This document shows positions 1-39,728 of a DNA stretch of 39,728 nucleotides, piece by piece. The DNA is from Bacteroidetes bacterium GWF2_35_48 (GTDB lineage Bacteria; Bacteroidota; Bacteroidia; Bacteroidales; GWF2-35-48), in assembly GCA_001769125.1 (NCBI GenBank), contig MEOG01000011.1, forward strand, positions 1 through 39,728. The letters run 5' to 3'. Positions within the stretch are counted from its first letter, which is position 1, and each line of letters opens with the position of its first letter. The position numbers and the translations under genes were made by a program. The notes below the pieces were generated by a model that saw only the letters and a list, made by a program, of their open reading frames with translations, did no database searches and had not been told where the DNA came from.

Positions 1-122
1 TGCCTCTATAAATTCCATTGTTATTTATTTCATATTTTATTGTGCAATATTATGAAATAAAATATTTACCCACTATTTTTGTCGAATAACCTAAATTATT
101 TACTAAAAATTTTCATCTTTAA

Positions 123-141
123 TATTTTTGTCTTATTTTTG
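123..141 (+). promoter_or_regulatory. Tandem -7 elements upstream of the RES/Xre pair
   Basis: Two copies of TATTTTTG (123-130 and 134-141) match the Bacteroidota -7 consensus TAnnTTTG. They lie 27-45 bases before the antitoxin start. No clear -33 TTG is placed at the usual distance for both, so which one is used cannot be told. The preceding 120 bases hold no gene that I can see. Confidence 0.4.
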
Positions 142-167
142 TGGACAAATGTCTAAAGCCATAGAAT

Positions 168-668
168 ATGTTATACACGAATAATCAACTAAAACAAAAA
201 CTTGATAAAGAAATTGCTTTATTATTCAGAAATACAAAATCCGAAAAAATAAATAAATTGTCAGCAAAGTCTGTTACGTATAAAGATTTTCTATCAAATA
301 AAATGTTAATAATTGCTATGATTCGGCAAGGAGTACCTTATTCTTTGTTTAATTTGATTCAAAACACGACTCCTTTCAGTGAAAGCGACTGGGCAATGAT
401 ATTGGATATTTCCACAAAATCATTACAGAGATATAAACAATCCGATAGAAATTTCAAGCCACTTCAATCAGAAAAAATTATTGAAATAGCAGAAGTAACA
501 GAATTTGGCTTGGATGTATTAGGAGACGCAAATAAATTTAAACTATGGTTATATACACCAAATTTTGCTTTAGGGAATCATAAGCCGATAGAATTATTGA
601 AAAATTCTTATGGAAAAGATATGGTATTAGGAGAACTTACAAGAATTAATCACGGCATTTTTATTTAA
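168..668 (+). CDS. Xre/MbcA/ParS-type antitoxin of a RES-Xre toxin-antitoxin pair
   Basis: This 166-residue protein has the layout of the Xre/ParS (DUF2384-containing) antitoxins: an N-terminal helical DNA-binding region (about residues 45-100, including ESDWAMILDISTKSLQRYKQ) and a C-terminal toxin-binding part with the family signature NFALGNHKPIELL at about 132-144. Such antitoxins bind the toxin and repress their own operon. The stop codon overlaps the start of the RES gene by one base (TAATG at 666-670), a typical translationally coupled antitoxin-first order. The assignment rests on the family pattern plus the neighbour. The function as antitoxin is inferred, not shown. Confidence 0.88.
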   Translation: MLYTNNQLKQKLDKEIALLFRNTKSEKINKLSAKSVTYKDFLSNKMLIIAMIRQGVPYSLFNLIQNTTPFSESDWAMILDISTKSLQRYKQSDRNFKPLQSEKIIEIAEVTEFGLDVLGDANKFKLWLYTPNFALGNHKPIELLKNSYGKDMVLGELTRINHGIFI

Positions 669-1126
669 TGGAAGTATTTAGATTAACAAGATCGAAGTTT
701 TCAAATATTTTATCAGGAAAAGGAGCTGCGGAAAAAGGAGCGAGATGGAATTCAATGGGGATGGAATTAATTTACACTGCAGCAAACAGGTCTTTGGCAA
801 TGGCTGAGGTTGCAGTACATTTTACTCTTGGAACTCTGCCGACAGATTATTTAATGATGACTATAAAAATTCCTGATGATATAAAAATCAAGAAAATTTC
901 AAACTCTGAATTACCAATAGATTGGAATATATTTCCACATTCAATTTCTACGCAATTAATGGGGAATAAATTTATTAGAGAAAACAAATTTTTAGTTTTT
1001 CAAGTTCCGTCTGTTGTTACAAAAGGAGATTATAATTATCTTATAAATCCAAATCATAAGGATTTTTCAAAAATTAAAATAACAGGGCTTGAAGATTTTC
1101 CTTTTGATACCCGGATTTTCAAATAA
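668..1126 (+). CDS. RES domain toxin
   Basis: This 152-residue protein has the usual length of RES-domain toxins. Characterised members degrade or phosphorolyse NAD+ and arrest growth. The family residues are visible: Arg26 in GARWNSMG, Tyr36 in ELIYTA, Glu47 in AEVAVHF and a Ser at about 115 in VPSVV, followed by the typical YLINPNH stretch. It starts on the A of the antitoxin stop codon, so translation is coupled. Transcription ends at the strong hairpin at 1133-1184. All expected residues are present and the frame is intact, so it is probably a working toxin; NAD+ as substrate is inferred from the family. Confidence 0.9.
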   Translation: MEVFRLTRSKFSNILSGKGAAEKGARWNSMGMELIYTAANRSLAMAEVAVHFTLGTLPTDYLMMTIKIPDDIKIKKISNSELPIDWNIFPHSISTQLMGNKFIRENKFLVFQVPSVVTKGDYNYLINPNHKDFSKIKITGLEDFPFDTRIFK

Positions 1127-1132
1127 TAAAAA

Positions 1133-1184
1133 TGTAAAAAAACAAGAGGGCAGCAATTAATCGTTGCCCTCTTGTTTTTTTACA
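1133..1184. terminator. Bidirectional terminator between the RES toxin and hsp20
   Basis: This is a perfect inverted repeat with 20-base arms (1133-1152 and 1165-1184) around a 12-base loop. The GC-rich core GAGGGCA/TGCCCTC is flanked by A7 on one side and T7 on the other, so the hairpin ends in a U-tract on both strands. It lies 6 bases after the toxin stop and 11 bases after the hsp20 stop on the other strand, and so serves two convergent units. Confidence 0.9.
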
Positions 1185-1195
1185 CATATTCAGAA

Positions 1196-1627
1196 TTATT
1201 CAATATCAATTCTACGCGCCGGCTTTTCTTTTGCTTCTTCTCTTTTAGGAATTACAACTGTTAAAATCCCATCTTTGTGATTTGCTTGTACTTTATCAGA
1301 ATTTGCACTCTGGGGAAGTGTAAAACTACGTTTGAAGCTTGTGTAGCTAAACTCTCTTCTCATGTATCTTTCTTCAGTTTGTTCATTTTTCAATTCTTTT
1401 TCTGAAGAAATAGTCAGCACCTGGTTGTGCAAATCAATTTTAAAATCTGCCTTTTCAAGTCCAGGAGCAGCAACTTCAATTTTAAACTCATCTTTTGTTT
1501 CGAGAATATTCACTGCCGGAACAGTTGTACTTCCGGTTAAATCCCATAAAGTAGGGAATACATCTTTGCCAAAAAATTCATCTACTAAAGTTGGCAACAC
1601 GTTTCTGGTTTTCATAATTGGTAACAT
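1196..1627 (-). CDS. Hsp20/alpha-crystallin family small heat-shock protein
   Basis: This ATP-independent holdase chaperone has a short N-terminal region ending in WDLTGSTTVPAVNILE, an alpha-crystallin domain (about residues 35-125 with FKIEVAAPGLEKADFKIDL and a conserved DGILTVVIPK close), and a short Lys/Arg-rich tail. About 143 residues is normal for bacterial Hsp20. I place the start at MLPIMK. An upstream ATG at 1642 would begin inside a good Shine-Dalgarno (GGAGG at 1636-1640), and this SD is spaced properly for the ATG at 1627. SD motifs are uncommon in Bacteroidota, so this one is notable. Upstream lie two overlapping palindromes that could be an operator. Confidence 0.95.
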   Translation of the reverse strand: MLPIMKTRNVLPTLVDEFFGKDVFPTLWDLTGSTTVPAVNILETKDEFKIEVAAPGLEKADFKIDLHNQVLTISSEKELKNEQTEERYMRREFSYTSFKRSFTLPQSANSDKVQANHKDGILTVVIPKREEAKEKPARRIDIE

Positions 1628-1716
1628 AATTTTATCCTCCATAATTTAGTTTAACATTTTTTATTTTTTAATCTCTGACCGGATATTTTCAAGTTATGTG
1701 CCAATGCGAAAAATAC

Positions 1717-1737
1717 GACATTATGTCATATTTGACA
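1717..1737. promoter_or_regulatory. Overlapping palindromes upstream of hsp20, possible operator
   Basis: GACATTATGTC (1717-1727) is an 11-base palindrome. TGTCATATTTGACA (1724-1737) is a 14-base one with perfect 5-base arms. They share the TGTC half-site, giving three evenly placed TGTC/GACA half-sites about 90-110 bases before the hsp20 start. A repressor or activator site is plausible; no regulator is identified. Confidence 0.35.
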
Positions 1738-1828
1738 AAATAAATGAGACAAAGCGTCTTGTTGTTTTTTACATAATACTTATAAACAACTTCTTACAAA
1801 ACCAAAAATATCTAACAGATAAAGAACA

Positions 1829-4234
1829 TTAAAAAATAACTTTTACCGATAAAATAAAATTTCGACCCGGTGCTGCAATGCCAGAACTATAGCTTCGATA
1901 CAACTGATCCGTAATATTTTCCAACCCGGCGCTGATTGTAAAATTCGCATTCAGCTTATACATGGCTTTAAAATTCAAGGTGTACCATTTCGGAGAGAAG
2001 GGATTTCCATTTTTATCTACAGCATAAATTTCTGTTTTACCCTGATCTTCTTCCGGTAAGTCTTCAAATTTTTTCTCTCCCGAATAAACACAGTAAACCT
2101 GCATTTTTAATTTCTCTGTTACATAAGAAAGACTGGTTTGTCCGAAAACAGGTGCTGCGTGCCTTGACGGACTTTTCGTTCCATCATCTAATTCCTCTTC
2201 GCCTTTTTGATAACTGATGTCTGATGCAAATTTGAAATCGGCAGGCAACTTTATTTCCAGCCCTGCCTGTACTCCGTAAACATTTGCAACAGCAGCGTTC
2301 TGAATTGCCTGAACTTTGCTCATGCTCCCATCATACATGATACTATCCGAGCCGTTTAACGTAAAATCACGTCTTACCATAGCATTGTTCAACATCGTAT
2401 AAAATGCGGTAAAATCTATCTTTGCGAAATTTCCAAAAACCTTTGCAATTCCAATATCTGCATTGTACGCGTATTCTGCTTTTAAATCAGGATTAGGAAC
2501 CACAACAGAACCGGGCTCTGAATCAAAAACCTTTCCTATGTCATCCACATTAGGAGAACGAAAAGCAGTTGCAAGATTACTGCTAAAAATCCATGATTCT
2601 GCAGGTTTAAAAACGAATCCTAAACTGCCGGTTAAAGTGCCATTGTTGATTTTCGCTGTTGTAAATGGAAACGGATAAAAACTCGTATCGAATTTTGCGT
2701 TTAACAAAAAATGATTGTATCTGGCTCCAGTATGAATAAGAAATTTCTCAGACAATTTTATCTGATCTGAAATATAAATACCGTAAGAAGCCCAATCTGA
2801 TTGAGGATAACGCGATGGTCCGGGAATTTTAATTCCTGTTTTAATGTTCTCATCTACACCCGTTGAGTTTACGTAATTTTGAACTGCTTCCATTCCATAA
2901 AATAATTTATGTATATTTCCGATTGATTTATTAAAATCAAAATTTACAGAATACGCATCCACTTTTTCAATTCTGATATGACGATCAGGCTTATTGATAT
3001 TACGATCAATGCGGCTTTCCTCAAAGTATTGCTGTGCAAGTCGTATTGTAAACTGGTCGTACAAAAAATTATCTCCATTATGACTGATGCTTAAATTATT
3101 CATCATCCATATTTGAGGTCCGTAGTACCATTCTCCATAGCGGGGCAATCCATCTTTATAACGAATATGTCGGTCGTATCTGGAATAATCGGATGTCTCA
3201 GAATAATGAAACCCATACTGAATTTCCCATTTTTCGTTAGGCTGATACAAAATTTTCTGCATCAGGTTCATCTGAGAATATCCGCTGGGCTTTTGTATCC
3301 TTGGGTCGTCATTTGTAACAATAACATCCACGCTGTCTACTCGCTGCACATAATAATGTCGCAAATATTCAGCGGGCCCGTATTTTCCCATTTTAAGATC
3401 ACCATAATTATTTGCGCTAAAACTTGTTATCATAGCCCATTTTGACCATCCCAGATTTACATCAAAATGCCCTGTTTTCTCACTGTTTGCCGATGCATAC
3501 CTCATTGTACTTTTTCCGCTAACAAGTGTTTTTTCATCCAAAGATAACTGTGGTTTCAATGTTTGAAAACTCATCACTCCGCCAATAGCATCGCTCCCGT
3601 ATATAACAGAACCGGGCCCGAATAAAATTTCAGTTTTCTCTGTAGCAAACGGATCTAATGAAATTACATTTTGAATATTTCCTCCACGAAAAATGGCATT
3701 ATTCATTCTTACACCATCAACAGTATAAATAAGGCGGTTTGTTGCAAAGCCTCTGATCATGGGACTTCCCCCACCCTGCTGACTTTTTTGTATAAAAACT
3801 TTGCCTGATGCTGCAAGTAAATCGGCTGCTGTCTGTGGATTCTGAAGACTTATTTCTTTTGCAGAAATACTGATTATCTTAGAAGGAACATCCCCCGTTT
3901 TCTGTCGCCAACGATTAGCTGATACAGTAATCTCATCTATTGAAATTGTTGAAGAGGAAAGAATAATTTCAAACTTCATTGCTTCAATTTCAGCATACGA
4001 TTTCATTTCTGTTTTGTAACCCAACAAACGAATTTCAATCTTTTCAGACCCTTTAAACGAAGTCAGATTTACTTGTCCCTTTACATTTGTTGTAGCAAAA
4101 GCTTTCGGATATTCGCTAATCAATGTAACGAATTCGAGAGGTACTCCCGATTGATTTTCCTTGATGCTTGCTATCTGAGAAAATAAAGATAAAGCAAATA
4201 ATAAAAATATAAATACTATACTTATTTTTTTCAT
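1829..4234 (-). CDS. TonB-dependent outer-membrane receptor, heme/hemoglobin-receptor-like
   Basis: This 801-residue receptor starts with a signal peptide (MKKISIVFIFLLFALSLFSQ) and a CarboxypepD_reg-like domain (about 22-95). A plug follows (about 105-225: RGFATNRLIYTVDGVRMNN, then GPGSVIYGSDAIGGVMSF), and then a 22-strand-type beta-barrel ending in ILSVKVIF with the expected C-terminal aromatic. The plug wording resembles HmuR-type heme receptors, so heme or another iron complex is the most likely substrate; that is inference. Length is typical and no frameshift is seen. It follows the small gene at 4498-5031 on the same strand with a 263-base gap, so the two may be one unit. No TonB/ExbBD genes are present here. 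Confidence 0.92.
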   Translation of the reverse strand: MKKISIVFIFLLFALSLFSQIASIKENQSGVPLEFVTLISEYPKAFATTNVKGQVNLTSFKGSEKIEIRLLGYKTEMKSYAEIEAMKFEIILSSSTISIDEITVSANRWRQKTGDVPSKIISISAKEISLQNPQTAADLLAASGKVFIQKSQQGGGSPMIRGFATNRLIYTVDGVRMNNAIFRGGNIQNVISLDPFATEKTEILFGPGSVIYGSDAIGGVMSFQTLKPQLSLDEKTLVSGKSTMRYASANSEKTGHFDVNLGWSKWAMITSFSANNYGDLKMGKYGPAEYLRHYYVQRVDSVDVIVTNDDPRIQKPSGYSQMNLMQKILYQPNEKWEIQYGFHYSETSDYSRYDRHIRYKDGLPRYGEWYYGPQIWMMNNLSISHNGDNFLYDQFTIRLAQQYFEESRIDRNINKPDRHIRIEKVDAYSVNFDFNKSIGNIHKLFYGMEAVQNYVNSTGVDENIKTGIKIPGPSRYPQSDWASYGIYISDQIKLSEKFLIHTGARYNHFLLNAKFDTSFYPFPFTTAKINNGTLTGSLGFVFKPAESWIFSSNLATAFRSPNVDDIGKVFDSEPGSVVVPNPDLKAEYAYNADIGIAKVFGNFAKIDFTAFYTMLNNAMVRRDFTLNGSDSIMYDGSMSKVQAIQNAAVANVYGVQAGLEIKLPADFKFASDISYQKGEEELDDGTKSPSRHAAPVFGQTSLSYVTEKLKMQVYCVYSGEKKFEDLPEEDQGKTEIYAVDKNGNPFSPKWYTLNFKAMYKLNANFTISAGLENITDQLYRSYSSGIAAPGRNFILSVKVIF

Positions 4235-4381
4235 GAAAATTTTATTTAATGAATAAATACAACCATGTGTTCTAAATGTTTCGGAAAAAATTAATCAGCG
4301 ACTTGCTGGCAATATATAATTCCATCAAACAAATAGAAACACATTGTTGAGAATACTCTGAAAACACAATAAGTTTAAAAA

Positions 4382-4420
4382 TGCCACAAACACAAATATT
4401 TTTTTAGTGATTTTGTGGCA
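4382..4420. repeat. Inverted repeat between the small membrane protein and the TonB receptor
   Basis: TGCCACAAA (4382-4390) pairs with TTTGTGGCA (4412-4420) across an AT-rich 21-base loop. It lies in the 263-base gap between two minus-strand genes and could be an attenuator, an operator or a weak terminator. The rest of this gap shows nothing I can name. Confidence 0.35.
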
Positions 4421-4497
4421 ATGAAAATACTATTCAGAGTAGTCTCATTGTTAAATAAATTGAAAATAAATATGCAAGTGAACCCTGCACGTGTAGT

Positions 4498-5031
4498 TTA
4501 TACAAATTTGGGAGGAGGAACAGGGGGACGTATATAAATCAAATACAATGAAGCACCTTTTCGTTTAAAATAATCATGGGAATTTGAATATAAACTCAGA
4601 TTCGGAGAAGAAAATTTTTCACAAAAAAGCCCTTTAAAAAACACAACAAGCTGGTTCTGCTTTTCTTTTTTTTGGGGATTTGAATTGAATGTTTTTTCGG
4701 CAAGCGTTTTCAGATGTTTATTCAATTGCGTTTCATCATTATCGAGCCAACACCAGTAATAAACAGAATCTTTAACATGATTCGTTTCGACGATGTCGTA
4801 CATTTGATTTTCGAATTCAAACTCTTTTGAATGTTCCCAGCGAAGTTTTGTTTTTGTTTCTGAAGATAAGAATCCAAGCAATACAAGATTATCCCTGCTG
4901 ATACCCGCAATAATTTCTCTTTTAACTTTTTTTCTGACTTTATACTTTTTGTATTTAAGCCAACTCAAAGTAGAAATTACAGGCAAGATAAGACAAGCAA
5001 GCAATAATATACTGACAATTTTTTTCTTCAA
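4498..5031 (-). CDS. Small membrane-anchored protein associated with a TonB receptor
   Basis: This 177-residue protein of unknown function has a hydrophobic N-terminal segment (residues 5-25) followed at once by a very basic stretch (KYKKYKVRKKVKREI). That suits an inner-membrane anchor better than a cleaved signal peptide. The body contains the ordered motifs VLLGFLSSE, KLRWEHSKEFEFENQMYDIVE and YYWCWLDNDE, and a proline-rich end (RPPVPPP). I recall similar short proteins placed just upstream of TonB receptors in other Bacteroidota, which agrees with the arrangement here. A helper role for receptor function is possible but unproven. Confidence 0.7.
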   Translation of the reverse strand: MKKKIVSILLLACLILPVISTLSWLKYKKYKVRKKVKREIIAGISRDNLVLLGFLSSETKTKLRWEHSKEFEFENQMYDIVETNHVKDSVYYWCWLDNDETQLNKHLKTLAEKTFNSNPQKKEKQNQLVVFFKGLFCEKFSSPNLSLYSNSHDYFKRKGASLYLIYIRPPVPPPKFV

Positions 5032-5627
5032 AGTACCATAATATTAAGCTGCTAAAATAAGAGTTTATAAAATCAAAATAGAATTATCACGAATAAATAT
5101 TTGTACGTGTTTCAAAAAAATCATTTTAAAAATATTCGAATAAAAACGAATCATCTGAAAAACTAAAAAATTTTAGCACGGATGACAAATTCGCCAAATG
5201 CCTGCATATCAATTATTTAAGAAAAAGCAGACTCAAGATACTGTAAATTAACAATATAGCTATTACTTATGCAAGAAACACGACTGCTATAATCGCAAGA
5301 GCTTAAAAATTAGCAGCTTAATTTTCAATTAAATTTAACAGGCTTATAGTCAAGGCAATGATTGATGCGAATACAGGCAGACGCTTCTCTTGTGCTGCGA
5401 ATCGCATTTTCGGTAAAACAAATCGAAAATAAGTAAAATACTTAAAATCAATTTTTTAAATAAAAAATTATCGAAAATTCAATTTTTCAGAAAAAAATAT
5501 TACATTTTTTTTAAATATTTAATTTACAGAATATTGGAATTAAATATTATATTTAATATATTGATATTCAACGTTATTTAAATACGAAGTTTTAAAATTT
5601 TCCTTTCAAAATAAAGCATTCTTGTAT

Positions 5628-5735
5628 TATATTTGCATAGGAAAAATAAGAAAACATTGATACAAGCCCAAAGAATAAATCCATAGACTTTGTTTGGCTT
5701 TTGAAAGGAGTGGTCGGGAGCCCACTCCTTTTTAT
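5628..5735 (+). ncRNA. Candidate small RNA with its own promoter and terminator
   Basis: A perfect -7 element TATATTTG (5628-5635) is followed, after a start near 5642, by about 95 transcribed bases with no credible ORF. Two stem-loops are visible. The first is AAGCCCAAAG (5664-5673) pairing with CTTTG...GGCTT (5688-5700, 3-base bulge). The second is a strong hairpin, AAAGGAGTGG (5704-5713) with CCACTCCTTT (5722-5731), ending in a T-rich run that continues past 5731. It converges on mqnB, whose stop lies at 5732. I do not recognise the family. It could instead be a terminator for mqnB read on the other strand, but the T-run favours the plus strand. Confidence 0.45.
5704..5735 (+). terminator. 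Hairpin terminator convergent with the mqnB end
   Basis: A ten-base stem, AAAGGAGTGG with CCACTCCTTT around an 8-base loop, is followed by TTATT and, slightly later, TTTTTT. On the plus strand it ends the candidate small RNA. On the minus strand it lies directly after the mqnB stop codon and may also stop that transcript. Confidence 0.65.
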
Positions 5736-6415
5736 TGTATTTTTTCTAACAGTGCAATGCAGGTTTGCGAAAGCGCATCCACAGCTTTTGGAATATCCCA
5801 TTTTGAAATATCGCGTTCTTCAACGAAATTAGATATGGAACGTATTTGCAGAAATTTTTGCTGCTCCATCAAACACACATAAAAAAACGCAGCACCTTCC
5901 ATGGTCTCAATGCCCGGCTTGTATGTGAAGCGTAAAAAATCAATAGTTTCTTTATTTCCTGAAACCTTATTTACCGTTATTCCATTTGCTTTTGGTATGT
6001 CTGTAATATAATATTTTTCTAAGTTTAATGAATTTTTCAAAATACCGTTTTCAAAAGGATACTGATCTTTGTTGTGCAAATTCATTTTAAAAATAGTTGT
6101 GAATCCATCTTTCTCTTCAATACCAATATCTGCAAATTGTTCAGTAATGACCTGTACAACGTCTCCTATCTGGTACTGACCGGAAAAACTTCCTGCAATT
6201 CCTGCATTAATAATCAAATCATATTCCTTATCGTGCAATGTACTGGTAAGATTATATATTGTAAAAGGAATTCCAATTCCTGTAACAAGAATATCAACGG
6301 AATGGGCTTTGTAACTGAATTTCCGAAGGTGTCCCCCGCTCTTGTCATTGCTTTCCAATAAAGAAACAAGAGGTTTAATTTCAAGCGCTGTGGCTGCTAC
6401 TATTAGAATGTTCAT
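5732..6415 (-). CDS. mqnB: Futalosine hydrolase
   Basis: This 227-residue nucleosidase of the MTAN/PNP fold cleaves futalosine to dehypoxanthine futalosine and hypoxanthine in the futalosine route to menaquinone. Visible family features are MNILIVAATALEIKPL at the start, the purine-site loop NAGIAGSF (about 80-87) with GDVVQVITEQFADIG behind it, and the catalytic segment ETMEGAAFFYVC (about 171-182) followed by RSISNFVEERD. The shape NFVEERD..W..P fits futalosine hydrolase better than MTA/SAH nucleosidase. It is divergent from folE with an 87-base shared promoter region. No other mqn genes are in the window. Confidence 0.88.
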   Translation of the reverse strand: MNILIVAATALEIKPLVSLLESNDKSGGHLRKFSYKAHSVDILVTGIGIPFTIYNLTSTLHDKEYDLIINAGIAGSFSGQYQIGDVVQVITEQFADIGIEEKDGFTTIFKMNLHNKDQYPFENGILKNSLNLEKYYITDIPKANGITVNKVSGNKETIDFLRFTYKPGIETMEGAAFFYVCLMEQQKFLQIRSISNFVEERDISKWDIPKAVDALSQTCIALLEKIQ

Positions 6416-6502
6416 AATCTGTAAAAAATAAAAACAAATTTAAGATTTTTTGTTATTGTAAAAAAATGTTATTTTGCTAAAAATTATTAAAACACTTTTG
6501 CC

Positions 6503-7111
6503 ATGAATAAAAACACAAATTCTCCTTGTAATGAAATTACAGATCCTGATAAAATTGATAAATTAGCTTATCATTATAAAGAAATATTAACATTGCTGGG
6601 TGAAGATGCAGAACGCGAAGGTTTACTAAAAACGCCTTTCAGAGTAGCAAAAGCAATGCAGTTTTTTACGCATGGTTACAAGCTCGACCCCGAAGCAATT
6701 TTAAGGTCTGCAATGTTTACTGAAGAATACCAGCAGATGGTCATCGTGAAAGATATCGAAATATATTCAATGTGCGAGCATCACATGGTTCCATTCGTTG
6801 GGAAAGCGCATGTAGCCTATATTCCCAATGGGTTTATTACCGGACTCAGTAAAATTGCTCGTGTTGTTGACGCATTCGCAAGGAGGCTGCAAGTGCAGGA
6901 AAGACTTACGACACAAATCAGAGACTGTATTCAAGATACACTAAAGCCCATCGGAGTTGGCGTTGTTATTGAAGCGCAGCACATGTGCATGCAAATGCGG
7001 GGCGTTCAAAAACAAAATTCTGTTACTACTACTTCTGCTTTCACAGGCGAATTTTTGAAAATACCTACCCGGGAAGAATTTATTCATTTGATTAGTAATA
7101 AGCTTCGGTAA
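6503..7111 (+). CDS. folE: GTP cyclohydrolase I
   Basis: This 202-residue enzyme converts GTP to 7,8-dihydroneopterin triphosphate, the first step to folate and other pterins (and a possible source for queuosine). Zinc ligands are visible as Cys91 and His94 in MCEHHMVPF, and Cys162 in [10 protein letters not shown]. Other family blocks are [34 protein letters not shown] and [10 protein letters not shown]. It is a complete homodecamer-type subunit of normal length. Its last codons (from 7071) are duplicated twice further downstream, at 7209 and 8037, an unusual event described separately. Confidence 0.96.
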
Positions 7112-7161
7112 GGGAGTTAGGTATAATAAAACACTCGACTAAGTCGAGCGCAAACTTGGGG
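7071..7161. repeat. folE 3'-end repeat, copy 1 (native)
   Basis: This 90-base unit begins inside the last folE codons (encoding [12 protein letters not shown] and the stop). It runs on through AAGGGAGTT, the 15-base palindrome CTCGACTAAGTCGAG (7134-7148) and GCGCAAACTTGGGG. It is the only copy attached to the complete gene and so is probably the parent of copies 2 and 3. Confidence 0.9.
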
Positions 7162-7171
7162 CCAGCTGGGG

Positions 7172-7300
7172 GCATTACACGGAGACGAGCGCAAACTGGG
7201 GCAAACTGGGGAAGAATTTATTCATTTGATTAGGAACAAGCTTCGGTAAGGGAGTTCGATATTACGAAACACTCGACTAAGTCGAGCGCAAACTAGGGGA
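7172..7300. repeat. folE 3'-end repeat, copy 2
   Basis: The core 7209-7300 repeats the end of folE, with AGTAAT changed to AGGAAC so that the codons would read IRNKLR. It also carries the same palindrome (7272-7286). Unlike copy 1 it is preceded by GCATTACACGGAGACGAGCG (from 7172), a leader shared only with copy 3. A second short GCAAACTGGGG tandem is inserted here. It lies directly after the toxin gene end. Confidence 0.9.
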
Positions 7301-7306
7301 ACTTTT

Positions 7307-7636
7307 TTATTCAGGAATCAAATTGAGAATTTTGTCTAAATCATCATCGGATATTGTGATTTTTTCTGATTTATCATAGATAGAAGAAAGATACACCGTC
7401 GTTTTTACAATTTTCACAAAAGTGATAACTCTTGCACCTCCAGATTTACCTTTACCTTTGGAAGTAATAGACAAGCGTATTTTATAAAAATTATTTCCAA
7501 GTGCTTTGCCTTGTTGGGGATTAGCACCAAGACTTTCGATAAGTTCAGATAAATCATTTTTTAGCGAAGGATATTTTTTACACAAACGTTTTGCCTGCTT
7601 ATCGAAAACCGATATGGAAGAAACATTATAATTCAT
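7307..7636 (-). CDS. RelE/ParE-family toxin
   Basis: This 109-residue basic protein has the RelE/ParE fold pattern: SVFDKQAKRLCKKYPSLKNDL (helical hairpin), NFYKIRLSITSKGKGKSGGARVITFV (central strands) and VYLSSIYDKSEKITISDDDL (last strand and tail). Family members cleave mRNA on the ribosome (RelE) or poison gyrase (ParE); the sequence does not settle which. The longer KGKGKSGGARV loop is typical of a Bacteroidota subgroup. The start overlaps the antitoxin stop by 11 bases (7626-7636). Together with the antitoxin it sits between two duplicated folE ends. Confidence 0.85.
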   Translation of the reverse strand: MNYNVSSISVFDKQAKRLCKKYPSLKNDLSELIESLGANPQQGKALGNNFYKIRLSITSKGKGKSGGARVITFVKIVKTTVYLSSIYDKSEKITISDDDLDKILNLIPE

Positions 7637-7859
7637 TGAGCAATTCTTTAGCAGGTCTGGCTTTCAGTTTGCCTTTCTGAATCAATGCCAGTTCTGAAAC
7701 AGCTTCTTTGAGTTCCTGTAAAATTTGTTCTTTAGTAGGTTTCTCATACTCTAAATCTTCTAAAGCCTTGTATTGCGCTTTAAGTTTTTGCCAATCCGTC
7801 ATCGGAATAAAAACCCCTGCAGCTCTTCCTTTGCTGTCTTGTATTATCTGAAGTCTCAT
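7626..7859 (-). CDS. Antitoxin partner of the RelE/ParE-type toxin
   Basis: This short acidic/helical protein has an N-terminal strand region MRLQIIQDSKGRAAGVFIPMTDW, as in Phd/YefM-like or similar antitoxins. A long helix rich in Glu/Lys follows (LKAQYKALEDLEYEKPTKEQILQELKEAVSEL), suited to wrapping the toxin. I prefer the ATG at 7859 (77 residues) because the family-like MRLQ start lies there; an in-frame start at 7877 would add six residues. The gene precedes and overlaps the toxin, the usual antitoxin-first order, and autoregulation would be expected. Confidence 0.75.
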   Translation of the reverse strand: MRLQIIQDSKGRAAGVFIPMTDWQKLKAQYKALEDLEYEKPTKEQILQELKEAVSELALIQKGKLKARPAKELLNEL

Positions 7860-8009
7860 ATTATTCTTAATAAACAAATTTTAATACTAAATAACCGAAC
7901 ACACTGTTTGTTTCGTTAGAAACTTTGTACTCTCAATGCAAATATAATCAATTCGTATATCTAATGCAACAATATTTCTGAACAAGCACACTCGTCCCCT
8001 CCCCGCAAA

Positions 8010-8127
8010 GCATTACACGGAGACGAGCGCAAACTGGGGAAGAATTTATTCATTTGATTAGGAACAAGCTTCGGTAAGGGAGTTCGGTATTACGAAACAC
8101 TCGACTAAGTCGAGCGCAAACTGGGGG
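8010..8127. repeat. folE 3'-end repeat, copy 3
   Basis: The leader GCATTACACGGAGACGAGCG (8010-8029) and the folE-end unit (8037-8127) match copy 2 almost perfectly, including AGGAAC and the palindrome at 8100-8114. It lies 150 bases upstream of the antitoxin start, so copies 2 and 3 bracket the toxin-antitoxin pair as direct repeats. The rest of the 7860-8147 gap contains nothing else recognisable. Confidence 0.9.
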
Positions 8128-8147
8128 AGACGATAACGAACTAAAAC

Positions 8148-10001
8148 TTATACTGCCAGTTCTTCTTCCACTTTCAGATTTTCAATAATAAAATCCTGTC
8201 GTTCGGGTGTGTTTTTTCCCATGTAGAAAGAAAGCATGCCGGCAATAGATTCATCGCGTTTCAGCATCACAGGTTCGAGGCGGATATTTTTCTGAATAAA
8301 TTGTTTGAATTCTCCGGGAGATATTTCTCCAAGCCCTTTAAATCGTGTGATTTCAGGGTTCACACCTAATTGCTTCATTGCTTTTTCTTTTTCATTTATA
8401 GAATAGCAATAAATAGTTTTTGTTTTATTTCGTACCCGGAATAAAGGTGTTTGAAGAATAAAAAGATGACCATTACGAATCAAATCAGGAAAAAATTGCA
8501 GGAAAAAAGTAATCAATAAAAGCCGGATGTGCATTCCGTCCACATCAGCGTCCGTAGCAATGACAATATTATGATACCTTAAATTTTCAATATCTTCTTC
8601 AATATTCAAAGCGGCCTGTAGCAAATTAAATTCTTCATTTTCGTATACCACTTTTTTTGTCATGCCATACGAATTCAGCGGTTTTCCTTTGAGGCTAAAA
8701 ACAGCCTGAATACTTACATCGCGGGCAATAGTTATTGAACCGGATGCTGAATCCCCTTCAGTTATAAACAAAGTGGTTTCAAATTTTCTTTCATCGTCTG
8801 TATTGTAATGGATTTTACAATCTCTCAATTTTTTATTATGCAGGTTTGCCTTTTTGGAACGTTCGCGGGCAATCTTCTGTATACCGCTTATAGCCTTACG
8901 TTCTTTCTCTGAATCTAAAATTTTATTTAGTAAAATCTGCGCTGTTTCAGGATTTTTATGAAGATAATTATCAAGATTTGTTTTTATAAAATCTACAATA
9001 AAATTTCTTACAGAAGGACCATCAGGTGCCATATCTTTTGATCCCAGCTTGGTTTTCGTCTGCGATTCAAAAACCGGTTCTTCCACTTTGATACTGATAG
9101 CAGCAATAAGCGATGTACGAATATCGGAAGTATCAAAATCTTTTTTATAAAATTCTCTGATTGTTTTAACAATTCCTTCTTTAAATGCAATCAGGTGTGT
9201 CCCTCCCTGCGCTGTATACTGACCATTTACAAATGTGTAATACTCTTCGCCATAATGACTACCATGTGAAAGAGCTATTTCAATATCTTCTCCTGTCATG
9301 TGAATAATAGGATACAAGCCCGGAGAGCTCATGTTCTCAGAAAGAAGATCAATAAGTCCATTTTTTGAACTGAATTTAGAACCATTGAAATTAATTACCA
9401 AACCTCTGTTCAAGTAAGTGTAGTTCCTTAACATTTTCTCAATATAATCGGTCAAATACCTGTATTCGCCAAAAATTGTATGATCAGGAATAAAAGTTAC
9501 AAGAGTTCCATCAGGCTGATCTGATTTCTCAAGCTTGTTATCTTTAATCATTTTGCCTTCAGAAAAATCAATAGTTTTAACCTTTCCTTCACGAAAAGAT
9601 TGTATAAAAAATTTCTGTGAAAGAGCATTTACTGCTTTTATCCCGACTCCATTCAATCCCACTGATTTCTTAAAAACCTTGGAATCATATTTTGCACCAG
9701 TATTCATTACAGAAGCAGCATCCAAAAGTTTGCCCTGGGGTATACCACGACCATAATCCCTTACCTGAAGTGAATCGTCATTGATATTAATATCAATATT
9801 TTTTCCGAATCCCATCATAAATTCATCTATGGAATTATCGAGAACTTCTTTCAGAAGAATATATATTCCATCATCGGGAGAAGAACCATCACCGAGCTTT
9901 CCAATGTACATGCCGGGGCGTCTTCTGATGTGTTCCTGCCAGTCTAAGGTTAGTATACTGCTCTCGTCGTATTTATATTCAGGTGTCATAATTTTCATCA
10001 A
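8148..10001 (-). CDS. parE: DNA topoisomerase IV subunit B (GyrB/ParE type)
   Basis: This 617-residue ATPase subunit of a type IIA topoisomerase unlinks daughter chromosomes together with ParC. Domain order is as follows. GHKL ATPase: catalytic Glu52 in [19 protein letters not shown] at 81-88, [14 protein letters not shown]. Transducer: QTKTKLGS, the K-loop. [18 protein letters not shown] and [12 protein letters not shown]. End: [13 protein letters not shown] and the C-terminal tail. The length fits ParE rather than the longer GyrB. A parC gene is not adjacent in the window. The frame is intact. It is divergent from porZ with 278 bases between. Confidence 0.92.
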
Positions 10002-10130
10002 ATTTAATCTGCAAAGTTAAAAATTCTGCTGCAAGCTTTCTGCCTATATGATAATTAATATCAACAATATGTTGTTAGCTTTTATCATATATCAGGATTA
10101 TTTATATTTTTGGGAATTGGGAGAAGGAAA

Positions 10131-10175
10131 GTTGTTGCAGGTTGCAAGTTGTCGAAATCAGCCTGTCGCAGCAAC
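10131..10175. repeat. Imperfect GTTG/CAAC hairpin in the parE-porZ gap
   Basis: GTTGTTGCAGGTTG (10131-10144) pairs imperfectly with the complementary bases ending at 10175 (CAGCCTGTCGCAGCAAC). Low-complexity GTTGCAGGTTGCAAG text of this kind is common as intergenic filler in Bacteroidota. No gene is visible in the 278-base gap. Confidence 0.35.
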
Positions 10176-10231
10176 TACGAAACCTGAGTTTGGAGATGAG
10201 AATAGCTTAAAATATCTCTCATTTCATATAA

Positions 10232-10239
10232 TAAATTTG
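10232..10239 (+). promoter_or_regulatory. -7 element for porZ
   Basis: TAAATTTG matches TAnnTTTG and lies 41 bases before the porZ ATG. No well-placed -33 TTG was found, so confidence is moderate. Confidence 0.4.
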
Positions 10240-10279
10240 ATGCGAAAGAGTTATTATAGTCGTTTAAAAGATTAAAAAT

Positions 10280-12631
10280 ATGCTTAAAATTTTTCAGTTA
10301 TTATTTCTGTTTTTTTTCTTCTTTAAAATTTCCTCTGCACAACAAGTAGCTGTGGGAAAATGGCGCGATCATCTCCCCTACTCTCACGGATTAAAAGTCG
10401 CTGCAGCCGGAAATAAAATTTATTGCATTACCAGTTCAGGAATTTTTACGTTTGATAAAAACGATAACAGCATTGAACGAATATCCAAAATCAATGGTCT
10501 TTCCGATGTTGGAACTACTGCTATTGCCTATTCACAGACTTATGGGATGGTCGTCATTGGTTACAGTAACGGAAACGTGGATATTATTGATGGTTCAACG
10601 ATTTACAATATACAGGATATTAAAAACAAAATTATGACCGGGAGTAAATACATCAATGATATCATGACTGATGATCGTTATGCATACTTGTCCTGCGGAT
10701 TTGGAATCGTTGTTATAGACCTTACGCGAAAAGAAATAAAAGATACGTATCTGATTGGTACAAATGGCGACTTTACAAATATTCTTGATGTAACCAAAGA
10801 CAACCAGTATATTTACGCGGCTACTGAAAAAGGAATATTAAGAGGATCTTCTACCGGGAATCTTGTAGATTTTGCAGAATGGACAAACATTACGGACATA
10901 GCTCCCGGACAGCCTTTTGCCTGGATGAAAAATAAAAAATTTGACAGAATAGAATCTTTCAACAATAAGCTTTATGCCAATTATGCTTCAGGACATTATA
11001 GCAAAGACTCGATTGTATGTTTTGATGGTAATTCATGGTCTCCTTTCATGAACTCCGGCAGCTATACAAGAGATATCAAAGCCTCAAATAATCATTTAAT
11101 TATTGTTGAAGATTACAACCTGATTGTTTACAAATCTGATATGTCTTTATTGTGGCGTATTTGGGATCTTGGTCTTGGCACAAAAAGCTTTAGGGCAGCT
11201 ATATTCGATCAGGCTGAATCATTTTGGATTGCAGATAACACTTTGGGTTTGGTTCGAATGTTGAGCGTGTGGACTTATGAGAATATGTATCCGAAAGGTC
11301 CGGAAAAATCAAATGTTTTTAAAATGTCTGCTGTGAATGGAAATCTGTGGGTAGCATCCGGCGCTATAAATGGATCATGGGGTAACACTTATGCTTCGGG
11401 CGAAGTATATTCATTTATTAATGAAACATGGAATTCTTTAACCTCTGTACAGTATCCTGTGATTACAGAAAAAGGAGTACAAGATATTATCGAAGTAGAA
11501 GTGAACCCAAATAATCCATCACAGGTATTCGCAGGAAGCTGGAACGGAGGTGTGGTTGAATACAATAACGGAGCTTTAACTACGGTATATAATGAATCTA
11601 ACAGTTCTCTTGAATCTATAAACTCAGATGAATATTTAATTAAAATCGGAGGACTTGCAATTGATAATAGCGGTAATTTATGGGTTGCCAATTCACACGC
11701 CGAACATCCGTTTTCAGTGAAACTTGCGAATGGGACATGGCACCGGTTTCCCTATAAATCTTATGTTAGTAATATATTAGTAGGAGATATTGTTGTTACC
11801 CGCAACAACCATAAATGGGCAATTCTTCCACGTGCAAGCGGTGGCGGGCTTTTTGCCTTTGATGAAAAAGAAACCTACACCAATTTTTCTGACGATAAAA
11901 TTAAAAAAATCAGTGTTTCAGATCAAAACGGAACTGTAATTTCTAATGACGTGTATTCTATTGCAGAAGACCACGACGGACAGATATGGGTTGGAACAAA
12001 TAAAGGAATTGTTGTTTATTATAATCCCGAAAATGTTTTTACAGGTACAAATTTTTATGCGCAGCAAATTAAAGTTCCAAATGAAATTGAAGGACAAGCC
12101 AATTACCTTTTAGAAACTGAAATGGTTACTGCAATTGCTGTTGACGGAGCCAATCGTAAATGGCTGGGTACTCAAAATGCAGGGGTATTTCTTATGTCTC
12201 CGGATGGAATTACACAAATTTATAATTTCAATACAGACAATAGTCCTTTGTTATCGAATAATATTATGAGCATTGCTATAGACGGAAGCAGCGGAGAAGT
12301 TTTTTTCGGAACAGCAAACGGGATTATTTCATACAGAAGCACTGCAACGGAAGGAGCTGCCGAATTTTCAGAAGTACTTGTTTTTCCGAACCCGGTAAAA
12401 CCCGGTTACGAAGGATTAATTACGATAAAAGGTCTGATCACAAATGCAAATGTGAAAATTACTGATATCACAGGTAATCTTGTTTTTGAGACGAAAGCAG
12501 AAGGCGGGCAGGCTATTTGGAATGGCAAAAATTTGTCTGGAGAAAAAGTACATACAGGAGTATACTTGGTTTTCAGCACGAATGAAGATGGCTCAAAATC
12601 GAATGTAACAAAGTTGATGTTTATTAATTAA
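10280..12631 (+). CDS. porZ: PorZ-like beta-propeller protein with type IX secretion tail
   Basis: This 783-residue protein has a signal peptide (MLKIFQLLFLFFFFFKISSAQ) followed by WRDHLPYSHGLKVAAAGNKIYC, the characteristic PorZ N-terminal start. Two-component-regulator-type propeller repeats follow (IYAATEKGILR, IWVGTNKGIVVY, KWLGTQNAGVFL). The Por C-terminal sorting domain begins near residue 697 (FPNPVKPGYEG) and ends with GVYLVFSTNEDG..NVTKLMFIN. In Porphyromonas, PorZ is a surface member of the PorU/PorV/PorQ attachment complex that helps fix type IX cargo to A-LPS. It is not clustered here with other por genes. The following GT-C-like gene is 47 bases downstream on the same strand. Confidence 0.85.
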   Translation: MLKIFQLLFLFFFFFKISSAQQVAVGKWRDHLPYSHGLKVAAAGNKIYCITSSGIFTFDKNDNSIERISKINGLSDVGTTAIAYSQTYGMVVIGYSNGNVDIIDGSTIYNIQDIKNKIMTGSKYINDIMTDDRYAYLSCGFGIVVIDLTRKEIKDTYLIGTNGDFTNILDVTKDNQYIYAATEKGILRGSSTGNLVDFAEWTNITDIAPGQPFAWMKNKKFDRIESFNNKLYANYASGHYSKDSIVCFDGNSWSPFMNSGSYTRDIKASNNHLIIVEDYNLIVYKSDMSLLWRIWDLGLGTKSFRAAIFDQAESFWIADNTLGLVRMLSVWTYENMYPKGPEKSNVFKMSAVNGNLWVASGAINGSWGNTYASGEVYSFINETWNSLTSVQYPVITEKGVQDIIEVEVNPNNPSQVFAGSWNGGVVEYNNGALTTVYNESNSSLESINSDEYLIKIGGLAIDNSGNLWVANSHAEHPFSVKLANGTWHRFPYKSYVSNILVGDIVVTRNNHKWAILPRASGGGLFAFDEKETYTNFSDDKIKKISVSDQNGTVISNDVYSIAEDHDGQIWVGTNKGIVVYYNPENVFTGTNFYAQQIKVPNEIEGQANYLLETEMVTAIAVDGANRKWLGTQNAGVFLMSPDGITQIYNFNTDNSPLLSNNIMSIAIDGSSGEVFFGTANGIISYRSTATEGAAEFSEVLVFPNPVKPGYEGLITIKGLITNANVKITDITGNLVFETKAEGGQAIWNGKNLSGEKVHTGVYLVFSTNEDGSKSNVTKLMFIN

Positions 12632-12678
12632 CTTGCTTTTTTTATGCCTAACTTAATACATCAATGTAAAAAGAATCA

Positions 12679-14601
12679 ATGTTCTTTAGGCAAAATTTGA
12701 TTTATTATTTAAAAAAATATTGGTCACAACATATTGCTTTAATTATATATGTTATAGCATTATTATACATTATTCCTAAACATGAACCATGGGAAGATGA
12801 GGCTCAAGCGTGGCTACTTGCAAGAGACTCAGGCTTGGTTGAGTTGCTTTTTAAAAATATAGGATACGAAGGACACCCGGGATTGTGGCATGTTATTTTA
12901 ATGATTCCTTCGAGGTTGTTAGAATATAGTTCGTTTGGTTATATTTCATTTTTTTTTTCATTAATAGGAGTTTTTCTTATTTTATATTATTCTTCATTTC
13001 CACTTTGGGTTAAGCTTATTATACCATTTACATACTTTATTTTTTACCAATATTCTGTTGTTGCGCGTTGTTATTCGTTAATTCTTCCTTTGCTTGGTTT
13101 TATTGCACTGCTCTATAGAGAGAAGAACAATAAAATATATTTATTTGTATTTTTTGTTTCATTGCTTGCAAATGTTAGCCTGCATGGTTTTATAATTGCG
13201 CTGGCATTGATGTTTGTTCATTTTGTTGATGTAATTTCTTTTTGGAAAAATATTGATAAGGCAGATAGAAAAACTCAGTTATTTGCTTTTGTTATTTTTG
13301 CGATAGTTTGTTTATTTGTTGTTTTACAGGTTTATCCTCCAGACGATTTGTATTTTTCTCACAAAGGATTTAGCTTTAGCTTTAATCATTTTTTAGATCT
13401 TGGATTAAAAATTATAGGTGAAGTTTTTTCAGGTAATTTGTGGCTTTCGTATTTTGTTATTGTAATTTTTTTGATTTGGTTTTATTTACAAAGACAAATA
13501 TTGTTTTTTGTTTTATCGAACATTGCTATGCTTTTATTGTTTTCAATTTATTATAATTTTTGGCATCAGGGTGTTTTATATTTAATTTGGATATTTACTC
13601 TTTGGCTTAGTTTTTCAGAGAACAAAGGTAGGCTACAATCAAGTTTATTTCGTAAAGTTATAAAAATTTTAATGCTTGTATCTACTGGAATCGTTTGTGT
13701 TTTTAATACATACTGGTCGCTTATAATTTACAAAAATGAAATAAAAATGAATTATGGCGCAGGCAAAGAAATATCAACCTTTATCAAAGAAAATGGACTT
13801 GAGAATAAATTTATTTATGCAACAAATTTTTGGTCTCTTTCTATACTTCCATATTTTGAGAAAAATATTTTTAGAACACCATCATATAAAGATGGTAAGT
13901 CTTATTGGGTGTGGACAAAGCAAACCTATTATCCAGAAGAAAATCAAGTTATAATAAGTAAAAAACCCGATTTAATTATTTTTAGCAGACCAGAAATGTT
14001 TTCTTGCCCATCTAATATTGATGGATACAAATTTGTAAATAATTTTTTTGGCAATGTCCTTTGGAAAGATTCTATTAAAGAAGTTAACGATTATAGGATG
14101 TTTTTGAAAGAAAGTATGAAATTTTTCATAATCCCTGAAATTACCAAACCCTTTTTACAATCGTTAAATACTTTTGAAAATAATATTACCGATTGGAATT
14201 ACAATGCAGAAATGTTGTCTGCAGAAGTCAAATATTCAGGGAAAAAATCCAATATTGTAAACGAATTTTCTTTAGGTTTTGAGTGCAATCTTGATTCTGT
14301 TTTATTAAAAAATAATTTCAATTCCCTGATAATTTCCAGCAATGCTTATTGCTATTTTACGGATAAAACGAGTGCGTTATTGGTAGTATCTATTGAAACA
14401 GAAAACAAAGCTTATATATGGGAAGGAATAGAAATAGAAAAGTATATAAAGGCTTATTCAAACTGGTGGCCTGTGAGAAATGAAATAACTATTGATCGAA
14501 ATAAAATCAAAGCAAAGTCTAAATTAAAAATATATATTTGGAATCCTGATAAACAAAAAGGCTATGTAGATAATTTTGATGTAAAAATATTTTTGCTCTA
14601 A
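12679..14601 (+). CDS. Polytopic GT-C-like glycosyltransferase-type membrane protein
   Basis: This 640-residue protein has about ten or more membrane segments in its first 360 residues and a large C-terminal soluble portion. The first loop after the first membrane helix carries WEDEAQAW (38-45) with adjacent acidic residues, and EGHPGLWH (64-71). This is the arrangement of polyprenol-dependent GT-C enzymes (GT39/ArnT-like), where an acidic residue in the first loop is catalytic. Acceptor and sugar are unknown. The gene follows porZ closely; a link to surface glycan is tempting but unsupported. The region is more T-rich than its neighbours, as expected for a membrane protein. Confidence 0.65.
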   Translation: MFFRQNLIYYLKKYWSQHIALIIYVIALLYIIPKHEPWEDEAQAWLLARDSGLVELLFKNIGYEGHPGLWHVILMIPSRLLEYSSFGYISFFFSLIGVFLILYYSSFPLWVKLIIPFTYFIFYQYSVVARCYSLILPLLGFIALLYREKNNKIYLFVFFVSLLANVSLHGFIIALALMFVHFVDVISFWKNIDKADRKTQLFAFVIFAIVCLFVVLQVYPPDDLYFSHKGFSFSFNHFLDLGLKIIGEVFSGNLWLSYFVIVIFLIWFYLQRQILFFVLSNIAMLLLFSIYYNFWHQGVLYLIWIFTLWLSFSENKGRLQSSLFRKVIKILMLVSTGIVCVFNTYWSLIIYKNEIKMNYGAGKEISTFIKENGLENKFIYATNFWSLSILPYFEKNIFRTPSYKDGKSYWVWTKQTYYPEENQVIISKKPDLIIFSRPEMFSCPSNIDGYKFVNNFFGNVLWKDSIKEVNDYRMFLKESMKFFIIPEITKPFLQSLNTFENNITDWNYNAEMLSAEVKYSGKKSNIVNEFSLGFECNLDSVLLKNNFNSLIISSNAYCYFTDKTSALLVVSIETENKAYIWEGIEIEKYIKAYSNWWPVRNEITIDRNKIKAKSKLKIYIWNPDKQKGYVDNFDVKIFLL

Positions 14602-14648
14602 CATCAAGTGGATGAAAAAAATTGTTTCCCTTTATTCCACCGCAAAAT

Positions 14649-15818
14649 TTACTTTTCAATTCCAAAACTGCATTTTATCGGAAAATGATCGGAATAATCA
14701 ATTTTTTCTGTTTTAAATCCGGATGTGGAAATTTTATCACAGTGTAAGATAAAGTCAATTCTGAAAGGCTTTGTTATTCCTCCATAGGTATAGCCAATAC
14801 CATTACCCGATTCACAAAAAGCATCTTTTAAATCGCCCCTCATTTTTTGGTATGCATAAGAAACAGGAGTATCGTTAAAGTCGCCGCAAACAAAGACAGG
14901 GTAAGGAGATTTTGAAATATGTTCAGAAATAACATCTACCATTTCAGCCCTTTTTATAAAAGCCAAATCTAATTTTTTAAATAGTTTCAATCCGTCATTT
15001 ATTTGTTCTTTCTGAGGATATAAAATACTATCAACAAAATTGTAATCTTCTTTTCTAAAATGTATGGAACGCAAATGGCAATTATAAATACGGACTGTAT
15101 CTTCTTCAATTACAACATCAGTATAAATAGCCAAATTGTTTGATTTTTGAAAAGAAATCAATCCTTTATTAACAATGGGAAAACGGCTGAATGTTGCAAT
15201 ACCAAAGTGATGTTGTTTATTCTTTGCAGGAAAATGCTCGTGAAAATTCTTTGAAGGTAGAATTTTTGCCAAAGAATCAGATGTAGAAAACTCGCCAAGC
15301 GTGTCTGCAAAATATTCCTGAAAACAAATAATATCAGACTGCTCCTGCTTTAGATAATTATAAATTTTATTTCTGTTTGTTTTATTATACGTCCAGTTTT
15401 TACCCCAATTGTAAATATCAAAAAGACGCACATTATAACTCATTATTTTATACGAATGCGTATTTTCATCTTTCTCGAAACTAAAAGAAATAAAATCATT
15501 CAGGTATCCATAACCGAATGCTATAGATATCAAAGATAACAAGAACCATCGCCTTTTCAGCACAATCCACAAAGCAATAAAAAATAAATTCAAAAGAAGA
15601 ATATAAGGATAGGCAAGACCGAAAAAAGCAGGATAAGAAAACTTTGCCGGATTAATGTAAATAGATAAATAAGATACGCAAATAGAAAGAACAGAAAGAA
15701 TATTAACTACAATAAGTAATTTAATGAGGAAGCCCTTGAATTTTGATTTGGATTTAGCTTTGAGTTTAGCTTTGGGTTTAGGTTGAGATTTAGTCTTTAT
15801 TTGCTTTTTTTCTGTCAT
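14649..15818 (-). CDS. Membrane-anchored endonuclease/exonuclease/phosphatase (EEP) family protein
   Basis: This 389-residue protein begins with a Lys/Ser/Ala low-complexity cytoplasmic stretch (KPKAKLKAKSKSKFKG). Three membrane segments follow (about 30-52, 62-85, 89-108), then an EEP catalytic domain with MSYNVRLFD, the Mg ligand Glu in ICFQEYF, YNCHLRS, the CGDFNDTP block and a final SDHFPIKCSFG. Members cleave phosphodiester bonds in nucleic acids or phospholipids; the substrate is unknown. It starts 13 bases after the stop of the rhomboid gene and is probably co-transcribed with it, an arrangement I recall from other Bacteroidota. Confidence 0.88.
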   Translation of the reverse strand: MTEKKQIKTKSQPKPKAKLKAKSKSKFKGFLIKLLIVVNILSVLSICVSYLSIYINPAKFSYPAFFGLAYPYILLLNLFFIALWIVLKRRWFLLSLISIAFGYGYLNDFISFSFEKDENTHSYKIMSYNVRLFDIYNWGKNWTYNKTNRNKIYNYLKQEQSDIICFQEYFADTLGEFSTSDSLAKILPSKNFHEHFPAKNKQHHFGIATFSRFPIVNKGLISFQKSNNLAIYTDVVIEEDTVRIYNCHLRSIHFRKEDYNFVDSILYPQKEQINDGLKLFKKLDLAFIKRAEMVDVISEHISKSPYPVFVCGDFNDTPVSYAYQKMRGDLKDAFCESGNGIGYTYGGITKPFRIDFILHCDKISTSGFKTEKIDYSDHFPIKCSFGIEK

Positions 15819-15831
15819 TATTGAAAGATTA

Positions 15832-16707
15832 TCACTTATTACTTGCTTTAAATAAAATTTCTTTTTCTTCTTTAGTCAATGCAGAATAGCCGTTTTTAGA
15901 AATTTTATCAAGAATCAAATTTATGTGTTCCTGATCTTTTACTTTCTGATAATTGTAATCCATATCGCTTACAGGCTTCTTATGCTTTACTTTAATTCTG
16001 GGTTTGTAAGAAAAAAGACCCGTGATAGCATCATATAATTTTATAAACCACTTGCTAAAATCTGTTCCTTTTTTGTACTGCGTAATAAAAAGAAATCCCC
16101 AGAACGCACCACCAAGATGCGCTATATGTCCACCCGGATTTCCTGCTGAAATACTCAAGATGTCAATAGCTATTGTTGCAATCGCAATCCATTTTAATTT
16201 AACAGGACCAATGAATAATAAATTCAAGGTTAAGTTCGGCACATAAAATGAAATTGCTGTAACAACGGCTATAACAGAAGCAGATGCTCCCATTGCCACA
16301 GACTGATTAATGTAAGGCTTAAAAACAGGAAAAAAATTGAATGCTGCTATAAAAAAAACAGCGCCTGCAATTCCTCCTAAAACATAGGTAGCAAGCAGTC
16401 TTTTGGCATCAAGGTAATCAAGAAAAATTTTTGCAAACCAGAAAAACCAAAGCATATTGAAAAGAATATGAAAAAAATCCTGATGCAAAAACATATACGT
16501 AATTATTGTCCAGGGGCGATAAATCAGCTCATTTACATCAGCAGGAACAGCAAGAAATGTAACAAGCTTCAGATTTGGGAGACTGAAAAGAAAACATATA
16601 AGATTAATAAGGTTAACGATTATAAAAATTCCTGCATTAATATAAATCAATCGGGTCATTACCGAACCCTTCTTAAATCTTTGTTTTAATTCATCAATTA
16701 TGTTCAT
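15832..16707 (-). CDS. Rhomboid-family intramembrane serine protease
   Basis: This 291-residue protein has six membrane helices. Rhomboid features align with GlpG: HILFNMLWFFW (His80 and Asn84, oxyanion side), catalytic Ser142 in MGASASV and His197 in HIAHLGGAFWG. The catalytic Ser motif is GASA where GxSG is usual. A soluble tail of about 80 residues with a conserved helical end (DQEHINLILDKISKNGYSALTKEEKEIL) is typical of Bacteroidota members. It cleaves membrane-anchored substrates inside the inner membrane; substrates are unknown. It is first in a likely two-gene unit with the EEP protein. Confidence 0.9.
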   Translation of the reverse strand: MNIIDELKQRFKKGSVMTRLIYINAGIFIIVNLINLICFLFSLPNLKLVTFLAVPADVNELIYRPWTIITYMFLHQDFFHILFNMLWFFWFAKIFLDYLDAKRLLATYVLGGIAGAVFFIAAFNFFPVFKPYINQSVAMGASASVIAVVTAISFYVPNLTLNLLFIGPVKLKWIAIATIAIDILSISAGNPGGHIAHLGGAFWGFLFITQYKKGTDFSKWFIKLYDAITGLFSYKPRIKVKHKKPVSDMDYNYQKVKDQEHINLILDKISKNGYSALTKEEKEILFKASNK

Positions 16708-16820
16708 ATTATTTTTTAACTCCTATGTTTTATCTGTCTTAAAGTAAATTTAATTCTATTTTTTTACTCTATCTTAGAACCTGTTTTGAATGTACAATAA
16801 CCTAATATTTTACAATAAAT

Positions 16821-16890
16821 TTACCCCAGCGGGGTAATATGCTTATAAAAAAAATTATAACAGAATAAATATACGACCCCGTAGGGGTCG
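16821..16890. repeat. Pair of CCCC/GGGG hairpins
   Basis: Two short perfect hairpins lie 36 bases apart in otherwise AT-rich DNA: TTACCCC-AGC-GGGGTAA (16821-16837) and CGACCCC-GTA-GGGGTCG (16874-16890). They share a CCCC-3-base loop-GGGG core but differ in flanks. Neither is followed by a T-run. They look like dispersed palindromic repeats in the 293-base gap between 16708 and 17000, which holds no gene that I can see. Confidence 0.6.
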
Positions 16891-17000
16891 AACAACGCTC
16901 TGATTAAAATTTTCAATAAATATTTGAATCCAAAACAAGAAATATTAAATTTCAAAAGTTACATAATGCAAAATTGAAAAAATAGCTTTTATTATAAATT

Positions 17001-17321
17001 TTAAAATGTAACCGTTTTATCTGCCCAAATCACTAAATTTAAACAATCTACCATTGTTGAAATAGGACAAGAGGATGTTTCGTCAAGTTGTCTTGATTTT
17101 AAACATGTCCCACAGGCAAGAATTTCTCCTCCACAGTTCAGAAATTTTTTAAGCTGCTCATCAATATTATATTTTTCATGGATCAGCCCTTCACATTCTA
17201 CAGCTTCCCCCATTAAAAAAACTTTTACTTCGTGTTCCTGTTTTTTTGCAGTAACAGCAAATCGAAATGCATTCCAAGCTTTTTCGAATTCTTTTGTTTC
17301 AATAATAATTCCGATTTTCAT
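17001..17321 (-). CDS. DsrE/DsrF-like family protein
   Basis: This 106-residue protein has the DsrE-like alpha/beta fold pattern: MKIGIIIETKEFEKAWNAFRFAVTA at the start, VKVFLMGEAVEC, and CGGEILACGTCLKSR with the family's conserved cysteines in a loop before the final DCLNLVIWADKTVTF. Relatives carry sulfur on cysteine in relay systems or are of unknown role. It starts 8 bases after the methyltransferase stop, so the two are one unit. A sulfur or metal-related role is inferred only from the family. Confidence 0.8.
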   Translation of the reverse strand: MKIGIIIETKEFEKAWNAFRFAVTAKKQEHEVKVFLMGEAVECEGLIHEKYNIDEQLKKFLNCGGEILACGTCLKSRQLDETSSCPISTMVDCLNLVIWADKTVTF

Positions 17322-17329
17322 ATTAATTC

Positions 17330-17902
17330 TTATTTTTTTTTTGATAAAATCAATCCGTAATGATAAGGTTTTATAATAAATGGTTCTTTATTTATCTGAA
17401 ATTTATTTTTATCTACCCAATCAATAATTTGTTCCGGCTTTGGTCGTATACTTATATCGGGTCCGCGTGGAGTTGGAATATCGCTTCTCCAGTGAATTAT
17501 CCCAATCTTCCCATTTGGTTTAAGAATTCGGTAAGATTCATCAAAAAAAGAAATCGGTGATTCATGATGCAAAATATTAAAAAACATTACATAATCTACA
17601 GAGCTATCTTCCAGTCCGGTTGATTGACTCAAAATATCTCTCTGCGCTGCTTCTACATTTTCAATTTTAAATTTTGATGCTTTTTCTTTCAGGGAATTTA
17701 TCATCCCGACTTCAATATCAAAAGCAAAAACTTTTCCATTAATGCGTTTTGATGCAGGGATTGTAAAAGTGCCATAACCACTGCCAATTTCAACTAAATT
17801 GTTAATCTGCGAATTTACCTGCAATTCTGATAAAATTAATTCCGTATCAAAAAAAGTATTCCACAAATTCTCTTCCGGCATTCCACTATCTCTTACTTTC
17901 AT
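17330..17902 (-). CDS. Class I SAM-dependent methyltransferase
   Basis: This 190-residue enzyme has the Rossmann methyltransferase order: motif I NLVEIGSGYGTFTIPAS (about 36-52), the acidic end of strand 2 in FAFDIEVGM, VDYVMFFNILHHE (motif IV-like) and LKPNGKIGIIHWR. The pattern is that of the Methyltransf_11/UbiE-like group acting on small molecules. The substrate is not predictable. It is the first gene of a pair with the DsrE-like protein. Confidence 0.82.
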   Translation of the reverse strand: MKVRDSGMPEENLWNTFFDTELILSELQVNSQINNLVEIGSGYGTFTIPASKRINGKVFAFDIEVGMINSLKEKASKFKIENVEAAQRDILSQSTGLEDSSVDYVMFFNILHHESPISFFDESYRILKPNGKIGIIHWRSDIPTPRGPDISIRPKPEQIIDWVDKNKFQINKEPFIIKPYHYGLILSKKK

Positions 17903-17973
17903 TTTACGTTTCTATTTTCAATTAAAAAATACTGTTACTATTCAGCAAGGTGGGGCAAAAAACCGAATATTTA

Positions 17974-17987
17974 TCCCACAAAGACAC
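17974..17987 (+). repeat. Left inverted repeat of the GxxExxY element
   Basis: TCCCACAAAGACAC lies 16 bases beyond the 3' end of the GxxExxY gene. Its exact reverse complement is at 24153-24166, 19 bases beyond the gene's start. Nearby bases (GTTCACGAAGAA here, GTGTTCTTCG at the other side) extend the symmetry imperfectly. Confidence 0.7.
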
Positions 17988-18002
17988 AATGTTCACGAAG
18001 AA

Positions 18003-18253
18003 TTATAACAGTTCTCCCATGATTTTTCTGTGCAATCCTTCTTTGATAAGATGAACATTAAAATTCACAAGGATTGCCAATTTTATTCCGCTCAATTTCA
18101 GATAGGTGAGTACTGTTTTATGATGAACTTTTTCAAGATGCTTAACCGATTTTATTTCTATCAATAATTTGTTTTCCATAATATTATCAGCCCTGAAACC
18201 AACGTCCAAAACCGCTTCTTCATATTTTGCTACAATTCCCTGTTGCCGCTTGT
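18003..18253 (-). pseudogene. C-terminal part of a split GxxExxY gene
   Basis: Reading minus from 18246 gives RQQGIVAKYEEAVLDVGFRAD, then IEIKSVKHLEKVHHKTVLTYLKLSG and LVNFNVHLIKEGLHRKIM. This is the body of the GxxExxY protein family (PD-(D/E)XK-like fold, function unknown) with the stop at 18003. There is no proper start. The missing 5' part is at 24004-24134, on the far side of the R-M island. Joining the two (131 + 244 bases) gives exactly 125 codons in frame. A TTG at 18209 could give a 68-residue product, but this is unlikely to matter. Confidence 0.9.
18247..18253 (+). repeat. 7-bp direct repeat, left boundary of the R-M island
   Basis: CGCTTGT occurs here and at 24004-24010. Keeping one copy restores the GxxExxY reading frame exactly. 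This fits a target-site duplication or a 7-bp crossover site. Confidence 0.75.
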
Positions 18254-18277
18254 AGACAATCCCTCTCCTATCGGACC

Positions 18278-18402
18278 CGCAATAGGTTGGGGTTTTGCGT
18301 TGTTATCAAACTTTACCAAAACGCGCATAGGCGAAGCCTTAGCGTTATAATTGTAACAGATGCTTGCGCAAAATCCAACTTATTGCGTGTTAGGCACTGG
18401 CG
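18278..18402. repeat. Long imperfect palindrome, attC-like, at the left end of the island
   Basis: Arms 18278-18298 and 18368-18387 are complementary with one mismatch zone (CGCAATAGGTTGG against CCAACTTATTGCG). Between them are smaller hairpins, AGGCGAAGCCT and GTTATAATTGTAAC. Just outside the right arm is GTTAGGC (18390-18396 region), which matches the integron core consensus GTTRRRY. The opposite RYYYAAC box is not clear, so this is only attC-like. Confidence 0.5.
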
Positions 18403-18463
18403 ATTTTTGTCTTTTTATCTCATTATCAATTAATTTTGCTGCACGGTTACTTGTGTGTTCGGA

Positions 18464-18518
18464 CAGACACACTCTTTGACAAGCGTTAGTTTGAGCGGCT
18501 TGGCAATGTGTGTGGCTG
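18464..18518. repeat. Flanking hairpin downstream of the R-M operon
   Basis: Arms of 21 bases (18464-18484 and 18498-18518) pair imperfectly. The sequence shares ACTCTTT-G-CAAGCG and GCTTG-CAA-TGTGT with the hairpin at 23865-23928 on the other side of the operon, in the same orientation. Confidence 0.6.
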
Positions 18519-18563
18519 TGAAGCGATGGCTTGTTGTGATTAAAAGTCATTTAATTTCTCAAT

Positions 18564-21500
18564 TTAATCTGCCATTGGTTTTATCATACTTTCTATAAAC
18601 TCAATTTCTTCATTGGTCAATTTATATTTTGAGTATAATTGTCTGTCAATATCTTCTGTCGATTTACTCCAATCTAAATCTGAATCTGATGTAAAGTTTT
18701 GAAGAGGAACAAATTTATAAGTTTTTGAAGTTGCATCTTGACCTGCTTTTCCTACACTATGATAAAATCTTGCAAATTTTGTTGTAAAGTATTTGCAAAG
18801 GTTAATTGCAGATATTTTATCTAATTCTAAATCTACTCCTACAACCATATAAGACTCTGTACAAATTGTATTTGGACTACCAACAAATGTATTAAGGTTA
18901 TCATCATTTAATTCCGTTCCAATGTTATTTGCTCTCGGTGTATAGACCTTAAACTTGTCAATCCATTCTGTGTTTTTTGTTATTTCAGTTCTCTCTAAGT
19001 AACCAATTTTTTTTCCCTTCCCATAACAAATGACAGGTTCTATTAATCCTTTATTGGATTCACGAAATTTTTCGTCTTTTGAGAAATATCCTCTGAACCC
19101 AAAAGGTCTTAATGACGAGATGTGATTCTCAAAAGATTCAAATTTTGGATGAGTGTTAATTTTATTAATCATCTCTATTGCTATATTATGACGAATAAGT
19201 ATATCAGAATCTTCTGTTTTCAAACTTCGAGTATTGATTTTTGGTATTAAATCATCTTTGTAAGTAAAAACTTTAGTTAATTCTTTTATATTATTATAAG
19301 CTTTATCCCATAAAAAATAACAGATACCACCTCTAAGATTTATATTTTGAAAAATCAATTCTGGTTTTAGAAAGTCATGCAATTCCGAAATATGGGTATC
19401 ATTGAGCATTTGATCCCTAAATTCATTTAATCCTCTTCCGCCTGCAAACCATCTTGTAGGCATAATCATAGCGATGTTACTTGGATTCAATTTTTTTGCT
19501 ATATCTACAAAGAGATTATAAATAGGTTTAGCACTTGCTTGAGCACCCCCATCACTTTGCTGATAGGGAGGATTGCCAACGATTACATTAAACTTCATTT
19601 TCTTTTTATTAATTTTTATGGTGTCCTTTTCTATTAATTTATTTTCTTTGATTAAATCATATGACATGTAGTCTTCTTCAATAAGGTTAACATTTAATTC
19701 AAGTAGCGAGTATACTTTTCTCGTAAACTCGTAAGCAATTTTTGATGTTGGAATAGAGTAAAATTTGTTAGCTAATTTTTTAGATTTTTTATAAACTGCA
19801 TAAACAAACTCACCTTGTTTAGCCGCAATATCTAAAAGCGTTATAGATTTATCAATGGCTCTAATTGGTAAAGCATTAATAATTTTATCGGTTACAATTT
19901 CAGGAGTTACAATTTCAGAATCTGACAAGCGACTAAACTTTTTCATAGCGTTACTTGCTCTTTCTATTGGAGGAATTGCTGTATCATTTGCTAATGAATT
20001 TATATTTTGAATTTTGTAATCTAGTTCGCTTAAAATAAATGGATTGATGTGTTTTTGGAATAATGAAAGTATTTCTTTATCGAGATTTAAATTTGAAGCA
20101 ATACGCAAATTATCCACACTATTCTCAATCTGCCTAACAATCTCTTGCAGTGATTTAACTCTCGAATCTGTTAAAAATGCAAAGAATAAAATTCTTGCAT
20201 AAAACATTGCAAATTGTCCTTTATAATCAGTTTCTACTTCTCCTTCAATGGTTTTGTTCTTTACATTATCGTCATCTTCGTCATCATCATTTTCAGGTAA
20301 ATCTACTACATCAAGTTCATTACCTTCTCCAAGAGTAGGTTTAATTTCAATTCCTTGACGAGAGCCTATTTTTCCTTGTTTTTCAATTTCAGCTTTGATT
20401 TCTTCAATATCTAACAAAGAATAATCAATGGATATAGTTGTAGCTTCATCAAATACGCTTCTGCTACTTGAATATTTTCTAATAGCATCAAGAATATCGG
20501 TTGGTTGTATTTGAACAATTTTATTGTTATTCAAAACAACAATAGGAGATATTTCTAATTCTTTTCTGATTCTCTCTTCTAACTTGCTATTCCCGTTGGA
20601 TTCTGTATTTACGTTGTAAATTTGTGATTTATGCTCCTGCATTTGGAACATTCTATTTGGGTTAAAGTCAACCAACAAAGTTTGCGGCTTCATATTGTAT
20701 TTAACCACATCTCCGTTTGGTTCTTTGAAAACCTTAATATATTGATTTTGTAAACGAAATATTGCTTGGTCGTATTCTTGCGGAGATGCTGTGTCTTTAA
20801 GGTAAAGCATTGTGTCCCACTCTGGAACAGTGCTACCTGTCAGCATTCTGTTAACTGTTAAAGTGATTGTTTTTAAATTTTCACTTTCACATTTTTTGAT
20901 TTTTGATTGTACAGTTTGTGTGTCTTTAAAGTTTTTTTCGTTCTCAACACCAGAGATATTTATGATTTCATAATTGTTTAGATGTTTAAACTTTTGGTTC
21001 TTGATTAATTCTTCTAATGCATCACAAGATGCACGGTAAGGCAACACACATACAATATGACGACACATATTGCCGTCTTTAATTTTATCATAGTCCAAGA
21101 AACTTAATAAATTGGCATCTTTTTCTGAGCCATCAATGACTTTTAGTAAGTCAATAATTTCTTGTTCATACTTGAATTTTTTATGGAGTTTGTTTGTCTT
21201 ATCAACAGTAATGGATTGCGGTTTGAAAAGTTCTGAAAAAGCATAGGTTACTCCTTTCTTTTTCATTTCTTCCATTTTTTTGCGAGATGATTCATTTGGG
21301 TTAAATGCAAACCGAATCATTTGTGGAAATCCATAATATGGGTTGTCCCATTCCTTAATTTCGTCTTTATTAAGATTTTCTAAATCCCATTTTTCTTGGT
21401 CTTCTGCAATATTTGTAAATTGATAGAATGCAATAATATCATCATTTGTGAACTCGCTATTCATCAAAATTCGATAAGGGGTGCCGGAAAGATGAATGCG

Positions 21501-22520
21501 AATTTTAGCGTTAAAAACTTTAGTGGTAATTTCTAATTCATCTAAAGTATTGTCATTTAGCTTTAATTCACTTTTTATTTCTTTCGCACTTAGATTTTCA
21601 TCTTTTAAAACTTTGCCATACTCTGTGGCTCTTGCTCCAAAATGTGTTTCGTCAATTAAAAGTAAATCTATTTGATTTTTAAATATTTCTTTGTGTTTTG
21701 ATTTAATTTCATCTCCTTGAAGGTCTTGAAGTGTAAGAAACAAAACAATTTTTTCATTTGCCATTTGTTTCTCAGCTATTATCGTATCGCTTTGTAAAAG
21801 AGAGTTACTATCAAGAAAACTATATCCATCAAATTTAATATGGCTTTCTACAGTCCTTTTCCATTCTTCTTTTACATCAGCCTTGGCAGAAACCACAACC
21901 ACCAGTTTAGCTGCCATTTCAACTGCACAAAATATTGATGTAAATGATTTACCAAAACGCATTACAGCATACATCAACAAATTTGTTTTGCCTTTATTAA
22001 TTGCCTCTCGAAAATTATTTACTGTCTTTTGTTGATTTGGTCTTAGATTGTAATTTTCAGTTCTACAGTATGTATGAGTAATTGGAATATGACTTTCATC
22101 AAAACGATAATACTGATATTTTGAATCGTTTTTCTTATGCCCATTCTTAATATCACTTATCGCATCTTGCAAGTCTTTTTCTGTTGCATTTTTGAAAAAC
22201 TCATTTGAATAATAAGGGATATTTTTAAAAGCATCACGCTCTAACCGATTTCTTTTTAAGTCATTCTCTAGGAAATAATGGACTGCATAGTCTCTGAAAA
22301 ATGTTTCATCATCAACTTTTGCTACATTTTCAAACTTCTTTACAAGTTTAGGAAAGTATTTTCTCCACTCATTTAATCTTATTTCAATAGGGCGATATGT
22401 GTCGCCAACTTTTAAATAATTCGGTATTGTTTCGGTTGTAAAAGCATAAATTTGAGGTTCAACTCTTCCAATGATTATTTCATCAAGTATATCTATATTA
22501 ATGTTGTTTGTTTTAGCCAT
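18564..22520 (-). CDS. Single-chain restriction-modification enzyme: GIY-YIG nuclease, SF2 translocase, N6-adenine methyltransferase
   Basis: This 1318-residue protein has four parts in order. Residues 20-112 form a T5orf172-like GIY-YIG nuclease (IYAF 24-27, YLKVG 35-39, Arg48, Glu107 in NEFF). About 155-620 is an SF2 ATPase: Walker A with GKS 190-192, DETH 290-293, SGTP 345-348 and the Gln/Arg motif QAIFRLQNQ. An acidic linker lies near 745-755. About 860-1120 is a gamma-type methyltransferase: motif I DIAAKQGEF 897-905 and NPPYQ from 983. A target-recognition region ends the protein. The order resembles type ISP enzymes such as LlaGI, but with GIY-YIG in place of an Mrr-type nuclease. ATP-driven translocation and cleavage of unmodified DNA are inferred. 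It starts 3 bases after the subunit M-like gene. Confidence 0.88.
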   Translation of the reverse strand: MAKTNNINIDILDEIIIGRVEPQIYAFTTETIPNYLKVGDTYRPIEIRLNEWRKYFPKLVKKFENVAKVDDETFFRDYAVHYFLENDLKRNRLERDAFKNIPYYSNEFFKNATEKDLQDAISDIKNGHKKNDSKYQYYRFDESHIPITHTYCRTENYNLRPNQQKTVNNFREAINKGKTNLLMYAVMRFGKSFTSIFCAVEMAAKLVVVVSAKADVKEEWKRTVESHIKFDGYSFLDSNSLLQSDTIIAEKQMANEKIVLFLTLQDLQGDEIKSKHKEIFKNQIDLLLIDETHFGARATEYGKVLKDENLSAKEIKSELKLNDNTLDELEITTKVFNAKIRIHLSGTPYRILMNSEFTNDDIIAFYQFTNIAEDQEKWDLENLNKDEIKEWDNPYYGFPQMIRFAFNPNESSRKKMEEMKKKGVTYAFSELFKPQSITVDKTNKLHKKFKYEQEIIDLLKVIDGSEKDANLLSFLDYDKIKDGNMCRHIVCVLPYRASCDALEELIKNQKFKHLNNYEIINISGVENEKNFKDTQTVQSKIKKCESENLKTITLTVNRMLTGSTVPEWDTMLYLKDTASPQEYDQAIFRLQNQYIKVFKEPNGDVVKYNMKPQTLLVDFNPNRMFQMQEHKSQIYNVNTESNGNSKLEERIRKELEISPIVVLNNNKIVQIQPTDILDAIRKYSSSRSVFDEATTISIDYSLLDIEEIKAEIEKQGKIGSRQGIEIKPTLGEGNELDVVDLPENDDDEDDDNVKNKTIEGEVETDYKGQFAMFYARILFFAFLTDSRVKSLQEIVRQIENSVDNLRIASNLNLDKEILSLFQKHINPFILSELDYKIQNINSLANDTAIPPIERASNAMKKFSRLSDSEIVTPEIVTDKIINALPIRAIDKSITLLDIAAKQGEFVYAVYKKSKKLANKFYSIPTSKIAYEFTRKVYSLLELNVNLIEEDYMSYDLIKENKLIEKDTIKINKKKMKFNVIVGNPPYQQSDGGAQASAKPIYNLFVDIAKKLNPSNIAMIMPTRWFAGGRGLNEFRDQMLNDTHISELHDFLKPELIFQNINLRGGICYFLWDKAYNNIKELTKVFTYKDDLIPKINTRSLKTEDSDILIRHNIAIEMINKINTHPKFESFENHISSLRPFGFRGYFSKDEKFRESNKGLIEPVICYGKGKKIGYLERTEITKNTEWIDKFKVYTPRANNIGTELNDDNLNTFVGSPNTICTESYMVVGVDLELDKISAINLCKYFTTKFARFYHSVGKAGQDATSKTYKFVPLQNFTSDSDLDWSKSTEDIDRQLYSKYKLTNEEIEFIESMIKPMAD

Positions 22521-22523
22521 ATT

Positions 22524-23531
22524 TTACTTGTTTAACAGGTCAATAAACCTCGTTATTTTACCCTTTTTGCCTGTCTGTTTATCTTTTTCTTCCCAATCCA
22601 TAATGATGCAATATATTCCGTTATGTAACAAAATGTTTTGAAGTTCACATCCCTTGCACTTAATAGTTTTTTTTTCAGAATTACCAAACAAATTGCTATT
22701 CTCTTTAATTGTGTCAGTACAGCTATTAGGAAGTACGCCTTTTAAACCGTCCATTTGCCAAACATTCCACGAAATTATATAAGCGATATTTTGAATGGAT
22801 TCAAGCAAAGGTTCTGTTCCAAATTTATATGCATAATTCTCGATGAATGTTGTAAGCAATGCTTCACGTGCCAAAAGCAAACTATCACCTTGCCATTCAA
22901 AACCGTAAATGTTTTTATATGCGGTTTGAGTAGCTTGTAGCCATTCATCTATTGAAGCCACATTTTCATTTATAACTCTCAATTTTCTGTCTAAAATCCC
23001 GACTCTATTTTCAATTGGAATAAATTCGCCAGTTGTAGTATCATATCGACTTACTAAATATGGAGCTTCTCCACAAGAAATTTCTAAACGAGTATCACGA
23101 ATGTAGTCCTCCCAAGTTTTGCCTTTTGGAAAAGCTATGTTCCCTTTGGTCGTTTCCCAAGTTTTCGTGCCATTATTTAACAAAATTTCTTTATTGAAAA
23201 CGTTTGCTTTGCCAAACCAAGAACTGTCAATTAAATTATTTTGTGCATTACATATCCAAGAAGGAGTAAAAACTTCTGCCATTACTTTGGAACGAGATAA
23301 CTGTAAAATTTTGTCCTTATGAACTCGTGGCATAATAATACTACCATAATCACCAGTAATTAAATCAGGTAAAATCTGAGAAAAAAAACTAAATGATTCT
23401 CCTATGTGGCTGTAATTATCAGTAGCCCAAAAGATATTTTTATGTGTGGTTTGGTCACACAGCAGTATTTCAAGAACATTAGGATATTCTTTGATTATTT
23501 CACTCTCTAATATGTCAATTCCAGTTCGCAC
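22524..23531 (-). CDS. Methyltransferase-like partner protein ('restriction endonuclease subunit M' type)
   Basis: This 335-residue protein resembles proteins usually labelled restriction endonuclease subunit M. It has parts of an adenine methyltransferase: AEVFTPSWICN (85-95, like motif X xVFTP), EISCGEAPYLVSRYD (150-164, a possible SAM loop) and IYGFEWQGDSLLLAREALL (208-226, like the strand-2 motif). No (N/D)PP(Y/F) catalytic motif is present, so it may be a divergent accessory subunit rather than an enzyme. The C-terminal part has KCKGCELQNILLHNG. It starts at GTG (23529-23531) immediately after the regulator's TAA and runs to 3 bases before the large gene, so the three genes form one operon. 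Confidence 0.75.
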   Translation of the reverse strand: MRTGIDILESEIIKEYPNVLEILLCDQTTHKNIFWATDNYSHIGESFSFFSQILPDLITGDYGSIIMPRVHKDKILQLSRSKVMAEVFTPSWICNAQNNLIDSSWFGKANVFNKEILLNNGTKTWETTKGNIAFPKGKTWEDYIRDTRLEISCGEAPYLVSRYDTTTGEFIPIENRVGILDRKLRVINENVASIDEWLQATQTAYKNIYGFEWQGDSLLLAREALLTTFIENYAYKFGTEPLLESIQNIAYIISWNVWQMDGLKGVLPNSCTDTIKENSNLFGNSEKKTIKCKGCELQNILLHNGIYCIIMDWEEKDKQTGKKGKITRFIDLLNK

Positions 23532-23732
23532 TTATAAATTTACTTTGTTAGATTTTAAAAGCTCTTTCACATCAATTTCAAGAATATTGGCAATTTCGTA
23601 AAGAATCTCAAGTCTCGGTTGTTGTCGGTTTTGCACGTATGAATTTACCATATTGTAACTTTTTCCCAATTTATCAGCCAACCAAATCTGTTTGATACCT
23701 TTCTTTTCCAATACTTCTTTTATTCTATTCAT
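23532..23732 (-). CDS. Xre-family HTH regulator of the R-M operon
   Basis: This 66-residue helix-turn-helix protein fills its length with one HTH_3 domain: IKEVLEKKGIKQIWLADKLG, KSYNMVNSYVQNRQQPRLEILYEIANILEIDVKELL. The size and first position in the operon are those of R-M controller (C) proteins, which delay restriction until the DNA is methylated. Upstream is GGTTACC (23750-23756), a short palindrome that could be its operator. The stop TAA abuts the GTG of the next gene. Confidence 0.88.
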   Translation of the reverse strand: MNRIKEVLEKKGIKQIWLADKLGKSYNMVNSYVQNRQQPRLEILYEIANILEIDVKELLKSNKVNL

Positions 23733-23864
23733 TATATTTTAAATTATCAGGTTACCAAAATAGTTTTTTATATTTACTATCTCAATTTTCAAGATAAAAA
23801 GTAATCATAAATTTATCAACTTGTTTCTTTTAGGGTGATGGGTGGGCTTGGGTGTGTCGGCAAG

Positions 23865-23928
23865 AAAACAACTCTTTTGCAAGCGGAAGTATTGGTTTGT
23901 GTGTCGGCGCTTGCAAATGTGTTGTTTT
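23865..23928. repeat. Flanking hairpin upstream of the R-M operon
   Basis: Arms 23865-23885 and 23908-23928 are near-complementary (AAAACAAC...TTGCAAGCG with CGCTTGCAA...GTTGTTTT) around a 22-base loop. It is related to the hairpin at 18464-18518. The rest of 23733-24003 is AT-rich and shows no gene. Confidence 0.6.
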
Positions 23929-23975
23929 GTGAGTGAGGTTTTCATTTTTCTTTTTTGTCTTTAAGTAGTAAATAA

Positions 23976-24134
23976 TCATCTGTTGCTGAAAGGAAGTTTG
24001 TTTCGCTTGTGCCTATCTAATTCATAAGCAAATGCAGACTCATAAACACTTTCAAGCAAACCTGGCCCAAGAATAGTATGTATTTTGTAACATATATCAA
24101 CTGCTATCTTGGCTAATTCATTTTCTGTCATCAT
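23976..24134 (-). pseudogene. N-terminal part of a split GxxExxY gene
   Basis: From the ATG at 24134 the frame reads MMTENELAKIAVDICYKI and GPGLLESVYESAFAYELDRHK. This is the conserved start of GxxExxY proteins, with the name-giving G-LE-VY motif. After codon 44, at 24004, it runs into the R-M island and stops at 23976 (52 residues in all). The matching C-terminal half is at 18003-18246. The gene is interrupted, so no full GxxExxY protein can be made here. Confidence 0.9.
24004..24010 (+). repeat. 7-bp direct repeat, right boundary of the R-M island
   Basis: This is the second copy of CGCTTGT; the first is at 18247-18253. The bases on either side differ between the copies, so the repeat is exactly seven bases. 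Confidence 0.75.
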
Positions 24135-24152
24135 ATTTACTTTGTGTTCTTC

Positions 24153-24166
24153 GTGTCTTTGTGGGA
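24153..24166 (-). repeat. Right inverted repeat of the GxxExxY element
   Basis: GTGTCTTTGTGGGA is the exact reverse complement of 17974-17987. It lies just upstream of the GxxExxY start codon, so the pair brackets the gene. Without the R-M island the repeat-to-repeat unit would be about 436 bases. Confidence 0.7.
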
Positions 24167-24199
24167 GAAAATCATGGGGCGCTGAGTCGTAACAAAATG

Positions 24200-26371
24200 C
24201 TACAATTTTTCTAAAATAAAATTAGTAAGTTTTGAAAACAGATGGTATCGTGTATTTTTCCCTGAATAAATTCCGTGGTTGTTATTGGGATAAACCATTA
24301 AATCGAATTGCTTGTTTGCTGCCACAAGTTTATCAATAAGCATGTAGGTATTCTGCGCATGAACGTTATCATCGGCATCGCCATGAACAAGTAGGTAATT
24401 TCCCTTAATTTTATCTACATGATTGATAGGAGAATTGTCATCATACCCAGCTGCATTGTCTTGCGGAAGCCCCATGTATCTTTCAGTATAGATTGAATCG
24501 TAATATCTCCAATTTGTAACAGGAGCAACGGCAATGGCCATTTTAAACACATCTGCGCCTTTTGCAAGACAAAGAGTTGACATATATCCGCCATAACTCC
24601 ATCCCCAGATTCCAATTCTAGAGCCATCTACATAAGGAAGCGATGCCAGATATTTATTTGCGTCAATCTGGTCTTCGGTTTCAAATTTACCAAGCTGCCC
24701 GTAAGTCATTTTTTTGAATTCAGTGCCACGAGCTCCTGTTCCCCTGTTATCTACGCATGCAACAATATAGCCCTTTTGTGCGAGTAAATGAAACCAGCAA
24801 TCCATATAATCCCATCCACGTTTCACTTCCTGCGAACCGGGCCCTCCATATAAATACATGAGTACGGGATATTTTTTTGAGGCATCAAAAGCCGGAGGTT
24901 TTATCATCCAAGCATTGAGTTCTGTTCCGGATGAATTTTTTATTTTTAAAAATTCTCTTTGCGTAAAACCAAAATCTTTTATCAAATCTCTGATATGCGA
25001 ATTGTCTTCAATAACACGCAATTCCTTTCCTTCAGTATCATTTACAGAAATCACAGGAGGAGCATCTGAATCAGACCATGTGTTAATCATATATTTGAAA
25101 TTTTCAGAAAAAACAGCTTTGTTCGTTCCTGCTTTTTGAGAAATTTTCTTTTTCTTTTTTCCATCAATACTTATCGCATAAACATCGCGCATCAACGGAG
25201 ATGCTTCTGATGATATATAATACAAAATCTTTTTCTTTTCATCGTATCCGATAAAAGCATCAATATCCCAATTACCTTGTGTTATCTGGCGCATCAGATT
25301 CCCATTCACATCATAATGATACAAATGATTGAAACCATCTTTTTCGCTGTTCAAAATCATGGATTTGCCATCTGTAGTAAAATGAATGAGATCATTGCCT
25401 TTTACTTCAACATAATATTTATGTGTTTCTGTGAGAATAACTTTAGACTCTCCGTTAGCCGCATTGCACAACAGCAACTCCATTTTATTCTGCAAACGAT
25501 TCAGCCTTGTAAGGCAGAGTATATTCGGGTCTACCGTCCATCTGATGCGGGGAATGTAAATATCTTTTTCACTTCCAATATCCATTTTTTGTATTTTACC
25601 GGAATTCATATCAAAAACATGAATGGATATATCTGAATTTTTCTCTCCTGCTTTAGGATATTTGTATCTGCTTTTTTCAGGATATAAACTTTTATAAGCA
25701 GTAATATCAAATTCTTTAACTTCGGTTTCATTAAGTTTCATGAATGCAATTTTGGTACCATCGGGCGACCATTCATAGCCTTTTGAGAAGCTGAACTCCT
25801 CTTCATAAACCCAGTCCGGCGCACCATTTATGATGAAATTCGGTTTGCCGTCTGTTGTTATTTGAGTTTCCTTTGCATCATCAATATTGGTAACATAAAT
25901 ATTGTTATCTCTTACAAAAGCAACTTTTTTACCATCTTCCGAAAATGAGGCCAGTTGCTGTTTCCCATTCTTTGAAACAGATGTCAGTTTTTTATTTTTT
26001 ATATTCCAAACATAATATTCAGAACGAGAAGAATGTCTGTAAATGGCTTCCTCATTCGTGCTGAACAATATCAGATTTTCATCTTTACTTAATTCATAAT
26101 CATCAATGCTTTTAATTCCGGCATCAGCAGGAAGGTCTTTCAAAGAAAAAATCTCAGCAATTTTTTCACCTTTTAAAAAATTATACTTTGCAATTGCTTC
26201 GCTTTCATTAACGGAATAATGCTCTCCGTCGTTCATAGATTTTAATCCCTGTGGCGGACGTGCATATAAAATATACTTCTGCCACAAATCTTCCAGCGTA
26301 AGCTGCTTTTGTGAAAAGGTAAAAAAACTTACTGCAATAAAAAGGATAAAAAAACTTAACTTTCTGATCAT
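24200..26371 (-). CDS. S9 family dipeptidyl peptidase IV-like protein
   Basis: This 723-residue protein has a signal peptide (MIRKLSFFILFIAVSFFTFSQ), a DPP4-type eight-bladed propeller (about 40-480) and an alpha/beta-hydrolase domain. The catalytic triad is visible: Ser592 in GWSYGGYMS, Asp667 in HGDADDNVHAQNT and His699 in NNHGIYSG. A substrate-binding Glu pair motif (DWVYEEEFSFS) in the propeller supports removal of N-terminal dipeptides (X-Pro/Ala) in the periplasm. Length and motifs are complete. It stands alone on the minus strand just outside the GxxExxY element. Confidence 0.93.
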   Translation of the reverse strand: MIRKLSFFILFIAVSFFTFSQKQLTLEDLWQKYILYARPPQGLKSMNDGEHYSVNESEAIAKYNFLKGEKIAEIFSLKDLPADAGIKSIDDYELSKDENLILFSTNEEAIYRHSSRSEYYVWNIKNKKLTSVSKNGKQQLASFSEDGKKVAFVRDNNIYVTNIDDAKETQITTDGKPNFIINGAPDWVYEEEFSFSKGYEWSPDGTKIAFMKLNETEVKEFDITAYKSLYPEKSRYKYPKAGEKNSDISIHVFDMNSGKIQKMDIGSEKDIYIPRIRWTVDPNILCLTRLNRLQNKMELLLCNAANGESKVILTETHKYYVEVKGNDLIHFTTDGKSMILNSEKDGFNHLYHYDVNGNLMRQITQGNWDIDAFIGYDEKKKILYYISSEASPLMRDVYAISIDGKKKKKISQKAGTNKAVFSENFKYMINTWSDSDAPPVISVNDTEGKELRVIEDNSHIRDLIKDFGFTQREFLKIKNSSGTELNAWMIKPPAFDASKKYPVLMYLYGGPGSQEVKRGWDYMDCWFHLLAQKGYIVACVDNRGTGARGTEFKKMTYGQLGKFETEDQIDANKYLASLPYVDGSRIGIWGWSYGGYMSTLCLAKGADVFKMAIAVAPVTNWRYYDSIYTERYMGLPQDNAAGYDDNSPINHVDKIKGNYLLVHGDADDNVHAQNTYMLIDKLVAANKQFDLMVYPNNNHGIYSGKNTRYHLFSKLTNFILEKL

Positions 26372-26463
26372 ATTCTTTTTGTTTTTTGATTATATAATTT
26401 ATAAAAATAATCCCATCCTAAACATTCACAATACTACTATTTTTTCATATATTTTAGGATAGC

Positions 26464-26510
26464 ATCCCTGTGTTGACCTTCATTTTGTACTCCTTATCCG
26501 CTGTTGCTGA
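26464..26510. repeat. Direct repeat, copy A, next to the secreted Cys protein gene
   Basis: ATCCCTGTGTTG, TTTTG and CTCCTTATC-GCTGT, in that order, recur at 27238-27283 with about 80% identity over roughly 45 bases and in the same orientation. The two copies bracket the gene at 26526-27158. Confidence 0.55.
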
Positions 26511-26525
26511 TTATCGTATTTTCAT

Positions 26526-27158
26526 TTATTTTTTAATTGATAATCTGCAATCAATTATTTGCTTTAAAGCATAGTCAAGATTGTATTTTTTCCAAGCGTT
26601 TAAATCATCTTTTATAGACAGCGGATCATAATCGTATTTAATATATTTATCAATTGATAAAACAATTGGATCATCAAAATTATTAATTTTCAATATTGAT
26701 TGACCAGGAATGCAATATTCACCTTCATAAGAATAAATGAAAACAATTACCTTATCGCCTTCTTTTAGTCCTGATTCATAAAAGCAATCTGAACTAAAAA
26801 ATAATTCACCATTATAACACTTACCATCAGATTTTTTGTAAGCTTTATCAGGATTTTTTTTATATTTCATTTCATTGATTTTAATAATCCCTTTTTGAGG
26901 TGTATAAAGCACTGTAGTAGTATCTCTGGTTGTATTTGGTATTAATGTATTATAAAGCTTCGTAATTGTTCCCGTAAATACTAATGAATAACTATCACCA
27001 CACTCACCAACAAAAGGCCCTCCAGTTGGCCACCAATATGTATAAGCAACATTTAAAGTGTCAGATTTAGTATTAGGTAATTTATGATATGGGGAATAAT
27101 TACCAGACATAAAACTCCCAAATATTAAAATCATTAATATGAATGTTATAATCTTCAT
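26526..27158 (-). CDS. Secreted cysteine-containing protein of unknown function
   Basis: This 210-residue protein has a signal peptide (MKIITFILMILIFGSFMSG). After cleavage five cysteines remain (53, 114, 125, 149, 204). The order YSLVFTGTITKLYN, then IIKINEMKY, GELFFSSDCFYESGLKEGDKVIVFIY and a closing Cys resembles the OB-fold netrin/TIMP-like pattern (F-G-V, then v-v..., G..Y/V-F). I cannot confirm this by eye. The gene is bracketed by the direct repeats at 26464 and 27238, suggesting it moved as a unit. Confidence 0.55.
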   Translation of the reverse strand: MKIITFILMILIFGSFMSGNYSPYHKLPNTKSDTLNVAYTYWWPTGGPFVGECGDSYSLVFTGTITKLYNTLIPNTTRDTTTVLYTPQKGIIKINEMKYKKNPDKAYKKSDGKCYNGELFFSSDCFYESGLKEGDKVIVFIYSYEGEYCIPGQSILKINNFDDPIVLSIDKYIKYDYDPLSIKDDLNAWKKYNLDYALKQIIDCRLSIKK

Positions 27159-27237
27159 TTTTTTTTGTTAATAATATATAAAAAAAATAGTTTATAATCT
27201 CTGTTGCTCCGAGAATCGCTTAAACTGAACGCTAACG

Positions 27238-27283
27238 ATCCCCTGTGTTGTCTTCGTTTTGCGCTCCTTATCTGCTGTGGCGT
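27238..27283. repeat. Direct repeat, copy B, next to the secreted Cys protein gene
   Basis: ATCCCCTGTGTTG..TTCGTTTTGCGCTCCTTATCTGCTGT is the second copy of the 26464 repeat, with small differences. It lies upstream of the 26526-27158 gene on the minus strand. The remainder of 27159-27433 holds no gene that I can support. Confidence 0.55.
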
Positions 27284-27433
27284 GGGCTATTGCGCATGGT
27301 CGAAGTGCTAGTGTTTTCATTTGCAAAAAATCCTAATTGCAGACTGTTATGGGTATTGATTTTATTATCCCACATCATCATAAGCAAATCTGTTCAATAT
27401 TTTTTATCATTGTTTGTATTACCTATTCAATTT

Positions 27434-28294
27434 TTAAGGATTTACTTTCCAAATTTTGTCGGAAAAATCTAAATATTCAGGCAATGCAGCCGAGCCATAC
27501 CAATTATAAAGGTCAAAGTTCAATAAACCTTCTTTAATTGCAGAATCTTTTTGTAGTAATTTTTCAGCTTCGTCAAAAGTTGTTACGTTAAGAATAAAAA
27601 TTCCACGATAGGTTTTATCGTTTTTGCCTAGCGGTCCTGCAACAATCATTTTTTCTTCCTTAACTAAACGATTAATATTTTCTAAATGCCCCCGAAAGCT
27701 ATCGTTTATTAAAGTCTTGTCAGTTGTTTGATTTGGACCTGTTTTGAGAAGAACCAATACATATCTTTTCATACCGTAATCATCTCCTCCCAACTTTTCA
27801 GCTAAAACGGAGTCGTAATTTGGGTTTGCAATAGTTGTGTCTTTAAAAGAGGTTCTTTGAAACTGCTTTTGCATCTTGTAAGCAAATCCTTTCTGGCTAC
27901 CGTTAGATAACTGCACAAAAAATTCTGTGTCATTTAGTTTTTGATACACAATTTTTTTTGGAAAATCGTGATTAGAATTTTCAAAAACAAACGTGCTATC
28001 TGTTTTAATTAGCTTAAAATTTATTCCCTTTCCTTGATTTTGGTTAAGAACAGTCGCTGTATAGGTTATTTCTTTGTTGACTCGAGAAATATCTAGGTAT
28101 TCAGAAATAACCATTTGTCCTTCTTTCAATTTATAAGAAAACCCTTTTAGGGTATAGTCGTTGAGTTTGTCCCAATGCTCATAGATTTCTTTGTTTTCCA
28201 TTTTCCAAGTACCTTGCAAAAAGTCAGGAAAATTTGATTGAGCGAAAGTTAATTCTGCAATTAATAGTATTAATGTTGCTAAAATAAATTTCAT
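27434..28294 (-). CDS. Fusion of a DUF6265-like lipocalin domain and a YCII-like domain
   Basis: This 286-residue secreted protein has a signal peptide MKFILATLILLIAELTFAQ. Residues about 22-135 match the DUF6265 pattern (LQGTWKMENKEIYEHWDKL, GFSYKLKEGQMVISEYLDI, FENSNHDFPKKIVYQKL), a small beta-barrel. Residues about 170-275 are a YCII-related ferredoxin-like domain (MKRYVLVLLKTGPNQTTDKTLINDSFRGHLENINRL, VAGPLGKNDKTYRGIFILNV, EAEKLLQKDSAIKEGLLNFDLYNWYG). The two occur mostly as separate proteins. The frame is continuous, so this is a real fusion, not an assembly of pseudogenes. Function is unknown; binding of a small ligand is a guess. Confidence 0.75.
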   Translation of the reverse strand: MKFILATLILLIAELTFAQSNFPDFLQGTWKMENKEIYEHWDKLNDYTLKGFSYKLKEGQMVISEYLDISRVNKEITYTATVLNQNQGKGINFKLIKTDSTFVFENSNHDFPKKIVYQKLNDTEFFVQLSNGSQKGFAYKMQKQFQRTSFKDTTIANPNYDSVLAEKLGGDDYGMKRYVLVLLKTGPNQTTDKTLINDSFRGHLENINRLVKEEKMIVAGPLGKNDKTYRGIFILNVTTFDEAEKLLQKDSAIKEGLLNFDLYNWYGSAALPEYLDFSDKIWKVNP

Positions 28295-28486
28295 AATCGT
28301 TTTGTTTTATAGTAAAGTCAGATTTGTATCATTACCTATAAGCACGTGTTGCGTACTGGCAAAGATTTTTATGTTATCATATATTTTTGTCTATCATTAC
28401 AACCTGTAATTTACGATTTTTTTATCTATTTTTAATAAATATTCTCTCTAAGGAAACCATTCAAAATAACTTCCACTTTGTTCTAT

Positions 28487-28538
28487 CGGTAGCTTCGAGA
28501 GCCTCAACCACTGATGGCTGAGGCTCTCGAAGCTACCG
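28487..28538. repeat. Perfect 20-bp inverted repeat
   Basis: Arms CGGTAGCTTCGAGAGCCTCA (28487-28506) and its exact complement (28519-28538) surround a 12-base loop whose CCA and TGG can also pair. The GC content stands out from the AT-rich surroundings. There is no T-run. It lies between two minus-strand genes in a 307-base gap that otherwise shows no gene. It is probably a dispersed repeat unit or an mRNA-stabilising hairpin. Confidence 0.75.
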
Positions 28539-28601
28539 GCATAAATAAAATTATATTAATTTGGAGAAAATTAATTTTAAAATTTTACTAATAGAGTATG
28601 G

Positions 28602-29276
28602 TTATTTATCAAAATAATAATTAAACGAAATCCTCACGTATGTAGGGCTTAAATTAAATCTATAATCGTTAGTTGTAGTTGAGGGTACATAATTACCGGT
28701 TTGAGGATTATAAATCAGATCTTCTTCGGTATCTTTATACTTTAATCTAAGTAATCTTAACCCGAATTCGCCGCCAACACTGAAATTATTGTCAAAAAAA
28801 TATTCTGTTCCAAATCCTAATTGTCCGCCCCATAAATTCATCTTTTTGATTTCACTTTGCAATTCATCATTAGCGTCACTATCATTACTAACTTCGATTT
28901 TTCCTGAAAGAATAAATTTTGTGAAGCTAATTGTACCATATAGCTTTAATTTATTCGTTTCTTTAAAAAAATATTTTGTTCCAAGCGTTGGGATATAAAT
29001 TATACCTGAAAATTTATATTTATCTTCATACGGAACAATACCTCCTCTATCTGGATCATATCGTTCACCTTTTTCGCTCAAATTCGCACTACCATTCAAA
29101 ATTTGTAATCCGAAATACGGTACGAAATTGTTAACCTTATATCCAAAATTTGCGGTATTGAATTGAAGTCCCGGGCTTACATTAAAATGGAACTGTGCCT
29201 TATTTTCTTCAATACTAAACAAAAAAATAAATATTAGAAAAACAGATTTTATAATATTTTTTTTCATTTTTTTCAT
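28602..29276 (-). CDS. Outer-membrane beta-barrel protein
   Basis: This 224-residue protein has a signal peptide (about residues 1-27, ending NKAQ) and alternating-hydrophobic strands throughout: FNVSPGLQFNTANFGYKV, WGGQLGFGTEYFFDNNFSVGGEFGLRLLRLKY. It ends in a terminal strand SPTYVRISFNYYFDK with the barrel-type final aromatic region. It is small, about eight strands, in the OmpW/OprF-like OMP_b-brl group of Bacteroidota. The function is not known. A second Met codon three residues in (29267) is an equally possible start. Confidence 0.75.
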   Translation of the reverse strand: MKKMKKNIIKSVFLIFIFLFSIEENKAQFHFNVSPGLQFNTANFGYKVNNFVPYFGLQILNGSANLSEKGERYDPDRGGIVPYEDKYKFSGIIYIPTLGTKYFFKETNKLKLYGTISFTKFILSGKIEVSNDSDANDELQSEIKKMNLWGGQLGFGTEYFFDNNFSVGGEFGLRLLRLKYKDTEEDLIYNPQTGNYVPSTTTNDYRFNLSPTYVRISFNYYFDK

Positions 29277-29297
29277 TTTATAAAATTTTCCTACTCA

Positions 29298-29504
29298 TTA
29301 GGCTTTTCGGATTCGCCCCGTTTTTAAGTGGTTGCTGGTCTCCACTTTTATTATTAAGATAAGATACATAATATTAGTATATTCGGTCATTGATTCTATT
29401 AATCTATCATTGTACAAACACTCAATATGTTTTCTTTCCTCATTTTTTAAAAATCGAAAATTACTTTTATAATCATCAGAGTCATTTTTTAATTCGAACC
29501 ATTA
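29298..29504 (-). pseudogene. Possible degraded gene remnant
   Basis: Between stops the minus strand keeps one protein-like frame of about 67 codons (WFELKNDSDDYKSNF, then LKNEERKHIECLYNDRLIESMTEYTN) with no good start codon. Just upstream, another frame gives PTGFGWFDNNGSN before a stop, as if a frameshift separated the two. It may be the tail of a decayed gene. The family was not recognised, and chance is possible. The rest of the 29277-29678 gap shows only an attC-core-like GCCTAAC (29555-29561). Confidence 0.25.
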
Positions 29505-29678
29505 TTGTCAAACCAACCAAATCCTGTAGGTCATTTTTTTTCTTTATCGCTTGTGCCTAACGCCTTGCAGCTATACACAGCTTCGCTTACCTTATCTACC
29601 ACGGCGGACTATCACACATGCCTGTAGGGCCTATCGTTATCATGTAAAATGTGTTATGCGCAGTATTAGCAACCGTGA

Positions 29679-30620
29679 TTATCTTTTATATAGTAGTCGT
29701 TTTAATTCTTCTATTTCTTTATTTTTTTCTTCAAGTACTTTGTCTTTTTCTTCAAGTACTTTGTCTTTTTCTTCAAGTACTTTGTCTTTTTCTTTTATTA
29801 TTCCTTCTAATTCCTTAGTTTTTTCTTTTGCTGTTAAATCCAATATTCTATATACTTCTTGCTCTTTTTCTATTTCTTGTCGTTCTTTTGGGTCTGTTCC
29901 TGTCTTGTGCAAAAGAGCTATCATATTTTTAATGTTTTCATCTTTTATTTCATGTGCATAATCTTTTATTATTCCTTTTTTATCAACAAAAAAGTTTTGC
30001 TCAAATACGCTTAACATTTGCTCTAATCGATTTCGTAATTTACCATTAATCCTTGATATTTGAACTACATAACAATCATGCGTTAGTTTTTCAATAAAGT
30101 CACTCTTTTGGAGTATTACTTGCTTTGAAATTAAGTCAAAATATTGGCGATTTACTTTTATTGCTATCGTTTCTATTTCAGGCAATTTAAATCCTAATAA
30201 ATATATTGTAATTATTGGTAATACTAAAGTTTCTTTGCCTTTTTCGGTCTCTATTTCGTCTTCTTTTTTGTATTGTTCACCCAAGTAATTACGAAAACGC
30301 ATTAAGTCAATTGGATTTTTTGCTTTTTGAATTTCTATAAGTACTTTCTTATATTCATTATTTCCTGTCTTTATTGTAGCTATAAAGTCCAACCGATAAA
30401 CTGATAATCCAAGCAATCCTGCTATTTGATCTTTTATTTTTTCAAAATCTCCACTTTCTTTTAACTGTTCTAAGTCCTTATAAAATGTAAATTCTTGAGG
30501 TTTTACTTGTACTTCAATTATTTCTTCATCAAGTAATGTTTCAATAAAGAATTTTGCAATTCTTTTGTCTTCCATTAATCTCTTAAAAACTACATCATAT
30601 ATTGGGTTTGCTATTATCAT
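29679..30620 (-). CDS. Rpn-family recombination-promoting nuclease / PD-(D/E)XK protein
   Basis: This 313-residue protein has the family start NPIYDVVFKRLMEDKRIAKFFIETLL. The PD-(D/E)XK core is YRLDFIA (Asp78) and VLIEIQKAK (Glu96-Gln98-Lys99), followed by the MRFRNYLGEQY block. It ends in a coiled coil of three exact heptads (EEKDKVL) plus related ones, made by a 21-bp DNA tandem repeat (29729-29791). Rpn proteins are DNA endonucleases linked to recombination and phage defence; related genes were once called transposase_31. Here it is flanked by noncoding debris, consistent with an accessory gene. The catalytic residues are intact. Confidence 0.85.
   Translation of the reverse strand: MIIANPIYDVVFKRLMEDKRIAKFFIETLLDEEIIEVQVKPQEFTFYKDLEQLKESGDFEKIKDQIAGLLGLSVYRLDFIATIKTGNNEYKKVLIEIQKAKNPIDLMRFRNYLGEQYKKEDEIETEKGKETLVLPIITIYLLGFKLPEIETIAIKVNRQYFDLISKQVILQKSDFIEKLTHDCYVVQISRINGKLRNRLEQMLSVFEQNFFVDKKGIIKDYAHEIKDENIKNMIALLHKTGTDPKERQEIEKEQEVYRILDLTAKEKTKELEGIIKEKDKVLEEKDKVLEEKDKVLEEKNKEIEELKRLLYKR
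29729..29791. repeat. Three tandem 21-bp units inside the Rpn gene
   Basis: Three identical copies (29729-29749, 29750-29770, 29771-29791) encode the heptad EEKDKVL on the minus strand. The unit length is a multiple of three and of the heptad, so gain or loss of units changes coiled-coil length without a frameshift. Confidence 0.9.
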
Positions 30621-30730
30621 AATTCATTTTTTTTTCAAATATAATTATTTTCTTCCGATTGTTAATGGAGTACAGATTTTTTTTCATGGTTTCTAACGGG
30701 CAAATAAGACTGACAACGCTAATTCTCAAA

Positions 30731-31147
30731 TTACTCCCCAATAATCTTCACGAGTACTCTTTTCCTTCTTTTTCCATCGTATTCGCCATAAAAAATCTGC
30801 TCCCAGGGACCGAAATCAAGTTGACCGTTTGTAATAGCAACAACGACTTCCCTACCCATCACCTGACGCTTCAGATGCGCGTCTGCATTGTCTTCAAAAC
30901 CATTATGCCTGTATTGAGAATGTGGTTTTTCCGGTGCTATTTTTTCTAACCAAACTTCAAAATCATTATGCAAACCCGACTCATCGTCATTAATAAAAAT
31001 GCTTGAAGTAATATGCATTGCATTTACAAGACATAATCCTTCTATTATTCCACTTTCAGCCAGACACTGATTAATAACCGGAGTAATATTTACATATTCT
31101 CTTCTGCTCTTTGTATCAAACCAAAGTTCTTTTCTGTATGATTTCAT
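30731..31147 (-). CDS. YjbQ/UPF0047 family protein (secondary thiamine-phosphate synthase type)
   Basis: This 138-residue protein has the YjbQ pattern: [45 protein letters not shown], then [46 protein letters not shown] and the end [12 protein letters not shown]. The conserved His and acidic residues are in place. Some members show weak thiamine-phosphate synthase activity, but the physiological role is unsettled. Complete length. It lies upstream of the Rpn gene on the same strand, but 110 bases apart and probably independent. Confidence 0.88.
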
Positions 31148-31186
31148 TTTGTTTTTTATATTTTAATTTGGTAATTGGTTTTGACA

Positions 31187-31206
31187 CATCGTTCCATGGA
31201 ACGATG
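31187..31206. repeat. 20-bp perfect palindrome
   Basis: CATCGTTCCATGGAACGATG reads the same on both strands. The outer bases (TTGACA before it, CTACAA after it) extend the symmetry imperfectly in the pattern TTG...CTACAA, like the element at 39210. It is followed by low-complexity text (AATTCCCAATTCGTAATTCG). It is probably a dispersed palindromic repeat. Confidence 0.6.
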
Positions 31207-31246
31207 CTACAATCCCCAATTCCCAATTCGTAATTCGTAATTCAAT

Positions 31247-33070
31247 CTATCCCTTTCCCCTCCTTTTTTTCTTCGATGGATTTTCCTTAAATTCATTTCC
31301 ATGTATATCCACCCAAATTGTTTTTCCTTGTTTCACAACTTTTGAAACTCCTTCTTTAAAATCAATAATTTTTTCAAATTCTATTCTAATGACCTGTTTC
31401 CCTTTATTACTGTAAATCCCTTTTAAACCTTCTTTCTGTACAACGAAATGATCGGAACCGATAGGATACACATCTTCAAATTCAAATGGAATAATGGTCT
31501 GACCCAAAGAATCTATCACACCAAAATTATTTTTAATGTTCGCTGAAAACTGACCATGATTAAGAGGAATAATTTTTGAATATTTAAAGTCAATAATCAT
31601 CTTGCCTTTGTGGTCAATTGCCCCAAAGCCTGCATTTTTTTTCGCAATAATGTAATCGTCGTAAATTTCCTGAATTTTATCGTATTCGGGTGCTAAGTAC
31701 TGCTGCCCCGCTTCATCAAGCAAGCCTTCTCGTTTTCCGAGCTGGCATAACCACAATTTTCTTTCATAATTATAACTCAGACGCTCATATACAAAAGCGG
31801 TTTTGTTCTCTCCTTTGTCATTAATCAATCCCCAAAACTTTTTTTGTTTTGCACTAATAAGTGATGCCATTTGTCCTTTAACATCATCAAACAAGGGCTG
31901 TACAATAAAATTTCCTTTATTGTCAACACTTCCCCATTTACCTTTTTCTTTTACCCAATAATATTTGTAATCAACAAATTTTATTTCCTCATAAATAAAA
32001 GGCAACACTACTTCCGATCGGGCATCCAAAACGCCCCATTTCCCATTTTTCATTGCCAACCTTATATTCTCTACCAAAGGTAAAATATTTTGATATCCTT
32101 CATCGGCCTTTCTTGAAGAACCGGGTGCAGGATATATTCCAAAATACCTTCCGTTTCTGGCTATCAAAACATAACCTCCATCCCCATCATGATCAATGTA
32201 AAAAACCTCATCAAATTCGCATGGAAAAATCAAACCCTTGCCAACTTCGTAGAATCCTTCTTTTTTACCTTTAGCCACAGCAAACCTTACAGCCATATCA
32301 TCTGTAATACCTGTTGTTGCATAATAATTCACTTTATCATATTCAGGAGGCACAAAAATTTTTCCTCTCTTATTACAAATTCCGGTATATTTTCCTTTTT
32401 TAATAAAAGCAACATACGTATTATTTATTTCAAGATCGGGAACAAATATTTTATCATATTCAAAGGGAAGTAATTCTCTACCCACAACATCAACAAGACC
32501 AAATTTTCCTTCTTTTTTTGTAATAAAAATTCCATAACCAACTGTTGAAGACATAAGATCTTCAACACTCATGCTTTCATACAAAGGAGGCGTAATTGTA
32601 AATTTTATTGAGCCATCTTCACTTCTATATTCAAGTCCCTTTTTACCATTTTTTGTATAAACAATTAAATCAAGCGCGTTGAAAACCATATAGCCTTCAC
32701 GATCTAAAATAATCTCAAGTCCCTTGTAATAAACATTTGCAAAAAACAAAGTATCTTCCTCTGCTGTTTCTCCGGCTCTGAAAATTCCGACAGAATCGAA
32801 AATACAGGAATTTATTTCTTTATTCAATTTCAGATTGTAATAACCCCATTTGCCCCCACGAAACACAGGAAGCAATCCAAACTGGCAGGATTCATCTAAA
32901 ACCGTAGAATAAAAATAACGAGAGCTTATTCCGTTAGCAACAATTTTAAAAGAATCTTTCGCAGAATTAAATTCCTTGTCATAAGGAGGGCAATCCTCTG
33001 TTATTGCGGGAGCAGAGAACAATAGATTTACGGAATAAAAAAGAATGAATAAAAAAAATAGTTGTCTCAT
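31247..33070 (-). CDS. WG-repeat containing secreted protein
   Basis: This 607-residue protein has a signal peptide (MRQLFFLFILFYSVNLLFSAPA). About ten WG-type repeats follow, of the form G-x-(W/F/Y)-G-(V/L)-ID-x-x-G-x-x-(V/I)-P-x-x-(Y/F)-(D/E). Examples are GKWGVLDARSEVVLPFIYEEI, GKWGSVDNKGNFIVQPLFDDV and FGVIDSLGQTIIPFEFEDV. It ends with a basic tail (KKKRRGKG). Such repeats form beta-rich surface or periplasmic proteins; no specific function can be assigned. It is divergent from gpmI. Confidence 0.88.
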   Translation of the reverse strand: MRQLFFLFILFYSVNLLFSAPAITEDCPPYDKEFNSAKDSFKIVANGISSRYFYSTVLDESCQFGLLPVFRGGKWGYYNLKLNKEINSCIFDSVGIFRAGETAEEDTLFFANVYYKGLEIILDREGYMVFNALDLIVYTKNGKKGLEYRSEDGSIKFTITPPLYESMSVEDLMSSTVGYGIFITKKEGKFGLVDVVGRELLPFEYDKIFVPDLEINNTYVAFIKKGKYTGICNKRGKIFVPPEYDKVNYYATTGITDDMAVRFAVAKGKKEGFYEVGKGLIFPCEFDEVFYIDHDGDGGYVLIARNGRYFGIYPAPGSSRKADEGYQNILPLVENIRLAMKNGKWGVLDARSEVVLPFIYEEIKFVDYKYYWVKEKGKWGSVDNKGNFIVQPLFDDVKGQMASLISAKQKKFWGLINDKGENKTAFVYERLSYNYERKLWLCQLGKREGLLDEAGQQYLAPEYDKIQEIYDDYIIAKKNAGFGAIDHKGKMIIDFKYSKIIPLNHGQFSANIKNNFGVIDSLGQTIIPFEFEDVYPIGSDHFVVQKEGLKGIYSNKGKQVIRIEFEKIIDFKEGVSKVVKQGKTIWVDIHGNEFKENPSKKKRRGKG

Positions 33071-33142
33071 AATTTACACACATTTTTCAGCAAGTAAAAC
33101 TATAAAAAAAATGGAAATAAAGAAATCATAAATCTTTTCTTC

Positions 33143-33171
33143 TTGTAAATCCCCTGAAAAGAATATTTTTG
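33143..33171 (+). promoter_or_regulatory. Promoter of gpmI
   Basis: TTG (33143-33145) and TATTTTTG (33164-33171) are separated by 18 bases. This is a full match to the Bacteroidota -33/-7 pattern, ending 26 bases before the gpmI start codon. Confidence 0.6.
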
Positions 33172-33197
33172 TATTTATAAAATTTAAATTTATATAT

Positions 33198-34718
33198 ATG
33201 ATAAATAAGTGTATCCTTATCATTTTAGATGGGTGGGGAATTGGAAACAAATCAAAAGCAGACGTTATTTTTCAAGGTGAAACGCCTGTTATGGATAAGC
33301 TAAAGTCTGAATATCCCAACAGTCAACTATTGGCAAGCGGAGAAGATGTGGGGCTGCCCGAAGGTCAAATGGGAAATTCAGAAGTCGGGCATCTTAATAT
33401 TGGTGCCGGTCGTGTGGTATATCAGGAATTGGTGCGAATTAACAAAGCTTGTAAAGAAAATACAATATTTCAGAATAAAGCATTGATGGAAGCTTTCACT
33501 TATGCAAAAGAAAACAATAAGGCTGTACATTTTATCGGACTTGTTTCTGATGGGGGCGTTCACTCAATGGATACGCATCTTTACAAGCTTTGCGATATGA
33601 CAAAAGACTATCAGCTCAGCAAAGTTTATATTCATGCGCTTACCGATGGTCGCGATACAGACCCGCGCAGTGGTCTTGGCTTTGTGAAAAATCTTCAAAA
33701 TCATTTAAAAAATTCCTATGGAGAAATTGCTTCCCTTGCCGGGAGATATTATACAATGGACAGGGATAAACGCTGGGAACGCGTTAAAATAGGATACGAT
33801 CTGCTTGTTCATGGAACAGGAAAAGCGACAAATGACATTGTTAAGGCTGTTCAGGAATCTTATGACGAAGGAATTACCGATGAATTTATCAAACCCATTA
33901 TTAAAGTGGATGAAGCAGGGAAACCAATTGCTACGGTTAAAAAAGGCGATGTTTTTATTTGTTTTAATTTCAGAACAGACAGGCTAAGAGAAATAACCAT
34001 CGCGCTTACTCAAAAAAATATGCCCGAATTCGGCATGCAAACAATGCCTTTGAAGTATTACACCATGACCAGTTATGATGAAACCTTCAAAAATGTTACA
34101 GTTATTTACGAAAATGATAATGTTACAAACACGCTTGGACAGGTCGTTTCTGAAAATAAATTAAAACAATTACGCATTGCAGAAACTGAAAAATATGCAC
34201 ATGTTTCTTTTTTCTTTTCAGGTGGTCGCGAAGAGCCATTCGAAGGCGAAAGCAGAGTGATGATACCGTCTCCAAAAGTTGCAACTTACGATTTACAGCC
34301 GGAGATGAGCGCTTTTCTTGTTAAAAATGCAATCGTTGCAGAACTAAATAAAAAAGAGCACGATTTCGTCTGCCTGAACTTTGCAAACGGCGATATGGTT
34401 GGACATACCGGTATTTATGAGGCAATACTCAAAGCTGTGAATACTGTTGACACTTGTGTCGGCGAAGTAATTAAGGCAGCAAAAGAAAACGGATACACAG
34501 CACTCATCATTGCAGATCATGGAAATGCAGATTATGCGATCAATGACGATGGAAGCCCGAATACAGCACATTCATTGAATCCTGTCCCCTGTATTCTTGT
34601 TTCAGATAAATATTCTAAAATAAATAACGGAATCCTTGCAGATATAGCACCGACAATTTTAACAATAATGGGATTGCCTGTTCCAAAAGAAATGACTGGG
34701 AAGGTTCTGGTTAACTAA
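33198..34718 (+). CDS. gpmI: 2,3-bisphosphoglycerate-independent phosphoglycerate mutase
   Basis: This 506-residue enzyme interconverts 3- and 2-phosphoglycerate in glycolysis and gluconeogenesis using two Mn2+. Visible are the metal ligand Asp11 in LDGWGIG, nucleophile Ser61 in QMGNSEVGHLNIGAGR, HALTDGRDTDPRSG, AGRYYTMDRDKRWER, FNFRTDRLREI, NFANGDMVGHTG and the last metal site IIADHGNADY..AHSLNPVPCILV. It has the usual length and the frame is intact. The next gene begins 56 bases further on with its own -7 element. Confidence 0.97.
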   Translation: MINKCILIILDGWGIGNKSKADVIFQGETPVMDKLKSEYPNSQLLASGEDVGLPEGQMGNSEVGHLNIGAGRVVYQELVRINKACKENTIFQNKALMEAFTYAKENNKAVHFIGLVSDGGVHSMDTHLYKLCDMTKDYQLSKVYIHALTDGRDTDPRSGLGFVKNLQNHLKNSYGEIASLAGRYYTMDRDKRWERVKIGYDLLVHGTGKATNDIVKAVQESYDEGITDEFIKPIIKVDEAGKPIATVKKGDVFICFNFRTDRLREITIALTQKNMPEFGMQTMPLKYYTMTSYDETFKNVTVIYENDNVTNTLGQVVSENKLKQLRIAETEKYAHVSFFFSGGREEPFEGESRVMIPSPKVATYDLQPEMSAFLVKNAIVAELNKKEHDFVCLNFANGDMVGHTGIYEAILKAVNTVDTCVGEVIKAAKENGYTALIIADHGNADYAINDDGSPNTAHSLNPVPCILVSDKYSKINNGILADIAPTILTIMGLPVPKEMTGKVLVN

Positions 34719-34726
34719 TGTAACTC

Positions 34727-34734
34727 TAATTTTG
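34727..34734 (+). promoter_or_regulatory. -7 element for the PPK2-family gene
   Basis: TAATTTTG matches TAnnTTTG and lies between the gpmI stop and the start at 34775, so the PPK2-like gene may have its own promoter as well as read-through. The -33 element is unclear. Confidence 0.4.
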
Positions 34735-34774
34735 AATTTTGCGTAACATAAGTGATTAATTAAATTTTTACCTT

Positions 34775-35671
34775 ATGAATCTAAATCATTATATTTTTGG
34801 GAAAAAAATAAAAAAATTAAAAGAATTTAATTCCAAGCCGGATGGCATTTTTAAAAACAAAGATGTCGCTCATGAAAAGCAAATAGCCAGTCTGGAAGAA
34901 TTAATAAAATTACAGGATATCCTTTATGCAGATGCGAAAAATTCTGTTCTTGTAATCTTACAATCATTAGATGCAGGAGGTAAAGACAGTGTAATTAAAC
35001 ACGTAATGTCAGGAGTAAACCCAATAGGATGTTCCGTCCATTGTTTTCCTGTGAAAAGTTTTAAAACAAAATCTGCACTAGAGCTGGAACATGATTACAT
35101 GTACCGATTTCATCAGACAATACCTACGAAAGGGCGTATCGGGCTTTTTAATCGTTCTTACTATGAAGAAGTACTGCTAACCCGAATTCATCCTGAAATT
35201 ATCCTTGGTGAAAAATTACCGGGAGTTTCTGAAAAAAGTATTAACAGTGATGAATTCTGGCATCAACGATATCAAGAAATCAATAATTTTGAAAAATATT
35301 GTGTTAACAATGGTATTCATATCATAAAATTATTCCTGAATATTTCAAAAGAAGAACAACGTCAACGCCTTCTTGAACGTATCAATACACCCGAAAAAAA
35401 CTGGAAATTTGGCATGGATGACCTTATTGAAAGAAGATATTGGGATAATTATATGAAAATCTACGAGGAAATATTTAAAGCTACATCAACAGATTATGCG
35501 CCATGGTACATTATTCCTGCTGATAAGAAATGGCACATGTTTGCATCTATAAGTAATATTATAGTTGATAAACTAACTTCTCTTAAGCTTAAATATCCTG
35601 AAATTTCTGTAAAACAAAGGCAGGAAATATCAGAAGCAAAAAAAATTCTTGAAAATGATACAGAAAAATAA
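34775..35671 (+). CDS. Polyphosphate kinase 2 family protein
   Basis: This 298-residue PPK2-fold kinase transfers phosphate between polyphosphate and nucleotides. The Walker A-like loop is SLDAGGKDSVIKHVMSG (GGK at 68-70) and the Walker B-like part is GRIGLFNRSYYEEVLLTRIHPE (120-141). The lid arginines are in RQRLLERINTPEKNWKFGMDDLIERRYWDNY, followed by the conserved APWYIIPADKKWHMF. The short one-domain form and sequence fit the polyphosphate:nucleotide phosphotransferase group; whether it prefers AMP or ADP cannot be read. The DUF3109 gene follows after 6 bases, so both are co-transcribed. Confidence 0.93.
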   Translation: MNLNHYIFGKKIKKLKEFNSKPDGIFKNKDVAHEKQIASLEELIKLQDILYADAKNSVLVILQSLDAGGKDSVIKHVMSGVNPIGCSVHCFPVKSFKTKSALELEHDYMYRFHQTIPTKGRIGLFNRSYYEEVLLTRIHPEIILGEKLPGVSEKSINSDEFWHQRYQEINNFEKYCVNNGIHIIKLFLNISKEEQRQRLLERINTPEKNWKFGMDDLIERRYWDNYMKIYEEIFKATSTDYAPWYIIPADKKWHMFASISNIIVDKLTSLKLKYPEISVKQRQEISEAKKILENDTEK

Positions 35672-35677
35672 TATCAA

Positions 35678-36250
35678 ATGCTCCAGATAGAAAATACCAT
35701 AATAAGCCTTGATGTATTAGAAAAAAAATTCTGCTGTGATTTACAAAAATGCAAAGGATGCTGCTGTGTGAACGGCGATTCGGGCGCACCGCTTACTATT
35801 GAAGAAACAGGAATTTTAAGCGACATTTATCCTGAAATAAAAAAATACCTCAGAGAAGAAGGAATTCACGCTATTGAATCCAATGGTTTGTTTTATACAG
35901 ATTCCGAATTCGATCAGGTTACAATGCTTATTAATGGGAAAGAATGTGCTTTCACAATAATTGAAGATGGAATTTACAAATGCGCAATAGAAAAAGCTTT
36001 TTACAACGGAGATATTGATTTTCAAAAGCCTCTCTCCTGCCATCTTTACCCTATTCGAATAAAAAAACATTCTCGTTTCGAAGCCGTAAATTATAATGAA
36101 TGGGTTTTATGCAAACCTGCTTTGCAGAATGGAGAAGAGCTGAATATTCCGCTATATATCGCTGTAAAAGATGCGCTGATCAGAAAATACGGACAAGAAT
36201 GGTTCGACCAACTTGATTATGCTGCGAAAAACTTAAAAATTGAGAAATAG
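35678..36250 (+). CDS. DUF3109 family Cys-rich protein
   Basis: This 190-residue protein has the DUF3109 signature. The N-terminal CCDLQKCKGCCCVNGDSGAPL (residues 19-39, six cysteines) and a second set (C in GKECAFTI, IYKCAIE, LSCHLYPIRI) suggest a bound metal or Fe-S cluster similar to YkgJ-like proteins. No enzymatic role is known. It sits directly behind the PPK2-like gene (6-base gap). The end overlaps a possible upstream start of the next gene, but a better start for that gene lies at 36291. Confidence 0.88.
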   Translation: MLQIENTIISLDVLEKKFCCDLQKCKGCCCVNGDSGAPLTIEETGILSDIYPEIKKYLREEGIHAIESNGLFYTDSEFDQVTMLINGKECAFTIIEDGIYKCAIEKAFYNGDIDFQKPLSCHLYPIRIKKHSRFEAVNYNEWVLCKPALQNGEELNIPLYIAVKDALIRKYGQEWFDQLDYAAKNLKIEK

Positions 36251-36253
36251 TTT

Positions 36254-36261
36254 TAATTTTG
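36254..36261 (+). promoter_or_regulatory. -7 element for the outer-membrane barrel gene
   Basis: TAATTTTG matches TAnnTTTG and is placed 30 bases before the ATG at 36291. This supports that start over the earlier in-frame ATG at 36240, which lies upstream of the element. Confidence 0.4.
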
Positions 36262-36290
36262 TCCTGTTTCTGTATTTTCAAATTCATTTA

Positions 36291-37046
36291 ATGATACAAA
36301 TAGCACGAATAAAATTCTTTCTATTTTTCAATCTGTTTATTTTGGTTTCATTTCTGTCTTTCTCTCAGCAGAAAAAAAATGAAATCAGAGAGAACTATCA
36401 TTTTACCTATTTTGGGATTAACTACAGCCCGATTATTCCAAGCAATATTATTCAGAAAAACGATGTTACTATTGTCCGGGACTCAATAACCATGAGCATT
36501 AACCAGAAACCGGGTTTTGTATTTGGAATGGAAGTAAAACACGATTTTACCCGTTTTTTTGCACTTCAAACCGGATTAAATTTCATCAGACGGACTTACA
36601 ATGTTGATGTTAAAGACAAAGACACAAGCCACACTGCTTCTTTAAAATTTATAGGATACGAAATACCCTTGCTCGGCTTAGGTTTCGTGCGTGTGGCAGA
36701 GCACTTTTATGCCAATGTATCTGCCGGGTTCTGCTTTAATTTTTTTCCCTCTGATATTGCTGTATCTAAATTTTACGGACAACGCTATCGCTGGACTCAA
36801 ATAGCAATAATGGCCAACGTGGGTATTGAATACAGAAACGAAAACTACGGCAATTTTTACGTGGGAGTAATGTACCAGCACCAGGAGCGCAGCATGATGA
36901 CTGTTTTTTATTTCAGAGAATATGTTTATGGAAAATCTAATGCTTATATTGGGCTTTCAGGAAATTATCTTTCACTGAATTTAAAATACTATTTTCCTCA
37001 AAATCCCCAGAAAGAGAAAAAGAAAAAGAGATACGGTGATAATTAA
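36291..37046 (+). CDS. Outer-membrane beta-barrel protein (porin-family-like)
   Basis: This protein of about 251 residues has a signal sequence in FFLFFNLFILVSFLSFSQQ. The barrel strands have typical turns: FVFGMEVKHDFTRFFALQTGLNFIRRTYNV, ANVSAGFCFNFFPSDIAV, MANVGIEYRNENYGNFYVGVMYQHQ. It ends in GLSGNYLSLNLKYYFPQNPQKEKKKKRYGDN. The last barrel strand is therefore followed by an unusual short Lys-rich tail. I prefer the start at 36291 because the signal peptide and the -7 element fit it. It belongs to the broad OMP_b-brl_2-type family with unknown cargo. Confidence 0.75.
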   Translation: MIQIARIKFFLFFNLFILVSFLSFSQQKKNEIRENYHFTYFGINYSPIIPSNIIQKNDVTIVRDSITMSINQKPGFVFGMEVKHDFTRFFALQTGLNFIRRTYNVDVKDKDTSHTASLKFIGYEIPLLGLGFVRVAEHFYANVSAGFCFNFFPSDIAVSKFYGQRYRWTQIAIMANVGIEYRNENYGNFYVGVMYQHQERSMMTVFYFREYVYGKSNAYIGLSGNYLSLNLKYYFPQNPQKEKKKKRYGDN

Positions 37047-37067
37047 TTGAGGTTAGATAAATTTTAG

Positions 37068-37159
37068 AAAATGTTTTTTTGGGAAGTCGGAAGTCGGAAG
37101 TTGGAAGTTGATGCAGCTTCGTACTTCGTGCTTCCAGCTTCCGACTAAAAAAACATTTT
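37068..37159. repeat. 92-bp palindromic element
   Basis: The outer arms AAAATGTTTTTTT (37068-37080) and AAAAAAACATTTT (37147-37159) are exact complements. The inner arms GTCGGAAGTTGGAAG (37093-37107) and CTTCCAGCTTCCGAC (37131-37145) pair with one G-T. GAAGTCG and GAAGTTG decay tandemly in between. It lies between two plus-strand genes. A dispersed Bacteroidota-style palindromic repeat is likely; it may also end transcription. Confidence 0.7.
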
Positions 37160-37208
37160 ACGTAATATGTGTTAATAATAAATTTCAATAAAAATTCCTC
37201 TTTGAACG

Positions 37209-39215
37209 ATGAAAACAAAAGACAAAAAACAGAAAGGGAAACAAAAAATTGAAAAGCTAAAACCAAATACAGAACCAATAATTTTCCCTACTCATAAAAA
37301 TTTTTTCTTTTATATTTTTCTTTGCATATCTTTCCTATCCAGCTTTATTTTTTATCTTTTAACATTAGCTCCCACAGTAACGCTTGAAGATTCCGGAGAA
37401 CTCATTGCTGCTGCCTATTCATTGGGAGTTCCGCACGAGCCTGGATACCCGCTGTTTGTTGTTTTTGGAAAATTATTTTCATTGCTTCCCCTTGGAGATA
37501 TAGCCTACAGACTAAATCTTATGTCTGCATTTTTTACATCGCTTGCAGGTGTATTTTTATTTTACAGCATGGTATTGATTATTGAAAATACCTTTATCAA
37601 AACTGATTTCTGGAAAAAATTTTCAGAACAAAAAATAAAAATACTGAATTATATAATTGCTTTTTCTGCTGCATCATTTTTTACACTAGCGTTTGAAACA
37701 TGGGAACAATCTATCATTACAGAAGTGTATGGAATATATAATTTTACTATTGCAATTGCTCTGTTTTTATTTCTGAAATGGCTAAGAATTGAAGATATAA
37801 ATCATAGAAAAAAATCTTTTTTACTTTTATGCTTTGCAATAGGAATATCCTTTACTTCTCACAATACAGCAGGTCTTCTGATTCCTGTACTTGGAGGATT
37901 CATGCTTATCTATGAAAGAAAAACCCTTCTTGATTTTAAATTCATGGGAAAAGCCATTGCTTTTTTTATTCTTGGTTTGACACCCTGGCTATTGCTTCCG
38001 GTTTTTTCATCTTTTACTCCCGCTGTTGACTGGGGTAATCCGGAAAATATTACAAACTTTTTCAGGGTTGTTACACGCCATCAATACCAGTTTCAAGAGA
38101 CCGAATCTCAAGGCATGGGAACTGTTTTTACATTCTTTTTTAAGGATATTTTACCCGATCAGTGGTACCCGGTTTTTCTCATTTTAATTCCTGTCGGAAT
38201 TTATATTTTATATAAGCAAAACAAACATTTTTTCTGGTTCAGTATTTTCTTTTTGATAATGGCAGTACCCGTGATGTCTTATCTTACCAGAGATTACCTG
38301 AACAATGAAGAAAACCGCACGCTTGTATCCATTGCGTATATCCCTGCATATCTTATGTTATCCCTGTTGATGGCTACCGGATTATTCTATAGTATCACAC
38401 GCATAAAAACAGCCTACAAGGGTCTGATTGTAATTGCCGTCTTAATAAGCGCAAGCACATTTTCGAATACCATAAAAAATTACGGAAGACTTACAATGAA
38501 AGATTATTTTTTTGCGCAACAATATGCAGAAAATATTTTCAACAACTTACCGAAAAATACACTATTTATGGTAAACTGGGACCCTTTTGCATTTCCAATG
38601 AACTATTACCAATTTGTAGAAAAGAAAAGAACAGACCTGCTGGTAATAGATCAGATGCTACTGAAAAGAAGCTGGTATATTCAATGGCTGAAAGAAAATT
38701 ACCCTGATTACATGAAACAAATTGAAGCCCCTGTTGAAGGATTTCTAATAGCAGTTGCCCCTTTTGAAAACGGAGATAATTATGACGGAAATCTTATACA
38801 GAAAAATTATATTTCCATGATCAATGCTTTTATTGATGCCACTTTTAAAAATAATCATTCTGTTTATTTTGCGTACATTCCTGAAAAAGAAATCCTCAGA
38901 AATTACAGACTTGAGCCACAATATGCGGCATATAAATATGTAAATACAACTGTTTTAGATTCTACAATAAATGATGCGTCTATTAATTTATCCTATTTCC
39001 TGAACCACAATATCAACCGCGACCGTATGGCAAATTACATGAGCGATTATTATGGCGATTTGTATGGTATGCGGGGAACAATGCTTGAGCAGGAAGGAAA
39101 AAAAGAAACAGCGCTGGAACATTATTTAAAAGCAGCTCTCCTGTTAGATAAAAAATCAAAAAAATATTTATATACGCATGAAAGGATAAGGGCTTTGAAG
39201 GATGGGAAATTGTAG
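37209..39215 (+). CDS. DUF2723 (GT-C type) membrane protein
   Basis: This 668-residue protein has a Lys-rich cytoplasmic start (1-30), about ten to twelve membrane helices and a C-terminal soluble part with a final TPR-like helix pair (GTMLEQEGKKETALEHYLKAALLL). The family signature in the first loop is APTVTLEDSGELIAAAYSLGVPHEPGYPLF (54-83), with the acidic pair Glu60/Asp61 where GT-C enzymes hold the catalytic residue. DUF2723 proteins are assigned to CAZy GT117 and linked to protein O-mannosylation in Bacteroidota. The exact substrate here is inferred. The stop codon lies inside the palindrome at 39210-39241. Confidence 0.9.
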   Translation: MKTKDKKQKGKQKIEKLKPNTEPIIFPTHKNFFFYIFLCISFLSSFIFYLLTLAPTVTLEDSGELIAAAYSLGVPHEPGYPLFVVFGKLFSLLPLGDIAYRLNLMSAFFTSLAGVFLFYSMVLIIENTFIKTDFWKKFSEQKIKILNYIIAFSAASFFTLAFETWEQSIITEVYGIYNFTIAIALFLFLKWLRIEDINHRKKSFLLLCFAIGISFTSHNTAGLLIPVLGGFMLIYERKTLLDFKFMGKAIAFFILGLTPWLLLPVFSSFTPAVDWGNPENITNFFRVVTRHQYQFQETESQGMGTVFTFFFKDILPDQWYPVFLILIPVGIYILYKQNKHFFWFSIFFLIMAVPVMSYLTRDYLNNEENRTLVSIAYIPAYLMLSLLMATGLFYSITRIKTAYKGLIVIAVLISASTFSNTIKNYGRLTMKDYFFAQQYAENIFNNLPKNTLFMVNWDPFAFPMNYYQFVEKKRTDLLVIDQMLLKRSWYIQWLKENYPDYMKQIEAPVEGFLIAVAPFENGDNYDGNLIQKNYISMINAFIDATFKNNHSVYFAYIPEKEILRNYRLEPQYAAYKYVNTTVLDSTINDASINLSYFLNHNINRDRMANYMSDYYGDLYGMRGTMLEQEGKKETALEHYLKAALLLDKKSKKYLYTHERIRALKDGKL

Positions 39216-39241
39216 ATACGATGCACGCATCGTATCTACAA
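39210..39241. repeat. 32-bp palindrome overlapping the DUF2723 gene end
   Basis: TTGTAGATACGATGC, two bases, then its exact reverse complement. It covers the last Leu codon and the stop of the DUF2723 gene. There is no T-run, so a classical terminator is doubtful. The TTGTAG...CTACAA ends are like those around 31187, which suggests a family of dispersed palindromes. Confidence 0.7.
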
Positions 39242-39258
39242 TACAACATGCAACGTAT

Positions 39259-39714
39259 TCAATACACTCCCTTATCATAAGGTCGCATTGCGCCAAACCA
39301 TTTGATGATTTTTTCTCCGATGCCGGGAGCATTTACATGTATAATATACAAGCCGCTTCCTATGGAGGTATCGTACATATTTTTCAGATTCCATTCCTGA
39401 ATTGTTGATGCTTCGTTTTTATCAAATTTCCTTATCAGTTTACCATTCAATGTATAAATGGATATTGTACATTTCTCAGGAAGATTTACTATTTTTACAA
39501 GATTCTCAGACGGTGTTAATTCATACGCACTGTAAGCGTAATAAGGATTCGGCACTACACAAATCAAATCCAAAGCGCTTTTCGCAACATCTGTTCTGTT
39601 TGTTTGTGTTTTTAAACTTCCGGTACTGAAAGAATAACTAATGTTTCGGACTTCATATTTGTTTAATAATGAATGATATGCAGTTAGAAAATATTTCCAT
39701 TTTGCGTTGTTTTC
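39259..39714 (-). CDS. C-terminal end of a type IX-secreted protein (partial, at window edge)
   Basis: The frame reads KWKYFLTAYHSLLNKYEVRNISY, then VAKSALDLICVVPNPYYAYSAYE, VKIVNLPEKCTISIYTLNGKLIRKF and GSGLYIIHVNAPGIGEKIIKWFGAMRP. This is a C-terminal segment with VPNPYYAYS and the sorting-domain strands seen in large type IX (Por) cargo proteins. It has no start. It runs upstream to an in-frame TAG at 39715-39717, 11 bases from the edge, although such proteins normally continue for hundreds of residues. So the gene is either broken here or frame-shifted; the window ends before this can be settled. Confidence 0.7.
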   Translation of the reverse strand, partial: ENNAKWKYFLTAYHSLLNKYEVRNISYSFSTGSLKTQTNRTDVAKSALDLICVVPNPYYAYSAYELTPSENLVKIVNLPEKCTISIYTLNGKLIRKFDKNEASTIQEWNLKNMYDTSIGSGLYIIHVNAPGIGEKIIKWFGAMRPYDKGVY

Positions 39715-39728
39715 CTATTTTAATCATC

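What the first reader, a model, noticed from the sequence alone, without database searches (positions are those of the whole stretch)
18564..23732. R-M system pairing a GIY-YIG/helicase/methyltransferase fusion with a methyltransferase-like partner lacking the catalytic motif
The 1318-residue chain has nuclease, ATP-dependent translocase, methyltransferase (NPPYQ) and recognition parts in one protein, like type ISP enzymes, but starts with a GIY-YIG domain (Glu107 in NEFF). The 335-residue partner has motif X-like VFTP and a CGEAPY loop but no (N/D)PP(Y/F). With an HTH regulator directly upstream this makes a compact three-gene system. The partner's job (SAM binding, specificity, or control) is open.
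Basis: partly seen in the sequence, partly recalled or inferred. Interest (0 to 1): 0.68.

Follow-up and report, generated by a model that had tools for sequence, protein, structure and literature searches.

The report
Split methyltransferase inside a restriction system
This bacterial defence locus appears to build its DNA-marking enzyme from two half-proteins, a small partner and the tail of the large cutting enzyme, which would let one recognition part serve both marking and cutting; some phages carry just those two halves.

Summary
In detail: three adjacent minus-strand genes encode an HTH protein, a 335-aa partner and a 1318-aa chain with GIY-YIG (T5orf172), SF2 helicase, methyltransferase and recognition parts. 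Databases already hold this common R-M family, so the pair itself is not new. The partner's role can be narrowed. It looks like the cofactor half (motifs X, I-III) of a split gamma-class adenine methyltransferase, and residues 975-1318 of the large chain look like the catalytic/recognition half. In natural fusions the partner is joined directly to that C-half; one fusion folds as one CamA/MmeI-like enzyme (pLDDT 91, pTM 0.89). Phage PTm1 carries HTH gene, partner and a free C-half beside a frameshifted remnant of the domain that precedes the C-half in the large chain. In 84 of 86 uninterrupted large frames the codon at the C-half boundary is ATG/GTG/TTG, with Shine-Dalgarno-like sequences in 10 of 12 Firmicutes genes, suggesting in-frame internal initiation. 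Proposed working: full-length chain restricts; internally started C-half plus partner methylates; both share one recognition domain. Not shown: a complex, methylation, or the short product. The large chain's own front half also folds with the C-half. The type ISP analogy holds for layout, not membership.

The parts
23532..23732 (-). 66-aa HTH (Cro/C1 type) protein, probable controller
   Evidence: Pfam HTH_3 7e-10; 74.6% identical over 63 aa to the HTH beside the partner in phage PTm1; similar HTH in 16 of 107 relatives
22524..23531 (-). 335-aa partner: proposed cofactor (motif X, I-III) half of the methyltransferase
   Evidence: PADLOC PDLC03390, 400.6 bits; no Pfam match; related to class A small 'N-6 DNA methylases' (hhalign 99.1%), 4 of 5 of which match only front parts of methylase families
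23262..23276 (-). motif X-like EVFTP (residues 86-90)
   Evidence: E-V-x-[TS]P in 106 of 107 relatives
23058..23075 (-). CGEAPY (residues 153-158), motif I position
   Evidence: CGE[AG]P[YF] in 107 of 107; aligns with the EPA.GEGAFL stretch of class A
22593..22598 (-). conserved D-W in the C-terminal tail (residues 312-313)
   Evidence: [DNE]W in the last 75 residues in 105 of 107 by script; L111's lies beyond the script's cut (sequence); L106 lacks it
18564..22520 (-). 1318-aa GIY-YIG/helicase/methyltransferase/recognition chain, proposed restriction subunit
   Evidence: PADLOC PDLC03626, 1422.3 bits over residues 3-1316
22149..22451 (-). GIY-YIG (T5orf172) domain, residues 24-124, Glu107
   Evidence: Pfam; alignment A3
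21474..22052 (-). SF2 helicase (ResIII), residues 157-349
   Evidence: Pfam 5.7e-12
19599..19937 (-). 'KxG half': motif X (TP) and altered motif I (K901-Q-G903), residues about 862-974
   Evidence: TP, K and G invariant in 62 sequences; motif X-I stretch (52 columns) related to class A partners (hhalign 96%)
18564..19598 (-). C-half: NPPY and recognition domain, residues 975-1318 (344 aa), proposed to be also made alone from an in-frame ATG at 19598-19596
   Evidence: PDLC03375 covers residues 968-1316; 69.9% identical to the 344-aa stand-alone gene of phage PTm1; start codon in 84 of 86 fused frames; position read
19563..19574 (-). catalytic NPPY (residues 983-986)
   Evidence: invariant in 62 aligned sequences

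Best explanation
An ATP-dependent R-M system whose adenine methyltransferase is split. The partner supplies the cofactor half (motifs X, I, II, III); residues 975-1318 of the large chain supply the catalytic NPPY, the rest of the Rossmann sheet and the DNA recognition domain. This C-half is made in two forms: inside the full-length chain, attached to a related half whose cofactor loop is altered (K-x-G), to the helicase and to the GIY-YIG nuclease, which together act as the restriction motor; and alone, from an in-frame internal start codon, to pair with the partner as the modification enzyme. One recognition domain would then serve both activities, so their specificities cannot drift apart. 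The HTH protein probably times expression. Shown: gene layout, motifs, natural fusions and separations, the phage modules. Predicted: the composite fold. Inferred: internal initiation, cofactor binding, methylation, cleavage, regulation.
For: Natural fusions partner + C-half, with the GIY-YIG/helicase/KxG part as a separate gene: L110, L111, L113. AlphaFold model of the L113 fusion: pLDDT 91.2, pTM 0.89; it aligns with whole methyltransferases across the junction (about residue 328): CamA Z 18.2 (411 aligned, rmsd 5.1), MmeI 17.8, M.TaqI 12.7. Phage PTm1 carries the C-half (69.9% identical over 342 aa to this window's), HTH (74.6% over 63) and partner (63.1% over 331); the stretch upstream of the C-half holds only a frameshifted remnant of the KxG half. 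Fusobacterium phage FNU4 has an open frame of partner + C-half, and the search of that record with P0001 found the C-half region only. Of 5 class A partners scanned, 4 match front parts of methylase families, e.g. positions 9-118 of 311 of N6_Mtase, 11-121 of 259 of MmeI_Mtase. C-half as its own gene: L014, L109, PTm1. Boundary codon ATG/GTG/TTG in 84 of 86 fused frames, against Met at this position in 1 of 25 unrelated Eco57I-type enzymes. Shine-Dalgarno energy better than nearly all control start codons in 10 of 12 Firmicutes genes (KS p 1.6e-8, members related), and against synonymous resampling combined p 2e-4 (12 genes) or 0.005 (7 genes at most 72% identical). Low mRNA structure at the site in genome loci, mostly Bacteroidota, against synonymous resampling (45 of 54 genes, p 8e-7).
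Against: The large chain's own KxG half and C-half also fold as one methyltransferase (pLDDT 85.4, pTM 0.82), and match CamA slightly better than the fusion does (Z 20.1 against 18.2), so the C-half has a covalent mate and the fold of the fusion alone does not decide. Foldseek superposes the fusion loosely (CamA E 3.2e-10, but TM 0.40 and rmsd 10). No complex was modelled; only 3 of the 85 rows under the fusion model are whole fusions. The class B loop CGEAP lacks the second Gly of the usual motif I, and class B matches no Pfam family. Two of 86 frames have no start codon at the site (L030, L042). Against synonymous resampling only 4 of 12 Firmicutes genes are individually below p 0.05, L178 and L179 show no signal, and without L180 (72% identical to L015) the combined p of six, worked out by hand from the listed values, is about 0.03. 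In the genome loci synonymous A-richness is spread over much of the C-half, and the structure signal at the site (z 0.75) only modestly exceeds others nearby (up to 0.53). Nine phage contigs carry a partner with no C-half found; they may be fragments.
Confidence: 0.6

Rival explanations
1. The large chain is a self-contained methyltransferase (its KxG half does bind SAM) and the partner is a catalytically dead, METTL14-like subunit that helps DNA binding or control.
For: The large chain's own two halves fold well together and fit known enzymes at least as well as the fusion and are one polypeptide in most members; the partner lacks NPPY.
Against: Phage PTm1 keeps partner and C-half while its KxG half is a frameshifted remnant; fusions join the partner to the C-half directly; class A partners keep a canonical EPACGxGNFL-type loop while the large chains have K-x-G.
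Confidence: 0.2
2. The partner is itself a complete methyltransferase with an unusual catalytic motif ([DNE]W in place of NPPY), so two methyltransferases mark the two strands of an asymmetric site.
For: Strong conservation of CGEAP and [DNE]W; nine phage contigs with the partner and no C-half found.
Against: By inspection the partner is too short after motif III for beta 5-7; class A relatives match only front parts of methylase families; in the fusion model the sheet is completed by the C-half.
Confidence: 0.1
3. The conserved Met at the C-half boundary is a relic of gene fusion or a structural residue, with no internal start; full-length chain and partner form one bifunctional complex in which the partner displaces the KxG half.
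For: C-halves occur fused to the large chain, fused to the partner, or alone; two frames lack the start codon; RNA-level signals are modest once the protein sequence is held fixed.
Against: When the residue is Val it is GTG in 3 of 3 (two of the genes 92% identical) although GTG is 11.5% of Val codons in the 12 Firmicutes genes; Shine-Dalgarno signal on two controls.
Confidence: 0.27

Closest known systems
PADLOC PDLC03626 'REase_MTase_IIG', PDLC03390 and PDLC03375 'MTase_II'
   Same: Same protein families: P0001 matches PDLC03626 nearly full length, P0002 PDLC03390, and the C-half PDLC03375.
   Different: The library lists the two halves as separate type II methyltransferases; its labels do not say that they complete one fold.
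Type ISP enzymes LlaGI / LlaBIII
   Same: Nuclease, ATP motor, methyltransferase and recognition domain in one chain; the methyltransferase part aligns with LlaGI (Z 19.4) and LlaBIII (18.6).
   Different: GIY-YIG instead of the Mrr-like nuclease (the ISP feature is recalled); K-x-G loop; partner gene present.
CamA, MmeI, M.TaqI (gamma-class N6-adenine methyltransferases)
   Same: Fold of partner half plus C-half.
   Different: One uninterrupted chain each (recalled); here two proteins in most members.
M.AquI and M.EcoHK31I (two-polypeptide C5 methyltransferases, PMC3404938, passages read)
   Same: Natural two-chain DNA methyltransferases.
   Different: C5 class, other split points; no sharing with a restriction motor is told in the passages. 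A nested reading frame in M.EcoHK31I is recalled, not read.
McrB long/short forms (PMC12602166 and PMC12707154, passages read)
   Same: In-frame internal start in a restriction gene giving a C-terminal form.
   Different: Type IV GTPase regulation, not methylation.
DnmA-YeeB-YeeC (PMC9973331, passages read)
   Same: Adenine methyltransferase, SF2 helicase and T5orf172/GIY-YIG protein in one gene cluster.
   Different: MmeI-like methyltransferase, three separate genes; no half-partner is told in the passages.

Membership tests
GIY-YIG superfamily (T5orf172 branch) | family profile match above its cut-off | tested here: met
   29.4 bits against 20, E 1.2e-6; 28 of 33 members match at E 0.1
GIY-YIG superfamily (T5orf172 branch) | conserved Tyr, Gly of the YIG element, Arg and Glu (residue set recalled) | tested here: met
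   Y25, G39, E107 invariant and R48 nearly so in 33 sequences
GIY-YIG superfamily (T5orf172 branch) | fold | not tested
   N-terminus not modelled; profile search of PDB sequences gave no significant hit
Type ISP | N-terminal Mrr-like PD-(D/E)XK nuclease (recalled) | tested here: not met
   N-terminus is T5orf172; no nuclease family listed in the whole-chain Pfam scan
Type ISP | SF2 motor plus methyltransferase plus recognition domain in one chain | tested here: met
Type ISP | one polypeptide sufficient for restriction and modification | not testable with these tools
   a partner is in 10 of 11 plasmid stretches fetched through the large protein
gamma-class N6-adenine methyltransferase (partner + C-half) | motifs X-I-II-III-IV in order | tested here: met
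   X, I-III in the partner, NPPY in the C-half; order contiguous in L110, L111, L113 and FNU4
gamma-class N6-adenine methyltransferase (partner + C-half) | fold | tested here: met
   model of natural fusion L113; not modelled for this window's own pair
gamma-class N6-adenine methyltransferase (partner + C-half) | canonical motif I | tested here: inconclusive
   class A canonical type, class B CGEAP
gamma-class N6-adenine methyltransferase (partner + C-half) | methylates adenine | not testable with these tools
   no methylome data

The most novel reading that the evidence does not exclude
A nested in-frame gene makes one target-recognition/catalytic half serve two alternative Rossmann mates: a SAM-binding partner (methylation) and an altered K-x-G half tied to a helicase and GIY-YIG nuclease (restriction). 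This half-swap would be a new way for an R-M system to lock the specificities of marking and cutting together, and phages exploit it by keeping just the two marking halves.
Probability: 0.43. Interest if true: 0.78.

Novelty: new variant of a known kind. Interest (0 to 1): 0.63.

Tried and rejected
PDB sequence searches were uninformative: P0001 no hit, P0002 chance hits only, GIY-YIG alignment no significant hit, C-half no hit; class A partners weakly hit one type I M subunit (E 0.0022). NCBIfam had nothing above its cut-offs for the three proteins. PHROGs had no match for P0002.

Counts that were mended: the first count of upstream HTH genes (4 of 107) left out HTH genes that overlap the partner's start; the recount is 16 of 107. 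Loci that first seemed to lack the large gene (L066, L070, L075, L092) do have it; the first search missed them (recount). The first control for the boundary Met was too narrow (4 rows) and was redone with 28 rows, of which 3 that belong to the family (L161, L166, L169) were set aside. In that control an in-frame Met within 8 codons upstream occurs in 11 of 25, so the upstream Met of the two exceptions L030 and L042 is no support. A tally of large-chain motifs used a pattern that missed the P0001-like clade and is not used. Alignment A3 holds 28 of the 37 dissimilar rows, the window and 4 plasmid rows.

Direct comparison of class B partners with the KxG half was weak (hhalign 49%); the link runs through class A. 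VIA's top row for the large chain (Vibrio MTase, Z 22.5) has an rmsd of 25 and is not leaned on.

Literature: searches listed nothing that, from titles, abstract beginnings and the passages I read, describes this split or the internal start; subscription papers and REBASE were not searchable.
Full report
What is there. Three genes lie head to tail on the minus strand: a 66-aa HTH protein (23532-23732), a 335-aa partner (22524-23531, GTG start) and a 1318-aa chain (18564-22520). The window is contig C11 of a 5.98-Mb, 142-contig genome. The large chain matches Pfam ResIII and Eco57I and, nearly full length, PADLOC PDLC03626 'REase_MTase_IIG'; the partner matches PDLC03390 'MTase_II'. The family is therefore known in sequence. 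In plasmids it is annotated 'Eco57I restriction-modification methylase domain-containing protein' and 'restriction endonuclease' or 'restriction endonuclease subunit M'. A search of 395 genomes of the class with the partner matched 6, the window's own among them; one of the six (G243) shows only a class A relative.

GIY-YIG. The N-terminal 184 residues alone match T5orf172 above its cut-off, and 28 of 33 aligned members do so at E 0.1. Y25, K37, G39, D77 and E107 are invariant in 33 sequences, R48 and H81 nearly so. The fold was not modelled.

The partner. Over 107 relatives CGE[AG]P[YF] is in 107, E-V-x-[TS]P in 106, a [DNE]W in the tail in 105 by script and 106 by eye, and (N/D)PP(Y/F/W) in none; the one apparent case is the C-half fused behind the partner domain in L113. 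Some large proteins have instead a smaller 'N-6 DNA methylase' beside them (class A; seven examined, 208-257 aa). Classes A and B are related (hhalign 99.1%). Class A has a canonical-type motif I (EPACGSGNFL in L017) and lacks NPPY as well (7 of 7). Of five class A proteins scanned, four match only front parts of methylase families, e.g. N6_Mtase positions 9-118 of 311 and MmeI_Mtase 11-121 of 259 for L016; the fifth and the class B partners match no Pfam family. The partner thus looks like the front half of a methyltransferase. A P0003-like HTH gene precedes or overlaps the partner gene in 16 of 107 relatives.

Co-occurrence. Of 65 genome loci with at least 4.3 kb downstream of the partner (of 80, all found through the partner), 62 hold an intact large gene in the locus, 57 adjacent within 120 nt on the same strand; 3 hold fragments; none lacks it. 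In the other direction, of 11 plasmid stretches fetched through the large protein, 10 contain a partner (9 class A, 1 class B); the eleventh starts at base 1 of its record, which has a class B match elsewhere.

The C-half is a module. In L110, L111 and L113 the partner is fused to the NPPY/recognition half, and the GIY-YIG/helicase/KxG part is a separate gene. In L014 and L109 the C-half is a gene of its own, beginning at or a few codons before the homologous site. Tenacibaculum phage PTm1 carries a 344-aa C-half gene, the HTH and the partner; they are 69.9% (342 aa), 74.6% (63 aa) and 63.1% (331 aa) identical to this window's. A search of the IMG/VR copy of that genome with the whole large chain found only its residues 866-1316, and the part before the C-half is interrupted by stops and a frameshift. 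So this phage kept partner and C-half intact while the KxG half decayed. In Fusobacterium phage FNU4 an open frame of 630 codons spans partner and C-half (the annotated gene starts inside the partner part), and the only match to the large chain in that 44-kb record is residues 973-1314. Phages carrying methyltransferases for protection are known (PMC4190342, abstract and outline read).

Fold. The natural fusion L113 was modelled with 85 rows, 3 of them whole fusions: pLDDT 91.2, pTM 0.89. Strands in order come from the partner (motifs I-III) and then from the C-half (NPPY onward), and the model aligns with whole enzymes across the junction: CamA Z 18.2, MmeI 17.8, LlaGI 16.3, M.TaqI 12.7; Foldseek finds the same families (CamA E 3.2e-10) with loose superposition (TM 0.40, rmsd 10). 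The caution: residues 683-1318 of this window's chain, its KxG half plus C-half, also fold well (pLDDT 85.4, pTM 0.82), and fit as well or better (PacII M 21.1, CamA 20.1, LlaGI 19.4). The C-half can thus have two mates. The chain's own mate has an altered loop in which the first Gly of motif I is Lys (K and G invariant in 62 sequences); its motif X-I stretch is related to class A partners (hhalign 96%, 52 columns).

Internal start. If the C-half needs a second mate, it should also exist alone. In 86 uninterrupted large frames the codon eight residues before NPP(Y/F) is ATG 78, GTG 3, TTG 3, CTA 1, CTT 1 (only identical contexts removed, so many are related). In 25 unrelated Eco57I-type proteins Met is there once, Gly 16 times. 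When the residue is Val it is GTG in 3 of 3, two of these genes being 92% identical, while GTG is 11.5% of Val codons in 12 Firmicutes genes; when Leu, TTG in 3 of 5 (18.4%). In those 12 genes the Shine-Dalgarno energy at the site beats at least 94% of control start codons in 10, not in L178 and L179 (KS p 1.6e-8, members related). Against synonymous resampling 4 of 12 are individually below 0.05; the combined p is 2e-4 for 12 and 0.005 for 7 genes at most 72% identical, about 0.03 if L180 is dropped (by hand). In genome loci, mostly Bacteroidota, plus the window, the site is A-rich and little structured compared with other in-frame ATGs in 53 genes, and less structured than synonymous resampling predicts (45 of 54 genes, p 8e-7; 162 control positions average -0.11). 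A scan along the gene puts the highest structure score at the site, modestly, but the A-richness is broad. The lone phage fusion FNU4, with no second mate found, has GTA there. In PTm1 the annotated C-half gene starts at exactly this Met. In the window the ATG is at 19598-19596, residue 975, after an A-rich stretch; the predicted product has 344 residues, as in PTm1.

Working. I infer: full-length chain = restriction motor (recognition by the C-half, ATP-driven movement, GIY-YIG cutting); partner + free C-half = methyltransferase of the same specificity; HTH = timing. Rivals are given in their field. The split methyltransferase is the better-supported part; the internal start and the division of labour are inferences.

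Known and new. Two-chain C5 methyltransferases (M.AquI, M.EcoHK31I; PMC3404938, passages) and an in-frame short form of a restriction protein (McrB; PMC12602166, PMC12707154, passages) are precedents for the pieces. CglI (PMC5737866, abstract beginning and passages) is another ATP-dependent restriction enzyme of more than one protein. Passages of PMC10853773, PMC12898733 and PMC7824862 and the abstract and outline of PMC9613975 were also seen and did not describe this system. I found no description of a naturally split gamma-class adenine methyltransferase sharing its recognition half with a restriction motor, but REBASE and subscription papers could not be read.

Noticed in passing
L108, L114, L115, L117, L120, L123, L124, L125, L126: Nine viral contigs (5-57 kb) carry the partner with no C-half or large gene found in the contig. 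They may be fragments; otherwise decoys or helpers using a host C-half.
   Followed up: partly
L118, L121, L122 (records of 411, 345 and 233 kb): Three huge phages have a partner and, some 70-165 kb away in the record, a 1796-1928-aa large-chain-like frame. A frame resembling SAM synthetase (recognised by eye, not searched) lies about 5-6 kb from the partner in L118 and L121.
   Followed up: partly
about 12 codons upstream of the internal start in the large genes of genome loci: mRNA there is more structured than synonymous resampling predicts (mean z -1.02, positive in 21% of 53 genes); possibly a control element.
   Followed up: no
L074:4059-7952 and 7989-8987: In Capnocytophaga bilenii the intact large gene lies divergently upstream of the partner instead of downstream.
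   Followed up: no
L012:9062-10246: An IS256 transposase gene lies between partner and C-half in a Bifidobacterium longum plasmid.
   Followed up: no
L112:7908-9887: A partner-C-half fusion appears broken in two frames, partner front (249 aa) and tail plus C-half (405 aa).
   Followed up: no
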